Positions 1-64,000 of a DNA stretch of 64,000 bases are shown here, piece by piece. Origin of the DNA: Bacteroidota bacterium. Lineage in GTDB: Bacteria; Bacteroidota; Bacteroidia; B-17B0; Aurantibacillaceae. Below the pieces are notes generated by a model that made no database searches, was not told the DNA's origin, and saw only the letters and a list, made by a program, of their open reading frames with translations. Where the stretch lies: positions 1-64,000 of the forward strand of contig JAJNBG010000005.1 of the NCBI GenBank assembly GCA_021155905.1, in the 5' to 3' direction. The translations under genes and the position numbers were made by a program. The stretch's first letter is position 1; each line of letters begins with the position of its first letter.

Positions 1-31
1 AAATAAATAATAACAACAAAAAACAAAAAAA

Positions 32-220
32 ATGAAAAACGGAGTAGTAAAATTTTACAACGAGGCAAAAGGTTTCGGATTTATTAAAGAAGAAAACGGT
101 CCAGAGATCTTTGTTCATGCAACAGGTTTACAAGAAGAAATTCGCGAAAACGACGAAGTTGTATTTGACGTGCAAGAAGGTAAAAAAGGATTAAACGCAG
201 TTAACGTTAAGTTAGCTTAA
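32..220 (+). CDS. Cold-shock domain protein, copy 1
   Basis: This 62-residue protein is a minimal cold-shock domain, a five-stranded OB fold that binds single-stranded RNA or DNA. It begins GVVKFYNEAKGFGFI and continues into IFVHATGL, which are the RNP1-like KGFGFI and RNP2-like IFVHA motifs. It is slightly shorter than the usual 65-70 residues. Such proteins act as RNA chaperones in the cytoplasm. An almost identical copy follows 44 bases downstream, so the two are probably co-transcribed and end at the terminator at 471-500. The A-rich leader starts at the window edge, so further copies or the promoter may lie outside. Confidence 0.93.
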   Translation: MKNGVVKFYNEAKGFGFIKEENGPEIFVHATGLQEEIRENDEVVFDVQEGKKGLNAVNVKLA

Positions 221-264
221 TCCACATCAATTAAAATAAAAATAAACAATAAAAAATACATAAA

Positions 265-453
265 ATGAAAAACGGAGTAGTAAAATTTTACAATGAAGCA
301 AAAGGTTTCGGATTTATTAAAGAAGAAAACGGTCCAGAAATTTTTGTTCACGCAACAGGTTTAGAAGAAGAAATTCGCGAAAACGATAACGTTGTATTTG
401 ACGTGCAAGAAGGTAAAAAAGGATTAAATGCAGTTAACGTAAAGTTAGCTTAA
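265..453 (+). CDS. Cold-shock domain protein, copy 2
   Basis: This is a tandem duplicate of the preceding gene and is also 62 residues. It differs at only two positions (Gln34 to Glu, and Glu42 to Asn), and the DNA differs at a handful of mostly silent positions, so the duplication is recent or kept uniform by gene conversion. It carries the same KGFGFI and IFVHA nucleic-acid-binding motifs. The intergenic leader is purine/A-rich with no clear Shine-Dalgarno sequence. A perfect terminator palindrome begins 17 bases after the stop. Confidence 0.93.
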   Translation: MKNGVVKFYNEAKGFGFIKEENGPEIFVHATGLEEEIRENDNVVFDVQEGKKGLNAVNVKLA

Positions 454-470
454 TTCATATAATCAATAAC

Positions 471-500
471 AAAAAGCCTCACTAATTAGTGAGGCTTTTT
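471..500. terminator. Bidirectional rho-independent terminator
   Basis: A perfect 30-base palindrome has arms with AAAAAGCC at the left edge and GGCTTTTT at the right edge, so it has a U-run on both strands. It ends the cold-shock transcript on the plus strand and the 482-892 gene on the minus strand. The last codons and the TAG stop of the minus gene lie inside the stem. Confidence 0.88.
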
Positions 501-892
501 TGTTGATTTAAAGTTAATAACCATTCTACCGCATGTGCTTCTGTATCGAACGCCTTGCTTGGTTTTGGTGGTTTGTTGAATTTCAAATAAAATTGCATTA
601 AGATTCTCTGTCCAAGATTTGATACCACTAACGCGTCTCCCATCGTGTACTTTTGTCCTTCTTCACTGGCAGAAAAATCGCGGGATTCAGGCAGAAAGTG
701 TGTATGATATCCGGGAACCATTAAAACCGGTACTTCTGTTCCTCCGCTAAGTTGTCCGATTGCATTGTTAATTCCTCTGCATTCATTTAATCCGATAATA
801 ACATCATCAAACATCTCTACTTTTACTATTTTATTAGCCAATAATTGAATGCATGCGTATTCCAATTCTATTACTGTAAGAGCCTCAACCAT
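482..892 (-). CDS. Small SpoIIAA/STAS-like (DUF7793-type) protein
   Basis: This 136-residue protein has no signal peptide or membrane segment. The pattern of an N-terminal regulatory strand-helix region, then GDALVVSNLGQRILMQFYLK and a final AVEWL segment resembles Bacteroidota SpoIIAA-like/STAS-SEC14 (DUF7793) proteins. In these, the last helix carries a conserved A-x-x-WL. The family has no firm function; roles in anti-sigma-type partner switching are only suggested by the fold. The gene lies 9 bases downstream of the persulfide dioxygenase gene on the same strand and is probably co-transcribed with it. Its final codons are encoded inside the shared terminator. The family call is from memory of conserved residues and is moderately sure. 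Confidence 0.6.
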   Translation of the reverse strand: MVEALTVIELEYACIQLLANKIVKVEMFDDVIIGLNECRGINNAIGQLSGGTEVPVLMVPGYHTHFLPESRDFSASEEGQKYTMGDALVVSNLGQRILMQFYLKFNKPPKPSKAFDTEAHAVEWLLTLNQQKSLTN

Positions 893-901
893 AAAAATTC
901 T

Positions 902-2347
902 CTATCTAAATAAATTCACGAACGAGTCTTTCCAGCTTTTTTTAGGTCTTGTGGAGGGACAAACAAATTCGGTTGTTTTGGCATCTGTTTTCTGGATGGC
1001 ACCATAACCACCTGCAACATCCACCAGTTTTTCGTAACCATTTCTCTTCAGCAACGAAGCTGCAATCATGCTTCTGTAACCACCGGCACAATGAATGTGG
1101 TATTCTTTTTCTTTAGAAATAGAGTTTTGCCAATCTGTAATGAAATCCAATGGATTAGAAGTTACTTCGGCTAAATGGCTCGCTTCATATTCACCCGGTT
1201 TTCTGACATCTAAAATATTTAAAGGGCCTTTTTTAAGTTTTTCTGAAAATTCCGTCGCCGGTATGGAAGTGATGGAGGTTGTTTGTTTTCCTTCCTGTTT
1301 CCAGGCCGTTACACCGCCGTTTACGTAACCAATACAATTATCATAACCAACACGGCTTAATCTCATGACGGTCTCTTCTTCGCGCCCTGAAGGGGTGACT
1401 AAAATAATTGGTTGCTTCAAATCGGTAATCAACGCGCCAACCCATGGAGCAAATTGTCCGTCAATTCCAATAAAAACTGCCCCGGGAATATGTTCCTGTG
1501 CAAATTCCTGTGGTTTCCTCACATCAAGAATGATTGCTTTCGTTGTGTCCAGTAAATGATTTACCTCGGCTATATTTAAAGCTTTAGTCCCTTTTTGAGC
1601 AACGCTGTCATAATTATCATAACCTGCTTTATTAAGATGAGCATTTTTCGCAAAGTACTGTGGTGCAGGAAGAATACCTGTTGTCAGCTCTTTAATGAAT
1701 TCCTTTTTGGATAGTTTCCCCAAAGCGTAATTAGTTTTCTTCTGATTACCCAATAAATCAAAAGTTTCTTTGCTCATATTTTTTCCACAGGCTGAACCTG
1801 CTCCATGTGCCGGATAAACAATCACATCATCAGGTAATTTCATGATTTTGTTATGCAAAGAATCGTAAAGCATTCCTGCAAGGTCCTCCTGGGTCAAATC
1901 AGACTTTATCGCAAGGTCCGGCCTACCCACATCACCAATAAATAAAGTATCACCTGAAAAGATACAATGTGGTTTTTGGTGTTCATCCAATAATAAATAG
2001 GTAGTAGACTCTAAAGTGTGTCCTGGAGTATGAATTACGCGGATCGTCAACTTGCCAATCTTAAACTCCTGGTTGTCATGAGCGATGGTACTTTTAAAAT
2101 CCGTGTGGGCATTAGGACCAAAAACAATTTCTGCACCGGTCTTTTTTGCCAGATCAACATGCCCCGAAACAAAATCAGCATGAAAATGCGTTTCAAATAT
2201 GTATTTAATTGTAGCGTTATTTTTTGACGCTAATTCCAAATAAGGCCTGTATTCTCTCAACGGATCAATCACTGCAGCCTCTCCTTCAGATTGAATAAAA
2301 TAAGCTCCCTGTGCGAGGCAGCTGGTATATAATTGCTCTATTAACAT
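902..2347 (-). CDS. Persulfide dioxygenase-rhodanese fusion (MBL-fold hydrolase)
   Basis: This is an ETHE1-like metallo-beta-lactamase protein fused to two rhodanese domains. It probably oxidises glutathione persulfide to sulfite and moves sulfane sulfur in sulfide detoxification. Read from ATG 2347 it has 481 residues. THFHADFVSGH supplies His54, His56 and Asp58; PGH gives His110, SGDT Asp133 and PAH His181, which form the metal site. The first rhodanese (about 255-355) lacks a catalytic cysteine in its loop (TPSGREEE). The second (about 365-455) keeps it at Cys420 in HCAGGYRS. A longer reading starting near 2407 is rejected because its first codons fall in the upstream gene's terminator. 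The 136-residue gene follows directly. Confidence 0.9.
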   Translation of the reverse strand: MLIEQLYTSCLAQGAYFIQSEGEAAVIDPLREYRPYLELASKNNATIKYIFETHFHADFVSGHVDLAKKTGAEIVFGPNAHTDFKSTIAHDNQEFKIGKLTIRVIHTPGHTLESTTYLLLDEHQKPHCIFSGDTLFIGDVGRPDLAIKSDLTQEDLAGMLYDSLHNKIMKLPDDVIVYPAHGAGSACGKNMSKETFDLLGNQKKTNYALGKLSKKEFIKELTTGILPAPQYFAKNAHLNKAGYDNYDSVAQKGTKALNIAEVNHLLDTTKAIILDVRKPQEFAQEHIPGAVFIGIDGQFAPWVGALITDLKQPIILVTPSGREEETVMRLSRVGYDNCIGYVNGGVTAWKQEGKQTTSITSIPATEFSEKLKKGPLNILDVRKPGEYEASHLAEVTSNPLDFITDWQNSISKEKEYHIHCAGGYRSMIAASLLKRNGYEKLVDVAGGYGAIQKTDAKTTEFVCPSTRPKKSWKDSFVNLFR

Positions 2348-2373
2348 GTTCTTTTTTTGTTTTGTAAAGTTAC

Positions 2374-2407
2374 AAAAAAAGTGCATTATTTTTTTCAAAT
2401 AATGCAC
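2374..2407 (-). terminator. Rho-independent terminator of the tail-specific protease gene
   Basis: There is a perfect 11-bp stem (2381-2391 with 2397-2407) around a 5-base loop. On the minus strand it is followed by a run of seven T (complement of 2374-2380). It sits 25 bases after the stop of the protease gene and 27 bases before the start of the dioxygenase gene. Confidence 0.88.
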
Positions 2408-2431
2408 TTATTATCATAATCATGACGAGAA

Positions 2432-4507
2432 TCACTTCATATCGTTAATCACATTACTGGCTTCAAAAATGTAATTATCTTTTTGAATATTACCAGCCCA
2501 CTTAATTTCCCTGTTTAATTTAACAGTATCAATTTTTAACACTTCCTGATCGTAGTTTGGCAATTCAGCCGAAAAGTTTTTGATATTAACCTTTAACTCA
2601 TCATATTTTTTATAAGATTCACGAAGCTGTTTTTGTTCAGCCCTGAACTTTTCTAAATTCAGGTTGTATTTGGTGTCGTCTTTTTTTGCTTTCAGTTCTT
2701 TTGATTCTGTCTCAATTAATTTGAAAGCAGGACTGGATTTTATCCTTTCAGAACTTCCTTTTTTCACTTTAGAATAATTGATAGAGGTATATTCTTCATA
2801 AGGTGCTTTCATAATTTCATCCCATGCCATTGGATAATCCAGTTCTTTTTCCCCAACTTCAATGAAGGCATACGGATCCGGCAATACCACGTCCGGCATG
2901 ACTCCTTTTAACTGAGTGGCACCACCATTGATCCTGTAAAACTTTTGATTGGTAATCTTCACTTCACCCAATGGCCTGATGGTATCGAACTGAGGCAATA
3001 GATATTGGTCCAAATTATAGAAGGATTGTACGGTACCCTTTCCAAAACTTTGTGTACCGATAATAACACCTCTTTTATAATCCTGGATAGCAGCTGCCAA
3101 AATTTCTGAGGCAGACGCACTTCCATGGTTCACCATAATAGCCAAAGGACCATCCCAGGTAACATCGGTATTTTTATCCTCCATGACATGAACTCTACCG
3201 GCTTTGTCTTTTACCTGAACAATTGGCCCTTTTGGAATAAACAGGCCAGCCATGTCCACAACTTCCTGAAGTGAGCCACCGCCATTGTCTCTTAAATCCA
3301 CAATAATTCCTTCAACACCCTGAGCTTTTAACTTCTCAATTTCTTTTTTCATATCAGCCGAACATCGGTGCGCGCCATTTCTGGTAAAATCAGCATAGAA
3401 CATTGGTAAATAAATATAACCGATTTTCTTTTTGTTATTTAAAACTGCAGATTTAGCATACGTTTCGTCTATTTCAATAACGTCCCTGATAATGGGAATT
3501 ACTTTAAAAGAACCGTCTGGTTTTTTAACGGTCAATCTTACTTCTGTTCCTTTTTTTCCTTTAATTAAATCAATGGCATCATCCATATCCATGTCTGTAA
3601 TGTCTACTGGTTCATTAGCTCCCTGAGCAACTTTATGGATTTCATCGCCGGTTTTCAATTCACCCTGTTTAAAGGAAGGTGATCCAACAATAACGTCAGA
3701 CACTTTTAAAATTCCATCTTTAGACTGTAACCTGGCACCAATTCCTTCAAATTGCCCGCTCATACTCTGATCAAACTTCTTTTTTTCCTTAGGAGCAAAA
3801 TATTCGGTGTGTGGGTCATATAATCCGGTAATAGTATTGATATACATCGAGAAACGATCACGGGTAGTCAGTTTATTCAAACGTTTAAACCAATCCACGT
3901 TTGCTTTTAAAGTTTTTCTTCTGGCATCCACTTCTAAACTGTCAAACGTTTTTTCAACGAATACGGTATCTTTTTTTACTTTAGCTTTCTCCTGGCCCGT
4001 CAGCATTTCATCCAGTCGCGCTATGGTCTGGTATTTCAGCATTTTTTTCCATTCAGCCTTCAACTCTTCTTCAGTAGAAGCAAATTTTATTTTTTCCCCA
4101 TCCGTTTCATATTCTTCTTCAGCAGTATAGTTAAATGGAGTTGCTAAAATTTCTTTACTCCAGTTTTCTTTTTCTTTAATTCTTTTTGCAATCAAATCAG
4201 CAGAAAGTTTATAAAATTCAAAAGAACCGCCATTGATCTCGTCGTCAATGTTCTTTTTATATTTACTTAAAGCATCTACATCGGCCTGAAGTAGAAATTT
4301 TTTACTGATATCGAGTCTCTTGACGTATAAATTAAATGCTTTTTCGCTGAAACTATCATCTACTTTTAAAGGGTTATAATGAGCCTGGTTTAAAACAGAC
4401 ATCAACATATCCTGTAGGACCTGATTTTTTTCAAACTGAAAAAATGTGAAGGAACAAAGACTTATTACTAAAAATAGAAGGGCTGGTTTTATGATTTTAC
4501 GTTGCAT
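2432..4507 (-). CDS. Carboxy-terminal (tail-specific) processing protease
   Basis: This periplasmic S41A serine protease of the Prc/Tsp type degrades or trims proteins from their C-termini. ATG 4507 gives 691 residues and a signal peptide (MQRKIIKPALLFLVISLCSF). An N-terminal helical region covers about 25-235. A PDZ domain at about 245-335 binds substrate tails. The S41 core carries DLRDNGGGS (404-412), SASASE (463-468, nucleophile serine) and SFGKGTVQ with the general-base Lys490. A tail of about 195 residues matches the DUF3340 region of Prc-type enzymes. The possible extension to 4579 adds a non-signal-like stretch and is not favoured. It ends at the terminator at 2374-2407. Confidence 0.93.
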   Translation of the reverse strand: MQRKIIKPALLFLVISLCSFTFFQFEKNQVLQDMLMSVLNQAHYNPLKVDDSFSEKAFNLYVKRLDISKKFLLQADVDALSKYKKNIDDEINGGSFEFYKLSADLIAKRIKEKENWSKEILATPFNYTAEEEYETDGEKIKFASTEEELKAEWKKMLKYQTIARLDEMLTGQEKAKVKKDTVFVEKTFDSLEVDARRKTLKANVDWFKRLNKLTTRDRFSMYINTITGLYDPHTEYFAPKEKKKFDQSMSGQFEGIGARLQSKDGILKVSDVIVGSPSFKQGELKTGDEIHKVAQGANEPVDITDMDMDDAIDLIKGKKGTEVRLTVKKPDGSFKVIPIIRDVIEIDETYAKSAVLNNKKKIGYIYLPMFYADFTRNGAHRCSADMKKEIEKLKAQGVEGIIVDLRDNGGGSLQEVVDMAGLFIPKGPIVQVKDKAGRVHVMEDKNTDVTWDGPLAIMVNHGSASASEILAAAIQDYKRGVIIGTQSFGKGTVQSFYNLDQYLLPQFDTIRPLGEVKITNQKFYRINGGATQLKGVMPDVVLPDPYAFIEVGEKELDYPMAWDEIMKAPYEEYTSINYSKVKKGSSERIKSSPAFKLIETESKELKAKKDDTKYNLNLEKFRAEQKQLRESYKKYDELKVNIKNFSAELPNYDQEVLKIDTVKLNREIKWAGNIQKDNYIFEASNVINDMK

Positions 4508-4664
4508 GGTAAACAAATTTAAGAGTAAATTCCGAGAGTAATGATAAGGATTATACCTGATTTTACCCGTTAGTAACATTATTTTTTTGTTTAAACTTTG
4601 TTAATTCATAGCATTTCTAAACTATTACATTTACGATTCATTTTATTAAAACAGATTTTGTGCC

Positions 4665-5720
4665 ATGATAGATTTTACGCGTTCCGAATTAACACACTTT
4701 GTTATACATTTCGTAGGAAATAAAGGTTTAGGGGAAGAGTTAACCTTAAGTGAAAAAGAAATACAAATTAGCGATGATTTTCTAAAGGATACGGTCATGC
4801 GTTATTTGACCTCTCCTTTCAAAACAGATATCTATTATCAGTTCAAGTCAAAGAATGAGATGCACTATCATGATGTGAAAAGTTACGTGAATGATGTTTT
4901 CGGTTCTCAAAAATATTTTATCGAGAGCAGTAAACATATTGCCGAACATTTGTATAATCAATCCATGCACCCAAAAATTAAAGGTGGAGAATTTTACACC
5001 TGTTATTTTAAGGACTGCAATGTGGATGGCGTCATCTGCGATGCTATCGGATTATTTAAAACCGAAAATAAAGACACTTATCTGAAGGTATTCCAGCACA
5101 TGGATAATTTCGATGTGGAATGCGATAATGGGATCAATATCAATAAATTGGATAAAGGATGCATCATCTTTAACACTGAATCTGAAAAGGGATATAAAGT
5201 AAGCATCGTGGATACCAATAATAAAATCGCAGATTGTGCTTTTTATTGGGTAGAAGATTTTTTAAATACCAAAATGAAGGAAAACGCTTATTTTCATACG
5301 TCCAATTTCATTGACACCTGTAAAGGATTTTGTGAAGAGGTATTGACCGAGAACAATAATGTAACCAAGCAGGATCAAATGATGATGCTGAATAAAAGTA
5401 CAAGCTTTTTTAAAGAGAAAGATAAGTTTGATCTCAAAGAATTTGAAAAAGAAATCCTTCCACAGGCTGAATTGAAAGAAGCTTTCAGAGAATACCGACA
5501 AACCTATAATGATAAGATGGATCTGACGGCAATTGATGATTTTGAAATTTCACCGACGGCTGTTAAGAAGAATCAAAAGTTTATGAAAAGTGTGGTTAAA
5601 CTTGACAAAAACTTTCACATCTACGTTCATGGCAGACACGATTATGTGGAAAAAGGCTATGACGAAGATAAGGGCCTCAAGTTTTATAAGCTATATTATA
5701 CAAATGAAGACTTTGGTTAA
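4665..5720 (+). CDS. Nucleoid-associated protein (NdpA/YejK family)
   Basis: This 351-residue soluble protein matches the 37-kDa nucleoid-associated protein family, whose E. coli member YejK is of similar length. It opens with a hallmark of the family in Bacteroidota, in which a short strand is followed by VGNKGLGEEL. The middle contains YFKDCNVDGVICDAIGLFKTENKDTYL and a hydrophilic alpha/beta core; the C-terminal third is charged. The protein probably binds DNA or nucleoid components; YejK has been linked to topoisomerase interaction. It is divergent from the protease gene and stands alone, with about 85 bases to the next gene. Confidence 0.85.
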   Translation: MIDFTRSELTHFVIHFVGNKGLGEELTLSEKEIQISDDFLKDTVMRYLTSPFKTDIYYQFKSKNEMHYHDVKSYVNDVFGSQKYFIESSKHIAEHLYNQSMHPKIKGGEFYTCYFKDCNVDGVICDAIGLFKTENKDTYLKVFQHMDNFDVECDNGININKLDKGCIIFNTESEKGYKVSIVDTNNKIADCAFYWVEDFLNTKMKENAYFHTSNFIDTCKGFCEEVLTENNNVTKQDQMMMLNKSTSFFKEKDKFDLKEFEKEILPQAELKEAFREYRQTYNDKMDLTAIDDFEISPTAVKKNQKFMKSVVKLDKNFHIYVHGRHDYVEKGYDEDKGLKFYKLYYTNEDFG

Positions 5721-5806
5721 TTAACAATCGACTCTTCATTCTTTTTAATGGTATCTAATTGATTTATAGTTTAATTCAGTATATTAGCCATTAAATCGTG
5801 TAAATT

Positions 5807-6760
5807 TTGACCAAAAAACATCACATCTTTTTATTATTATTTACATTAGCATGTAGTGATTATATAATCGGACAAGGTTATATAAGACCCAATGCCTGGA
5901 AAAAATTTCGAAGAGAGGTTGTTCTTCAGATTGGCGCCGCCGGTTTTTTAGGAGATTTAGGTGGCCGCGACAGGACAGGAACGGATTACAGTCCGGTTGA
6001 TCTTGAATTTGCACTCACCAGGCCAGCCATAAGTGGCGGTTACAGGATGAAATTTAATAAAAACATTAACTGGTACTCCAGCCTTAATTATCTGGTATTG
6101 GCTGGTGACGATAAATTAACGAATGAGCCGTACCGTAATAACCGGAATCTGAATTTTAAAACAAATGTCTTTGAATTGTCAACCCGGATTGAATTTGGAA
6201 TATCTTCATTCAGGCGAACCGGCGTTTACAGTCTTAAAAAATCACTTGGGCGGACAAGCAAGCGCCAGGCTTTGGAGTTAATAGGTTTTATCGGCGTTGG
6301 TGCTTTTTATTTTAATCCTAAGGGCAAAAATCCTGAAACCGGTAAATATGAAAAATTATATCAACTTCATACTGAAGGACAAGGTTTACCCGGGGGACCA
6401 AAACAATATAAAAGGATTGCTTTAAGTCTTCCTGTTGGTATTTGTGTGCACTATATTGTGGATAAATTATGGTCGGTAGGAGTAGAATTTAGTTATCGGA
6501 AAACGTTTACCGATTACATTGATGATGTAAGCACTACTTATTATGATAAAGTAGCTTTAACCGAGGCATATGGTGAAAGGTCCGGCTTAATGTCTGATCC
6601 CGGAAAAGGCGAAATTAATGGTGCCAGTTCTCCAAATGCGGATGGGTCGAGGGCACAGCGTGGAGATAAACAAAAGGACTCTTATGCAACAGTGCAAATT
6701 ACAATCGGACGATTTTTTCCACCAAAGCATGGAAGAACCAAGTTAAGATCTAAATTCTAG
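5807..6760 (+). CDS. Putative outer-membrane beta-barrel protein, paralogue 1
   Basis: The 317-residue exported protein starts at TTG 5807. An in-frame TAA lies two codons upstream and the next in-frame Met is far inside, so TTG is forced. A signal peptide (KKHHIFLLLFTLACSDYIIGQ) is followed by a short basic RPNAWKKFRRE stretch, then GFLGDLGG and alternating strands typical of outer-membrane barrels (NWYSSLNYLVLAGDD, VFELSTRIEFG, FIGVGAFYFNPKG, VGVEFSYRKTFTDYIDDV). It ends with an aromatic-basic tail in RSKF. The GxLGDLGG opening recalls the DUF6089/PorG group of Bacteroidota barrels, but I cannot confirm that. A close paralogue follows 144 bases later on the same strand. Substrate and role are unknown. 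Confidence 0.72.
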   Translation: MTKKHHIFLLLFTLACSDYIIGQGYIRPNAWKKFRREVVLQIGAAGFLGDLGGRDRTGTDYSPVDLEFALTRPAISGGYRMKFNKNINWYSSLNYLVLAGDDKLTNEPYRNNRNLNFKTNVFELSTRIEFGISSFRRTGVYSLKKSLGRTSKRQALELIGFIGVGAFYFNPKGKNPETGKYEKLYQLHTEGQGLPGGPKQYKRIALSLPVGICVHYIVDKLWSVGVEFSYRKTFTDYIDDVSTTYYDKVALTEAYGERSGLMSDPGKGEINGASSPNADGSRAQRGDKQKDSYATVQITIGRFFPPKHGRTKLRSKF

Positions 6761-6904
6761 TTTAGTTTAACCGATGAAAATCACTAATTAATTTTACATT
6801 TAATCCGATAAATTTAACAATTGGTTAAATTGTTTTTGCTATATTTATCGTTTTTAAAATCAGACCTAAAAAAGAATTATTTTGTAAGTTTTATATTATT
6901 ATCA

Positions 6905-7858
6905 ATGGATAAGAGGCAAATATTATATTTTTTTATTTTTTCTACATTTTTTATACAGAATTTCTATTCTCAGAATTTCACCAGGCCCAACGATTGGAAA
7001 AAATACCGTAAAGAATTAACTTTCCAGGGCGGAGCCTCGGCATTCCTAGGTGACTTAGGTGGATTGAATAAAATAGGTACGGATTTTAGTCCGGTGGATG
7101 TTGAATTTGCTTTAACCCGCCCTGCTTTTAGTTTAGGATACAGATACAAGCTGGCTAAAAATTTCAACTGGCACACAAGCTTTAATTATTTACTGGTTGC
7201 GGGTGACGACAAATTAACGACTGAGCCATATCGTAATAACAGAAATCTGAATTTTAAATCGAATATTTTTGAATTTGCAACACGCCTTGAAGTTTCGTTT
7301 TTTAATAGTAAAGTGGGACACCGTTATGGAATTAAAAAGACCCTTTCCCGCCGTCATAAAGGTAAATCCCATGAATTTATCGGATTTATAGGTATTGGAG
7401 GTTTTTATTTTAATCCAAAAGGTCGTAATCCTTCAACCGGTCAATTCGAAAAATTATACCCTCTTCATACAGAAGGGCAGGGATTACCTGGTGGCCCGGC
7501 GCAGTACAAACGAATAGCTCTTAGTATTCCCATGGGACTTGGATGGCGTATGATTTTGAATAAATTATGGTGTGTAGGCTTAGAGCTTAATTACAGAAAA
7601 ACTTTTACCGATTATATAGATGATGTTCACGGGACTTATTATGACAAGACTGCTTTATTTGATGCATATGGTGCAAAATCAGTTGCATTAGCAGATCCTA
7701 GTTTAGGTAATATTCCAAATGCTACTGCACCAAACGGTGACGGAACCGGAGCTCAGAGGGGAGATAAGGAAAATGACAGTTATATGTCGATTCAGGTCAC
7801 TGTAGGTCGTTTCTTTCCTCCAAAGCGTAAGAAAACCAGATTACGTTCTAAATTCTAA
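6905..7858 (+). CDS. Putative outer-membrane beta-barrel protein, paralogue 2
   Basis: This 317-residue sister of the preceding gene shares most positions, including FLGDLGG, DKLTxEPYRNNRNLNFK, the LHTEGQGLPGG(P) segment, YRKTFTDYIDDV and the terminal LRSKF. ATG 6905 gives a clean signal peptide (MDKRQILYFFIFSTFFIQNFYSQ). An upstream TTG at 6821 would add 28 residues and a second hydrophobic stretch, so it is rejected. The equal lengths support this choice. The stop overlaps the convergent phosphatase gene's stop by four bases. Tandem duplication with diverged residues suggests two related pores or adaptors, but function is not shown. Confidence 0.74.
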   Translation: MDKRQILYFFIFSTFFIQNFYSQNFTRPNDWKKYRKELTFQGGASAFLGDLGGLNKIGTDFSPVDVEFALTRPAFSLGYRYKLAKNFNWHTSFNYLLVAGDDKLTTEPYRNNRNLNFKSNIFEFATRLEVSFFNSKVGHRYGIKKTLSRRHKGKSHEFIGFIGIGGFYFNPKGRNPSTGQFEKLYPLHTEGQGLPGGPAQYKRIALSIPMGLGWRMILNKLWCVGLELNYRKTFTDYIDDVHGTYYDKTALFDAYGAKSVALADPSLGNIPNATAPNGDGTGAQRGDKENDSYMSIQVTVGRFFPPKRKKTRLRSKF

Positions 7859-8649
7859 CTGGGTTTAAAACTTTCATTGATTATTTTTTCAAACACTTCC
7901 TTCAGGTGAGTATTTGTTGCTACTATTTCTTTTCCGAACAACCAGTTTTGAGTTAAGTTAAAATCCGAAACGGTGCCTCCTGCTTCTTTTACTATAAGCG
8001 CACCCGCAGCTACATCCCATGGATTTAGATTATATTCAAAGAAAGCGTCAACCCGTCCACATGCTAAATAGCACAAATCAGCCGCTGCAGCGCCAATGCG
8101 TCTGATGCCATGAGTGTTTTTCATTAAATAAGTGAGCGTATGGATGAAATTGTCAAGCCTTGAAAAATTATAGATCGGAAAACCGGTTGCAATTAAACTG
8201 TCCGATAATTTCGTTCTCTCTGACACAGAAATTTTAGTGTCATTCAAAAAAGCACCTCCATTCTTGAATGCCCGGAAACATTCATTTTGCGCCACTTCGT
8301 ATACAACACCGACGATAATCTCACCTTTAAATTCTAACGCAATACTGATGGCATAACAAGGGATTCCGTGAATAAAATTCGTTGTTCCATCTAATGGATC
8401 AACAATCCAGTTATAATCTTTCGTTTCTGATTTGGTATTTTCTTCTACGATAAAACCTGCTTCCGGCAAAATCTCAGACAGCCTTTCGACCAACATTTTT
8501 TCAGAAGTTTTATCTACGTAGCTTACCAGATCATTCAAGCCTTTAATTTCAACAGCCGTATAAGAAAAAGATTTTCTTTCTACCCTTATGAATTCTCCCA
8601 CCGATTTAGCGCAGTCCGCCACCTTTTCTGTGATTTTTCTTAAATCCAT
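7855..8649 (-). CDS. Inositol monophosphatase family protein
   Basis: This 264-residue cytoplasmic member of the lithium-sensitive phosphatase fold probably hydrolyses inositol phosphates or a related sugar or nucleotide phosphate. The metal-site motifs are EEN in FIVEENTK, DPLDGTTNF and the C-terminal WDVAAGALIVKEAGG. ATG 8649 (MDLRKITEKV) is chosen because the longer reading to 8712 adds an unrelated hydrophobic leader. Substrate cannot be told from sequence: SuhB, CysQ and histidinol-phosphatase-like members share these motifs. It is convergent with, and overlaps by four bases, the barrel gene at 6905-7858. Confidence 0.9.
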   Translation of the reverse strand: MDLRKITEKVADCAKSVGEFIRVERKSFSYTAVEIKGLNDLVSYVDKTSEKMLVERLSEILPEAGFIVEENTKSETKDYNWIVDPLDGTTNFIHGIPCYAISIALEFKGEIIVGVVYEVAQNECFRAFKNGGAFLNDTKISVSERTKLSDSLIATGFPIYNFSRLDNFIHTLTYLMKNTHGIRRIGAAAADLCYLACGRVDAFFEYNLNPWDVAAGALIVKEAGGTVSDFNLTQNWLFGKEIVATNTHLKEVFEKIINESFKPS

Positions 8650-8791
8650 TTCTCCAGTTATTTTAAGATGTAAAACTAAGTATTCATTCCGGACATTCCA
8701 TAAAAACAACATATTTACAATTTATCGGAAACTTTGCTAACAATATTTTGAAGTGATAAGTATTATTGATATTTTTCAAAAAAATTAACCA

Positions 8792-10075
8792 ATGAGCACT
8801 TCACTACAAGCCCAAAAAACAAAAGTATCTAAACTTGCTGAAAACATTATCGGCTCCGAGATTATAAAACTAGCCGGAGAAGTGAATGAAAAAATAAAGC
8901 AGGGTGAGAAAATATATAATATGACTATAGGGGATTTTAATCCAAAGGAATTTCCTATCCCTAATGAACTAAAACAATACATTGTTGATGCGTATTTTGA
9001 TGATCAGACAAATTACCCCGCTGCAGATGGTATGTTGGAATTGAGAAATGCTGTTTCAAATTTATTAAAAGAGCGCGGACAATTAGATTATAAAAACGAT
9101 GAAATATTAATTGCCGGTGGTGCAAGACCTGTTATTTACAGCATTTTCAAAGCTTTGGTTGATGCAGGTGAAACTGTTATTTTTGCAGTACCATCCTGGA
9201 ATAACAATCATTACTCCTATTTAAATTTTGCAAAATCAGTTGTGATTGAAGCAACGCCTGAACAAAACTTCATGCCAACGGCGGCAGATATTAAGCCTTA
9301 TATCCAGGAAGCAACGTTATTAGCTTTATGTTCTCCGCAAAATCCAACAGGAACAATTTTCAGTAAAGAAGGACTTGAAGAAATCTGTGATATGATTTTA
9401 GCTGAAAATATTCGTCGCGGACCTGATGCTAAACCAGTGTATCTTATGTATGACCAGATTTACTGGGCATTGACTTTCGGAGAAAATAAACATTATAACC
9501 CCGTTGTATTGCGTCCCGAAATGAAAGCGTATACCGTTTTTGTAGATGGTATTTCTAAATCACTTGCAGCAACAGGCGTAAGAGTAGGGTGGAGTATGGG
9601 TCCAAAAGCCATTATCGATAAAATGAAAGCTATTTTAACGCATGTAGGAGCCTGGGCACCTAAAGCGGAACAAATGGCGAGCGCAAAGTATTTAAATAAT
9701 TTGCCAATGTATGACAAGTTCATTGATGAGCAAAAAATAAAAGTTATTTCCCGCTTAGATGGCTTTTACAAAGGTTTCCAGGATTTGAAGAAAGAAGGGT
9801 TTAAAGTTGACGCCATCACACCGCAGGCAGCCATTTATTTAACCATAAAATTTGATTTGCATGGGATGAAAACAGTTGACGGAAAAGTATTGGAAACAAC
9901 CAAAGATATTACCAAATTTATATTAGATGAGGCTAAACTGGCAGTTGTACCATTTTATGCGTTTGGCGCTTCTGATAATTCACCATGGTACAGGATGTCT
10001 GTTGGAACCTGCAAGATAACAGACGTTGTGGACGTGATTTCCGGTTTAAGAGGCGCTCTTAAAAAATTATCTTAA
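8792..10075 (+). CDS. PLP-dependent class I/II aminotransferase
   Basis: This 427-residue fold-type I aminotransferase probably acts on aspartate or another amino acid. It has YPAADGMLELRNAV, the cofactor-binding GGARPVIYSIF, CSPQNPTGTIF, YDQIYWAL and the Schiff-base lysine Lys256 in DGISKSLAATGVRVGW. The C-terminal YRMSVGTC carries the arginine that binds the substrate carboxylate. No signal peptide is present. The gene is divergent from the phosphatase gene. About 60 bases after its stop lies the large inverted repeat at 10133-10166. Confidence 0.88.
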   Translation: MSTSLQAQKTKVSKLAENIIGSEIIKLAGEVNEKIKQGEKIYNMTIGDFNPKEFPIPNELKQYIVDAYFDDQTNYPAADGMLELRNAVSNLLKERGQLDYKNDEILIAGGARPVIYSIFKALVDAGETVIFAVPSWNNNHYSYLNFAKSVVIEATPEQNFMPTAADIKPYIQEATLLALCSPQNPTGTIFSKEGLEEICDMILAENIRRGPDAKPVYLMYDQIYWALTFGENKHYNPVVLRPEMKAYTVFVDGISKSLAATGVRVGWSMGPKAIIDKMKAILTHVGAWAPKAEQMASAKYLNNLPMYDKFIDEQKIKVISRLDGFYKGFQDLKKEGFKVDAITPQAAIYLTIKFDLHGMKTVDGKVLETTKDITKFILDEAKLAVVPFYAFGASDNSPWYRMSVGTCKITDVVDVISGLRGALKKLS

Positions 10076-10132
10076 TCGTTTTAGGAATACAACTGTACAT
10101 CGGAATTTGACTTTTTTCACACTGCATTATTT

Positions 10133-10166
10133 GATACATTTACTAAAACCTTTTAGTAAATGTATC
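10133..10166. promoter_or_regulatory. Perfect 16-bp-arm inverted repeat at the start of the giant surface-protein gene
   Basis: The arms 10133-10148 and 10151-10166 are perfectly complementary around a 2-base CC centre. The right arm contains the first possible ATG (10160) of the surface-protein gene and ends five bases before the better ATG at 10172. No T-run follows on either strand, so it is a poor rho-independent terminator. It could be an operator for a dimeric regulator or an mRNA hairpin that limits translation initiation. Confidence 0.6.
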
Positions 10167-10171
10167 TTCAA

Positions 10172-13100
10172 ATGAAAAGAATTCTATACTTAACTACACA
10201 ATCTTTCATACATAATAAAGTAAATTCTACCGTACTATTGTTATGTATGTTATTGCCCTTTTGTAATTCCGTTAAAGCGCAATGTACATCAAATGCCACC
10301 AATACAGCAGACGAAGACATCTTTAATGTAACATTAGGTACATTAAATAACACTTCCGGTTGTGCAACAACGGGTGGAACCGGGTCGATACAAAACGAGT
10401 ATTCCAATTATGCGTATGCAGGGTTTCCTGGTGGTGTTCCAACTCTAAACAGGGGATGTACAATACCATTTAGTGTACAAGTTGGAACCTGTGGCGGGAA
10501 TTACAATAATGCTGTTGCCATTTATATTGACTGGAACAATGACGCTGACTTTGTAGATGCCGGTGAAAATGTTTATTTATCTGCTACAACCACCTCAGGC
10601 CCACATACCGAAACGGGAAATATTACCATACCTGCAACAGCCACCTTAGGAAACTGTAAGATGCGTGTGGTAAATTCTGAAACTACACCCGGTTCAATTG
10701 CTCCCTGCGGAACATATAGCTGGGGAGAAACAGAAGATTATTTTATTAATATTGCAAACGGTGGAGGCGTAGCTCCGTATGTAAGTAGTTCAGTAACTCA
10801 ATTAGTTACCGGTTCAATTTCTCAATGTGCAACCTTACAACAGGTTATTTGTATTCCAGTAGTTATGGGAGCCGGTTGCACGGCCGGTAACTTAACTCAA
10901 TTTCAATTAGGAGCAGGGTCAAGTACAAATCTTCCGGCAGATGTTAGTAAGATTCACATTTTTTATACAGGAACAACTAATCTTTATACAGCATCCAATG
11001 AGTTTGTTGTTGGTGGTACTACACCTGCCGGCGCATCAAATACAATTAATGGTTCACAGGCTTTGGTTCCCAATGCAACCAATTATTTTTGGGTTACATA
11101 TGATATGAATAACGGTTCAACTATTGGTGATTTAGTGGACGGTTCCTGCACTCAAATTACTATTGGCGGTGTCAGTCAGGTTCCTTCACTAACCAGTCCT
11201 GCCGGTAGTGGAACAATTGTTACTTGTCCATGTAGTTTTAGTTTAGGTAGTGACGTGACTTTATGCGCACCTTTTACCTATACACTAAATGGCCCTGCCG
11301 GCTTTGATACTTATACCTGGACACCGGGAGGTTCTTCAACACAAAATCTGGTTGTAAGTTCAGTTGGTACTTACACCTGTTCTGCAACTTTAATTAATGG
11401 TGGCTTGGTTACAAATGGAAATTTTAGTTCAGGCAATACAGGTTTTTCAAGTAACTATATTCCCGGGCCCGGCGGAACCTGGGGTCCATTAAGTAATCCC
11501 GGAACTTATTCTGTCACCAACAATCCAAATTCGGCTCACAGTAATTTTTATTCTTTTGGTGATCATACTACAGGAACCGGTAATATGCTGGTTTGTAATG
11601 GATCAGCTGTTGCTAATGATGTTGCCTGGAGTCAGACGATAACCGTTACCCCGAATACCTTTTATAATTTTTCGGCCTGGGTTGCTTCAACTGAAAATAC
11701 ATCTGCGGGAAGTGAAGCGCAATTACAATTCTCCATTAATGGAAGTCTGATTGGTCCTGTCTATAGTGCGCCTTTAACAGGTGCTACATGGGCAAACTTT
11801 TTCGTGAACTGGAATTCAGGTTCTAACACATCCGCTATTATTAAAATTGTGGATCAAAATACATCAGGAGGAGCCAATGACTTTGCTTTAGATGATATTA
11901 ACTTTGAACGTATTTGTACTTATAGTGACGTCATCACAATTAACTCCGGATCAACAGCAACGGTGTCCGTTCCATCAAATACAACAATTTGTAACGGAGG
12001 AACAATGGCAGCTTCAACATTTACAAGCAGTACGGCTGGCGTTACTTATACCTGGTCAAATACAAATGCATCCATAGGTTTGGTCGCTAACGGAACCGGT
12101 AATACGCCAACGTTTACTGCAGTAAATACAGGAACAGCTCCGGTTACGGCTATTATTACGGTAACGCCATCGGTAGGATCCTGTATTGGTACTCCTAAAT
12201 CATATACCTTAACAATAAATCCTAATCCAGTGGTTACAGTTAATAGTCCAACCACTTGTGCCGGAGTAGCCACTATATTAACAGCAAATGGAGCAACCAG
12301 TTATTCCTGGAGCACCGGAGCATCTACTCAAACTATTAGTTCAGCTCCTTTGGTACAAACAGTTTATACAGTCACCGGAACAACGGCTGGTTGCATCGGA
12401 AGCAATACATCAACCGTTTCTGTGAATTCAGCATTAAGTATCATTGTAAATAGTGCTACTATTTGTTCAGGTACGTCAACTGTTTTAACAGCAAGTGGTG
12501 CAACCAATTATACATGGAGCACAGGAGCATCAACTTCAACCATCAGTGTATCCCCGACAACCAATACAGTTTATGCTGTAACAGGCGAAACATCGGGTTG
12601 TACAGGAGCTAATACAGTAGCGGTTACAGTTAATGCAAATCCAACAGTTACAGTTAACAGTCCAACCACTTGTGCCGGAATAGCAACTATCTTAACGGCT
12701 AATGGAGCCACCGGTTATTCATGGAGTACCGGTGCTATCACGCAATCCATCAGTGTATCTCCGTTAACACAAACTATTTATACCGTTACTGGAACAACAT
12801 CGGGTTGCACCGGAAGTATTACGTCTACGGTCTCAGTTAATGCTGCGCTAAGTGTAGCCGTTAATAGTCCAACAATATGTTCCGGAACGCCAACCGTATT
12901 AACAGCAAGCGGAGCAACCAATTATACATGGAGCACCGGAGCAACAACTTCCACAATTAGTATATCGCCAACAAGTACCACTTCTTACTCAGTTATAGGT
13001 GAAACATCCGGATGTCTTGGTACACAGACTGTAAGCATTAATGTCACTTCTAATCCAACGGTTTTAATAAATAGCCCAACTATTTGTGCCGGTTCTTCAA

Positions 13101-15565
13101 CTGTTTTAACAGCGAGTGGGGCAACCAATTACACATGGAGCACGGGAGCAGCAACATCAACCATTAGTGTATCTCCAACCGGCAATACTATATATACATT
13201 AACCGGAGAAACATCAGGTTGTACAGGTAATGCTACAACAACAGTTGTTGTAAATTCATTGCCTGTTATAGGTGTTAGCAATGCAACGGTTTGTGCAGGA
13301 AGCTCAGCCATATTAACTGCCAATGGTGGAACAAGTTATACATGGTCGCCGGGACTAATAAGCGGCACTTCGGTAACCGTTACTCCTGGCATAACAACGG
13401 TTTATTCGGTTACAGGCTCTGATGGTTTTTGCGCGAACGTCGGTACTGGAACAGTGGTAGTAACACCATGTTCAAGCCCTTGTACCTTCACCTTAGCCAA
13501 TGATGTATCTCTTTGTACACCTCTGAGTTATACGATCAATGGTCCAGTGGGATTTGCCTCCTATTCATGGACACCCGGAGGTGCTACGACTCAAAACTTA
13601 GTGGTTACTACACCGGGCACTTATACTTGTACAGCTTTTATGTACAGTAATGACCTGGTAGTAAATGGCAACTTCAGTGCAGGTAATACCGGGTTCTCTA
13701 CAAATTATTCGTTAGGTGCCGGTGGATCATTTGGTCCACTAACCAATCCGGGAACTTATGCCACTACAACAAGCCCAAATTTGGTACATACTAATTTTGC
13801 AGCATTCGGTGATCATACAACAGGAACAGGGAGTATGATGGTTTGCAACGGATCAACGGTTGCCAATGATATTGTGTGGAGTCAGACCATTACAGTAACA
13901 CCAAATACCAATTATAATTTTTCAGCATGGGTAGCGTCTGCCTGGGGGCCATTAACTGCAGGACAGGAAGCTCAATTACAGTTTTCTATTAATAGCACGT
14001 TAGTAGGCTCAGTATTTAATGCGCCGCTTACTGCCGGTAGCTGGTCTAACTTTGCCGTTAACTGGAATTCAGGAGCAAGTACATCTGCTGTTATCACCAT
14101 TGTGGATCAAAACATTGTAGCATCCGGTGCCAATGATTTTGCAATCGATGATATTTTCTTTCAACAAATTTGTTCTCATTCAGACGAGATCACCATTAAT
14201 GGTATTGCAACTCCAACGGTTACTGCCAGCGCAATCACTTCGGTTATTTGTTCCGGTAGTTCAACAACTTTAAATGCTGGTGGAGCATCTACCTATACAT
14301 GGACCAGTGGTGTGACTAATGGCGCAGCATTTTCACCAACGACAACAGCAACTTATACAGTAACAGGAACCTCTGTGGCGGGTTGTACAAATACGGCTGT
14401 TCAAACCATTACGGTAAATGCGGTTCCAACCATTACAGTAAATAATGCAACTTTATGTTCCGGTACATCAACTGTTTTAACCGCCTCAGGGACAGCGGCA
14501 AGCTTTACCTGGATGCCAGGCAGTATAACAACATCAACTCTTAATGTGTCGCCATTGAGTACGACTATTTATACGGTAACAGGAACATCTAACGGTTGCT
14601 CTAACACTAATACTGCTACGGTTAATATAAATGCTGTACCAACCTTGACGGTAAATAATCCAACCATATGCTCCGGAAATTCGGTGGCTTTAACGGCAAC
14701 GCCATCTGTTATAGGTGGTACATATGCCTGGTTACCGGGAAGTCAAACAACATCAATCATTTCTGTAACACCTGCTACAACAACCAGTTATTCAGTAACA
14801 TATTCGGTAAATGGATGTACAGTTGGAGCCACATCTATGGTATCAGTTAATAATACGCCGAGTGTTAGTGTTTCTTCGGCAACGGTATGTCAGGGAAAAA
14901 CAGCAATACTCATAGCGACACCGTCAGCCGGAGGTGGTACTTATTCCTGGAGTGCAGGAGGACAAACAATACCATCTATTTCAGAAACACCGACAGCAAC
15001 AACTGTTTATGGTGTATTGTATTCCTTGAATGGTTGTACAACTACTGCAACCGGTACTATGATAGTAAATCCGAATCCCATTTTATTATTGAGTCCGTCA
15101 GCGAGTACTGTCTCTTCCCTGGAAACAGTAAATATTACAGCATCGGGTGGGGGAACCTACAACTGGAGCACCGGAGAAACAGGAACAACCATCTCGGTTA
15201 ATCCACAACACACAACAACCTATTGCGCTACCGTAACTACATCAGCAGGTTGTGTAAATGATGTGTGTATCAATATTACTGTGAAGGAAGAGTCTAATCT
15301 ATATATTCCAAATGTTTTTACCCCAAATGAGGATGGCGTTAATGATGTCTTTTATACTTCAGGTCATAATATCATTAGCTATAGCCTGATTATATTTAAC
15401 CGTTGGGGAGAGAAATTATTTTCTTCAGACGATATTTTGAAAGGCTGGGATGGTAGCTTTGGAGGAAAAATAGTTCCTGATGGTGTTTATGTGTATGTAT
15501 TAGACGCTAAAGGAGCGGATGAGACGATTTATAAAAAAGCCGGTCACATTACATTATTTAAGTAG
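10172..15565 (+). CDS. Giant repetitive T9SS-exported surface protein (type B sorting domain)
   Basis: The protein has about 1,797 residues and is probably an adhesin or matrix protein on the cell surface. ATG 10172 gives a signal peptide (MKRILYLTTQSF to SVKAQ); ATG 10160 would add four residues and lies inside a hairpin. Order of domains: a GEVED domain (DWNNDADFVDAGENV to GETEDYFINI, about 40-195); a barrel-like region; a Cys-rich plus lectin-like module (about 355-590); six Ig-like repeats (about 685-1100); a second copy of the module (about 1105-1345); about five more Ig-like repeats; and a C-terminal CHU_C/gliding-motility type B sorting domain (VFTPNEDGVNDVF, FNRWGEKLF, WDGSFGGKIVPDGVYVYVL). 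It is very rich in Thr, Ser, Gly and Val. PNGase F-like follows 97 bases later. Confidence 0.9.
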   Translation: MKRILYLTTQSFIHNKVNSTVLLLCMLLPFCNSVKAQCTSNATNTADEDIFNVTLGTLNNTSGCATTGGTGSIQNEYSNYAYAGFPGGVPTLNRGCTIPFSVQVGTCGGNYNNAVAIYIDWNNDADFVDAGENVYLSATTTSGPHTETGNITIPATATLGNCKMRVVNSETTPGSIAPCGTYSWGETEDYFINIANGGGVAPYVSSSVTQLVTGSISQCATLQQVICIPVVMGAGCTAGNLTQFQLGAGSSTNLPADVSKIHIFYTGTTNLYTASNEFVVGGTTPAGASNTINGSQALVPNATNYFWVTYDMNNGSTIGDLVDGSCTQITIGGVSQVPSLTSPAGSGTIVTCPCSFSLGSDVTLCAPFTYTLNGPAGFDTYTWTPGGSSTQNLVVSSVGTYTCSATLINGGLVTNGNFSSGNTGFSSNYIPGPGGTWGPLSNPGTYSVTNNPNSAHSNFYSFGDHTTGTGNMLVCNGSAVANDVAWSQTITVTPNTFYNFSAWVASTENTSAGSEAQLQFSINGSLIGPVYSAPLTGATWANFFVNWNSGSNTSAIIKIVDQNTSGGANDFALDDINFERICTYSDVITINSGSTATVSVPSNTTICNGGTMAASTFTSSTAGVTYTWSNTNASIGLVANGTGNTPTFTAVNTGTAPVTAIITVTPSVGSCIGTPKSYTLTINPNPVVTVNSPTTCAGVATILTANGATSYSWSTGASTQTISSAPLVQTVYTVTGTTAGCIGSNTSTVSVNSALSIIVNSATICSGTSTVLTASGATNYTWSTGASTSTISVSPTTNTVYAVTGETSGCTGANTVAVTVNANPTVTVNSPTTCAGIATILTANGATGYSWSTGAITQSISVSPLTQTIYTVTGTTSGCTGSITSTVSVNAALSVAVNSPTICSGTPTVLTASGATNYTWSTGATTSTISISPTSTTSYSVIGETSGCLGTQTVSINVTSNPTVLINSPTICAGSSTVLTASGATNYTWSTGAATSTISVSPTGNTIYTLTGETSGCTGNATTTVVVNSLPVIGVSNATVCAGSSAILTANGGTSYTWSPGLISGTSVTVTPGITTVYSVTGSDGFCANVGTGTVVVTPCSSPCTFTLANDVSLCTPLSYTINGPVGFASYSWTPGGATTQNLVVTTPGTYTCTAFMYSNDLVVNGNFSAGNTGFSTNYSLGAGGSFGPLTNPGTYATTTSPNLVHTNFAAFGDHTTGTGSMMVCNGSTVANDIVWSQTITVTPNTNYNFSAWVASAWGPLTAGQEAQLQFSINSTLVGSVFNAPLTAGSWSNFAVNWNSGASTSAVITIVDQNIVASGANDFAIDDIFFQQICSHSDEITINGIATPTVTASAITSVICSGSSTTLNAGGASTYTWTSGVTNGAAFSPTTTATYTVTGTSVAGCTNTAVQTITVNAVPTITVNNATLCSGTSTVLTASGTAASFTWMPGSITTSTLNVSPLSTTIYTVTGTSNGCSNTNTATVNINAVPTLTVNNPTICSGNSVALTATPSVIGGTYAWLPGSQTTSIISVTPATTTSYSVTYSVNGCTVGATSMVSVNNTPSVSVSSATVCQGKTAILIATPSAGGGTYSWSAGGQTIPSISETPTATTVYGVLYSLNGCTTTATGTMIVNPNPILLLSPSASTVSSLETVNITASGGGTYNWSTGETGTTISVNPQHTTTYCATVTTSAGCVNDVCINITVKEESNLYIPNVFTPNEDGVNDVFYTSGHNIISYSLIIFNRWGEKLFSSDDILKGWDGSFGGKIVPDGVYVYVLDAKGADETIYKKAGHITLFK
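11231..11946 (+). repeat. Duplicated approximately 240-residue module, copy 1 (inside the surface protein)
   Basis: This region encodes a Cys-rich strand (DVTLCAPFTYTLNGPAGF), a WTPGG turn and a jelly-roll-like stretch (FGDHTTGTGNMLVCNGS to NDFALDDINF). It recurs at 13481-14203 with high similarity, including VANDVAWSQTITVTPNT and NWNSG. The layout resembles carbohydrate-binding jelly-roll modules, but no function is shown. Confidence 0.8.
12226..13470 (+). repeat. Tandem array of six Ig-like repeats, about 205-210 bases each
   Basis: Each unit encodes about 68-70 residues of the form VNSPTxCAGxxTxLTAxGATxYxWSTG, a string of Ser/Thr-rich strands, then YxVTGxTSGCxG and a V-rich strand. Two cysteines per unit may pair. 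Units 1 and 3 are most alike (TTCAGxATILTANGAT) and units 2, 4 and 5 are most alike (SATICSG or SPTICxG, TVLTASGATNYTWSTGA), while unit 6 is degenerate. This suggests expansion partly by copying a two-unit block. Confidence 0.85.
13481..14203 (+). repeat. Duplicated approximately 240-residue module, copy 2 (inside the surface protein)
   Basis: This is the second copy of the module at 11231-11946: DVSLCTPLSYTINGPVGF, WTPGG, FGDHTTGTGSMMVCNGS, WSQTITVTPNTNYNFSAW and NDFAIDDIFF. It ends in the same Ser-Asp-Glu/Val-Ile-Thr-Ile pattern. It separates the first Ig-like array from the second, more diverged one. Confidence 0.8.
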
Positions 15566-15662
15566 ACAAATCTTCTAGAGATTATAGGCTTACAATAATT
15601 AATTGGTTTTTATATGGAAGTTTTGTTCGATTTAACTATTTTTACTAAAACAATTTAGAGAA

Positions 15663-17612
15663 ATGAAAAAGATTCTGTTCTGTCTGCTAATCGGTATTTG
15701 CTCGCTGCCGGAAATAAAAGCGAATCCCGGCGATACCACGTGGGTAACCGTCTACAATCTACGTAAAATCACACAATGGGGTAACTACGACACTTCTGCG
15801 GTTCTTCCTACCGGAAAAACGTTCAGGAAAATTCGTCTGCATTATATACTGGGACGTTATGCGTGCCCTTCAGGCACACAGTATTGCGGGTCATGGGACT
15901 ATACAACACAGGTTTACGTTAAACCTCCCACAGCAGATACAGTTGAAATAGCGAGAGTGATTACTCCTTATGCTACAGATTGGCTTACCACTAACCGGAC
16001 TCACGACTTTACCGTTGATGTCACCGATTATGCCTCTGTTCTGAGTGGGAATCTTGATTTCAGATACAAATACGATGGTTATTCCTGGGGTTTTACACTG
16101 ACGTTAAAATTAGAAATGATAGAAGGGACTCCAGCAATGGAAGCCTTGTCGGTTAAAAATATTTATGACGGTTATTATGCATATGGTAACACATCTTCAC
16201 CCATTGAAAATTATTTAATAGCAAAACCATTCCTGTACAACTCTCCTGTTGCCAAAGCATTTGTAAAAAATACAATCAGCGGACATGGATCTGACGATAA
16301 TGGTTGCGGAGAATTTTGCAGTAAATATTATGATTTGAAAATAAACGGTTCTCCTGTTTCTCAAAAGCAATTATGGAAAAGCGATTGCGGATTAAACGAC
16401 ATTTCTCCTCAAACCGGAACCTGGCTTTATGAACGGGCGAACTGGTGTCCAGGTCAAATTGTTTACCCAATCAATCATGATATTTCGAGTTTAACCGCGC
16501 CTGCTTCAAACTTTTCTGTCGATATTGATATGGAGCCTTACACTTCACCAACTCAATCAAATGCGGGAGGCTATAACATTGTGTCTCAGTTAATTTCGTA
16601 TGGCGCGCCAAGTTTCAGTACCGACGTTTCAATAGAGGATATCATATCACCCAACAACAATCCGAATTATATACGTTCCAATAATATCTGCGCGAATCCA
16701 AAAATTAAAATAAAAAACACCGGTACAAATCCCGTGACGCAGGTTGTATTTAATTACAATGTTACCGGAGGATCTGTTTCTACCTATACATGGACCGGTA
16801 ATTTGAATTTTTTGGAGGAAACTATAGTAGAACTTGGACCAACTTCACCTTTATATAATGGTAATCTCACCAATCAGTTCAATGTGGAAATTGCCCAGGT
16901 TAATAGCAGTACGGGAGACGAAAATACTTTTAATAACACTTATAAATCCATCTATAATTCGGTAAAGGTTTATCCAAACCAGTTCATTGTCAATTTTTTC
17001 ACAAACGCGGCAACAAGCGCCATAAACCCCGGTTTTAATGAAGCGCACTGGACCATTAAGGATGTGAACGGAAATATTGTAGCCAGCAGAATTAATAACC
17101 TAAATAGTAAATCATTCAAGGATACTGTGAATTTACCGGACGGCTGCTATACGTTTACCATGGATGATGACGGATGTGACGGATTATCCTGGTGGGCCTA
17201 TCAATACTATAATCCTAATCCCGGCAATGGTTCTGTAAAGTTTACAAAACTGGGAATACCGGTAGTGCTCAAAAATTTTAACGGTGATTTTGGCTGCCAG
17301 ACCAGCGAGCGTTTTATGACCAGCAGTACTATCACATCTATACATGAAAGTGCCTTAAAATCATCGCTCGAATTATTTCCCAATCCTGCAGCTTCGACCA
17401 TTTATTTATCTTTGGAAGTAACAAAATCTCAAACTGTAAATTACAGTATTGTGGATGTGGCTGGTAAAGTGATAAGAACAGGGGAGTTGAATTCAGCTAG
17501 TTCTGACGTTTATCCGGTGAATATTGAAGGTTTACCTTCCGGTATGTATTTTATGAACTGCCGGTTTGAAAACGCTGAACCGGTTACCCGAAAATTTGTG
17601 GTTAATCAATAA
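15663..17612 (+). CDS. PNGase F-like N-glycan amidase with T9SS type A sorting domain
   Basis: This 649-residue exported protein contains the two-domain fold of peptide-N-glycosidase F, which cleaves N-glycans from asparagine. A signal peptide covers 1-20 (cleavage near IKA). The N-domain has CGSWDY with Asp79, matching the catalytic Asp60 of the Elizabethkingia enzyme. The C-domain has NGCGEFCSKYYDLKING with Glu217, matching Glu206, and GTWLYERANWCPG. The site matching Glu118 appears to be Asp138, a conservative change. After about residue 320 come Ig-like regions and then a T9SS type A domain (LELFPNPAASTIYL to TRKFVVNQ). Alignment is from memory. It lies just downstream of the giant adhesin, possibly as surface glycoprotein-handling cargo. 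Confidence 0.85.
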   Translation: MKKILFCLLIGICSLPEIKANPGDTTWVTVYNLRKITQWGNYDTSAVLPTGKTFRKIRLHYILGRYACPSGTQYCGSWDYTTQVYVKPPTADTVEIARVITPYATDWLTTNRTHDFTVDVTDYASVLSGNLDFRYKYDGYSWGFTLTLKLEMIEGTPAMEALSVKNIYDGYYAYGNTSSPIENYLIAKPFLYNSPVAKAFVKNTISGHGSDDNGCGEFCSKYYDLKINGSPVSQKQLWKSDCGLNDISPQTGTWLYERANWCPGQIVYPINHDISSLTAPASNFSVDIDMEPYTSPTQSNAGGYNIVSQLISYGAPSFSTDVSIEDIISPNNNPNYIRSNNICANPKIKIKNTGTNPVTQVVFNYNVTGGSVSTYTWTGNLNFLEETIVELGPTSPLYNGNLTNQFNVEIAQVNSSTGDENTFNNTYKSIYNSVKVYPNQFIVNFFTNAATSAINPGFNEAHWTIKDVNGNIVASRINNLNSKSFKDTVNLPDGCYTFTMDDDGCDGLSWWAYQYYNPNPGNGSVKFTKLGIPVVLKNFNGDFGCQTSERFMTSSTITSIHESALKSSLELFPNPAASTIYLSLEVTKSQTVNYSIVDVAGKVIRTGELNSASSDVYPVNIEGLPSGMYFMNCRFENAEPVTRKFVVNQ

Positions 17613-17693
17613 CAGATTGGTATATATTTTAAGAACAGACTAATTAATTACATAAAATTCAGCTAAAAAAAGAGGATTAATTGTGAATAACTA

Positions 17694-17723
17694 TTGTTTG
17701 TTTAACAAAATGTGTTATATTTG
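17694..17723 (+). promoter_or_regulatory. Bacteroidota-type promoter of rpsO-pnp
   Basis: TTG at 17694-17696 is followed after 19 bases by TATATTTG at 17716-17723, matching the TTG-N19-TAnnTTTG consensus of Bacteroidota. Transcription would start near 17730, about 30 bases before the rpsO ATG. The promoter looks intact although rpsO is broken. Confidence 0.7.
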
Positions 17724-17760
17724 TAGCCCTATTTAAAGATAACATTAAAAGAAGAATAAC

Positions 17761-17900
17761 ATGTATTTAACATCAGAAGTAAAGAAAGACATTTTTAAAA
17801 AACACGGTGGTAGCGATAAAAACACTTATTGGATTACCTGAAGAACACAGACATTATGCGTTACCGTGCGGTTATTAAAGTATTAGATATCCGTAAATAA
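17761..17900 (+). pseudogene. rpsO: Ribosomal protein S15 gene with internal deletion
   Basis: Translation from ATG 17761 gives MYLTSEVKKDIFKKHGGSDK plus a few residues, the start of S15, and hits TGA at 17839. The end of S15 (LLDYLKNTDIMRYRAVIKVL, then DIRK and TAA at 17898-17900) is present from 17826 but in another frame. With an intact length of 89 residues as in relatives, about 43 codons are missing, corresponding to a deletion near 130 bases. The 16S rRNA-binding middle of S15 is lost. The gene occupies its conserved place before pnp and retains a promoter and terminator. S15 is dispensable in E. coli but with growth defects, so either this strain lost it, another copy exists, or the assembly collapsed here. 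Confidence 0.88.
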
Positions 17901-17923
17901 TAATGGATTTTTGTTAAGATTAA

Positions 17924-17955
17924 GGGGCATTTCGGGAAATCGAAATGCCTTTCTT
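17924..17955 (+). terminator. Probable terminator after rpsO remnant
   Basis: A 9-bp stem pairs 17926-17934 (GGCATTTCG) with 17941-17949 around a 6-base loop and is followed by TTTCTTATTATT. It lies about 25 bases after the S15 stop and probably limits read-through into pnp. Confidence 0.65.
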
Positions 17956-17992
17956 ATTATTAGCGTTTCATTTTAACACCCGGATTGTCTCG

Positions 17993-18038
17993 TCGAGCGG
18001 AGTCGAGACGTCAAAAAAAGGTTCTCGACTTCGCTCGA
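17993..18038. repeat. REPIN-like inverted doublet before pnp
   Basis: Two 16-base words, TCGAGCGGAGTCGAGA (17993-18008) and TCTCGACTTCGCTCGA (18023-18038), are complementary apart from one G-U pair, with a 14-base loop. The GC-rich palindrome stands out in this AT-rich region. Inverted pairs of short palindromic words are the form of REPIN elements mobilised by RAYT transposases. The words are unlike the REP-like sequence in valS. In mRNA it would form a long hairpin about 70 bases before pnp. The rest of the 17613-18110 gap holds only the rpsO promoter, remnant and terminator. Confidence 0.7.
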
Positions 18039-18110
18039 ACTGACAGAAGAAATTAGAAAAACAAATATAAATCCGTACCGGAAACGCCGGTACACAAAAC
18101 AAAAAACAAG

Positions 18111-20255
18111 ATGTCACAAATTGGAATTCAACATTCGTTCGACTTAGGAGACGGTCGTATCGTAACCCTGGAAACAGGAAAATTAGCTAAACAGGCTGAT
18201 GGAGCAGTAGTTGTAAAATTAGGAGCAACTATGATCTTAGCAACTGTTGTAAGTAACAAAGAAGCAAAAGAAGGAGTGGATTTTTTACCGTTAACGGTAG
18301 ATTACCAGGAAAAATATGCGGCGACAGGCCGTTTTCCAGGCGGATTCTTTCGTCGTGAAGCAAAATTATCAGATTATGAAGTATTAATCTCCCGTATCGT
18401 AGACAGAGCAATGCGTCCGCAGTTTCCGGATGATTATCATGCCGACACACAGATCATGTTATCATTGATTTCTTCTGATAAAAAAACAATGCCTGATGCA
18501 TTAGTTGGTTTAGCGGCTTGTGCAGCGGTTGCTGTTTCTGATATTCCATTCAACGGAATTATCTCTGAAGTTCGTGTTGCTAAAATTGACGGTAAATTAT
18601 GTATCAATCCTGATGCTGATCAATTACCAAATGCTACTTTAGAAATGATCGTTGCAGCTACTGAAACTGATATTTCCATGGTAGAAGGTGAAATGAGTGA
18701 AGTAAGCGAAGCAGAAATGTTAGAAGCTATCAAATTTGCTCACGAAGCGATTAAAATTCAAATCAAAGCAATTAAGGAATTTGCTGTTAAAGCAGGTTTA
18801 AAAACAAAACGTGAATATTGCCATGAATTAAATGATGCTGATTTGAAAGCGGCAGTTTCTAAAGCAACTTACGATAAAGTATATGCAGTAGCAAAACAAG
18901 GTAATCCAAATAAAAACGAGCGTAAAGTAGCTTTTAAAGCGGTTTTAACTGAATACAAAGCAACTTTTACTCCTGAAGAATTAAAAGAAAGAGAATCCTT
19001 GATTAATAAGTATTATCATGATGTTGAGTATGACGCAGTTCGTCAGGCTACTTTGGATACACAGATCCGTTTAGATGGTCGTAAAACCGATCAGATTCGT
19101 CCGATCTGGAGTGAAGTAGGATATTTGCCTGCAGCTCATGGTTCTGCTATCTTCCAGCGTGGAGAAACTCAATCATTGACTACTGTTACTTTAGGTACAG
19201 GAAAAGATGCTCAAATGATTGATGGTGCTTTTTACCGTGGCGAAACTAAATTTATTTTACACTATAACTTCCCGGGTTTCTCAACCGGTGAAGCAAAACC
19301 TAACCGCGGTGTAGGCCGTCGTGAAGTTGGACATGGTAATTTAGCCATGCGTGCTTTATCTAAAGTGGTTCCTACTGATACACCTTACACAGTACGTGTG
19401 GTTTCTGATATTTTAGAATCTAACGGTTCATCATCTATGGCAACTGTTTGCGCAGGTACTTTAGCTTTGATGGATGCAGGTGTGAAGATTGCAAAACCGG
19501 TTACAGGTATTGCCATGGGTTTAATTACTAACGACAAAGGACAATACGCGGTATTATCTGATATTTTAGGTGATGAAGATCATTTAGGTGATATGGATTT
19601 CAAAATCTGTGGTACTAAAGATGGTATTACTGCTGTACAAATGGATTTAAAAGTAAATGGTTTACCATACGAAGTAATGGAGAAAGCGTTAGCGCAAGCA
19701 CGTGAAGGCCGTTTACACATCATGGGTGAGATCATGAAAACAATTGATGCTCCTCGTGCAGATTACAACGAAAACGTTCCTCGTTTCGAAGTTCTTATAG
19801 TTCCTCAGGAATTTATTGGTGCAATTATCGGACCTGGAGGAAAAGTAATCCAGGACATCCAGAAGAAAACCAATGCTACAATTTCAATTACTGAAGTTGA
19901 TAACAGCGGACGTGTAGAGATCTTTGCTGAGAAGTTGGAAGACTTAAAAGCAGCGGTTGCCCGTATCAAAGGTATTGTAGCTATTCCTGAAGTAGGAGAA
20001 GTTTATGATGCTACTGTAAAATCAATCATGCCTTATGGTGCGTTTGTTGAATTTATGCCGGGTAAAGAAGGTTTATTACACATCAGTGAATACGACTGGA
20101 AACGTATTGAATCGTTAAACGGTTTAGTAAAAGAAGGAGATGTGGTGAGTGTGAAATACATTGGAACAGATCCTAAAAACGGTAAAGCAAAATTATCCCG
20201 TAAAGCTTTAATGCCAAAGCCGGAGAATGCACCAGCTGAAGAAAACAAAGCTTAA
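18111..20255 (+). CDS. pnp: Polynucleotide phosphorylase
   Basis: This 714-residue enzyme degrades RNA 3' to 5' using phosphate and is part of RNA turnover. The two RNase PH-like halves cover about 10-230 and 310-540, joined by a helical linker. The second half carries the [23 protein letters not shown] signature-type segment and [19 protein letters not shown] domain has the GxxG motif in IIGPGG at about 574, and an S1 domain begins near 625 ([20 protein letters not shown]). The length is typical. Codon use is markedly more biased (regular TTA, GAA, CGT) than in neighbours, as in highly expressed genes. It follows rpsO, the conserved arrangement. A terminator lies at 20275-20309. Confidence 0.98.
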
Positions 20256-20274
20256 TCTAAATTCAATTAAATAT

Positions 20275-20309
20275 AAAAAGCCATTCTCATAACCGGGGAT
20301 GGCTTTTTT
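20275..20309 (+). terminator. Rho-independent terminator of pnp
   Basis: The arms AAAAAGCCAT (20275-20284) and ATGGCTTTTTT (20299-20309) enclose a short loop with partial inner pairing, and the right arm itself ends in a T-run. It starts 19 bases after the pnp stop. Confidence 0.85.
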
Positions 20310-20357
20310 GTTTTGCCCAACATTAATCATATATTTATATAACTAAAACATATACCA

Positions 20358-20816
20358 ATGGACGTGACTAATAACAATCCTGCAATAAACCCTTCCGTAA
20401 TTTTAACCGATCAGATTAAAAAACACCTGATTGAAACCAGTAAATGGTCAAAGTTTCTTTCTATCCTCGGTTTTATAGGGCTGGGATTAATGGTATTAGG
20501 TGCTATTGTTATTCTCGTTGTTGGAGTATCATTCGGATCGTACATGGGAGGAGGGGCAAGCGGAGCTTTAGGCGCGAGCATGATTGCTCTGCTCTATTTA
20601 GTAATGGCCATCGTTTATTTTTTTCCGTGTTATTATTTATTCAAATCTTCTACAGGCATTCAGAACGGGATTTATTCAAATAATCAGGAATTATTGAATT
20701 CAGGATTTGAAAGTCTGAAGTCTCATTATAAGTTCATCGGCATTATGATGATTGTCATACTTTCGATGTATGTACTGATTATGGTATTTGCTCTACTGGC
20801 TCTGGCTTTCAGATAA
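20358..20816 (+). CDS. DUF5362-like inner-membrane protein
   Basis: This 152-residue integral membrane protein has a cytoplasmic N-terminal tail and WSKFLSILGFIGLGLMVLGA, the hallmark opening of the DUF5362 family. Segments at about 35-60, 72-97 and 123-150 are hydrophobic. A glycine/serine-rich turn (SFGSYMGGGASGALGAS) lies after the first segment. The middle holds FPCYYLFKSSTGIQNGI and a soluble helix. The family has no known function. It stands alone after pnp and is convergent with the esterase gene 25 bases away. Confidence 0.72.
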   Translation: MDVTNNNPAINPSVILTDQIKKHLIETSKWSKFLSILGFIGLGLMVLGAIVILVVGVSFGSYMGGGASGALGASMIALLYLVMAIVYFFPCYYLFKSSTGIQNGIYSNNQELLNSGFESLKSHYKFIGIMMIVILSMYVLIMVFALLALAFR

Positions 20817-20841
20817 TAGAACACCAGACAGATCCTGGTAA

Positions 20842-21666
20842 TTAAGGCTTCATAAAATCAACAATATCCCTGTAGGATTTTACTTTTGAATTATAAAACT
20901 GGAAGATCATTGGGACATGTCGTTTTCGTTTTACCACAATGAGTTTCGCCTCCAGCTGATATTTTTTCACTTCCTCATAAAATTCAGCATTCATATCCTT
21001 GATAATCCGGTTGGTCCTTCCTCCCACAAACTGAATAATTGGAGGTGTCTGTTTATCCAGGTAATAAACCGGAGAATATTTTTTCCAGTTGGCCGGCTCA
21101 GTTGAGAAAATTGGAAAATACCTGGAATCTCTTTCACTGGTGGATGCTTTTAAGTAACTGTATACATCAAGTCCATAAGCATCAATCAGTACCACACCTT
21201 TAATCGGATTAGCCATCTTTAGCTTTTTAAAATAAGTATCATCTGTTGCCACCATTGCCGCCAGGTGTCCGCCAGCGGAATGCCCGGAAACAAAAATCTG
21301 ACTGGTGTCGCCATGAATCATAGAAGCATTTTCTTTGATCCATTTGATGGATTTTGCCACATCTTCAGCCATGCCTGCAATATCAGTCCGCGGACTCAGC
21401 CGGTAGCTGATCATGACACCAACGATATCTTTTCGCGCTAATCCTTTTCCAAAAAAAGCATAGAGGGATTTTTTTCCGTTCACCCAGTTTCCACCATGCA
21501 TAAATACCAGGATTTTTTTCGGACTAGGTGCTTTCCGGGGAGCGAATACATCCAGTTTCAAATTATTTTCCGGATCATAAACCTGGTCCTTAAACTTTGA
21601 GACACGCTTCAGGGAACAGGCTGAAAAGATGATAACAGAAATCAGGGAGAAAAAAATACTTTTCAT
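20842..21666 (-). CDS. Alpha/beta-hydrolase esterase, predicted lipoprotein
   Basis: This 274-residue enzyme belongs to the BD-FAE/Aes-type (hormone-sensitive lipase-like) alpha/beta hydrolases. ATG 21666 gives a lipoprotein signal (MKSIFFSLISVIIFSAC, lipidated Cys17). An upstream start at 21708 is rejected because it buries this signal. The oxyanion-hole HGG lies at 57-59 and the nucleophile Ser130 is in GHSAGG. A late histidine in KRKRHVPM is the likely catalytic base. It probably hydrolyses carboxyl esters or peptides at the envelope; substrate unknown. Confidence 0.85.
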   Translation of the reverse strand: MKSIFFSLISVIIFSACSLKRVSKFKDQVYDPENNLKLDVFAPRKAPSPKKILVFMHGGNWVNGKKSLYAFFGKGLARKDIVGVMISYRLSPRTDIAGMAEDVAKSIKWIKENASMIHGDTSQIFVSGHSAGGHLAAMVATDDTYFKKLKMANPIKGVVLIDAYGLDVYSYLKASTSERDSRYFPIFSTEPANWKKYSPVYYLDKQTPPIIQFVGGRTNRIIKDMNAEFYEEVKKYQLEAKLIVVKRKRHVPMIFQFYNSKVKSYRDIVDFMKP

Positions 21667-21798
21667 AAACTGAAAGTACGGTGTTTTAATCAAATAGTAT
21701 TTATACAAAACCTTTTATTTGTTGCCCTTAGATTAAAACCGACATTTTATTAATTAGTTTAAATTGATAGCTTTGTTTGATTAACCAATACAAGTAAA

Positions 21799-22545
21799 AT
21801 GAAAGACCTGAGATTAGCTGTTTTAATTGACGCGGACAATGTGCCATACGCCAATGTAAAAGAGATGCTGGAGGAAATAGCGAAGAACGGAACGCCCACC
21901 ATCAAACGGATTTACGCAGACTGGACAAAACCAACTGTTTCCGGATGGAAGGGAGTTTTATTGGAAAATGCCATTACCCCAATTCAGCAATATAGCTATA
22001 CAACCGGAAAAAACTCAAGTGACAGTGCCCTGATTATTGATGCAATGGATATTTTATATTCCGAAAAAGTGGATGGGTTTTGTATTGTTTCCAGTGACAG
22101 TGATTTTACAAGGCTTGCTATCAGGCTCAGAGAAGCAGGTATGAAAGTAATAGGCATTGGTGAGAAAAAAACACCGAAACCATTTATTACGGCTTGTGAT
22201 AAATTTGTGTACATAGAAATATTAAAACACATCGCTCAGCCAACAAGTAAGCCCAATGCCCAGACAAAAAACAAACCAAAAACGGAGAGTACGCCACTGA
22301 ATCGCGTTGACGAAGGATTGATAAAATTACTCACCGAAAGCGTATCGGATTTGGCCGATGAAACCGGATGGACCTTCCTGGGAGAACTGGGCAGCTTTAT
22401 TTTGAAAAAGAAGACCGATTTTGATCCGCGAAACTATGGCTTCACAAAACTATTGTCACTGATAAAAAGTCTTGATAAATTTATTATTGATGAGCGAGAG
22501 TCTGGAAATAGAAACGTTAAGCACATTTATATTAAAATAAAATAA
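21799..22545 (+). CDS. NYN-domain protein with C-terminal OST-HTH/LOTUS-like domain
   Basis: This 248-residue cytoplasmic protein has a PIN-like NYN ribonuclease domain at about 5-150. The acidic residues are Asp11 and Asp13 in LIDADNVPY, Asp75 in NSSDSALIIDAMDIL, and Asp100 and Asp102 in SSDSDFTRLA. A polar linker (about 150-170) leads to a winged-helix of the OST-HTH/LOTUS type (about 172-246: LIKLLTESVSDLADETGWTFLGELG, then FDPRNYGFTKLLSLIKSL). Such proteins are thought to bind and cut RNA; no substrate is known for the bacterial ones. The next gene follows after 32 bases. Confidence 0.88.
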   Translation: MKDLRLAVLIDADNVPYANVKEMLEEIAKNGTPTIKRIYADWTKPTVSGWKGVLLENAITPIQQYSYTTGKNSSDSALIIDAMDILYSEKVDGFCIVSSDSDFTRLAIRLREAGMKVIGIGEKKTPKPFITACDKFVYIEILKHIAQPTSKPNAQTKNKPKTESTPLNRVDEGLIKLLTESVSDLADETGWTFLGELGSFILKKKTDFDPRNYGFTKLLSLIKSLDKFIIDERESGNRNVKHIYIKIK

Positions 22546-22577
22546 GCTCCGGTTTAATTGTAATTTATTCTTAATTC

Positions 22578-22973
22578 ATGAACCAACGCATTGCACACAT
22601 ATCCATCGTCGTTAATGATTATGATGAAGCCATTGATTTTTACACTAAAAAACTGAATTTCAGGTTACTGGAAGATACTGTGTTAAATGAAGATAAACGA
22701 TGGGTGTTGGTTGCACCGTTTGGCGAAGGACATTGTAGTTTATTACTGGCGAAAGCCTCTAACGAAGAGCAGAAAAGCAGGGTGGGAAACCAGACGGGAG
22801 GAAGAGTTTTTCTTTTTTTATACACCGACAATTTTGAAAGGGATTATCAGAACTTAATAAACCATAAAATATCAATAGTCCGAGAGCCAGTGAAAGAAGC
22901 ATGGGGTACTGTTGCCGTTTTTAAAGACTTATATGGTAATCAGTGGGATTTGATTGAGCCGATTTGTGCCTGA
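22578..22973 (+). CDS. VOC-family (glyoxalase/bleomycin-resistance-like) protein
   Basis: This 131-residue vicinal-oxygen-chelate domain protein has IAHISIVVNDYDEAIDFYTKKLNF at the N-terminus. The C-terminal half carries the beta-alpha-beta-beta pattern FLFLYTDNFERDYQNL and AVFKDLYGNQWDLIEP. The metal ligands are probably His8 and the final Glu. Members range from glyoxalases to antibiotic-binding proteins, and nothing here decides between them. It probably acts in the cytoplasm. Confidence 0.85.
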   Translation: MNQRIAHISIVVNDYDEAIDFYTKKLNFRLLEDTVLNEDKRWVLVAPFGEGHCSLLLAKASNEEQKSRVGNQTGGRVFLFLYTDNFERDYQNLINHKISIVREPVKEAWGTVAVFKDLYGNQWDLIEPICA

Positions 22974-23113
22974 TTATTTTACTATTCAATAACTTCTTTT
23001 TGTTTATAATATTCTCCTAAATACCGTAGGAAGCGTCATTTTCTATATAATTTTATATGCTGCTTTACATTTTTATTATTATTTTTAATTCGATGATCTA
23101 ACAATTTTAAATT

Positions 23114-24007
23114 ATGAAATATTCTTTTATCCTTCCTGTACTTTTATTTTTAAACTTATTTACCAACGCCCAACAAGGTCCCTGTGAAAGCGATCCGGTT
23201 TACCGTCAGTTCGATTTCTGGTTAGGCGAATGGGAAGTTTATGATTTGAGGAACAACAAAGCCGGTGACAGTAAAATTACAGCCATGTTGAACAGCTGTG
23301 TTCTTCTGGAAGAATGGACAAGTGCCAATTCTCAAAAAGGAATCGTATACTCAGGCAAAAGCTTCAATACGTTTAACGTTGCAACGAGGCAGTGGCAGCA
23401 GACCTGGGTAGATAATACCGGGGGGTCAAATGAATATTTAACGGGGAAATTTGACAACACCAAAATTGAATTTTTGACCTCTCCTTTTCCATTATCAAAA
23501 GACACGATCGCTATCAGACGATTGACTTTTTATAATTTAAGTGATCAAAAAGTAAGGCAGCATGGTGAAATTTCCAAAGACAAGGGGGTAACCTGGAAAA
23601 CTGAATATGATTTGGATTACCGTCGGAAGAAAGATGGTAAAATGAATAAGTCAGATATTAAAGGACAGTATAATTTAATGGAGGATTACTTTAAGAAAAA
23701 CCGCATGGAAAAAATCGCTGATTTTTATACAAAAGACGCAAAAATTATCGGTGCAGGTATGGAAGTTAAAGGGAATGATGCCATTGCCGCTTACTGGAAA
23801 CAAATTGAAGGAAAAGGAGTTGCATGGGAGCATAATGTAATATCGGTTGAAGTTATGAATGACGTGGCGTTTGAAACAGGTATTTCAAAATTGATTTACA
23901 TGAAAAAAAATACCGAAACTCCTTCTGATGTTAGATACACTGCCATCTGGAGAAAAGATTCATCCGGCGAGTGGAAAATAGCGCATTATCATTATACAAA
24001 TCTGTAA
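23114..24007 (+). CDS. Secreted two-domain protein, DUF1579-like plus SnoaL/NTF2-like
   Basis: This 297-residue exported protein has a signal peptide ending at TNAQ. The N-terminal domain (about 25-165) reads as a lipocalin-like DUF1579 type: YRQFDFWLGEWEVYD, SCVLLEEWTSANSQKG and NVATRQWQQTWVDNTGG. The C-terminal domain (about 180-297) is an NTF2/SnoaL-like (DUF4440) fold: MEDYFKKNRMEKIADFYTKDAKIIGAG and YTAIWRKDSSGEWKIAHYHYT. Both are small-ligand pockets, but no substrate is known. The stop lies one base before the acetyltransferase ATG, so the two are co-transcribed. Confidence 0.8.
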   Translation: MKYSFILPVLLFLNLFTNAQQGPCESDPVYRQFDFWLGEWEVYDLRNNKAGDSKITAMLNSCVLLEEWTSANSQKGIVYSGKSFNTFNVATRQWQQTWVDNTGGSNEYLTGKFDNTKIEFLTSPFPLSKDTIAIRRLTFYNLSDQKVRQHGEISKDKGVTWKTEYDLDYRRKKDGKMNKSDIKGQYNLMEDYFKKNRMEKIADFYTKDAKIIGAGMEVKGNDAIAAYWKQIEGKGVAWEHNVISVEVMNDVAFETGISKLIYMKKNTETPSDVRYTAIWRKDSSGEWKIAHYHYTNL

Positions 24008-24008
24008 C

Positions 24009-24560
24009 ATGCTGGAACTGAATTTTGATCCATTTCCTGTTATTGAAACGAAGCGACTCATTTTGAGAAGGATTGTGTTGGATGACCTTGATTCATACTT
24101 CGCGCTTCGGACAAATGTGAATGCCATGAAACATATTTGCCAGGTTTTGCCGACACGCGATGAAACACAAACCAAGATTCTCAGGATCAATGAGATGATC
24201 AGTATGAACGACGGGATGGCCTGGGCCATTTGTTTGAAGCCAAGTGATACAATGATAGGAACTGCCTCTTTTCACAAAGTAATTAAGGAACACTACCGCG
24301 CTGAAATAGGCTACATGCTTCATCCTGATTTCTGGAAGCAGGGAATAATCAGTGAAGCACTGGAAGCTGTCATTCATTATGGATTTTATTCAATGCGGCT
24401 GCATTCCATTGAAGCACACATTGATCCGGCTAATCTTGCTTCTGAAAAAGTGCTTGAAAAATTTAAATTTGTCAAAGAAGCTTATTTCAAAGAAAATTAT
24501 TTCTTTGATGGTAAATTCCTTGACACCGCTGTCTACTCTTTAATTCGTTCTTCCAAATAA
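24009..24560 (+). CDS. GNAT-family N-acetyltransferase (RimJ/RimL type)
   Basis: This 183-residue enzyme transfers acetyl from acetyl-CoA, probably to a protein N-terminus or small amine. It opens with ETKRLILRRIVLDDLDSYFAL and continues AEIGYMLHPDFWKQGIISEALEAVIHYGF, the acetyl-CoA-binding motif A region. It ends in LHSIEAHIDPANLASEKVLEKFKFVKEAYFKENYFFDGKF, diagnostic of the RimJ/RimL group. It follows the DUF1579-like gene after one base and precedes rlmF by eight bases, so the three form a short operon. Confidence 0.92.
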   Translation: MLELNFDPFPVIETKRLILRRIVLDDLDSYFALRTNVNAMKHICQVLPTRDETQTKILRINEMISMNDGMAWAICLKPSDTMIGTASFHKVIKEHYRAEIGYMLHPDFWKQGIISEALEAVIHYGFYSMRLHSIEAHIDPANLASEKVLEKFKFVKEAYFKENYFFDGKFLDTAVYSLIRSSK

Positions 24561-24568
24561 TTAACCTG

Positions 24569-25531
24569 TTGAAAGCGGCACCAATCCATACGTCAAAAGA
24601 AAAAAACACATTGCATCCCCGCAGTAAGCATCAGGATCGTTACAATTTTGAACAGCTGATTGCTGCCTGTCCTGATTTGAAACCATTTGTTTCGATCAAC
24701 AAATTCAATATCGAAACCATTGATTTTACAAATCCAAAGGCCGTTAAAACATTAAACCGTGCCTTATTAAAACATTTTTACAAAATCGATCATTGGGATA
24801 TTCCTGAAAATTATTTATGTCCCCCAATTCCGGGGCGGGCAGATTATATTCATAACATTGCTGATATCCTGGCTTCCAGTAACGGCGGTATCATACCAAG
24901 AGGAAAAAACATTCGAGTGTTAGATATTGGAGTAGGGGCAAATTGCATTTATCCTTTGATCGGTCATCAGGAATATGACTGGTATTTTATTGGAACAGAT
25001 ATCGATACCTTAGCTATAAAAGTGGCCAGGCAGATTATTAGTTCAAATGCATTAACCGAAACAATAGAATGCAGGCATCAGGCTAATCCTTCTCTCATTT
25101 TTAAAAATATACTGAAGCCTGATGAAACGGTGGACATTACCATGTGCAATCCTCCTTTTCATTCTTCCGCGGCGGATGCGGAATCGGGCACAGAACGAAA
25201 GTGGAAAAATCTAAAGCATAAACAATCTTTAAAACCACTATTAAATTTTGGCGGTCAAAACGCGGAACTTTGGTGCAAAGGAGGTGAAGTAGCTTTCATC
25301 ACAAAAATGATAGAAGAAAGTGCGGCCTTTTCAAAAGACAGTTTATGGTTCAGTTCATTAGTCTCTAAAAGCGAGAATCTTACTAAGATTTATGCGGCTT
25401 TAAAAAAGGCAGAAGCAGTTTCAATTAAAACAATTACGATGTCGCAGGGTAATAAGACGAGCAGATTGGTTGCCTGGAGTTTTATGACTGAGACGCAACA
25501 TATTCAATGGAGTTTAAACAGATGGAAATAG
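24569..25531 (+). CDS. rlmF: 23S rRNA (adenine-1618-N6)-methyltransferase
   Basis: This 320-residue SAM-dependent enzyme methylates adenine 1618 of 23S rRNA. LHPRSKHQDRYNFEQLI opens the protein, as in RlmF. VLDIGVGANCIYPLIG is the SAM-binding motif I. The catalytic NPPF lies at 194-197, followed by HSSAADAESGTERKWKN, a family hallmark. The start is TTG 24569, eight bases after the acetyltransferase stop, and no ATG is available upstream. A SRPBCC gene follows after four bases. Confidence 0.93.
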   Translation: MKAAPIHTSKEKNTLHPRSKHQDRYNFEQLIAACPDLKPFVSINKFNIETIDFTNPKAVKTLNRALLKHFYKIDHWDIPENYLCPPIPGRADYIHNIADILASSNGGIIPRGKNIRVLDIGVGANCIYPLIGHQEYDWYFIGTDIDTLAIKVARQIISSNALTETIECRHQANPSLIFKNILKPDETVDITMCNPPFHSSAADAESGTERKWKNLKHKQSLKPLLNFGGQNAELWCKGGEVAFITKMIEESAAFSKDSLWFSSLVSKSENLTKIYAALKKAEAVSIKTITMSQGNKTSRLVAWSFMTETQHIQWSLNRWK

Positions 25532-25535
25532 TATC

Positions 25536-25994
25536 ATGCTAAATAACAAACAAACCTTAAAACTGGAAGAAGAATTTGATGTGGATATTCATGTCCTGTA
25601 TGATCAGTTTTGTGATTTTCAAAAATATGGAATGCATCATCCGGTTATGAAAACCGTAAAAATTGTTGATGATAAACGCCCTGAATATATAGAATACGAG
25701 ATTGATGAGGAAGTTTTATTATTTGGGTTAATAAAGATTCGCCCGAATTATAAAGCAAAGGTCATTGAAATTGAAAAGAACAAAAAGTTAAGATACACCT
25801 CCCAGGTAAAAAGCTATGTGTTTTTAATCATTGATTTTCATTTTACGGAATCAGACGGAAAAACAAAAATGATAGAGCACATTGAAGTGACAACCAATCG
25901 CTTTGTGGCTTTTGTTTTTCTCGATATTTTAAAGAAAGCTCACTTAAAAGTTTACCAGAACATTAAATCGCATTTTAGAGTACAAGTTAATTAA
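25536..25994 (+). CDS. SRPBCC-fold protein
   Basis: This 152-residue protein has no signal peptide. Its pattern of a strand, a helix with FDVDIHVLYDQFCDFQKYGMHHP, a long antiparallel sheet and a final long helix (FVFLDILKKAHLKVYQNIKSHF) matches the START/polyketide-cyclase SRPBCC fold, a hydrophobic ligand cavity. The ligand is unknown. It lies four bases after rlmF and is probably the last gene of that operon. Confidence 0.7.
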   Translation: MLNNKQTLKLEEEFDVDIHVLYDQFCDFQKYGMHHPVMKTVKIVDDKRPEYIEYEIDEEVLLFGLIKIRPNYKAKVIEIEKNKKLRYTSQVKSYVFLIIDFHFTESDGKTKMIEHIEVTTNRFVAFVFLDILKKAHLKVYQNIKSHFRVQVN

Positions 25995-26082
25995 CAGTTC
26001 GTATTTAATTAAATAGAATGACGAAGATATAATACTAAATTAATTTTCCTTAAGATTGTGATAAACCACCAAACGTACTAAA

Positions 26083-27261
26083 TTGAGTCCTTTCAGATAC
26101 ATAGTCCCTATTTGCATATTTTCATTGTTAACGGTGAACTGCAACCAAACGGAAGATGTTGTTAAGGACAGCAGGTTTAAAACGCCTGAAAAACCAGTCG
26201 TTCAGTCTAAAATTGATTCAGTAAAATATAAGAACGAGATCTATCGGCTTGATACATTATTTACCAAACTATATAAAGCAGATGCCTTCAATGGCAATGT
26301 CCTAATTGCAAAGGGTGAAAAAATCATTTATCAAAAATCTTTCGGGTACGGAATCAAAGAATCAAATAAAACTTTAAATGATTCTTCTTTATTTCAATTA
26401 GCCTCTGTTTCAAAAGTGATTACCGGCGTTGCTACTTTATTGTTATACGAGCAGGGAAAATTAAACTTAGACACAAAAGTGTCTGATATTTTAACGGATT
26501 TCCCTTACAAAGCAATCACTGTAAAGCAATTGCTTACTCACCGTTCAGGTTTACCGAACTACACTTATTTTTGTGGGGAACACATTGATAACACGGTTTG
26601 TACCGTGAGCAACCAGATGATGCTGGATATTATTGTAAAGCATCAGCCAAAGGCTTATTTAAAGCCCGGTGTTCGTTTTAATTACTGCAATACCAACTTT
26701 GCTTTATTGGCCTTAATCATTGAAAAAGTTTCTAAAAAATGTTATTCTGATTTTTTAAAGGATGAGCTTTTTATTCCGTTAGGAATGAATCATAGTTACA
26801 CGGCATTAAATATTGATAGCACAAAAGAGCACATCACACGCGGGTATACTATGAAATATGCCTGTGTAGCAAACGATTGTTATGACGGTGTTTTAGGAGA
26901 TAAAGGAATTTATACCACAACCTATGACCTGTTTTTGTTCAGCACTGCCTTGTATCAGCACAAGTTACTGGCTAAAGAAACCCAGCAGCTGGCTTACGCA
27001 CCTCACAGTTCGGAGAAAAAAATGAGTAATTATGGTTTTGGCTGGCGCATGAAAAATATGAACGACCCGGATAAGGAAGTATTTCACAATGGCTGGTGGC
27101 ATGGCTACCGCACTTCTTTTCACAGAAGGTTAAAAGACAGTTTAACAATTATTGTATTAAGTAACCGGTTAAATAAAAGTGTCTACTCCACGGGCCGGAT
27201 TTATGCGGCCATCGATGGCCCTAAATCAGGAGGCAGTCTACAGGAGGCTGAAGACGAGTAA
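26083..27261 (+). CDS. Serine beta-lactamase-like hydrolase, lipoprotein
   Basis: This 392-residue class C beta-lactamase/D-Ala-D-Ala-peptidase family protein starts at TTG 26083. The signal SFxxIVPICIFSLLTVNC-like region suggests lipidation at Cys20. The catalytic SxxK is Ser108-Val-Ser-Lys111, the YxN is Tyr201-Cys-Asn203, and HNG near 335 replaces the KTG-like third motif. These fit penicillin-binding-like esterases or peptidases at the envelope; true beta-lactamase activity is doubtful. The TTG is used because no ATG gives a signal peptide. Confidence 0.88.
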   Translation: MSPFRYIVPICIFSLLTVNCNQTEDVVKDSRFKTPEKPVVQSKIDSVKYKNEIYRLDTLFTKLYKADAFNGNVLIAKGEKIIYQKSFGYGIKESNKTLNDSSLFQLASVSKVITGVATLLLYEQGKLNLDTKVSDILTDFPYKAITVKQLLTHRSGLPNYTYFCGEHIDNTVCTVSNQMMLDIIVKHQPKAYLKPGVRFNYCNTNFALLALIIEKVSKKCYSDFLKDELFIPLGMNHSYTALNIDSTKEHITRGYTMKYACVANDCYDGVLGDKGIYTTTYDLFLFSTALYQHKLLAKETQQLAYAPHSSEKKMSNYGFGWRMKNMNDPDKEVFHNGWWHGYRTSFHRRLKDSLTIIVLSNRLNKSVYSTGRIYAAIDGPKSGGSLQEAEDE

Positions 27262-27276
27262 TTTTGGAAACTCTGC

Positions 27277-27372
27277 GTAAGGGATTGCAACGGAAATCCT
27301 TTTGCCTGCCTCCTGCAAAAGATTGCAGTGTAAAGCCCGACGGCGCTGTCCTTTGCGCCGGTACGCCCTTAC
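27277..27372. ncRNA. Multi-hairpin structured element upstream of dusB
   Basis: An outer stem pairs GTAAGGG (27277-27283) with CCCTTAC (27366-27372). Inside are GATT with AATC (27283-27286 and 27295-27298), TTTTGC with GCAAAA (27300-27305 and 27315-27320) and CGGCGC with GCGCCG (27341-27346 and 27355-27360). The GC-rich, nested, multi-branched layout contrasts with the AT-rich flanks. It ends 37 bases before the proposed dusB start. It resembles recurrent intergenic elements that I remember from Bacteroidota, but I cannot name a family. It could be a repeated element or a stable RNA; the strand is uncertain. Confidence 0.55.
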
Positions 27373-27396
27373 CACCCAAATCCAAAATAAATTTCA

Positions 27397-27404
27397 TACC
27401 TTTG
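27397..27404 (+). promoter_or_regulatory. Minus-7 promoter box of dusB
   Basis: TACCTTTG matches TAnnTTTG exactly. Transcription would begin about 5-8 bases downstream, that is at the proposed dusB start codon. No TTG lies 19 bases upstream, so the minus-33 box is weak. Confidence 0.5.
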
Positions 27405-27408
27405 CACC

Positions 27409-28395
27409 ATCGTAAAAATTGCTGACATAGAATTAGGAGATTTCCCGTTATTACTCGCCCCCATGGAAGATGTGAGTGATCCGCCATTCCGTTATGTTTG
27501 CAAAAAATATGGAGCAGATTTGATGTATACTGAATTTATCAGTAGTGAAGGATTAATCCGCGATGCGATCAAAAGCCGTAAAAAACTGGATATTTTTGAT
27601 TACGAAAAACCAATTGGCATTCAGATTTTTGGAGGAGATGAAGAAGCGATGGCTATGTCTGCAAAAATCGTAGATGCCACACAACCGGATCTTTTGGATA
27701 TAAATTTTGGTTGCCCGGTAAAAAAAGTAGTCTGCAAAGGAGCAGGGGCGGGCGTTTTGAAAGATGTAGATTTAATGGTTCGCTTAACCAAAGCGGTTGT
27801 TAAATCAACTAATTTACCGGTTACGGTGAAAACCCGTTTGGGTTGGGACGAGAGCATGATCAATATTATGGAAGTGGCAGAGCGTTTGCAGGATGTGGGA
27901 ATCAAAGCATTGACCATTCATGGCAGGACCCGCGCTCAGATGTATAAAGGCTCCGCTAACTGGGAACCAATAGCTGCTGTTAAAAATAATCCACGCATTC
28001 ATATTCCGATTTTCGGGAATGGTGATATCACCACACCTGAAAAAGCTTTAGAATACAAAAATAGATACGGACTCGATGGCATGATGATTGGTCGCGCCAG
28101 TATAGGTTATCCATGGATTTTTAACGAGATAAAACATTATTTCAAAACCGGTGAACATTTACCAAAACCAACTTTAGAAAACAGGGTAGAAGTAGCCTTA
28201 GCACATTTTGATAAATCCATTGAATGGAAAGGTCCGAAATTGGGCGTCCTGGAAATGCGTCCGCATTATACCAATTATTTCAGAGGGATCGATCATTTTA
28301 AAGAAACCAGGATGAAACTGGTAACGACAGACAACATTGACGAGATCAGGGAATTGTTATTATCCATTCCCGAGAAGTACCATTTGGTAGTTTAG
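27409..28395 (+). CDS. dusB: tRNA-dihydrouridine synthase B
   Basis: This flavoenzyme reduces uridine in the tRNA D-loop. The conventional ATG at 27463 yields 310 residues starting MEDVSDPPFRYVCKKYG, but codons immediately upstream read VKIADIELGDFPLLLAP, a conserved family N-terminus with the first beta-strand and FMN-site LAPM. A stop at 27388 bounds the frame. The best start is therefore near ATC 27409, giving 328 residues; no ATG, GTG or TTG exists there. Other hallmarks are NFGCPVKKV, the KGAGAG loop with the acid/base cysteine in VVCKGAG, TVKTRLGWD, LTIHGRTRAQMYKGSANW, IFGNGDI and GMMIGRASIGYPW. DusB is my call from the DPPFR and MMIGR pattern. Confidence 0.85.
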   Translation: MVKIADIELGDFPLLLAPMEDVSDPPFRYVCKKYGADLMYTEFISSEGLIRDAIKSRKKLDIFDYEKPIGIQIFGGDEEAMAMSAKIVDATQPDLLDINFGCPVKKVVCKGAGAGVLKDVDLMVRLTKAVVKSTNLPVTVKTRLGWDESMINIMEVAERLQDVGIKALTIHGRTRAQMYKGSANWEPIAAVKNNPRIHIPIFGNGDITTPEKALEYKNRYGLDGMMIGRASIGYPWIFNEIKHYFKTGEHLPKPTLENRVEVALAHFDKSIEWKGPKLGVLEMRPHYTNYFRGIDHFKETRMKLVTTDNIDEIRELLLSIPEKYHLVV

Positions 28396-28430
28396 CTCTT
28401 TAGTAACCAGATCCTTTATTTTTTTGTATA

Positions 28431-28451
28431 TTTAATTGTTCAACAATTAAA
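28431..28451. promoter_or_regulatory. AT-rich palindrome upstream of the GloVer-repeat gene
   Basis: TTTAATTGTT (28431-28440) and AACAATTAAA (28442-28451) are perfect arms around one base, ending 11 bases before the ATG. A TATATTTA minus-7-like box overlaps it at 28427-28434. No T-run follows, so an operator is more likely than a terminator. Confidence 0.4.
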
Positions 28452-28462
28452 CCTGACTACTA

Positions 28463-31400
28463 ATGAAACTTGTCTACACGTTTACATTTTTACTTTCTTT
28501 TTTTATCAATTTAAATGCCCAGGTAGGTGGTTTTTATGGTGTAACTTTTTATGGTGGAGAAAATGACGGAGCAATTTATAAAACAGATTTTCAGGCGTTA
28601 AACCCACAACTTTTACATAGCTTTCAAGATACCGGAAACTATTACTGTGGATTCAGGCTTAATGACGCCATTTACGCCGGAAATAATATTGTTTATGGGG
28701 TATCTGGTGGAGGTAAATATAACTACGGGGTCCTGTTTGAATATAATATTATCACAAAAAAATACACAAAGCGTCATGACTTTAGTTTCTTAGACGGCGT
28801 TGGTGCATTAAGCATTGCAATGGCCGCTGATAGTAACATATATGGAATAGCGGGTAATGGTGGTACTACCAATGGTGGTACACTTTTTCAATTTAATCCT
28901 GTTACAAAAGTGTTTGTTAAAAAGTACGACTTTGTGGCATCCGGACCATGCCTGCCTGAGGGAAATATTATTTTCGCGCCTAACGGTAAGCTGTATGGAA
29001 CTACCCGGTACCAAAACGGAACCTATGTCTCAAATTTTTTTGATTATTCCATAGCAACCAACTCTTTAACGTTTATAAGCAATCTTTCAAACTTAAATCT
29101 CCAGACTACTGCAGGTCTTACTTTATATAATGACACTATTATTTATGGAGTTGTAACCGGAGGGACTCATTCCTATATTTTCAAACATAATATTAATTCT
29201 GCTGTTACAAACACAGTCATCAATTTATCATCCAGAAATATCAAAAAAGCAAAATCTGTTTTAACAAAAGCTCCAAATGGTAAAATGTATAGTTTATCTG
29301 AGGAAGGAGGAACCTATAATAGAGGAACTTTGTATGAACTGGATCCTAATGTGCATGATTCAGTAAAAATTGATGTTGCTTTTACCGGTACAAATGGACA
29401 AAACCCGATTTCCAACCTTCTGTTATCATCGACCGGACGGTTTTATGGAATTTCACCAAGCAATACTGTTAACTACACAGGAAGTCTTTTTAGTTACAAA
29501 ATAGGAGCTGCAGGTATAACACATCATTATTACCATGTTCCGAATTATGCTTTTAGTACTGTCCGTATATTTGATTTCAATAATAGCAATATTTATTTTG
29601 GTGATTATACTGGTGATAATTATAAGGGTTATGTGTCACAAATTGATACAACTACATATATCGCCACAAAACAATTTGATTTTGGTGCAGACTATATAAA
29701 TTCTCCGGTAGCTGGGTTAGCTAAAGCAAAAAATGGATTATTTTATGGAGTCACAGAGTATAACACACGCTCCAAAAGTTCAAGCATACTCTATGAATTT
29801 AATCCATACACAAAACAAGTCATAAAAAAAATTGATTTAAAGGATCTGAAAATGATCTCAAATGAAAAGACACTCACTCCATCTGATAGTGGTTTCTTTT
29901 TTATTGCGAGACGTGGCCCAACCCAGGACTCTGTTTGTATTTTTGAATATCTGCCACAGTATAATACTATAAAAATGAGATGTTTTATATCCACTGGTGC
30001 AGGTCTTGCAGGCTCAGAATTAACACTTGGCCCCAATGGGAATTTTTATGGGTTATGCAATACAGGTTTGTATCAATTTAATCCATCTACATATACAATA
30101 TCTGTTTTAACAGGTGTGTATGGAACTTCAAAATTGACGTTGGCCTCCAATAACAAAATGTATTTTGTGGATGAACACGGAGGAGTCAACTTTCATGGTG
30201 CATTGTATGAATACGACCCGGCGTTAAACACCAGTACAAAGAAAAAAGATTTTCTTGCTGCAAGCACCGGTAGCTATTTAATATGTGATTTGGTTGATGT
30301 GGGTGGTAAAATCTATGGGACTGCAACTTATGGCGGAACTAATTCCAGGGGTACAATTTTCGAATACAATTATGCCACTGGTGTATTTACTGTCAGACAT
30401 AATTTCACTATTGCACTGGCAGGTTCCGGTGGACCAAAAGGCTCATTGCATAAAGCTGCAAGTGGGAAAATTTATGGATTCATTGATAGTGGTACTTATC
30501 TTGGATATAATTCCAACAACCAGATATATGAATTCAACGCTACAACATTTTCAGTTACCACAAGAAGTACATTTACCGGAGCATTTGGTGTAAGTTATAA
30601 GAATCCAAAACTACTGGAGTTACCGGCAACTCAGCCACCGGCCTTTTCGTATTTGAATAATTATACCTACAATTTATGTGAAGGAAGTTCAATTAGCCTG
30701 GAGTTAAATTCACCTAATTCAACCGGCTATCAATGGTTTCGTAATGGTGTTGTTCAGCCGGCACAAATAGCGGATAGCTTATATTTTAGCGCTATTACAC
30801 CACTCGACTCTGGTAACTGGCATTGTGTATTGCAAAATTCATTTGGTGCAACCATTTCTCCTTCAATAAGAGTTAACATTTATGCTAATCCAACAATTTC
30901 TGTAACAGCATCCACCAATACAATATGTCAGGGCGAGAATTTAACCTTAACGGCAAATGGTGCTTCATCTTATGAATGGGATAACGGTATAATTAATAAC
31001 CAACCGTTTCAGGTTAATGTCACTGATAGTTTTACCGTTGTTGGGGAGAATATGTATGGCTGTAAAGATACTTCAGGGATAAAACTAACAATTAACCCGA
31101 AACCGATCGTTGCTTTTAATAACACTAACACTGCTGTATGTCTTACTGCCGGAACAAAGGTTCCTTTAAATGGAGGTAGTCCTGCAGGAGGAATTTACTC
31201 CGGCAATTATTGTGTGAATGATACAATTATAGTGGACGATGTAATTGCAAACTGGGGTTCAGGCCCAGTTGTTTATACATATAATTATTTGGATCCGGTG
31301 ACCACATGTTCTGCTTCTGCTACCAGTACTGTTATGTTTAGTTATTGTACTTTAACCACCTTTTATGATGTAATGGGTAAAGATTATAAAATATATCCTA

Positions 31401-31600
31401 ACCCTGGTACTGGCCTGTATTCTGTAGAGCTATCCTCTGAAGCAACAATTATCATAATAAGTACTCTTGGTGAGATCGTGTATGAAAAAAAGACTGAGAA
31501 AGGCTATCATTCAATTGATTTGAGCAATAATAGTAACGGAATATATTTTGTAAATATTAAAAATGAAAAACAGCATTCATTCAAAATAGTTAAGCAATAA
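28463..31600 (+). CDS. T9SS-exported GloVer-repeat surface protein
   Basis: This 1,045-residue secreted protein has a signal peptide ending NLNAQ. About 600 residues consist of GloVer-type repeats, seen as short blocks such as GGTTNGGTLFQFNPVTKVFVKKYDF, DGAIYKTDF and HGGVNFHGALYEYDP, each with a small-residue-rich strand, a G-x-L-(F/Y)-E-(F/Y) and a variable phenylalanine end. Two Ig-like regions follow (about 740-950, one like the repeats of the giant adhesin: LTANGASSYEWDNG). A T9SS type A domain ends it (YKIYPNPGTGLYSVEL to FKIVKQ). These repeats form propeller-like surface scaffolds of unknown ligand. A small palindrome precedes the start. Confidence 0.85.
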   Translation: MKLVYTFTFLLSFFINLNAQVGGFYGVTFYGGENDGAIYKTDFQALNPQLLHSFQDTGNYYCGFRLNDAIYAGNNIVYGVSGGGKYNYGVLFEYNIITKKYTKRHDFSFLDGVGALSIAMAADSNIYGIAGNGGTTNGGTLFQFNPVTKVFVKKYDFVASGPCLPEGNIIFAPNGKLYGTTRYQNGTYVSNFFDYSIATNSLTFISNLSNLNLQTTAGLTLYNDTIIYGVVTGGTHSYIFKHNINSAVTNTVINLSSRNIKKAKSVLTKAPNGKMYSLSEEGGTYNRGTLYELDPNVHDSVKIDVAFTGTNGQNPISNLLLSSTGRFYGISPSNTVNYTGSLFSYKIGAAGITHHYYHVPNYAFSTVRIFDFNNSNIYFGDYTGDNYKGYVSQIDTTTYIATKQFDFGADYINSPVAGLAKAKNGLFYGVTEYNTRSKSSSILYEFNPYTKQVIKKIDLKDLKMISNEKTLTPSDSGFFFIARRGPTQDSVCIFEYLPQYNTIKMRCFISTGAGLAGSELTLGPNGNFYGLCNTGLYQFNPSTYTISVLTGVYGTSKLTLASNNKMYFVDEHGGVNFHGALYEYDPALNTSTKKKDFLAASTGSYLICDLVDVGGKIYGTATYGGTNSRGTIFEYNYATGVFTVRHNFTIALAGSGGPKGSLHKAASGKIYGFIDSGTYLGYNSNNQIYEFNATTFSVTTRSTFTGAFGVSYKNPKLLELPATQPPAFSYLNNYTYNLCEGSSISLELNSPNSTGYQWFRNGVVQPAQIADSLYFSAITPLDSGNWHCVLQNSFGATISPSIRVNIYANPTISVTASTNTICQGENLTLTANGASSYEWDNGIINNQPFQVNVTDSFTVVGENMYGCKDTSGIKLTINPKPIVAFNNTNTAVCLTAGTKVPLNGGSPAGGIYSGNYCVNDTIIVDDVIANWGSGPVVYTYNYLDPVTTCSASATSTVMFSYCTLTTFYDVMGKDYKIYPNPGTGLYSVELSSEATIIIISTLGEIVYEKKTEKGYHSIDLSNNSNGIYFVNIKNEKQHSFKIVKQ

Positions 31601-31757
31601 AATATTATTCACTTTCTTGGTTTTCATTAGTTTATTGGATCACAACTACAAAGAGTAAATGATCCTTCTCTTAAATCGCATTTATTTTAATAAAGGACAT
31701 CCTTAATTTTTGCCACTAATCTCTCAATTTTTGCTCTTGTATAATTTCCATGACATT

Positions 31758-31775
31758 TAATTGATATATCAATTA
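31758..31775. promoter_or_regulatory. Candidate MarR operator
   Basis: TAATTGATATATCAATTA is a perfect 18-base palindrome with the symmetry and length of MarR binding sites. Its right end overlaps the promoter box at 31774-31781 and it lies 21 bases before the regulator ATG. Binding would block transcription, giving self-repression and repression of the downstream receptor. Confidence 0.6.
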
Positions 31776-31781
31776 CTTTTG
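31774..31781 (+). promoter_or_regulatory. Minus-7 promoter box of the marR-receptor operon
   Basis: TACTTTTG matches TAnnTTTG and would place transcription start near 31788, giving a leader of only about 10 bases. A TTG 19 bases upstream is not evident. It overlaps the palindrome at 31758-31775 by two bases. Confidence 0.45.
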
Positions 31782-31796
31782 ATTTTAGAAGTATGT

Positions 31797-32225
31797 ATGG
31801 AAAAATTAAACTCAGTATTATTTTATTCAATCGAGAAGGCTATTAAAACCTATCGGCAATTCGCCCAAAAGGAATTGAAGAAAGCAGGCCTGACCATTAC
31901 CGTTGATCAATGGTTAACCTTAAAATGCCTGTTTGACAATCCGGATATTTCACAGAAGGAACTGGCGGAAATGGTTTTTAAGGATACGGCATCTATCACG
32001 CGAATCATTGACCTGCTGGTGAACGCCAGATATTTAAAAAAGACTGCGCATAAAGAAGATAAAAGAAAATCAAATCTCACGATTACCGAACATGGCCTGG
32101 AAACCATTGAGTTTGCGGAAAAGGTTGTTGAGAATTACCGAAAAGTTGCTTTGAAGGGAATCGGGATAGCCAAAGAAGATCATGTGAACGCAGTCATGAA
32201 AACCATTATCAATAACTGTCAATAA
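31797..32225 (+). CDS. MarR-family transcriptional regulator
   Basis: This 142-residue winged-helix regulator starts at ATG 31797 (MEKLNSVLF); an upstream in-frame TTG at 31761 lies in the palindrome and is not favoured. The DNA-binding core reads DISQKELAEMVFKDTASITRIIDLLVNARYLKKTAHKEDKRKSNLTITEHG, with the helix-turn-helix and the wing DKRKSN typical of MarR. N- and C-terminal helices form the dimer interface. It is followed after seven bases by a TonB-dependent-receptor-like gene on the same strand, so it probably regulates uptake or efflux of a small ligand across the outer membrane. It likely represses its own operon through the palindrome. Confidence 0.92.
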   Translation: MEKLNSVLFYSIEKAIKTYRQFAQKELKKAGLTITVDQWLTLKCLFDNPDISQKELAEMVFKDTASITRIIDLLVNARYLKKTAHKEDKRKSNLTITEHGLETIEFAEKVVENYRKVALKGIGIAKEDHVNAVMKTIINNCQ

Positions 32226-32232
32226 TTTTACC

Positions 32233-34683
32233 ATGAAAACTTTTTTATTGAATACAGGAATAGTTTTAGCAAGTTGCGCGGGACTTTTTACAGTTCAGAC
32301 TGCCACGGCTCAAAATTACAGAATTTCAGGTAAATTCCTGAACAAGGAGAATGCGCCGGTTGCAGATGCTATTATCCAGTTGTTAAGAAGCTCCGACTCT
32401 TCTTTAGTAAAGAATGAGTTTACAGATGAAAAAGGGACCTTTGCTTTTAATGACACAAAGGAAGGATCTTACTTCATTCAGGCAAATGTCCTGGGCTATA
32501 AAAGTTACCTTTCACAACTAATTGATGTAAAGGACAACGTGCAGTTAAATGACATTTCACTTCAGAAATCAGAAGTAGATCTGAAAGAAGTTGCGGTAAT
32601 TGCCAGGAAACCATATGTGGAAAGAGAAAAAGGAAAAGTAATCCTGAATGTAGAGAACAGTATTAACGCAGCCGGCTCGTCAGCCTTTGAATTAATTGAA
32701 AAGGCTCCGGGTGTGAGGGTAGATAATAACGATAATGTCAACCTGAATGGGAAATCAGGTATTGCCGTATGGATAGACGGAAAACCCACTCCCATGACCG
32801 GCACAGACCTGGCTAACTATCTAAGAGGTATCCCATCTTCTTCTATAGAAAAAATTGAAATGATCTCGAACCCATCGGCGAGGTATGATGCTGCAGGTTC
32901 CGCTATTATTAATATAAAATTAAAAAAAGACAAACGTGTCGGTACGAACGGAAGCATTTCAAGTTCCTATGGCCAGGGTGTTTATATGAAAACCAATAAC
33001 AGTCTTTCTCTAAACCATCGAAACAAAAAAGTAAATGTGTTTGGTTCCTATAATTACGCTTATCGGGAAGCTTTTTCACATTTGAAACTTGACAGAAGGT
33101 TTTATCAGAATGATACCTTCATAGGCGCGTACAATCAGGATAATTACATCAAATTTGATTTTAACAATCATATTGCCAGGGCTGGCGTTGATTATTTTGC
33201 TAATAAAAATAATACTTTTGGGTTTGTCGTAAGCGGAGTCAGTAACAAATTCAATCCAACCGGCGATAATGTAGCGGATGTTTATGATCAAACGAATACT
33301 AAATCATCAACATACACCACGAAAAACCGTTCGCGGGACAACTGGTATAATTACTCTGCTAACTTTAACTATAAACATAGTTTTGATTCTTTAGGTACTG
33401 AATTATCTACAGATCTTGACTATGCACATTTTGGAAGTCAAATTGAACAAAATTTCACCACACGTTATTTTGACCTGAATAATGAAGAATACTTAAATCC
33501 CTATTTATTACATGGCGACATCGATGGGGGTTTAAATATATACTCTATTAAAAATGATTTTGTTAAAACACTGAAAAAAGAATTTAAACTTGAAGCTGGT
33601 CAAAAATCGAGTTATGTCGTGGCCGATAATAAATTGTCTTTTTATAACCGGAGTAATGACCTGAACATTTTTGACTCTTCCAAGAGTAACCATTTTATCT
33701 ATACAGAAAATATTAATGCAGTTTATACTACCCTTTCAAAAGACTATAAAAAATGGAGCACACAATTAGGGCTTCGTTGTGAACACACCTCCGTAAGCGG
33801 GAAGCAGTTGGTGAATAACACGTCCTTTGCAAACAATTATATTCAGTTGTTTCCAAGCGCTTTTATAGGATATAAATTCAGTGAGAAAAACGGGTTGGAA
33901 TTTAACTATAGCAGACGCATTACCAGGCCAAGCTATGAGCAATTAAACCCCTTTAAATTTTATATCGACCCAACGACATATAAAGAAGGTAATCCTTATT
34001 TAATGCCGCAAACAACTGAGTCGTTTGAATTAACCCACGTATTTAAACAAAAAATTTTCACGACGCTTGGTTTTGGAAGAACCAATAAGAACATCACCGA
34101 AGTGATCGCTCCGGCAGATGATCAGCCAAAAATTACGGTACAAACAAACAAAAATTTAGCGCAGGTTGACGTTTATGCTTTGAACTGCTCTTTACCAATT
34201 GACGTGACAAAATGGTGGCACATGACAAACGAGATAAATTCATATTATGCGTCCTATACAGGAAATGTAGCTAACACTCCATTAAAGAATATCGGTAATC
34301 TGAATTTCAATATTAATATGATGAACACCTTTAATTTCACTTCTACCTTTTCAGGAGAAGTAAGTGCGTACTACCAGACCAAAGAAGTGTACGCCTTTGA
34401 TGTAATAAATCCGAGATGGTTCTTCAATCTTGGCTTGCAGAAAAAATTATGGAACAATAGGGCCACGTTGAAACTAAATGTAAACGATATATTGTATACC
34501 AATCAAACAACGGCTGATGTAACCTTTACAGATTACCGGGAACATTTTGTGGTACAAAGGGATTCGAGAGTGGTAACTATTGCTTTTACCTATAAATTTG
34601 GAAAAAGCAGTGTTCCGGGCTCAAAGAAACGACAAGGAGGTGCAGATGATATTAAACAACGCGCTGGTTCAGGAATGGGTTAA
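32233..34683 (+). CDS. TonB-dependent-receptor-like outer-membrane protein
   Basis: This 816-residue outer-membrane protein has a signal peptide ending TATAQ, an N-terminal carboxypeptidase-regulatory-like domain (about 27-115: RISGKFLNKENAPVADAIIQLLRSSD), a plug domain (about 120-235: SGIAVWIDGKPTPMTGTDLANYL and ARYDAAGSAIINIKLK), and a barrel (about 240-800) ending in FTYKFGKSS before a polar tail. It matches the OMP_b-brl_3 receptors of Bacteroidota. The tail of about 20 residues after the barrel is hydrophilic (KKRQGGADD) and unusual because barrels commonly end in an aromatic residue. It is co-transcribed with marR. The ligand is unknown. Confidence 0.88.
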   Translation: MKTFLLNTGIVLASCAGLFTVQTATAQNYRISGKFLNKENAPVADAIIQLLRSSDSSLVKNEFTDEKGTFAFNDTKEGSYFIQANVLGYKSYLSQLIDVKDNVQLNDISLQKSEVDLKEVAVIARKPYVEREKGKVILNVENSINAAGSSAFELIEKAPGVRVDNNDNVNLNGKSGIAVWIDGKPTPMTGTDLANYLRGIPSSSIEKIEMISNPSARYDAAGSAIINIKLKKDKRVGTNGSISSSYGQGVYMKTNNSLSLNHRNKKVNVFGSYNYAYREAFSHLKLDRRFYQNDTFIGAYNQDNYIKFDFNNHIARAGVDYFANKNNTFGFVVSGVSNKFNPTGDNVADVYDQTNTKSSTYTTKNRSRDNWYNYSANFNYKHSFDSLGTELSTDLDYAHFGSQIEQNFTTRYFDLNNEEYLNPYLLHGDIDGGLNIYSIKNDFVKTLKKEFKLEAGQKSSYVVADNKLSFYNRSNDLNIFDSSKSNHFIYTENINAVYTTLSKDYKKWSTQLGLRCEHTSVSGKQLVNNTSFANNYIQLFPSAFIGYKFSEKNGLEFNYSRRITRPSYEQLNPFKFYIDPTTYKEGNPYLMPQTTESFELTHVFKQKIFTTLGFGRTNKNITEVIAPADDQPKITVQTNKNLAQVDVYALNCSLPIDVTKWWHMTNEINSYYASYTGNVANTPLKNIGNLNFNINMMNTFNFTSTFSGEVSAYYQTKEVYAFDVINPRWFFNLGLQKKLWNNRATLKLNVNDILYTNQTTADVTFTDYREHFVVQRDSRVVTIAFTYKFGKSSVPGSKKRQGGADDIKQRAGSGMG

Positions 34684-34743
34684 TTAAGCAACATTTTTAC
34701 TCTTCAATCAGTTTTAATTTGGTTCTGTACTCTTCTTGTCTTT

Positions 34744-34777
34744 AAAAAAAAGCTGTTAGATATCTAACAGCTTTTTT
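34744..34777. terminator. Bidirectional terminator between receptor and valS
   Basis: AGCTGTTAGATATCTAACAG plus CT forms a perfect 22-base palindrome, flanked by A-runs on the left and T-runs on the right. It ends the plus-strand receptor transcript and the minus-strand valS transcript. Confidence 0.88.
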
Positions 34778-34795
34778 AGTTTCTTTTAAAATAAC

Positions 34796-37474
34796 TTAAT
34801 TCAGAACCGCCAGCTGTTCCTCCAAAGTTTTGATCTTGGATAAAGCGTCACTTTCTTTCTTGCGTTCCACCTCAATAATTTCAGGCTTCGCATTGGCCAC
34901 AAATTTCTCGTTAGACAATTTTATTTGAACAGATTTTAAGAAACCTTTATTGTATTCCAGCTCTTTGGTCAAACGCTCAACTTCCTCTTCCTTATTTAAG
35001 TTCATGGCCAAAGGAATATAGAACTCCGTGGTTTTGATCTGGAAAGAAAAGGCGCCTTCTACTTTTTCTTTGGTATAAGAGAAAGCCGATAAGTTTGCCA
35101 GCTTAATGATCGTGTTATCAAAATAGGAGCGGGTAGCGTCTGATTTCTCAATGACCTCTAATTTTTCTTTTGGAGACAATTGTTTTTGAGCACGTACATT
35201 ACGCACCATGGCTACTAATTCTTTTGATACTTCAAACTCAGCTAATTGTTTTTTGTCAAGCTCTTTTAACTGAACAGGCCATTCGGCAACAATAATGCAT
35301 TCCTTCGCATCGCGTTCTTTCAATAAATGCCAGATCTCCTCCGTAATAAATGGCATCCAGGGGTGCATGATTTTTAATAGCGATTCCAGGTAACCTATGG
35401 TTGCATCATAAGTTACCTGATCGATCGGCTGAGCTTTACCATCAATAAATTCAGGCTTAATGGCTTCCAGGTACCAGGCACAGAAATCGTCCCACACTAA
35501 TTTATAGGTCGTCATCAATGCATCACTCATTCTGTATTTTGAATAATGGTCATTAATGATCTCTAACTGCTCTGATAATTTATTTTCGAACCAGGTGATG
35601 GCTGCTTTTTGCGCATCGCTTTGTTGAATGGCGGCTGAGCCCGTCGAAGCCCCAATTTCAAATCCTTTGATTAATCGGAATGCATTCCAAACTTTATTAG
35701 CGAAATTTCTTCCCTGCTCACAATAGCTTTCATCAAACATTAAATCGTTACCAGCAGGTGAGCATAATAACATACCGACACGTACTCCATCTGCTCCGTA
35801 TTTTTCGATCAGGTCGAGTGGGTCAGGGGAGTTCCCTAAACTCTTACTCATTTTGCGACCTAATTTATCACGAACAATTCCTGTTAAATAAACATTGCTG
35901 AATGGTTTTTCGCCCATCCATTCATAACCAGCAATTGCCATACGTGCCACCCAGAAAAATAAAATTTCAGGCGCTGTTACCAAATCATTGGTTGGGTAAT
36001 AATATTTCAGATCCTCATTCGCGTTGGCTTTTCCATTACGAATCACTTTCGGATCAAAAACCGTAATTGGCCACAACCAGGAAGAGAACCAGGTATCCAA
36101 CACATCTTCATCCTGCTTAACGTCGTTAACGTTAAGTGATGCATTTTTTACTTTTAATAAAGTAATAGCTTCTTCTTTGGTCTTACAAATCACTGTATTT
36201 CCCTGGCCGTCATACCAGGCCGGGATCCGTTGTCCCCACCACAATTGTCGGCTAATACACCAATCGTGTACATTCTCCATCCAATGTTTGTAGGTATTAA
36301 TGAATTTATCCGGAATCAATTTGATCTCACCGTTTAATACATTGTCTAAAGCGGGTTTACTCACGTTCTCCATCTTCAAGAACCACTGCATACTCAAGCG
36401 TGGCTCGATAACAGCATTCGTACGTTCGCTGTAGCCAACTTTGTTTTTAATATCCTCGATCTTAGAAACCAATCCTTTTTCTTCCAGATCCTTAATAATC
36501 TGTTTTCGACAAGCAAAACGATCCATACCAACATATGCACCTGCTGCTTCGCTGATCTTCCCTTCCTGCGTTAATACGTCAATGGTTTGCAGTTTATGTC
36601 TTTGTCCTAAATTAAAGTCATTGATATCATGAGCCGGTGTTACTTTTAATGTTCCTGTTCCGAATTCCTTATCTACATACTCATCAAAAATTACAGGCAC
36701 CACACGGTTCACAATCGGTACAATGACATTCTTTCCTTTCAAATGCGTATAACGCTCATCTGTTGGATTCACACAAACTGCAGTATCACCCATAATGGTT
36801 TCAGGACGTGTTGTTGCAATTGTGATATACTCTGGCTCGGAGGCTGAGCCTGTCGAAGCCTCGATCTGGTATTTTACATACACCAATTTACTCTGCGCCT
36901 CCTTATGAATAACCTCCTCATCACTTACCGCTGTTAATCCCTGCGGATCCCAGTTCACCATTCGAACACCACGATAAATATGTCCTTTATTATATAAGTC
37001 AATAAAAACGTCAATAACTGCTTCACTCAGGTCTTCTTCCATGGTGAAACGTGTTCTGTCCCAATCGCAGCTTGCACCAAGCTTCTTCAGTTGTTCCAGA
37101 ATAATACCGCCATATTTTTCTTTCCATCCCCAGGCATGTTTCAAAAAATCTTCACGGCTTAGATCCGCTTTATTAATTCCTTGTTCTTTTAATAAGGCTA
37201 CAACTTTAGCTTCTGTGGCAATACTCGCATGATCTGTGCCCGGAACCCAGCAGGCATTAAAACCAAGCATACGAGCCCGGCGGATTAGTACATCCTGAAT
37301 GGTATTGTTAAGCATATGGCCCATGTGTAATACACCTGTAACATTTGGTGGCGGAATTACAATGGTGTAAGGTGTTCTGTGATCCGGTGTTGATTTAAAA
37401 AACTTATTGTCTAACCAGTATTTGTACCATGTTTGCTCAGCTTGCGCTGAATTATAGGTTTTAGCGATTTCCAT
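34796..37474 (-). CDS. valS: Valyl-tRNA synthetase with two REP-like in-frame insertions
   Basis: This class I synthetase charges tRNA-Val. ATG 37474 ([20 protein letters not shown]) gives 892 residues; the reading from 37522 adds a spurious leader. [13 protein letters not shown] carries the HIGH-type motif, the CP1 editing domain covers about 200-340, and [13 protein letters not shown] is the KMSKS loop. A C-terminal coiled coil follows about 825-890. Two places carry extra sequence: [11 protein letters not shown] near residue 205, at the edge of the editing domain, and [10 protein letters not shown] near 608, in the linker after the catalytic core. Both read a common REP-like word in the same frame (see 36840-36862 and 35633-35651). 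The rest looks intact, so the enzyme is expected to be active. Confidence 0.96.
35633..35651. repeat. REP-like word in valS, copy 2
   Basis: GGCTGAGCCCGTCGAAGCC is an imperfect inverted repeat (GGCT with AGCC arms) that encodes ASTGSA on the minus strand near residue 608. It shares all but one base of its core with the copy at 36840-36862. Both copies lie in loop regions of ValS. Confidence 0.7.
36840..36862. repeat. REP-like word in valS, copy 1
   Basis: The 23-base sequence GAGGCT, then 11 bases, then AGCCTC is palindromic at its ends and contains the core GGCTGAGCCTGTCGAAGCC. On the minus strand it encodes EASTGSAS near residue 205. Short words of this type (CTTCGACAGGCTCAGC) are, from memory, frequent in intergenic DNA of Bacteroidota. 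Confidence 0.7.
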
Positions 37475-37595
37475 GAATGATATTAAAAATTTTGTTAAAT
37501 TTCGCAAAAATAGTGATACCAAACCATATGCATGCTATCTTTATGGCACGATATTGGAATTATTTTTGAACCGTAAACAATAACAAAATTAAAAA

Positions 37596-38096
37596 ATGAA
37601 AAAGTTAATTTATACCTTAGGATTTGTAGCTTCTTTAAGCTTTGTATCATTCGCACAGGAACACAGCGCTCACGATGGCCATAATCATGGTGCGGCAACA
37701 ACAGCAACTACAGCTCCGGTAAGTACCGCCGAAATCAAATTTGACAAAATGGTTCACGATTACGGTGACATTAAGCAAGGTGATAACGGTGAGTGCGTTT
37801 TCAAATTTAAAAATGTCGGAAAAGAGCCATTGATTATTACAATGTGCCAGGGCTCTTGTGGTTGTACAGTGCCACAATGTCCAAAAGATCCAATTTTACC
37901 AGGTAAATCAGGAGAAATTAAAGTAAAATACGATTCCAACAGAGTAGGACCAATCAGTAAATCTGTTACTGTTCAATCCAATTCAAAAACAGGAACTCAG
38001 ACATTACAAATCAAAGGAAATATTGCAGCCAAACCGGTTGAAGAAGCATTTCCTACAAACCAGCCATCTCAGGGTGCGCCATTAGAAAAAAAATAA
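37596..38096 (+). CDS. DUF1573 secreted protein 1 with His-rich leader
   Basis: This 166-residue exported protein has a signal peptide ending SFA at residue 20, then a stretch with His23, His26, His29 and His31 (HSAHDGHNHG) and an Ala/Thr linker. The DUF1573 domain (about 46-150) is an Ig-like fold with FDKMVHDYGDIKQGD, FKNVGKEPLIITMCQGSCGCTVPQCPKDPILPGKSGEIKVKYD and VTVQSNSKTGTQTLQIKG. The extra cysteine in CPKD and the CGC pair may bind metal or form disulfides. It is the first of three DUF1573 genes (26 bases before the second) and is divergent from valS. Function of the family is unknown. Confidence 0.85.
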   Translation: MKKLIYTLGFVASLSFVSFAQEHSAHDGHNHGAATTATTAPVSTAEIKFDKMVHDYGDIKQGDNGECVFKFKNVGKEPLIITMCQGSCGCTVPQCPKDPILPGKSGEIKVKYDSNRVGPISKSVTVQSNSKTGTQTLQIKGNIAAKPVEEAFPTNQPSQGAPLEKK

Positions 38097-38121
38097 TTAA
38101 CCAATAAAAACTCTTTATAAA

Positions 38122-38580
38122 ATGAAAAAAGTATTCGCAGCAGTAGCATTATTCATAGGATTAGGATTTGCAGCAAACGCTCAGGAAGGTGGTTCAGTAG
38201 TTCCAAGTATTGACCCAAATGCTCCGGAAATGAAATTTGAAGCTGAAGTTCTTGATTTTGGAACAGTAAAATTTGATGCGAACGGTGTTCGTGAATTCAA
38301 AGTTAAAAATACAGGTAAATCACCTTTGACGATTTCTAACGTTCAGGGACAATGTGGTTGTACTGCTACAACAATTGATGGAAAACCAGGTTGGCCGCAA
38401 GAACCAATTTTACCGGGTAAAACTGCAAGTATCAAAGTAAAGTATGATACAAAACGTCCTGGTCCATTTGAAAAAAATGTAACCATTACTTCAAATGCAA
38501 AAGAACCAAGTAAAGTAGTTAAAATTAAAGGTGTAGTAGAAGCTGCTCCCGCAGCAGCAGCAACTCCGGATGCAAAATAA
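38122..38580 (+). CDS. DUF1573 secreted protein 2
   Basis: This 152-residue protein has a signal peptide ending AANAQ and one DUF1573 domain (about 32-140) with FEAEVLDFGTVKFDANG, VKNTGKSPLTISNVQGQCGCTATT and ITSNAKEPSKVVKIKG. A polar alanine-rich tail (AAPAAAATPDAK) follows. Its stop overlaps the start of the third copy. Codon use and leader layout match the first gene, consistent with tandem duplication. Confidence 0.87.
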   Translation: MKKVFAAVALFIGLGFAANAQEGGSVVPSIDPNAPEMKFEAEVLDFGTVKFDANGVREFKVKNTGKSPLTISNVQGQCGCTATTIDGKPGWPQEPILPGKTASIKVKYDTKRPGPFEKNVTITSNAKEPSKVVKIKGVVEAAPAAAATPDAK

Positions 38581-38977
38581 ATCAATCAATATTTTAAAAA
38601 ACCCTTCTATTTTTAGAGGGGTTTTTTGTTTCTGTTTATTTGTTCTTTGCCAAATAAGCCTGGCGCAGCCGCAGCTAAAATTTAAGGATCCAAAAAAGAA
38701 TTTTGGTTTTGTGAAGAAAGGCGAAGTAGTAACCATTGAATTTGATTTCACCAATTCTGGTAACCAGCCTGCCATTATATCAGAAGCAAAAGCAGAATGT
38801 TCCTGCACCACGGTCGATTTCCCAAAACAGCCAATTGCTCCCGGTCAATCTGCAAAAATAATTGTGATATTTGACACCAAGTCTGTTTACGACAGACAGG
38901 ACAGAATTGTGGAAGTATTGTCTAATGCTAAACACCCCAGTCAAAAAATCAGATTTAAAGGTGTGGTTTTGAAATAA
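38570..38977 (+). CDS. DUF1573 secreted protein 3
   Basis: This 135-residue protein overlaps the second gene by 11 bases. An unusual N-terminal extension (MQNKSINILKNPSIFRG) precedes a hydrophobic signal (VFCFCLFVLCQISLAQ). One DUF1573 domain follows (KDPKKNFGFVKKGE, EAKAECSCTTVDFPKQPIAPGQSAKIIVIFD, EVLSNAKHPSQKIRFKG). The strong terminator at 38596-38627 lies within the N-terminal codons, so expression of this gene should be reduced unless the hairpin is translated through. No internal Met gives a better start. Confidence 0.78.
   Translation: MQNKSINILKNPSIFRGVFCFCLFVLCQISLAQPQLKFKDPKKNFGFVKKGEVVTIEFDFTNSGNQPAIISEAKAECSCTTVDFPKQPIAPGQSAKIIVIFDTKSVYDRQDRIVEVLSNAKHPSQKIRFKGVVLK
38596..38627 (+). 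terminator. Rho-independent terminator inside the third DUF1573 gene
   Basis: A 14-bp stem (38596-38609 with 38614-38627, one G-U pair) around a TTTT loop ends in a run of six T. It lies 16 bases after the second DUF1573 stop and inside the signal-peptide region of the third. It may separate the two expression levels, or act as an attenuator relieved by translating ribosomes. Confidence 0.78.
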
Positions 38978-39037
38978 TATTTACCTTTATTTAGTTGTTA
39001 AAGTATTTTTATTTTAAGATTTACATTCATATTTGTC

Positions 39038-39943
39038 TTGTTAAGTGCTGTTCCTGCAATGGCTCAAACTATATTTCCCTTTCGTGAAAATCAAAAATGG
39101 GGATACCAGGAGAAAAACAAAACAATTATTGCCGCAGAGTATGATACGGTCTTTGCCTTTGATAAAACGAATAGGATTGCCCTCGTTGCCAATAAAAATG
39201 AGTTTAATAAGGTCGTAAATCCACTCACAGGTGAGGAAGAAATAGCTTTCGATTATTTTTACATTGACCATAAAAACAACAAGATCAAATTACTGGCAGA
39301 ACATTTTCCGGATAGTATGTATACTTTTCCGGACCAACAGGAATTACAATCCAACTACATGGATTCTTCGGATTATTTTAAAGCCTTATTTCAAAACAAA
39401 CTTTACCTGTTCGCAAAAAATGGAAAGCAATTATCAAACGGTTACGATAACATCACGGTTGCTAAAACGTCCGGTTTCTTTGAAACAGAAAATAATTCCG
39501 AGATCGACAAAAAGATCATACGCATGAAAGGCCTGATCGATTCAACCGGCTTAATGCTTGTAAAATGCCGGTATAATGACGTGGCTATTAATCAGGAAGA
39601 TAGCGTGGTTTATTGTTGCAGTGCAGTTTATAACACCAAAGCGAATGATGATGTATATAATTATAAAGGGAAGCTGATCTATACCAATAAAAAACATATC
39701 GAATTTTCTTCAAGAACTTTACATGTTTTGAAAACCTACGAACCGGAAGAGCTTTTTATCATTGAAAATGATTTGACCAAGGAAAACTATGAAGTATCAG
39801 GCAATGGATTTTACTATTTAAAGAATAACAAGGCACTGATCGTTAATAAAGACAATTGGTTTATTCTTGACCTGAAAACAAAAAAAAGACAAAAGGTGGA
39901 CAAAGAAATCTATTTTAGTAACCTTTACAAGATGCTTGAATGA
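39038..39943 (+). CDS. Secreted WG-repeat-like protein
   Basis: This protein of about 300 residues contains FRENQKWGYQEKNKTIIAAEYDTVFAF, a WG-type repeat, and later KNGKQLSNGYDNITVA and KGLIDSTGLMLVKCRYNDVA of the same kind. It is exported: the sequence before TTG 39038 reads ILRFTFIFV in frame and continues LLSAVPAMAQ, so a full signal peptide begins about 10 codons further up, without an ATG. A TAA at 38999-39001 limits the frame. WG repeats are common in Bacteroidota surface or periplasmic proteins; no function is known. Its stop overlaps the tsaE start by four bases, which suggests translational coupling. Confidence 0.7.
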   Translation: MLSAVPAMAQTIFPFRENQKWGYQEKNKTIIAAEYDTVFAFDKTNRIALVANKNEFNKVVNPLTGEEEIAFDYFYIDHKNNKIKLLAEHFPDSMYTFPDQQELQSNYMDSSDYFKALFQNKLYLFAKNGKQLSNGYDNITVAKTSGFFETENNSEIDKKIIRMKGLIDSTGLMLVKCRYNDVAINQEDSVVYCCSAVYNTKANDDVYNYKGKLIYTNKKHIEFSSRTLHVLKTYEPEELFIIENDLTKENYEVSGNGFYYLKNNKALIVNKDNWFILDLKTKKRQKVDKEIYFSNLYKMLE

Positions 39944-40371
39944 AGACTCTGAAATTAGATATTTCAAACTTGGATGACCACAGGAAGGTTGCTCAGCAAT
40001 TACTTGAGTTCGCCGGCGAGCAGCGTGTTTTTACATTTGATGCTCCTATGGGCTCCGGCAAAACAACCTTCATTAAATCTTTATGTCTGGAACTTTCAGT
40101 AACTGATACTATGAGTAGCCCCACTTACTCCATTGTAAATGAATATCATACAGACTTTGATTTAAAACTTTTCCACTTTGATCTTTACCGGCTAAAGAAT
40201 CCGGAAGAGCTGTTTGAATTGGGGTTTGAGGAATATCTTTCTTCAGGGAATTATGTCTTTATTGAATGGCCTGAGCTGGCGAATGATTTTTTAAGCTCAT
40301 TTGTGAGAATAATCATAAATACAGAGAACAATAATCGTTACCTTTACGCTGAAATGTTTACAAGCCGATAA
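39940..40371 (+). CDS. tsaE: tRNA threonylcarbamoyladenosine biosynthesis ATPase
   Basis: This 143-residue P-loop protein partners with TsaB and TsaD to form threonylcarbamoyladenosine at tRNA position 37. The Walker A segment is APMGSGKTTF (35-44), followed by SPTYSIVNEYHT, FHFDLYRLKNPEELFELGFEEYL and FIEWPE, all TsaE hallmarks. It overlaps the WG-repeat gene by four bases and the next gene by one base, so the three are coupled. Confidence 0.95.
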   Translation: MKTLKLDISNLDDHRKVAQQLLEFAGEQRVFTFDAPMGSGKTTFIKSLCLELSVTDTMSSPTYSIVNEYHTDFDLKLFHFDLYRLKNPEELFELGFEEYLSSGNYVFIEWPELANDFLSSFVRIIINTENNNRYLYAEMFTSR

Positions 40372-41210
40372 TGAATTTAAAAACAACGCTCTTTCTATCT
40401 TTTCTTTCATTATCTGCTTTCGCTCAAACTGAATCTATTCCGGCTGAGAGCATATTGACCAAAAAGCAAAAAGGCAATTTTTACGCTACCTGGGGTTACA
40501 CCCGCTGTTGGTATAGTAAAAGCGATATTCATTTTAAAGATCGTTCCAATAACTATCATGAAGTTACAGGAAGGTACAATGATTATGATTTCACGATTTA
40601 CGATGCTAAAGCAAAAGACAGGCCTGATTATGATCAGATCAAAGACGTGGCAAACATAACTATTCCGCAATTTGTGTTACATATTGGCTATTACTTTAAT
40701 AATAAGCGTGATTTTGGGGTTGAGTTTAATTATGATCACGCGAAATATGTCGTGACGAATTATCAGACCGTTCATATAAAAGGATCTTTTAACGGGCAGT
40801 ATGTGGACAAAGACACGATCATTGATCCTGATAATTTTCTGCATTTTGAACACACGGATGGTGCCAATTTCTTTATGCTTAACTTTTTGAAACGCTGGAA
40901 ATTATATGAGCCGTCGAAAAGATTTAATATTGGATATGTTATTAAACCCGGGGCCGGCATCGTCGTTCCCAGAACTGATGTAACCATGTTCGGAGAGCGT
41001 TTAAATAATAAGTTTCATGTTGCCGGATGGATTGCCGGGCTGGAAACCGGATTTCGTGTAGAATTTTTAAGACATGGTGTTTTTGAATTTACAGGCAAAG
41101 GTGTTTACGCCGACTATAGAAATTCTCTTGTACTTGGAAAGGGTAACGGCCAGGCCAGCCATCATTTTTTTGCTACACAGCTTACTATGACACTAGGACT
41201 GATGTTCTAA
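40371..41210 (+). CDS. Predicted outer-membrane beta-barrel protein
   Basis: This 279-residue exported protein has a signal peptide ending SAFAQ. It then shows repeated amphipathic strands: FYATWGYTRCWYSKSDIHFK, PQFVLHIGYYFNNKRDFGVEFNYDHAKYVV, RFNIGYVIKPGAGIVVPRTDV, HVAGWIAGLETGFRVEF and a final HHFFATQLTMTLGLMF that ends in phenylalanine, the classical barrel end. The fold suggests a small porin-like or lipid-acting barrel. The family is not recognised. The start overlaps the tsaE stop by one base (TAATG), so expression is coupled. Confidence 0.75.
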   Translation: MNLKTTLFLSFLSLSAFAQTESIPAESILTKKQKGNFYATWGYTRCWYSKSDIHFKDRSNNYHEVTGRYNDYDFTIYDAKAKDRPDYDQIKDVANITIPQFVLHIGYYFNNKRDFGVEFNYDHAKYVVTNYQTVHIKGSFNGQYVDKDTIIDPDNFLHFEHTDGANFFMLNFLKRWKLYEPSKRFNIGYVIKPGAGIVVPRTDVTMFGERLNNKFHVAGWIAGLETGFRVEFLRHGVFEFTGKGVYADYRNSLVLGKGNGQASHHFFATQLTMTLGLMF

Positions 41211-41214
41211 CAAA

Positions 41215-41730
41215 TTAAAAACCGATTTTTCCTTTACCGGACTCAAAACTTTTTTTCATACCCAACATCTTAATCGCTGTTACAGCTGCTTCGTCTCCTT
41301 TATTTCCGTGCTTTCCGCCGGTGCGGTCTTCTGCCTGCTCCTGGGTATTTACAGTCAGTACACCAAAAATAAAAGGCTTTCCGAACTGAAGGTTTAAATT
41401 AGTAATTCCCTTAGCTACCGCATCACATATAAAATCAAAATGTTTTGTGTCTCCCTGGATGACACAGCCAATACAAATAACAGCATCAACATTTCCATGT
41501 TCCGCCATATATTGACCTCCCAGAGTTAATTCAAACGCTCCAGGAACCGTTCTGGTAATTATGTTTTCTGCCTTGGCTCCATGTTTAATTAAGGTGTCAT
41601 AAGCTCCCTGCATCAGTTTTTGTGTAATGGAATGATTCCACTCCGCCCATACGATACCAAATTTCATTTCCGCTGCATTTGGGATCTCTGTTCCTTCAAA
41701 TGTGGACAGGTTTTTAAGTTCGCTCGCCAT
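41215..41730 (-). CDS. ribH: 6,7-dimethyl-8-ribityllumazine synthase
   Basis: This 171-residue enzyme joins the pyrimidine and the butanone phosphate in the penultimate step of riboflavin synthesis. [28 protein letters not shown] opens the fold, followed by [66 protein letters not shown]. It is slightly longer than the usual 155. The gene upstream on the same strand encodes a TPR protein, a frequent neighbour of ribH in Bacteroidota, but a terminator lies between them. Confidence 0.97.
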
Positions 41731-41748
41731 AATGTATTTTTTTTAAAC

Positions 41749-41778
41749 AAAAAAAGGTGACTGACATCACCTTTTTTT
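41749..41778 (-). terminator. Terminator between TPR gene and ribH
   Basis: A 12-bp stem (41749-41760 with 41767-41778) with a 6-base loop carries T-runs on both strands. On the minus strand it follows the TPR gene stop by 18 bases and precedes ribH. Confidence 0.85.
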
Positions 41779-41795
41779 TAATTTGTATTTTTTAA

Positions 41796-42554
41796 TTATT
41801 GAATGTTCCCAAGAGTTTTAACTCTTGCAATGTATTTGTCAACCTCGCGTGCTTCTGAGCTTTTAGAGTATTCATTTTTTAAACGTTCATAAGTTACTAA
41901 CGCTTCTGTATAATTTGCTTTTTGCTCATACGCAAAAGCTGCTTTCTTTAAAAATAAAGGTGTTGTAAAGGCATTTGAGGATTGCTCTGCTGCTTTTAAA
42001 TAAAATTTAATAGCCTCGTCCACTTTATTCAATTCCATGTTCGCATCACCAATAGCACCAATCGCCACAGGAGCAACCATTTCATCTTTCCCGTCATATT
42101 GCTCTAAATACCCAATAGCTTCTTCAAATTTACCGGTACGTAACAAACAAATACCAGCATAATAATTTGCCAGTCTACCTGTTTTAGTTGCACTATAGTT
42201 ATCAGCGATATCTTTGAAACCCATCATTGTTTTAGGGCCTTCTGATGTCTGAACATTTAATCCACCGTTTAAAGCCACTAAAAAACTGTCCTTTTCAAAA
42301 TAAGTCTGAGCAAAGAAAGCTTCGTTTCCGGCTTCTTTTTCTTCACCAGGTAACCAATAAAATTTATAGAAACTGAAGATAGCTGCAATAGCCAGGATAG
42401 CTGCACCACCATAAGTTATTGCTTTTTTATTTTTTTCATAAAAAAACTCTAAACCTCCAAAATCCACATCGTTAGATGAAGATTTTTTAACCTTCTTTAC
42501 AACAGGCTCATTTCCGTTTTCTACTTGCTCTATTTGTTCAATTTCTTCAGACAT
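41796..42554 (-). CDS. Membrane-anchored TPR protein
   Basis: This 252-residue protein has a short acidic and basic N-terminal tail, one transmembrane segment (about 49-65: AITYGGAAILAIAAIFSFY) and a periplasm-facing domain. Repeats of about 34 residues are seen at IAIGAIGDANMELNKVDEAIKFYLKAAEQS and TPLFLKKAAFAYEQKANYTEALVTYERLKNEY. The layout resembles the YfgM family of TPR proteins associated with BamB and Sec machinery, but the match is weak. Confidence 0.8.
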   Translation of the reverse strand: MSEEIEQIEQVENGNEPVVKKVKKSSSNDVDFGGLEFFYEKNKKAITYGGAAILAIAAIFSFYKFYWLPGEEKEAGNEAFFAQTYFEKDSFLVALNGGLNVQTSEGPKTMMGFKDIADNYSATKTGRLANYYAGICLLRTGKFEEAIGYLEQYDGKDEMVAPVAIGAIGDANMELNKVDEAIKFYLKAAEQSSNAFTTPLFLKKAAFAYEQKANYTEALVTYERLKNEYSKSSEAREVDKYIARVKTLGNIQ

Positions 42555-42642
42555 CGTATTTTAAAATTTTGAGTTGCGAAGATAAATAAAATTATCTACT
42601 ATAAAAAAGAAAATAGAGCAGTTTTTAACCTTTGATAGTTAA

Positions 42643-43026
42643 TTAATGCTCTGAAACGGCAATATCAACCGTCAAATCATCTTTCCTTTTTACGACAACG
42701 GATAATCCGCCTTTTACCTCATAGGGAGGTGGGACGTCCAAATCAAAGCCAACCGCATATAAATAGTAAGTTCCTTTGTAAAAAGAAATACTAAAATTAC
42801 CGGATGCATCGGCCTGAACGTAGGTGTCATAAAGCTTAATGTCCTCTCCAGGAAATTCTGATGAATTAAACTTGATGTAGACATAAGCATTTTCAATGGG
42901 CTTATCATGGTGTTTCACAGTTCCTCTGACTGTTGCTTTTCCGCCAATCTGATTTTTTTTACAGGAAACCACTGCAAAGCCTGTTATTAAAAGCAGGATA
43001 AGCAATTTTGCTATCGTTTTTGTCAT
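42643..43026 (-). CDS. Small lipoprotein with transthyretin-like domain
   Basis: This 127-residue protein has the lipobox FAVVSC with Cys22 and the exposed sequence KKNQIGGKA. The rest reads as a carboxypeptidase-regulatory-like (transthyretin-fold) domain: VRGTVKHHDKPIENAYVYIKF, TYVQADASGNFSISFYKGTYYLYAVGFD. Such domains are common in surface-exposed Bacteroidota lipoproteins. It lies about 35 bases downstream of the helicase gene on the same strand and about 90 bases upstream of the TPR gene. Function is unknown. Confidence 0.8.
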   Translation of the reverse strand: MTKTIAKLLILLLITGFAVVSCKKNQIGGKATVRGTVKHHDKPIENAYVYIKFNSSEFPGEDIKLYDTYVQADASGNFSISFYKGTYYLYAVGFDLDVPPPYEVKGGLSVVVKRKDDLTVDIAVSEH

Positions 43027-43061
43027 TTTATTTTTGTTAACTATTACCTCGGTGTAAAAAC

Positions 43062-44567
43062 TTATTCTACAAACCAGCCTATCAATCGGCGACGCAATTT
43101 ACTGCTATACGTCTGTGTTTGATAATCCGTGTAGTTATTGGTGGCATTAATACATTTCGCAAATTGCTTTACCCGGTACTTTACTTCTTCACTCAACAAA
43201 TCAAACAATTCAAATGCCTCATCAAAATCAGCGGCGTTATCTTTAATCCTTCCGAAATGATCATCCAGAGATTGATCCAACACTGTTTGTGGTTTTAATC
43301 CTTTTCTCAGGCATTGCAAATAACGTTCACGAACTATAAAAGCTTCCGCAGACGAATTCAGGAACCTGGCTTTAATATCTTCCGGTAACTCATAATCATT
43401 TTCAAGTTCGTAATCCCACTCGTCTTTATAGCGTTGTTCCAAATACAAATGAGGCGCAACAAAGACATGTTTCCAGTCAATTGGAAATTGCCATAAATTA
43501 AAACGGCGGGAATTGTTACCCAGGTCAACTATATTAAATTTCTTCTTATTTGGCAATACACGTGAACCACGGCCAATCATCTGGTGGTATAATGTCAATG
43601 ACTTAGTGGCACGGTTCAGTATTATCGTTTCAACTTCAGGTTCATCAAAACCGGTAGTTAAGATACTTACCGAACTTAAAATTCCATCTTTAGTATTTCT
43701 GAACCAATCTAATGTCTCCGCACGGTCCCTGTCACTGAAAGTACTATCAAGGTACTTAATAGGATAACCTTTGGCTTTAAACATATTATACACAGCTATG
43801 CTCGTTAATATACCGGCATTAAAAATCAGTGTTTTAGTCCCTTTTCCAATTTCCTCATAGGCATCCAGCAATTTACCCTGCATAATAGCCTGAGTGTACA
43901 ACATCTCGTGAGAACCTGTGGTAAACTCGCCATTATTACCAATACGTAATGTACTTAAATTAACATCATTGGAGTAGGTGACACCTTCCGCTAAAAAGCC
44001 CTGATCAATTAATGAAGCGATGCTTTCACCAACGATAATTTCCTTATAGGTTTGATAAAGAGGTAATTTTTTATTACTGCTTAAAGGGGTGGCAGTAACA
44101 CCTAGAATATTTACGTTTTCAAAATAATGAAATATCTTACGGAATGAATTATAGTGCGCTTCATCGACGATAACCAAACCAATATCTTCAAGAAATTGTT
44201 CATCCTCCTGTAAACGGTTGTTCAATGTTTCTACTAAAGCTGTGAAACTCTGAAAATCGCTTTGTTGAGTTAACGTTTTTACTTCAGAATTAATGACTTT
44301 ATTTCTGATTCCAATACCGGTTAAAACATCTGAGGTTTGTTTACTTAATTCAATACGATGGGTTAAGATTAAAACCTTACGATTGAAATGATTGATGTAA
44401 CGCTTTGCAATCTCTGAAAAAATAATCGTTTTTCCGCCACCGGTAGGTAACTGAAACAATATATTTTCATTCGGCTTGGCCTCCTTTAATTTATTGAAGA
44501 TGGTATTAACAGCTTCTTCCTGGTAGGGGTATAATTGACGGGTCGATATGGTTTCTTCAGTTTCCAA
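43062..44567 (-). CDS. DEAD/DEAH-box helicase (superfamily 2)
   Basis: This 501-residue protein has the SF2 helicase core. Motif I is LPTGGGKTIIF, motif Ia LTHRIELS, motif II VDEAHYNSF (DEAH), motif III GVTATPL, motif V SILTTGFDEPEVETIIL and motif VI HQMIGRGSRVLP. The fold is like RAD25/XPB and type III restriction subunits, with a C-terminal domain of about 130 residues (FARDEAFELFDLLSEEVKYRVKQF-like region). No adjacent methylase or nuclease is seen, so it is likely a stand-alone DNA helicase in repair. Confidence 0.9.
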   Translation of the reverse strand: METEETISTRQLYPYQEEAVNTIFNKLKEAKPNENILFQLPTGGGKTIIFSEIAKRYINHFNRKVLILTHRIELSKQTSDVLTGIGIRNKVINSEVKTLTQQSDFQSFTALVETLNNRLQEDEQFLEDIGLVIVDEAHYNSFRKIFHYFENVNILGVTATPLSSNKKLPLYQTYKEIIVGESIASLIDQGFLAEGVTYSNDVNLSTLRIGNNGEFTTGSHEMLYTQAIMQGKLLDAYEEIGKGTKTLIFNAGILTSIAVYNMFKAKGYPIKYLDSTFSDRDRAETLDWFRNTKDGILSSVSILTTGFDEPEVETIILNRATKSLTLYHQMIGRGSRVLPNKKKFNIVDLGNNSRRFNLWQFPIDWKHVFVAPHLYLEQRYKDEWDYELENDYELPEDIKARFLNSSAEAFIVRERYLQCLRKGLKPQTVLDQSLDDHFGRIKDNAADFDEAFELFDLLSEEVKYRVKQFAKCINATNNYTDYQTQTYSSKLRRRLIGWFVE

Positions 44568-44705
44568 CTTTCAAAAAAATAAGCCTATAAACTTAGGATT
44601 TTTTTTGAATAAGGAGATAAAAAGATGAAAATAAAAACCAAAGAGTTATTGACAATAAATCCGTAGATCAGCAATTGACATTGGAATTATGTAAGTTCAG
44701 ATACT

Positions 44706-45827
44706 TTAATCCAATATTTTTGATTTAACAGTCGTAAATCTGCTTTTTAATTTCAGTATTGGTTTTTCAAAAAAATAATAAAGGAGGGTTGAAAACACCA
44801 TGGTTATTAGCGTCGCAACTATAGGTATTGCCCAACCGCAAAGCGCCTCACTGAATTTCATATCGCTGCGCTTAAAATACTTTACACAGGCCACAACAAT
44901 TATAATATGAATCATATACATACTGAAAGAAAGGTTTCCGAGGTATTTGGTGACTGGTGTTTTTAAATTCAACACAAAATTATCCTGTAAACCAGCCCAT
45001 ACCAGGTAACTTCCAAAAAAACCATAGATAAACAGTAATTGAGGCAGTTTATAATTGTGCGGTATAACATTGAAAATAATGGGGATTAAGATAGCGATAA
45101 CAATAATCTGAATGAGAGGTTCAAATGCCATTTTAAGTTTTACACCTTTATTATAGAAATAAGCTATTAACACACCCAGACCGAAGAAATAAAAATAAGT
45201 GAGACTCATGAAATAAGGAGTACTATAACCCGTCGGGGAAGGAATATCTTTAAAATAAAACCAGGAAATTAATCCGCTGATTGTTAGTACCCAACCGATG
45301 ACCTTGAATTTTCCTTTGAAAATATATAAAAACAACGGCAGTACAAGGTATATATGCTCTTCGATACATACCGACCATAAAACTTTATAGGCATTCGACG
45401 AGTCTTCAATCAATATCTGGAAATTAACCATGAAAGTACAGGCATAGAACAGGCTTGATTTTATTGAATCCCAGGGATAGTGAGCGGCCAATGGGATAAT
45501 TAATACTTTCACTAAAACCACTAAAAAATAGAGGGGCCAGATCCGGATAATTCGCCTTAAATAAAAATTTTTGATTGAGAAAGTGCCTTGTTGAAATTCT
45601 TTCATTAAGATAAGAGAGATCAAAAATCCACTTATGATAAAAAACACATCCAGGAAAAAAGCGCCGGAAAAACGAAAGTACGATTCGGATTTTGTTTCAA
45701 ATCCTTTTTTTAATAAAGTGTCCGTTGTATGATGAAATATCACCACTGTTGAACCAATGAAACGTAACATATCAAGACCTTTAAAATAAGTAATGCTTGA
45801 TAATTTTTCTTTCACAACAGAAGCCAT
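44706..45827 (-). CDS. Acyltransferase 3 family membrane protein
   Basis: This 373-residue integral membrane enzyme transfers acyl groups to surface polysaccharides. It has about ten hydrophobic segments. The family signatures are MLRFIGSTVVIFHHTTD with the conserved His, FLDVFFIISGFLISLILMKEF and FYLRRIIRIWPLYFLVVL. It lies 15 bases downstream of dnaB on the same strand and is probably co-transcribed, an arrangement without obvious functional logic. The C-terminus is basic and cytoplasmic. Confidence 0.93.
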   Translation of the reverse strand: MASVVKEKLSSITYFKGLDMLRFIGSTVVIFHHTTDTLLKKGFETKSESYFRFSGAFFLDVFFIISGFLISLILMKEFQQGTFSIKNFYLRRIIRIWPLYFLVVLVKVLIIPLAAHYPWDSIKSSLFYACTFMVNFQILIEDSSNAYKVLWSVCIEEHIYLVLPLFLYIFKGKFKVIGWVLTISGLISWFYFKDIPSPTGYSTPYFMSLTYFYFFGLGVLIAYFYNKGVKLKMAFEPLIQIIVIAILIPIIFNVIPHNYKLPQLLFIYGFFGSYLVWAGLQDNFVLNLKTPVTKYLGNLSFSMYMIHIIIVVACVKYFKRSDMKFSEALCGWAIPIVATLITMVFSTLLYYFFEKPILKLKSRFTTVKSKILD

Positions 45828-45842
45828 AGATGGTTTTATAAA

Positions 45843-47417
45843 TTAAAACACTTCATCAATATCATTTCTTCTGATGATATCAGTGCCCGGCGCATCATCA
45901 TCATCCCAGGTTTTTGACTGAAGTGTTTTCGTAGTTGGCTGAGAAAGGAAATCAGTATTCTGAGCAATACCGGAACCCATTGTATTTCCTGAATAAATAT
46001 CTGATCCCTCGTTATAATCCAAATCCGTAAACTTGGCAAACTGACCGATAAATTTCAACGGCACATCAACAATAGACCCATGCCTGTTTTTGGCAATAAT
46101 GATTTCCGCCCTGTTTTTGGTTGGCTGGTTGTTTTCATCCACTTCAATACCGTAATATTCAGGACGGTAAATAAACATAACCATATCCGCATCCTGTTCA
46201 ATGGCACCGGATTCACGTAAGTCACTTAACTGAGGTCGTTTGCTGCCACCAGGCCTGTTTTCAACCTGACGACTTAACTGGGATAAAGCGATGATCGGAA
46301 TTTCCAATTCTTTTGCCAGTGATTTTAAACCACGGGAAATTGCTGAAATCTCCTGCTCACGGTTACCCTTGCTATCTGGGCCACCACTCATTAATTGTAA
46401 GTAATCAATAATGATCAGGGAAATATTTTGCTGTTCTTTTAAACGACGGGCCTTTGCTCTTAATTCAAAAATGGAAAGGGCAGGGGTATCATCAATATAT
46501 AAAGGAGCAACAGACAATTTTTTGATACGCTCATTTAACTGAACAAATTCATGATTATCTAAATTTCCTTTTAAAATTTTATCCTGATTAATTTCCGTTT
46601 CAGAAGAAATCAAACGTTTTACTAATTGTAAGGAAGACATTTCTAAAGAGAATATCGCTACCGCTTTATTAAATTCAACGGCAGCGTTTTTGGCCATGGT
46701 TACCACAAAAGCCGTTTTACCCATACCCGGACGAGCCGCAAGAATCAATAAATCAGATTTTTGCCAACCACCGGTAATTCTGTCTAAAGCAGTAAATCCG
46801 GAAGGCACACCTAATAAACCGTCTGTTTGTTGTGCAGCCATTTCAATCTCGGTAATAGCTTGCGCAATCAAAGAGGTCATTCCGGCATGTTGTTTACGAA
46901 CATTGGAATCAAGGATTTCAAAAATGTGTTGAGTAGTAGAATCCAGTAACTCAAAAACATCGGTGCTATCCTCATAAGCTGATTTAATGGTTTCGGTACT
47001 GATTCGGATTAATTCTCTTTGTAAATACTTCTGAGCAACAATACGCGCGTGGTATTCAATGTTGGCGGATGAGGCAATGCGGTTAGTTAATGAGGAAACA
47101 TAAAATGATCCTCCCACTAATTCCAATTCACCGCTGCGCTTTAATTCCTGAGTTACTGTTAAAATATCTACCGGTTCAGAGCGATTAAATAAATTGTAAA
47201 TGGCTTTAAAAATAATTCCATTTTGTTCTTTGTAAAAACTTTCGGCAGATAAAACGTCAATGACAGTGCTCAATGCATCTTTTTCTAAAAGCATGGCCCC
47301 TAAAACGGCCTCTTCCAATTCAATTGCCTGGGGCTGTAATTTTCCAACCTCATTGGTAGATGTTGGAGTGTATATTAATTTTTTACGGGTTTTATTCTGG
47401 TTATCGAAATTTTGCAT
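45843..47417 (-). CDS. dnaB: Replicative DNA helicase
   Basis: This 524-residue hexameric helicase unwinds DNA ahead of the replisome. The N-terminal primase-interacting domain (about 25-130) begins LQPQAIELEEAVLGAMLLEKDAL. The C-terminal RecA-like domain (about 200-470) holds GGWQKSDLLILAARPGMGKTAFVVTMAKNAA (Walker A), SLEMSSLQLVKR, IIIDYLQLMSGG (Walker B), IIALSQLSRQVENRPGGSKRPQLSDLRESGAIEQDADMVMF and RAEIIIAKNRHG. The tail of about 60 residues is acidic and serine-rich. A TAnnTTTG-type box on the minus strand (complement of 47494-47501) may serve its promoter. The 257-base gap to the next gene is otherwise AT-rich and featureless. Confidence 0.97.
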   Translation of the reverse strand: MQNFDNQNKTRKKLIYTPTSTNEVGKLQPQAIELEEAVLGAMLLEKDALSTVIDVLSAESFYKEQNGIIFKAIYNLFNRSEPVDILTVTQELKRSGELELVGGSFYVSSLTNRIASSANIEYHARIVAQKYLQRELIRISTETIKSAYEDSTDVFELLDSTTQHIFEILDSNVRKQHAGMTSLIAQAITEIEMAAQQTDGLLGVPSGFTALDRITGGWQKSDLLILAARPGMGKTAFVVTMAKNAAVEFNKAVAIFSLEMSSLQLVKRLISSETEINQDKILKGNLDNHEFVQLNERIKKLSVAPLYIDDTPALSIFELRAKARRLKEQQNISLIIIDYLQLMSGGPDSKGNREQEISAISRGLKSLAKELEIPIIALSQLSRQVENRPGGSKRPQLSDLRESGAIEQDADMVMFIYRPEYYGIEVDENNQPTKNRAEIIIAKNRHGSIVDVPLKFIGQFAKFTDLDYNEGSDIYSGNTMGSGIAQNTDFLSQPTTKTLQSKTWDDDDAPGTDIIRRNDIDEVF

Positions 47418-47674
47418 AGTTTTTTTAGTACGGGAGGGTAAAAATGATCATTACTTTCTAATTATTGAATTTACGGAATTTACGCACAGCAAGCAAACTT
47501 AACAATTGGCTAACAAGGTTTTTTAAACTACTGATAATCAGGTTTTGTTTTGTTAGTAACCTTCGTCTACTGATTTAATTTGTTAAGAAAATGGGGTTTA
47601 AACTTTTAAACAATGCAATAGTTGACGAAATGTGGTTAATTTTTTTGAATATAATGTAATACCTTTAATAAAGA

Positions 47675-49642
47675 TTGGAAAAGCGCAGTAACATACTGAA
47701 ACGGTTATTCTTAGGTTGGATCATATTGATTTCAACCTCTCATATTCATGCACAACTGAATTACGAAACTAGTTTCCTGAGTTTTTTTAAAGTTCAAAGT
47801 TTTGGAGGGAAAGTAAAAGCATTTGATACATTAGGGAATGATTATAAACTGAAAATTTATCCGTTAATCAAAGCAGATCTTGAAAAAATCAGGGAGCGCG
47901 CCGTTCTGGATGGTCAGGCTAACATCCTCGCAAGAGTTACGAAAATTGAAGGCGAAATTTACTATTTGAATAAAAACTATTCAAAAGCTATTCCTTTATT
48001 TGCTGATCTTCTGGAAACAAACAAAATTCAAAATTATCAGGACAGTGCTTCTGTTCTTTTCTATCTAAAGAATGCATATGTTCACTTACACTCATTGAAC
48101 AAAGCCATTGAAATACATCGCTTTTTGGTGGGTATTCACAAACGTCATCCCGATATTGATGCATGGAAGCTTCATCCAAAATTAAGCATCATCTATTATG
48201 AGATGAAGCTTTACAAGGAATGCCTCAAACAGCAATTACTTGAATTTGACGAGTTTAAGCAACGAAAACACATGCTGATAGGATATTATAATAACCGCGG
48301 ATTATTCTGGCAAAAATACGGGCAACTGGATAGTGCCATGCAGTGTTTTAATCAGGCCAAAGAGATTTATTTCAAAATGCATAGCGATAAACAAACTCCG
48401 GAAGATCCTTTTACACTGGGACTAATTGAAGGGAATATCGGACAGGTTTTGATGGAATTAAAAGAATATAAAAAAGCCATACCCTTACTGGAAAAAGATG
48501 TGACCGGCAGTTTAAAAGCAAAAAATTTCCTTAACGCAGCTGTCAGTGAAATTGAGCTGGCAAAATGCTATTTGAATTTAAACAAACCCTATACCGGTAA
48601 AAAATACCTGGATAGCGCATTTGCAAGGCTCAGTAACATCGAGGATTATAATGCAAAACTTAGTATTTTAAAAGAATATGCGCATTTTTACGAGCAAACC
48701 GGATCCTATAAAGCTTCCATAGATTATTATAACCGATTTATTAATTTTAAAGACAGCGTTGATCTTCAGGAAAATCTGAAAGAATTAATTTCTACCCAGG
48801 TAGCAAACCAGGTGGAAGAAAAAGAAAACTTAATTCGGGAAAGTCAAAAAAATATTAAAGAGAAAAACACGGAGGTAAGTACCCAAAAAACAATTCAGAA
48901 TGCCTTATTATTCTGTGGTTTAGTCCTCATCACGGTTATTATTTTCGTTTCTGTTCAGCTTAAAAAAACAAAAGCGCAAAAACATTTATTGGAAATAAAG
49001 AACAAACGTATTGCGACCCGAAATGAAATCATTAATCAATCTCTTTCAGAGAAAGACTTATTAATTAAAGAAGTGCATCACCGCGTCAAAAACAATTTAC
49101 AGATCATTTCCAGTTTATTAAAACTGCAATCCGGCAAAAGCACTAATGAAGAAATTAGAAACTCATTGAGTGAGGCGCAGGACAGGATTAATTCAATGGC
49201 CCTTTTGCATCAGTTGTTGTACCGAAACAATCAGATGTCCAGTTTGATGTTCAATGAATATTTATCAAATTTAATTACACAAATCTCCGATAGTTTCAGT
49301 AAAAATATACGCATTGATTACAACCTGATTGAGTTGGAACTGGATTTGGATACTGCTATCCCGCTAGGTTTAATTACCAATGAATTGGTTTCAAATGCAT
49401 TTAAACATGCTTTTAATGGCAAAGACGGTGTTATCACAATTGAATTATCCAAGCTGGTTAAAAATACTTACCAGTTGAAGATCGCGGATAACGGACAGGG
49501 CTTGCCGGCAAATTTTGACTTAAACAGCGTTGACTCACTCGGTCTTGACATTGTATGTATCCTTTCAGAACAAATCAATGCCGAGCTGAAAATTTATAAT
49601 GCCGACGGAGCAAAGTTTGAAATTATTTTTAAAGTAGCTTAG
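47675..49642 (+). CDS. TPR-containing membrane histidine kinase (HisKA_2 type)
   Basis: This 655-residue sensor starts at TTG 47675, with a signal or anchor peptide ending HIHAQ. An exported TPR region (about 85-385) senses an unknown partner. A membrane segment near 409-427 (FCGLVLITVIIFVSVQL) follows a coiled coil. The kinase core reads EKDLLIKEVHHRVKNNLQIISSLLKLQSG with the phosphorylated His in the HHRVKNN motif (HisKA_2 family), NELVSNAFKHAF (N box), DNGQGLP (G1) and SLGLDIV (G2). No response regulator lies next to it, so it is an orphan kinase. A TACCTTTA box at 47660-47667 may be its promoter. Confidence 0.9.
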   Translation: MEKRSNILKRLFLGWIILISTSHIHAQLNYETSFLSFFKVQSFGGKVKAFDTLGNDYKLKIYPLIKADLEKIRERAVLDGQANILARVTKIEGEIYYLNKNYSKAIPLFADLLETNKIQNYQDSASVLFYLKNAYVHLHSLNKAIEIHRFLVGIHKRHPDIDAWKLHPKLSIIYYEMKLYKECLKQQLLEFDEFKQRKHMLIGYYNNRGLFWQKYGQLDSAMQCFNQAKEIYFKMHSDKQTPEDPFTLGLIEGNIGQVLMELKEYKKAIPLLEKDVTGSLKAKNFLNAAVSEIELAKCYLNLNKPYTGKKYLDSAFARLSNIEDYNAKLSILKEYAHFYEQTGSYKASIDYYNRFINFKDSVDLQENLKELISTQVANQVEEKENLIRESQKNIKEKNTEVSTQKTIQNALLFCGLVLITVIIFVSVQLKKTKAQKHLLEIKNKRIATRNEIINQSLSEKDLLIKEVHHRVKNNLQIISSLLKLQSGKSTNEEIRNSLSEAQDRINSMALLHQLLYRNNQMSSLMFNEYLSNLITQISDSFSKNIRIDYNLIELELDLDTAIPLGLITNELVSNAFKHAFNGKDGVITIELSKLVKNTYQLKIADNGQGLPANFDLNSVDSLGLDIVCILSEQINAELKIYNADGAKFEIIFKVA

Positions 49643-49644
49643 AT

Positions 49645-50679
49645 TTATTTATCAGCCACACCTTTTATAAAATCCGCGATCAGGTAGCCAATCAGTTTCC
49701 CGGTTTTATTATCCGCCTTGATGTGCGATAGAATAGGGGCACCTTCGGCAATATGAAAGTACAGGGCATTTAATTGTTTACCGCACTGATAGGCATATTG
49801 CCTTGCCTGCACCGGTGAGATACCACTGCTTGTCTTTGCGCTAGAAGGTACATTGGTAATGGCATCCAGGTCAAGTTCTACGCCACAACCATTTTGCTTC
49901 ACATAGCCAATGTTTTGGTTCAGCGTATTGGAAAAACTATTGATCTCGCGCACAAAAACATCTTCATATCTGCTATAGTACAAATGTTCCATGTCGTTGG
50001 TAAAATCCTTTAATACACTGGTTGTATTATATTGTTCATGAATACAAAAAACAGAATATTTATTTAAATAGTTTTCGCGGTAGGCGTAGCTAAATCCATT
50101 TCCGCTGTGCCTTCCTTCCAGTGGGCGGAAGTCTGTATGAGGGTCACAGTTAATCACGTTTATTTTTTGGTTTAACGCCAAAGAACATCCCATAATAATT
50201 GGATAAGAATTATTGTGTCCTCCTCCAACAACAATGGGGATTTTACCGCAACTGATAATTTTAGAAATAATATCGGAAACCCTTTGGTCAATAATGGACA
50301 CCAGATTTCTCAACTCCAGCATTTCATTTTTGTTCTTGATATTTAAGGATAAGGATTGCTCCATCAAATCATCCACGAAAATATGGCCCAAAACACAAAC
50401 ATCTTTCCCTGTTAAAAACTCATTGCTTTGCTGGCTTAAAAAACTATCTAATGCCGGTTTCCAGGCCGTATGTGCTCCACCACGTCCATAATTGGCCCTG
50501 ACACCGATATCCTCAGGAATCCCAAATAAAACAAACTTGCATGGCATATTTTTTAATTCGGTTTCCCAATTTTTCTCAGACGCTAAAACGAATACATCTT
50601 CCCCGATCTTTACTTCATTTGTTCTTTTCCGCGTAAGCTGCTCAATATCTTTTTTAGAATACAATTCTAATACTTTCAT
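49645..50679 (-). CDS. Formimidoylglutamase-like arginase-family enzyme
   Basis: This 344-residue ureohydrolase-fold enzyme probably hydrolyses N-formimidoyl-L-glutamate to glutamate and formamide in histidine breakdown. The manganese-site motifs are GGGHNNSYP, DPHTDFRPLEGRHSGNG and ELDLDAITNVPSSA. The first Asp block differs from the usual DAHxD by Pro for Ala. ATG 50679 (MKVLELYSKKDIEQL) is preferred over 50700. No other histidine-utilisation genes are in the window, so the substrate is inferred. Convergent with the kinase gene, with only two bases between the stops. Confidence 0.8.
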   Translation of the reverse strand: MKVLELYSKKDIEQLTRKRTNEVKIGEDVFVLASEKNWETELKNMPCKFVLFGIPEDIGVRANYGRGGAHTAWKPALDSFLSQQSNEFLTGKDVCVLGHIFVDDLMEQSLSLNIKNKNEMLELRNLVSIIDQRVSDIISKIISCGKIPIVVGGGHNNSYPIIMGCSLALNQKINVINCDPHTDFRPLEGRHSGNGFSYAYRENYLNKYSVFCIHEQYNTTSVLKDFTNDMEHLYYSRYEDVFVREINSFSNTLNQNIGYVKQNGCGVELDLDAITNVPSSAKTSSGISPVQARQYAYQCGKQLNALYFHIAEGAPILSHIKADNKTGKLIGYLIADFIKGVADK

Positions 50680-50703
50680 ATGATTCGATTTTTGTTTCAA
50701 AAA

Positions 50704-50726
50704 AAAAGTCCCGGAGAGGGACTTTT
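50704..50726 (-). terminator. Terminator of the 50744-51355 gene
   Basis: AAAAGTCCC (50704-50712) pairs with GGGACTTTT (50718-50726) around a 5-base loop, with a long T-run on the minus strand beyond. It lies between the gene stop at 50744 and the formimidoylglutamase start at 50679. Confidence 0.85.
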
Positions 50727-50743
50727 AAAATTTTATTATAAGA

Positions 50744-51355
50744 TTACCACTCATCTGTATTAACCGGCGTTGTACTTGAAACCAACATCGCTTCTTTCAG
50801 ATCAGCCACAACAATTGAACTTTGTTTAAATGCTTCGCTTCTGATACGTTTCCATAAATCCGGAGGCATTTTCATACTGCCACATTTCGGAACCTCACTG
50901 TAAACATCTCCACCGGAGTAATCAGCTATTTTTGCGTTATGGCTGATTTTTGAAATCGTGTAACGGTATTTACCTTCCTTCGCCTCAATACTCACATGTA
51001 TTGAAATTGAACCCTGAACATCGGCTGATGGATTTAACTCTTTTGGCTTATATGGAAAACTAATCACACATTCGGCTTTACTTCCGGTAGTAACACCATT
51101 TCCTTTTGTATACTTTTTTGATTCAGTTTTCACAAAATTAACCGCACGCTTTAGAATCTCGCTAACAGCCATTCCTTTTGGTGGATTAGTATCTGCAGGG
51201 ACATTACCCTCTGCATCCGGAGGCATAGATATAGGATCAGCCATGATTGAAACCACTTCCTGGATCTTCTTCTCATCCGTTTTTGCTTCCTGTGCAGATA
51301 ATCTGCTGATTGAAGCCAGGAACATAAAAGCGCAAAATAACTTAGTTAACTTCAT
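50744..51355 (-). CDS. Secreted protein of unknown function (DUF4468-like)
   Basis: This 203-residue protein has a signal peptide ending RLSAQ. After an acidic linker with PDAEGNVPADTNPP, the region 65-185 shows a helix, VNFVKTESKKYTKGNGVTTGSKAECVISFPYKP and then IHVSIEAKEGKYRYTISKISH, a strand pattern like the TBP-like DUF4468 domain of Bacteroidota. The call is tentative. It is followed by a clear terminator and preceded by about 55 bases to the E1 gene on the same strand, possibly read from its own promoter. Confidence 0.6.
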   Translation of the reverse strand: MKLTKLFCAFMFLASISRLSAQEAKTDEKKIQEVVSIMADPISMPPDAEGNVPADTNPPKGMAVSEILKRAVNFVKTESKKYTKGNGVTTGSKAECVISFPYKPKELNPSADVQGSISIHVSIEAKEGKYRYTISKISHNAKIADYSGGDVYSEVPKCGSMKMPPDLWKRIRSEAFKQSSIVVADLKEAMLVSSTTPVNTDEW

Positions 51356-51410
51356 ATATCAATTTCTTTTTTATTAAACCAAACGGTAATAGACTATAAA
51401 TTTAATGTTA

Positions 51411-53828
51411 TTAATAGATTTTATTAAATTTATTAGGATTAACTTCTAACATCAAATTGTAGATAACGTCAAACACATCGTCTGCACTTGGCTTAGAGAA
51501 ATAATCACCATCAGAACCATAAGCAGGCCTGTGTTCTTTTGAAGCAATAGTCAGTGGCTTTGAATCAAGGAATTGGTAACCTCCCTGTTCTTCCAATACT
51601 TTTTGCATCATGTATGCAGTCGCTCCACCCGGAACATCTTCATCAAAAAACACAACTCTATTGGTTTTCTTTATTGACTCCACAATTTTATGATGAATAT
51701 CAAACGGCAGTAATGTCTGCACATCAATTAATTCAACAGAAATTCCGTGTTCTTCTAATTGCTTCATTGCATCCTGGGCGATACGGATAGACGAACCATA
51801 AGTTACTAATGTCACATCAGTTCCTTCGGTCAGTGTTTCAGGAATACCTAATGCGATTTTATATTCTCCAATATTGGCCGGAAGGTTCTCTTTCAAACGA
51901 TATCCGTTCAAAGGCTCAATCACTAAGGACGGTTCATCAGCTTCTAATAATAAATTATAGAACCCAGCTGCCTGTGTCATATTTCTTGGAACACAAACAT
52001 TTATTCCCCTGCAGGCATGAACAATCATTCCCATTGGGGAGCCACTGTGCCAAACACCCTCTAAACGGTGGCCACGTGTGCGGATAATAACAGGTGCTTT
52101 TTGCATTCCTTTGGTTCTCCATTGCACAGTTGCCAAATCATCACTCATGATTTGCAAAGCGTATAACAGATAGTCCAGGTATTGAATTTCTGCAATTGGT
52201 CTTAAACCTCTCATGGATAATCCAATGGCCTGGCCCATAATAGTTGCCTCCCGGATGCCGGTATCAAAAACACGGTGTTCCCCGTATTTCGCCTGTAATC
52301 CTTCCAGTCCCTGGTTCACTCCTCCGATTTTACCGGAATCTTCACCAAAAATTAAGGTTTCAGGATACTTGGATAAAATGTAATCAAAGTTTTCTCTTAG
52401 TAATTCTCTGCCATCAACTAATTTTTCACCGTTATACTCTGCCGCAACAGCTGTAATATTTGAAACCTGTGAAGCGGATTGAGAATACAAATGAGAACTG
52501 TATCGGTCAGAATTCTCAATATTGGCTAAACGCAACCAGTCTGCTAATTTTGAACGTGACGCTGAATCTTCATTCTTTGTTAACCGCAACACTTTTTTTA
52601 CGGCATTATGAATTTCACGGCGAATCGGTTCTTTAATAGCATTTAATTCCGTTTTTATCTCTGTGATGACAGATCCATTGTTACCACCGGCTAATTCATC
52701 AAATAAGGCAGATACTTCAGCCACCTCTGATTTAATAGGGGTCAGGTAATCCGTCCAGGCAGCTTTTTGAGCGGCCTTCACATTATTTTTTGCCTCTTCT
52801 TCAATAGCGTTTAAAGTTGCTTCGTCCGCTAAAGCGTTTTGAAGAATAAACTCACGCATTTTTTTAACACAGTCAAAATCTATCTCGAACTGTAAACGCT
52901 CCTTCGATTTATAACGCTCATGTGAACCTGAAGTACTGTGGCCCTGAGGCTGAGTCACTTCTTCCACGTGCACCAAAACAGGCACATGTTGCTCGCGACA
53001 AACTTTAGCGGCTTTTTCATAGGTCTCACATAAGTGAGCGTAATCCCAGCCTTTAGTTTTAAATATTTCAAAACCATTCCCACCATTTTCTCTTTGAAAA
53101 CCTTTCAGGATTTCAGAAATACTCTCTTTCGTAGTCTGGTATTTTTTTGGAACAGAGATACCGTGTCCGTCATCCCAAACACTCATTAACATGGGCACCT
53201 GCAATACTCCGGCCGCATTAATGGCTTCCCAGAACAATCCTTCCGACGTTGAAGCATCACCAATGGTTCCAAAAGCAACTTCATTTCCTTTGTTACTGAA
53301 ATTTAAAAATTTGCCCTGGTGAAGATCTTTATTGATTTTATAGAAATGGGATGCATATGCTAAACCTAATAAACGCGGCATTTGTCCGGCAGTAGGGGAA
53401 ATATCGGCAGACGAATTTTTCTGGTTAACCAGTTCTTTAAACGAGCCATCTGCATTCAATGTCTGCGTTCCAAAATGTCCACCCATTTGTCGTCCACCAC
53501 TCATTGGTTCTTTCTCTAAATCAGTATGGCCATACAATCCTGCAAAATATTCCTGCAAAGACAATTGACCGATAGACATCATAAACGTTTGGTCCCGGTA
53601 ATAACCACTCCTGAAATCTCCGTCCTGGAATACTTTGGCCATAGCAACCTGTGCTAATTCTTTACCATCACCAAATATTCCAAATTTGGCTTTACCCGTT
53701 AAAACTTCTTTACGGCCTAATAAACTGGTCTGACGGCTTTCATTAATTAAACGAAAATCATTTAAAACAATCTTTTTGAAATCTTCAAAACTTAAACCTT
53801 TTGCGGCTGACATAACTCCTTCTTGCAT
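51411..53828 (-). CDS. 2-oxo acid dehydrogenase E1, fused alpha and beta subunits
   Basis: This 805-residue cytosolic enzyme is the thiamine-diphosphate-dependent E1 of a branched-chain or related 2-oxo acid dehydrogenase. The alpha-like half (about 1-400) has FGTIGDASTSEGLFWEAINAAGVLQVPMLMSVWDDGHGIS, the TPP site (GDxx then DDGHGIS instead of the more usual NNGYAIS) and TQPQGHSTSGSHERY. The beta-like half (about 475-800) opens VDGRELLRENFDYIL and has FGEDSG, GIREATIMGQAIGLSMRGLRPIAEIQYLDYLLYA and VVFFDEDVPGGATAY. Single-chain fusions are common in Bacteroidota. No E2 or E3 gene is nearby. Confidence 0.9.
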   Translation of the reverse strand: MQEGVMSAAKGLSFEDFKKIVLNDFRLINESRQTSLLGRKEVLTGKAKFGIFGDGKELAQVAMAKVFQDGDFRSGYYRDQTFMMSIGQLSLQEYFAGLYGHTDLEKEPMSGGRQMGGHFGTQTLNADGSFKELVNQKNSSADISPTAGQMPRLLGLAYASHFYKINKDLHQGKFLNFSNKGNEVAFGTIGDASTSEGLFWEAINAAGVLQVPMLMSVWDDGHGISVPKKYQTTKESISEILKGFQRENGGNGFEIFKTKGWDYAHLCETYEKAAKVCREQHVPVLVHVEEVTQPQGHSTSGSHERYKSKERLQFEIDFDCVKKMREFILQNALADEATLNAIEEEAKNNVKAAQKAAWTDYLTPIKSEVAEVSALFDELAGGNNGSVITEIKTELNAIKEPIRREIHNAVKKVLRLTKNEDSASRSKLADWLRLANIENSDRYSSHLYSQSASQVSNITAVAAEYNGEKLVDGRELLRENFDYILSKYPETLIFGEDSGKIGGVNQGLEGLQAKYGEHRVFDTGIREATIMGQAIGLSMRGLRPIAEIQYLDYLLYALQIMSDDLATVQWRTKGMQKAPVIIRTRGHRLEGVWHSGSPMGMIVHACRGINVCVPRNMTQAAGFYNLLLEADEPSLVIEPLNGYRLKENLPANIGEYKIALGIPETLTEGTDVTLVTYGSSIRIAQDAMKQLEEHGISVELIDVQTLLPFDIHHKIVESIKKTNRVVFFDEDVPGGATAYMMQKVLEEQGGYQFLDSKPLTIASKEHRPAYGSDGDYFSKPSADDVFDVIYNLMLEVNPNKFNKIY

Positions 53829-53959
53829 AATAAATCCTTATCTTACAAATATAAATTTTTGACGGGAATTACAAAACAAATTCGACGTTTTTTTAGGACA
53901 ATCAACGTACTTTTTCAATTAAATCTATTAGCCGGTTTTTACACCTGATTGCCAATAAA

Positions 53960-53989
53960 AAAGCCGTCCTCTAAATAGCGAACGGCTTT
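53960..53989 (-). terminator. Terminator of the 54010-54468 gene
   Basis: AAAGCCGT (53960-53967) pairs with ACGGCTTT (53982-53989) across a 14-base loop; a T-run follows on the minus strand. It is 20 bases after the stop codon. Confidence 0.75.
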
Positions 53990-54009
53990 CAAAAATAATC
54001 ACTCAGAAA

Positions 54010-54468
54010 TTACTTTTTCTTTGGCTTTTCCTTTCCGGAAAACTCATATTTCTTTTTCAATTTATCTTTCTTGGTAACTTTTATTTCTCCACTGATATCA
54101 AAATTATCAACTAAACATTTCAAAATAATTGTTTGATCCGTTGCATCTGTCGTAGAAAGTTCAACTTCCGACCAATGGTTTTCGTTCTGATCTTCGTCTG
54201 TATAGGTCGAATCTTTGGTCATTTCGTATTTCACCCATTTCACGTCAAATTTATCCATCAGGAACTGGCTAAAAAACTTGCCCGATTTAAATTCGAATTC
54301 GTCTTCCACGCCTTTTTTCGGAGGGCCGCCTTCTTTTACTTCAGTTATACTGACGATAAACTTTCGCTTGTCTACCGTGTCTTTTGGTTCACCCTTTTTT
54401 ATGGCATTAACGCTAAACAAACCAACTGCTACAACAGAGGCGGAAATAATAATGTGTCTAAAGTTCAT
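54010..54468 (-). CDS. Small exported lysine-rich protein of unknown function
   Basis: This 152-residue protein starts MNFRHIIISASVVAVGLFSVNA, a signal peptide or N-terminal anchor. The mature part is highly charged (many Lys, Glu, Asp) with a repeated strand pattern: KRKFIVSITEVKEGG, FKSGKFFSQFLMDKFDVKWVKYEM, ELSTTDATDQTIILKCLVDN and FDISGEIKVTKKDKLKKKYEFSGKEK. This resembles small beta-barrel or lipocalin-like periplasmic proteins, but I recognise no family. It is divergent from rarA and ends at the terminator at 53960-53989. Confidence 0.65.
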   Translation of the reverse strand: MNFRHIIISASVVAVGLFSVNAIKKGEPKDTVDKRKFIVSITEVKEGGPPKKGVEDEFEFKSGKFFSQFLMDKFDVKWVKYEMTKDSTYTDEDQNENHWSEVELSTTDATDQTIILKCLVDNFDISGEIKVTKKDKLKKKYEFSGKEKPKKK

Positions 54469-54609
54469 TGTTTTTGATTTTGTTTAATGTAAATGTAATA
54501 AAATTTTAATGTAGGTTTAGGTGTGTTAATAATTTTTGGCAGAGTTATAAAAAACGTCTTTAATTCTAAATTCAGCCAATAGATACTATCTTTATAGATA
54601 TTTTTTAAC

Positions 54610-55884
54610 ATGCAACCATTAGCGGAAAGAGTCAGGCCCAACAGCCTGGAGAATTATATAGGGCAGGAACATATCATTGGCAAAAATTCTGCGTTAAGAA
54701 AAGCCATTGAACAAAACCTGTTACCTTCCATTATCTTGTGGGGACCGCCGGGAGTTGGAAAAACAACTTTGGCACAAATAATCTCCCAGACATTGAAGCG
54801 TCCTTTTTACTCATTAAGCGCCATTAATTCCGGAGTAAAAGATGTGAGGGAAGTGATTGAAAAAGCTTCGCAGGATGGTGGATTCTTTAAACAGGAAAAA
54901 CCCGTATTATTTATTGATGAGATTCACAGGTTCAGCAAATCACAACAGGATTCGTTGTTGAATGCCGTGGAGAAAGGAATCGTAACCTTGATTGGCGCAA
55001 CAACGGAAAACCCTTCGTTTGAAGTGATTCCCGCTCTGCTATCTAGGTGCCAGGTAGTTGTTTTAAAGCATCTTACAAAGCCTGATTTGATCCAACTGTT
55101 GAATAATGCCATATCTCAGGATGAATTTTTTAAGAGAAAGAAAATTATTATAAAGGAGTATGAAGCTCTGATCCGTATCTCCGGTGGAGACGGAAGAAAA
55201 CTACTCAATGCCCTTGAAATTGTAGTGAACTGTATCAACGAACCTGAAATTGTTATTACAGATGAGTTGGTGAAGGAGTACATACAGCAAAATTTGGCAT
55301 TATATGATAAATCAGGAGAACAACATTACGATATCATTTCTGCTTTTATCAAATCTATCAGGGGTTCAGATCCAAATGGAGCGGTGTATTGGCTGGCAAG
55401 AATGATTGATGGGGGAGAGGAGCCGGGTTTCATAGCCAGGCGTTTATTGATACTTGCATCGGAAGATATCGGTAATGCTAATCCAACTGCTCTGGTTATT
55501 GCCAATAATTGTTTTCAGGCTGTTAACGTCATTGGTTTTCCGGAAAGCCGGATCATCCTTGCACAGACAACTACTTACCTGGCATGTTCAGCAAAGAGCA
55601 ACAGCAGCTACATGGCTATCAATTTAGCTCAGCAGGAAATTAAAAGATCCGGTGATCTTCCGGTTCCGTTACATTTAAGAAATGCACCAACTAAATTAAT
55701 GAAGGAACTCGGCTATGGCGATGAATACAAATACGCCCATGATTTCGATAACCATTTTGTTCCACAGGAGTTTTTACCGACAGAAATCAGCGGGACAACT
55801 TTTTATAATCCTTCGGAGTTTTCAAGGGAAAAAGATCTGAAAGAATTTTTAAAACAAAGATGGGGTAAAAAGTACGGGTATTAA
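54610..55884 (+). CDS. rarA: Replication-associated recombination protein A
   Basis: This 424-residue AAA+ ATPase (MgsA/WHIP family) acts at stalled replication forks. It begins MQPLAERVRPNSLENYIGQEHIIG. Walker A is GPPGVGKTTLAQ, Walker B FIDEIHRFSKSQQD, the sensor region GATTENPSFEVIPALLSRCQVV, and the C-terminal tetramerisation part has SAFIKSIRGSDPNGAVYWLARMIDGGEEPGFIARRLLILASEDIG. The length and order are typical. It is divergent from the gene at 54010-54468. Confidence 0.96.
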   Translation: MQPLAERVRPNSLENYIGQEHIIGKNSALRKAIEQNLLPSIILWGPPGVGKTTLAQIISQTLKRPFYSLSAINSGVKDVREVIEKASQDGGFFKQEKPVLFIDEIHRFSKSQQDSLLNAVEKGIVTLIGATTENPSFEVIPALLSRCQVVVLKHLTKPDLIQLLNNAISQDEFFKRKKIIIKEYEALIRISGGDGRKLLNALEIVVNCINEPEIVITDELVKEYIQQNLALYDKSGEQHYDIISAFIKSIRGSDPNGAVYWLARMIDGGEEPGFIARRLLILASEDIGNANPTALVIANNCFQAVNVIGFPESRIILAQTTTYLACSAKSNSSYMAINLAQQEIKRSGDLPVPLHLRNAPTKLMKELGYGDEYKYAHDFDNHFVPQEFLPTEISGTTFYNPSEFSREKDLKEFLKQRWGKKYGY

Positions 55885-55938
55885 TTTGAATCACTTAAAG
55901 CAGAAACTAAAGGAGCTTTAGCCAATGTGGTTAGATTC

Positions 55939-56376
55939 CTAATCCCTATGGACTAATTCAGGAATCGGTTCAAAGATAATGACTTTGCATAAACCAATCA
56001 CGATACCTCCAATGATCTGTTCAACCAGCTGCCAAACACAATCCGCAAGGATATAAGTAAGATTCACATCTTTGGTAAATGATATACCTAAAACCGTTAC
56101 TAAAGAAAATAAAATAAATCCAAGAAAAATACCGCTTACCACACCTCTTAAAACAGGTTGAGTAATGTATTTTGCAAGTAATTTAGATTCGTAGGTTCTG
56201 TAAAGAACAAAAGAAATAACCAAATAAACCAAAGCAGCGAGACCCAAAAATAATCCTTTGGAAAAAGAAATGCGATTCAAATCATTTAGAAAAACACCGT
56301 GCCAAAAGTAAAACGCCACATACATTAATACGGCTGAGATAATCCAACTTAAATAAAATCTATAAGAGTAAAGCAT
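55939..56376 (-). CDS. Predicted four-helix membrane protein
   Basis: This 145-residue protein has hydrophobic segments at about 9-27, 44-63, 80-102 and 112-135, joined by short polar loops, and a short acidic C-terminus (PIPELVHRD). No motif or family is recognised. It faces the next gene divergently, with about 90 bases between starts, and is convergent with rarA. A role in envelope or ion homeostasis cannot be inferred. Confidence 0.65.
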   Translation of the reverse strand: MLYSYRFYLSWIISAVLMYVAFYFWHGVFLNDLNRISFSKGLFLGLAALVYLVISFVLYRTYESKLLAKYITQPVLRGVVSGIFLGFILFSLVTVLGISFTKDVNLTYILADCVWQLVEQIIGGIVIGLCKVIIFEPIPELVHRD

Positions 56377-56467
56377 CGGGGCAAAGGTAATATATCTTTT
56401 CCATCGTTAAACAAAAACTTTGCCAAAATTCATTGGGATTTGAGATAAAAAAAGTTAAGTTTGTCAT

Positions 56468-58063
56468 ATGCGCTTTTTTAACAAATCGTTAATTGTTTTT
56501 TCAATTCTAAGCTCCCTGATTTCTTGTAAAAAAGAAACGAGTTGGGACGTCGATTTGGCAATTCCAATTGCAAGAAGCCATCTTAATATCAGTAATTTTT
56601 TCGGTGATTCGATTTTCCAGTCTGACCCGACCGGCCTACTTCATATCGCTTTCAGTAAAGATCTCATTAACTATACTATGGATAGCCTGGTGAAATTACC
56701 GGATACAACTGTGAGTTTAACCTATACGGTTCCGTTTGCAACGGCCTTATCACCGGGGGCGCAGATTTTTTCAAATGCCACTTCCACAGATAAAGAAATC
56801 ACATTTGCTGTCAATAATGGGGTGGAATTGAATAAAGCGACTGTCAGAAAAGGCGCTTTAAAAATAGAATATATCAATTCCTATACCCAGCCCTTAAAAT
56901 TTGATTACGTTATTAATTCGGCAACTTACTGGGGGGCTCAATTAAGTATCAGTCAGGTCGTTCCAGGAAGTTCTTCATTAATTAAATCCTATCCCCTTGA
57001 CGGTTATGATATCAATCTCACGGGAATTTCAGGTAATAAAGTAAATACCCTGGTACAAACCTATACGATTAGTACCGACGCCGGTGGAAATTCAGCCGTA
57101 TTACAATTGGGACAAGGACTCAAAATTAAATTAACCTTTGAGGATATCATCCCGGAGTACATTCAGGGATATTTCGGGCAACAAAACCTATCCTTTGGTC
57201 CGGATTCCTCCGCTTTAGGATTTCTGGGAAACTTTAGTACCAACAACCTTGCGCTTTCACAATCATCTATTAATTTCAGGATCATTAATGAATTTGGAAT
57301 CGAAATGTCCAGTTCAATCAACAGCCTTCGTTCCATTAAAACGTCTCCTCCCAACGTGGTTACCTTGAATTCAGGTAACTTACTGCAATCCATTAATGTG
57401 GGGAGGGCAGGTAAAACCAATAATCCTTCTACTCCTGTATTTCCATGGATCAAACAAATCAATGTCAATTCATCCAATTCCAATTTAAATGCCTTCCTTC
57501 AGAACTTACCGAACTACCTCGGTTATTCCGTCAAGGCCATGGTTAATCCATTAGGAAATATCTCTGCCGGGAATGACTTTGCCTATTATGGGCATGGGCT
57601 AAAAGTAATAGCCGATCTCGATATTCCTTTACAATTGTCGGCAGCTTACTTTAAACTGCAAAATTTTTCAAAAGTGGATCTTACACAGTTGAAAGAATTG
57701 AATGATGTGAATTCCTGCCAGATATTGGTGGACGTTCAAAACAACTATCCCTTCAGGGCACAGATCCAGGGTTATATGTTGAACGACCAGAACGAAATCA
57801 TCGATTCTCTGTTTGTACCCGGACAAAATATCATTGAGTCTGCAATCACCGATGCCGGGAATAATGTTCTAAATTATGTTGATTCAAAATTAACAGCAGA
57901 CTTTGATAAAAATAAAATAAATCATTTATCTCAGTGCAAGCAAATAAAATTCGTAAGTTATATGTACCTGAACAATCAGCCAACACCTATCAAAATAACA
58001 GAAGATAGTTACCTGGATATTGTGGTTCACGCGAATTTAAATTATAACGCAAAGACTAAATAG
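56468..58063 (+). CDS. Large lipoprotein of unknown function
   Basis: This 531-residue protein has the lipobox LISC with Cys20 after a hydrophobic leader (IVFSILSSLISC). The mature part begins WDVDLAIPIARSHLNISNFFGDS, recognisable in a group of Bacteroidota envelope lipoproteins, and is rich in alternating beta strands with asparagine and serine. No enzymatic motif is seen. It starts a run of four tightly spaced genes; its stop TAG overlaps the GTG preceding the next ATG. The cluster suggests a surface-exposed lipoprotein partnered with the barrel-like DUF5723 protein. Confidence 0.75.
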   Translation: MRFFNKSLIVFSILSSLISCKKETSWDVDLAIPIARSHLNISNFFGDSIFQSDPTGLLHIAFSKDLINYTMDSLVKLPDTTVSLTYTVPFATALSPGAQIFSNATSTDKEITFAVNNGVELNKATVRKGALKIEYINSYTQPLKFDYVINSATYWGAQLSISQVVPGSSSLIKSYPLDGYDINLTGISGNKVNTLVQTYTISTDAGGNSAVLQLGQGLKIKLTFEDIIPEYIQGYFGQQNLSFGPDSSALGFLGNFSTNNLALSQSSINFRIINEFGIEMSSSINSLRSIKTSPPNVVTLNSGNLLQSINVGRAGKTNNPSTPVFPWIKQINVNSSNSNLNAFLQNLPNYLGYSVKAMVNPLGNISAGNDFAYYGHGLKVIADLDIPLQLSAAYFKLQNFSKVDLTQLKELNDVNSCQILVDVQNNYPFRAQIQGYMLNDQNEIIDSLFVPGQNIIESAITDAGNNVLNYVDSKLTADFDKNKINHLSQCKQIKFVSYMYLNNQPTPIKITEDSYLDIVVHANLNYNAKTK

Positions 58064-58065
58064 TG

Positions 58066-59313
58066 ATGAGGGCCAAATTCATTTTATATTTTTGTTTTTC
58101 TTCGCTGGCAGTTTTCTCTCAATATAATTCAGAGTTTTTGAATTTTGAAAAAACGGGAAGAAGTATATCCATTAATGCGGAATATGAATTGGGATCCAAT
58201 GGTATCTATAATTCCCTGCTAAATAAATTTATTTATGGAGGATACATAGATAAAAAAACCAAAGATGCTTCCAATAACAGCATGAAAAATATGAATGTCA
58301 TGGGTGCTAATATGAATTATGACATTTCCACATTTTTTGGAAGAAATTCGAAGTATTCTTACCTGATAGGGTTCAAAGATCAGCGGATATTTAATTCTTC
58401 TTTTACAAAAGATTTCTACCAGCTGGTATTTTATGGAAATCAGCCATACAAAGATGAAACAAAAAATTTATCAGGTTCAAGCATTAATTCTTTACGATTT
58501 CAGGAATTAAAACTGGGATTTATCTGGCATAAAATTGATACAACGGCCAAGGTTGGTGTGTCCATTTCTATCTTGAAGGGACAACAATTATTTTACATAA
58601 GAGCTAAGGAGGGATCATCTCTTTATACGAATTCGGATGGTACCGAACTGGTATTTAACTCAAATTTTAATATGGCCCTGAGTGATACCAACGACCGAAA
58701 AAATCCGTTTGCATACACAGGAGTAGGAGCAAGCGCTGATATCTTCTTTGAAACCCCCTATAAAAGTAAAATAGGAAAGGAAAGCATATTAACCGTAAAT
58801 GCCAATAATATTGGCTTTTTACATTGGTTTGACAATAGCGTTCAGTATAGCAGCGATTCAACGTTTAAATTTGACGGTTACCATATTAACAATCTGCTGG
58901 ATTTAAAAGATTCAACACTGGCCGCCATTAACAGGGATAGTATTATCAGGAACACCACTAACGCTCACAAAGAATCCTTCAATATTAATATTCCAACGAA
59001 TTTGTTGATCATAAACCGGATCCGCTTTACAGATAAGTTTGTATTAGGTTTCGGGTTCAGGTATCTATTCAATTCGAATTTTAAACCTTACTTTTTTACA
59101 GAAGCTGAATATTCATTCAATTCAAAAATTACCGGGTCGTTGCATGTTGGTTACGGAGGTTACAGTAAATTAAACTGCGGACTTGCGTTTTCGTATGTTT
59201 CAAAGTCATGGTTCTTTAAGTTGGGAAGCAATAGTTTACAGGGATATATTTCCCCAACCAACACTTATGGACAGGGTGCCTTTATTAGTATAGCCAAGAA
59301 ATTTAAAAGATAA
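58066..59313 (+). CDS. DUF5723-family outer-membrane protein
   Basis: This protein of about 415 residues has a signal peptide ending LAVFSQ. DUF5723 hallmarks are the strand-rich mature part, MNYDISTFFGRNSKYSYLIGFKDQRIFN, a QELKLGFIWHKIDTTAKVGVSISILKGQQLFY region and a C-terminal string of barrel-like strands ending FISIAKKFKR. ATG 58066 is chosen over GTG 58063. The family has no known function; the fold suggests an outer-membrane barrel. The stop overlaps the next gene by one base (TAATG). Confidence 0.8.
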   Translation: MRAKFILYFCFSSLAVFSQYNSEFLNFEKTGRSISINAEYELGSNGIYNSLLNKFIYGGYIDKKTKDASNNSMKNMNVMGANMNYDISTFFGRNSKYSYLIGFKDQRIFNSSFTKDFYQLVFYGNQPYKDETKNLSGSSINSLRFQELKLGFIWHKIDTTAKVGVSISILKGQQLFYIRAKEGSSLYTNSDGTELVFNSNFNMALSDTNDRKNPFAYTGVGASADIFFETPYKSKIGKESILTVNANNIGFLHWFDNSVQYSSDSTFKFDGYHINNLLDLKDSTLAAINRDSIIRNTTNAHKESFNINIPTNLLIINRIRFTDKFVLGFGFRYLFNSNFKPYFFTEAEYSFNSKITGSLHVGYGGYSKLNCGLAFSYVSKSWFFKLGSNSLQGYISPTNTYGQGAFISIAKKFKR

Positions 59314-60785
59314 TGCTCATGAAACAAATCATATTCATCTTATTTTTTGTCATTGGATTGTCCGGGAATGCACAACCCCCTCTGAAATTTCACTGTCGTT
59401 ACGGAGGCAGCGGATATGATGTGGGTTATGATGTAAAGCAGACGCTTGACAAAGGCTATATCATCACCGGATCAACCAATAGTTTCGGCCAGGGAAATAC
59501 AGATGTCTATCTGCTTAAACTGGACAGTATAGGGCATGTAAAATTCCAGACGTCGTTTGGGGGTTTCAGTAATGATATTGGGAAAAGCATCATTGCCTTG
59601 CCTGATTCAGGCTTTATCATGGTTGGTTATACCAGTTCCACAGGGATTGGTGGATATGATATTTTTTTAGTGAAAGCCGATAAAAACGGAGCGTTGGAAT
59701 GGCAAAAAACAATAGGGGGAGGTGACTGGGATTTTGCTCACAGCATGCAGCAAACCAGTGATGGAGGTTTCATCATTGCTGGAACGACCTATAGTTTTGG
59801 CCATGGAAATGCGGATGGATATATTGTAAAAACGGACGCCACCGGAAATGTACAATGGAGCAAAACCTACGGCGGAAGAAAAGACGATGAATTTAAGTCA
59901 GTAACTCAGCTGACCAATGGATCTTATGCACTAGCGGGATATACCAAAAGTTACGCAGACTCTTTGGGTGATGCATGGATTTTTAGAATAGACGCATTGG
60001 GAGATTCGATTGCTTCTTACCACCATAATTATGGACTTTTTCAATTTGATGTTTATAATGACCTCAAAGAATTAACATCTGGTGATTTAATTTTAGGAGG
60101 TGCGATCACATATACAACCAATTTAAAACAACAATCAAATTTTGTGAAAGTTAATTCTGTTGGACAAGTAACATTACAATTTATAGATGGACAAGTAGGC
60201 ACAGATGAACAGTTTTTTAAAGTAGACATCTCTAATTCTATTTTTGGAACGTTTACAGCATTGCAGAATTCACATGAAAACGGCTCTAGTTTTAAAAAAG
60301 ATGTAAAACTATTGCTTCTCAGTAATGCTGGATTTTATGTTAATGGAGGAGCTATTGGAAGTAGTCAGGACGATGAATGCTTTAGTTTTGCTTTGACGAA
60401 TGAAAGTTCAAAAGGATACATCGGTGTAGGCTATACAAATAGCTATAATAGTTTATTATCCGATGTCTTTATTATCAAATATGATTCATTACTGTCAATT
60501 GGTCCAAATATAGTCGGGATGAAAGAAGAAAAGAGTCAGTCCGAATTAATTGAGGTTTACCCAAATCCTTTCAGCGATAAAATCCTATTTAATACGAATC
60601 AATTCAATGAAGTTTTTTCCATTGCGATTTATAATGTTCAGGGAGAAAAAATATTTGAAAAGGATATTAGAACAAATAAAGGAGTAATAGACTTAAATTT
60701 CTTAGAGAACGGTGTCTATTTTATTCAGTTTATAGATAATTTAAATATTAAGTATTCTCAAAAGATAATTAAAACAAGTTATTGA
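59313..60785 (+). CDS. T9SS-exported repeat (propeller-like) protein
   Basis: This 490-residue secreted protein has a signal peptide ending GNAQ (start at ATG 59313 or 59319). The body (about 25-390) is a string of repeats of about 50 residues, each of the form FGGxxxDxGxSIxxLxDxGFIMVGYTSSTGxGGxDxFLVKxDxxGxLEWQKTxGG, as in beta-propeller Bacteroidota surface proteins. Roughly four clear repeats are seen before degenerate ones. A T9SS type A sorting domain ends the protein (IEVYPNPFSDKILF to YSQKIIKTSY). It overlaps its neighbours at both ends, so it is the third of four coupled envelope genes. Confidence 0.82.
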   Translation: MLMKQIIFILFFVIGLSGNAQPPLKFHCRYGGSGYDVGYDVKQTLDKGYIITGSTNSFGQGNTDVYLLKLDSIGHVKFQTSFGGFSNDIGKSIIALPDSGFIMVGYTSSTGIGGYDIFLVKADKNGALEWQKTIGGGDWDFAHSMQQTSDGGFIIAGTTYSFGHGNADGYIVKTDATGNVQWSKTYGGRKDDEFKSVTQLTNGSYALAGYTKSYADSLGDAWIFRIDALGDSIASYHHNYGLFQFDVYNDLKELTSGDLILGGAITYTTNLKQQSNFVKVNSVGQVTLQFIDGQVGTDEQFFKVDISNSIFGTFTALQNSHENGSSFKKDVKLLLLSNAGFYVNGGAIGSSQDDECFSFALTNESSKGYIGVGYTNSYNSLLSDVFIIKYDSLLSIGPNIVGMKEEKSQSELIEVYPNPFSDKILFNTNQFNEVFSIAIYNVQGEKIFEKDIRTNKGVIDLNFLENGVYFIQFIDNLNIKYSQKIIKTSY

Positions 60786-62272
60786 TGAGCAAAATTCTGA
60801 AAAAATTAGGAAGCGAAAATATTTTTTTTGCCGTTCTTTTCTTAAGTATTCTATTTTTTTTAAATTTTCATTCTATTTTTTTTTTAAATCCAAGAAGTTT
60901 CCATTTTATTAGGCAGACTGATACTTTATCATTTGTTAGTTATTATTTAAAAAATGACCTTAATTTTTTTAATGTCGGAAATTTAAATCTGTACAATGAG
61001 AGCGGAAAAACACTTTGTGAATTTCCGATATTATATTACTTAACCGCTTTAATATCTAAGCTCGGGGCCAAAAGTTATCTTGTATTAAAAACAATACATT
61101 TAATATTTTTCTTTCTGACCAGCTACACAATTTTTAATTATTTAAGAAATAAATTTTCATTTATTAATGCTGTTTCAATTACTTATTTACTGTTTTCTTC
61201 TACTGTTATTTTATACTACTCAGTAAACCACATCCCTAATTATCCTGCATTATGCTTGTCTCTTTGCGGAATAGTATATTTTTTGAAATATTTAGAATCA
61301 AATACCAGAATATTTTTTAATATATCAATGGTCTTGTTTTTGTTTGCATGTCTTATAAAGATAACTTTCGCAGTCTACCCAATTGGATTTCTAATATTTT
61401 TAATAATAAAATGGATGAAAAACAGAAAATATGAAAAGTACGCAATAGCGGTTTTTTTCCTTCTTTTCTCAGTTTTGTTAGTATGGAATCTATATGTCCT
61501 TCATTACAATAAAATAAATAACGCCGATTATTATTTAACTCACATAAAGCCAATATGGTCAATGTCATCTACTGAGGTCAAAGAAGTATTTCTTTTTATT
61601 ATTAATTATTGGGTTTATAAATATTATTATCATTCAGCAATACATACTTTTTTTATCGTATTAATCATTTCAATGTTCTTTTATAAAAATTTCAAAAAGG
61701 ATCAACTATTATTATCCTTTATCTTTTTATCAGGTACTTTTTTTTATTTTATTTTATTTTTCAAACAATTCAGAGACCACGATTATTACTTCATGGAATT
61801 TGTCCCGTTATTCTTTTTAATTTTTGTAAATTCTTATGAAGCCATAATATTTCATCTAAACACGAAAATAAAAATAGCGATATCTTTATTTATCATGTTA
61901 ATTACGGTTTTGAGTATTAATTATGCTAAATTAAATTTAAACAGAAGATATTCTTCACCATTTGAGCAAGTTTCACGAATTGCTTATGTCCTGGAAAACA
62001 GTGATGCAAAATTAGATAGTCTTGGTATTCCTGAAAATGCCAAGATATTGGTAGTGCCTGATTTTACAATGAATGGAAGTCTATTTTTATTGGATAGATT
62101 TGGATATACCGTTGGAGATACTTTAAATTCAAACATGGCAAGTTATTTTAGTAAATCAGATTACATTTTGATCTCAGATTCCTCTTACCTGAATAATATG
62201 AAAAATAAGTTTAAACTGACTTCTCCAATACTAAAATATCGAACCACTGAATTATTTAAAATTTCGCATTAA
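60785..62272 (+). CDS. Polytopic membrane protein, GT-C glycosyltransferase-like
   Basis: This protein of about 495 residues has a basic cytoplasmic N-terminus, then more than ten hydrophobic helices and a C-terminal soluble part of about 100 residues (EQVSRIAYVLENSDAKLDSLGIPENAKILVVPDFTMNGS). A motif HFIRQTDTLSFVSYYL in the first loop resembles the acidic loop of lipid-linked GT-C/ArnT-like (GT39/GT83) enzymes. It is unusually AT-rich and phenylalanine-rich, unlike its neighbours. A sugar-transferase role is an inference. The ATG overlaps the previous stop (TGATG). A bidirectional terminator follows at 62275. Confidence 0.7.
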   Translation: MSKILKKLGSENIFFAVLFLSILFFLNFHSIFFLNPRSFHFIRQTDTLSFVSYYLKNDLNFFNVGNLNLYNESGKTLCEFPILYYLTALISKLGAKSYLVLKTIHLIFFFLTSYTIFNYLRNKFSFINAVSITYLLFSSTVILYYSVNHIPNYPALCLSLCGIVYFLKYLESNTRIFFNISMVLFLFACLIKITFAVYPIGFLIFLIIKWMKNRKYEKYAIAVFFLLFSVLLVWNLYVLHYNKINNADYYLTHIKPIWSMSSTEVKEVFLFIINYWVYKYYYHSAIHTFFIVLIISMFFYKNFKKDQLLLSFIFLSGTFFYFILFFKQFRDHDYYFMEFVPLFFLIFVNSYEAIIFHLNTKIKIAISLFIMLITVLSINYAKLNLNRRYSSPFEQVSRIAYVLENSDAKLDSLGIPENAKILVVPDFTMNGSLFLLDRFGYTVGDTLNSNMASYFSKSDYILISDSSYLNNMKNKFKLTSPILKYRTTELFKISH

Positions 62273-62274
62273 CT

Positions 62275-62309
62275 AAAAAAGCCATCCGCTATAGCAGATG
62301 GCTTTTTTT
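62275..62309. terminator. Bidirectional terminator between glycosyltransferase-like gene and queA
   Basis: GCCATC (62281-62286) pairs with GATGGC (62297-62302), with a further inner GC pair, flanked by A-runs on the left and T-runs on the right. It serves the plus-strand cluster and the minus-strand queA. Confidence 0.88.
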
Positions 62310-62329
62310 TAATAATGTATTGAAACCAC

Positions 62330-63379
62330 TTACAAAATCAACATCGCGTCTCCATAAGAATAGAAACGGTATTTTTCTTTGATGGCTTCCTTATAAGCTT
62401 TCATAATTAAATCATAACCGCCAAAAGCAGCAACCTGCATTAGCAAAGTTGATTCCGGCATATGAAAATTCGTGATCATGCAATTGGCCACCGAAAAATC
62501 ATATGGAGGGAAGATGAATTTATTGGTCCAGCCACGGTAAGGGTTTACATGCCCGGTTGTGGATACAGACGATTCTAAAGCACGCATTACAGTTGTTCCA
62601 ACCGCACACACTCTTTTCTTTCTGTCTTTACCGTTATTAATAATCTTACAGGCTTCTTCCGTAATAATAGCTTCTTCGCTGTCCATTTTGTGTTTGGTCA
62701 GATCTTCCACTTCAACCATTCTGAAAGTTCCCAAACCAATGTGTAAAGTTACTTTAGCATAATTCACCCCTTTAATCTCTAAACGCTTTAATAGTTCACG
62801 GCTAAAGTGTAACCCGGCAGTAGGAGCAGCAACAGCGCCTTCATTTTCAGCAAACACAGTCTGGTAGCGCTCAATATCGCTATCCTCAACGGCACGTTTA
62901 ATATATTTTGGTAATGGCGTTTCTCCAAGATCATAAAGCGCTTTTCTGAACTCTTCATAAGGACCATCAAATAAAAATCTCAAAGTTCTTCCCCTGGAAG
63001 TTGTATTGTCAATTACTTCAGCAACAACGTTATCGTTCTCACCGAAATATAATTTATTACCAATACGGATTTTACGGGCGGGGTCAACCAAAACATCCCA
63101 TAAACGGCTTTCAGCATTTAATTCACGCAATAAAAAAACTTCAATTTTTGCACCGGTTTTCTCTTTGTTTCCGTACATACGTGCGGGAAAAACCTTTGTA
63201 TCATTCAAAACCATCACATCACCATCATCAAAGTAATTAATAATGTCTTTAAACTTCTTATGGCTGATTTTTCCGGTCGCCCGGTCAACCACCATTAATT
63301 TACTTTCGTCACGGTTTTTAGAGGGATGTTCTGCCAATAATTCTTTTGGCAAATTGAACTTGAACATGGATAGTTTCAT
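62330..63379 (-). CDS. queA: S-adenosylmethionine:tRNA ribosyltransferase-isomerase
   Basis: This 349-residue enzyme transfers ribosyl from SAM to preQ1 in tRNA to make epoxyqueuosine. The N-terminal [61 protein letters not shown] and the central [51 protein letters not shown] match QueA. The C-terminal end has [49 protein letters not shown]. Length is typical. The 248 bases upstream (63380-63627) hold no gene or clear structure, only AT-rich sequence. Confidence 0.97.
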
Positions 63380-63627
63380 ATCTGTTATAATTTAAATAAG
63401 GCAGAATGAAATAGGCCCGGGAGCCATTTCATAATCTTACGGGATTAATAATTTAGTGTGCAAAAGTAATTCACGAAAGCCGGATTGGTATCTCTGAACA
63501 ATAATATTAAGCATCTGATTAACAAATATTTGCACTTTATATGTTATCTATAATTAACATTATGTTAAATAGATGAATCTGTATATTACATTATTCTTAA
63601 GGTCTTCTCCAGGAAACAAACATAAAA

Positions 63628-64000
63628 CTAAAACTCATTTACTGCGAGCTGTCCTACAAGTGAACCAATCGCCACTCCCATGCCTCCCATTCGAACAGCA
63701 CAAACTACATTTGAAGATACTTTTTTAATAATCGGCTTTTTCTCATTCCCAACCCCCATAATGCCACACCATCTCTGCTCAATCTCAAATTTGACACCGG
63801 GTAATATAGTTGTCTTTAAAAGCGTTTCCAAATGTCGGTGGATCTTCTCATTTAAAACAAATTCACTGCTGGTTTCCTTTTCAAAATCAAGATTACGTCC
63901 TCCTCCGAATAGGACCCTTTTTCCAATATTTCTAAAATAAAAATACCCTTCATCGTAATGGAAGGTTCCTTTAATTTTCAATCCCTCAATTGGTTTCGTA
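63628..64000 (-). CDS. FAD-dependent amino-acid-oxidase-like protein, C-terminal part, cut by window edge
   Basis: The frame is open to position 64000, so the N-terminal part, including the FAD-binding Rossmann motif, is outside. About 123 codons are visible. They read TKPIEGLKIKGTFHYDEGYFYFRN, VLFGGGRNLDFE, and the C-terminal WCGIMGVGNEKKPIIKKVSSNVVCAVRMGGMGVAIGSLVGQLAV, the usual end of the DAO/ThiO/GlpO fold in which the glycine-rich stretch contacts FAD. The substrate is unknown. It is an oxidoreductase that probably makes hydrogen peroxide or feeds electrons to a quinone. A TTG inside the window is not a real start. Confidence 0.75.
   Translation of the reverse strand, partial: TKPIEGLKIKGTFHYDEGYFYFRNIGKRVLFGGGRNLDFEKETSSEFVLNEKIHRHLETLLKTTILPGVKFEIEQRWCGIMGVGNEKKPIIKKVSSNVVCAVRMGGMGVAIGSLVGQLAVNEF

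Follow-up and report, generated by a model that had tools for sequence, protein, structure and literature searches.

A 130-base internal deficit in rpsO of a draft Bacteroidota genome is very probably a reconstruction error

Results

The rpsO–pnp locus

The window, that is, the whole stretch of 64,000 nucleotides analysed here, contains the rpsO gene, encoding ribosomal protein S15, followed by pnp (Table 1). Relative to every congener whose blastn alignment could be read across the gene, rpsO at 17761–17900 lacks 130 bases, or 43 codons plus one base, and thus its two arms are out of frame. With the S15 protein of congener G005 (89 aa) as a tblastn query, residues 1–22 are found at 17761–17826 in frame 1, and residues 66–89 at 17826–17897 in frame 3. 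Since both arms match at 100% amino-acid identity, chance is excluded as the source of these matches. The blastn alignments with congeners place the break at 17826/17827, with a one-base overlap and with the partner coordinates in the congeners 130 apart. The join is seamless, and there is no N in the window. As assembled, rpsO yields only a short peptide followed by a stop. The 3' piece differs from that of G019 at seven nucleotides, none of which changes an amino acid.

The sequence-only reading had described this gene as carrying an internal deletion of about 130 bases, with the first 22 and the last 24 codons of S15 kept in different frames and joined somewhere within 17821–17830. The description is accurate to the codon, the deficit being exactly 130 bases by the congener alignment and the break lying inside the suggested interval. 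The same reading took the promoter and the terminator to be preserved, in agreement with the leader being 95–98% identical to that of congeners and with the strong hairpin after rpsO. The latter, obtained by folding 17905–17965, has an energy of −21.5 kcal/mol (z −4.6), and none of 200 shuffled sequences is as stable.

In the closest congeners the leader together with the first codons (17664–17826) shows 95–98% identity, versus 81–90% for pnp; the higher conservation of the leader would fit a regulatory function, for instance predicted autoregulation by S15. Between rpsO and pnp, at 17984–18050, there is a short interspersed element (TCGTCGAGCGGAGTCGAGACGTC...GGTTCTCGACTTCGCTCGAACTGACA), which matches several other sites in the genome and in many congeners. 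A chimera of two species was considered and rejected, since the two flanks of rpsO find their matches in one and the same set of congeners, with synteny to G005 running on at either side.

Table 1. Features of the rpsO–pnp locus and lesions of the same type in other contigs (C1, C34) of the assembly
Feature	Location	Strand	Basis or remark
rpsO leader/promoter region, intact	17664..17760	+	17664–17826 95–98% identical to closest congeners
rpsO 5' piece, S15 codons 1–22	17761..17826	+	nucleotide-identical to G003, G004, G005, G016, G017, G019
Junction, 130 bases absent vs congeners	17826..17827	.	1 bp microhomology, T
rpsO 3' piece, S15 codons 66–89 and stop, other frame	17827..17900	+	100% aa identity to residues 66–89
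Hairpin after rpsO, probable terminator	about 17921..17955	+	fold of 17905–17965
pnp, intact, 714 codons	18111..20255	+	ORF; full-length aa identity to congeners up to 96%
rpsI (S9)	C34 31785–32073		95 bases missing, out of frame, both ends kept
rpmA (L27)	C1 27114–27300		71 bases missing, out of frame
serS	C1 27464–27600		80 bases missing, out of frame

S15 in related genomes and elsewhere in the assembly

A full S15 scoring above the family cut-off is present in 54 of 60 relatives, and an intact rpsO of 89 codons is found at the same place in 15 congeners. Among the named relatives for which sequence upstream of pnp is available, most carry a complete S15 at that position. Otherwise, one gene is truncated by a contig end, some contigs stop at pnp, and in distant Bacteroidales-type genomes S15 was not found in the stretch fetched upstream of pnp. 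Contigs end inside rpsO in the congeners G008 and G009, and no rpsO match is seen in G001 and G012, the pnp contig of the latter stopping at the start of pnp. Of the named relatives, those nearest to the window are without exception metagenome-assembled genomes (MAGs).

The rpsO deletion was observed in no relative compared, and all congeners that could be read through the gene have it intact. The comparison with the closest relatives that the sequence-only reading had proposed thus gives an unshared deletion; a deletion common to the relatives was rejected, as none carries it, and sharing by at least one relative, expected for a genuine loss of uS15, is not observed.

The only match of the Pfam S15 model in the assembly is the rpsO remnant itself. 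Further, when the rpsO gene of a relative was used as the query, it was matched by the two arms alone, with nothing significant for the middle, and hence the excised segment is absent elsewhere in the assembly. Replacement by another copy of rpsO, one of the options named in the sequence-only reading along with a search for a full S15, is therefore excluded within the assembly, with the proviso that the absence of an intact S15 applies to an assembly that is 93.9% complete and itself has no match for rpoC.

Other damaged and missing genes

The assembly is a draft of 4.06 Mb in 67 contigs. Apart from rpsO, three genes, rpsI, rpmA and serS, are broken in the same manner (Table 1), their protein families being confirmed. 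At all four junctions, the arms are intact, 71–130 bases are lost, and the microhomology is 0–1 bp. Moreover, the assembly contains no match for S2 (rpsB), S6 (rpsF), L2 (rplB) or RpoC, all of which the congeners have. Thus the translation and transcription machinery in this assembly is not intact outside rpsO. The sequence-only reading saw no further decay, which is correct for the compared parts of the window, but not genome-wide. No cell is viable if it lacks RNA polymerase beta' or seryl-tRNA synthetase, and damage to serS and rpsB would not be tolerated.

Several contigs end in, or next to, genes of the same kind. C15 ends in rpsG and C61 starts in rpoA, and queries with the congener locus show that the S10/spc/alpha stretch between them is absent. 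At its end C34 carries the first 23 codons of rpsB, and C35 starts with the last bases of the same gene. C1 starts in rpsF, where 89 bases are 100% identical to G005, the neighbouring sequence being 76% identical; the start of C54 lies just past this rpsF piece, beside rpsR. C7 probably starts in rpmE, judging by a weak L31 match. The faults are thus concentrated in conserved single-copy translation genes, and contig ends fall in the same gene class, as expected for a MAG artefact.

Two further contig starts were noted: that of C2 adjoins a DUF3276 gene, and that of C40 a gene resembling a cold-shock protein gene.

These observations bear on the possibility that the middle of S15 was deleted recently and in reality, and that the cell lives with 30S subunits devoid of S15, similar to the rpsO deletion strains of E. 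coli. The lesion is clean, with a 1-bp microhomology as in a spontaneous deletion, and there is no second S15 in the assembly. Further, S15 is dispensable at a cost in E. coli, as the sequence-only reading had stated: the rpsO deletion is viable but cold-sensitive (Bubunenko 2006, as cited in PMC10931766 and PMC7096426). Since S15 loss is tolerated there, it is not impossible in itself, but here it is not the economical reading. Such an accident would have to have struck rpsI, rpmA and serS as well, and the reading leaves the absence of rpoC, rpsB, rpsF and the S10 operon unexplained. Moreover, no congener shares the lesion, and the 3' piece shows no sign of relaxed selection on rpsO, because all its changes relative to G019 are synonymous. 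Given that rpsI, rpmA and serS are equally cut and that rpoC, rpsB, rpsF and rplB are unmatched, the recent loss proposed in the sequence-only reading is very unlikely.

The 30S platform, for which S15 is the nucleating protein, also hides the anti-Shine-Dalgarno tail in the class to which this genome belongs. A free-living Bacteroidota species truly devoid of S15 would build the platform (bS6, bS18, bS21) with no protein to nucleate it, and separate assembly faults would then account for the other lesions; we consider this very improbable.

Control comparison with G005

As a control, 414 kb sampled from the assembly were compared with 497 kb sampled from G005, covering about 120 orthologues. 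In this comparison 108 orthologues were intact and 13 were flagged: the four lesions described above, rpsG, rpsB and rpoA at contig ends, one gene lying where a fetched stretch ends, and others, which have no out-of-frame deletion and look like ordinary divergence at gene ends or within a variable region. Out-of-frame internal deletions were thus seen only in rpsO, rpsI, rpmA and serS, all of them translation genes; as the sampled contigs were partly picked for bordering missing ribosomal genes, this is not a genome-wide lesion rate. The reverse comparison flagged six genes, with no out-of-frame deletions in G005. Conserved genes that are intact on the same contigs include groEL, rpsL, rpsR, rplI, tsf and pnp.

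The control is relevant to another explanation, namely, that minority molecules, either a population variant or chimeras formed during DNA preparation (for instance, by whole-genome amplification), were chosen by the assembler. Amplification chimeras and rare deletion alleles also produce seamless joins with low microhomology, and the junctions fit this explanation equally well. However, random accidents would not hit translation genes only (four lesions of four in about 120 orthologues), nor would they end contigs in the same gene class. Hence such an origin is as unlikely as the recent deletion.

Discussion

Very probably (we put this at roughly 94%), the 130-base deficit in rpsO arose through faulty reconstruction of a metagenome-derived draft genome and is not a biological feature; most likely, the organism carries a normal rpsO of 89 codons. 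The lesions are ascribed to assembly because RNA polymerase beta' and seryl-tRNA synthetase are indispensable to a cell, and similar damage to several genes of this sort in one assembly indicates reconstruction as the common cause.

The error might have arisen as follows. Within the genus, different species have nearly identical genes for the translation machinery, and sequence shared between co-occurring species would be the trigger. At such genes the contig usually ends in this assembly, and sometimes the two unique flanks are joined directly, with a loss of 70–130 bases of the conserved gene; the join would be made by the assembler or at a gap-closing or bin-reassembly step. In rpsO, the 72–81 bases that lead up to the breakpoint are identical in five congeners, and this shared stretch of leader and first codons is the likely trigger. 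The deleted part could be supposed to be the most conserved part of rpsO, but it is not: the mean identity between congeners is 86% for the deleted 130 bases versus 95% for the 5' arm. Therefore shared sequence does not fully account for the trigger.

Several points count against an artefact: the rpsO join is seamless, free of repeats and of N, the deleted part is not the most conserved one, intact conserved genes are situated on the same contigs, and published work holds binning more than assembly responsible for missing ribosomal genes (PMC9723686). Repeat-mediated collapse was rejected, as there is no direct repeat at any of the four junctions; simple collapse is thus not the mechanism. Thus, of the assembly collapse suggested by the sequence-only reading, the assembly error is the best-supported option, but not the usual collapse at repeats.

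Ribosomal protein genes, rpsO included, are often missing from MAGs, and binning is blamed for this more than assembly; rpsO, rpsB, rpsF, rpsI and rpmA are listed among those with modest tendencies to be absent (PMC9723686). The genome considered here is similar to those MAGs in that a near-complete draft is deprived of ribosomal protein genes for technical reasons. It differs in that the published cases are absences of whole genes, mainly caused by binning, whereas here there are also out-of-frame excisions inside genes and within contigs, and hence a fault related to the absence of genes from MAGs, but different from it. A literature search for this exact assembly fault returned nothing usable. 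The likeness to the E. coli rpsO deletion, as cited above, is that of a genome without functional S15; that deletion, however, was engineered in an otherwise intact genome, whereas the present assembly also has further essential genes damaged or absent.

The case warns against inferring gene loss from one draft genome of this type. Where 70–130 bases are excised seamlessly and out of frame from an essential conserved gene, the result mimics a clean pseudogene, with no N to mark the join. Such excisions are recognisable by their clustering in translation genes, together with contig ends in the same gene class.
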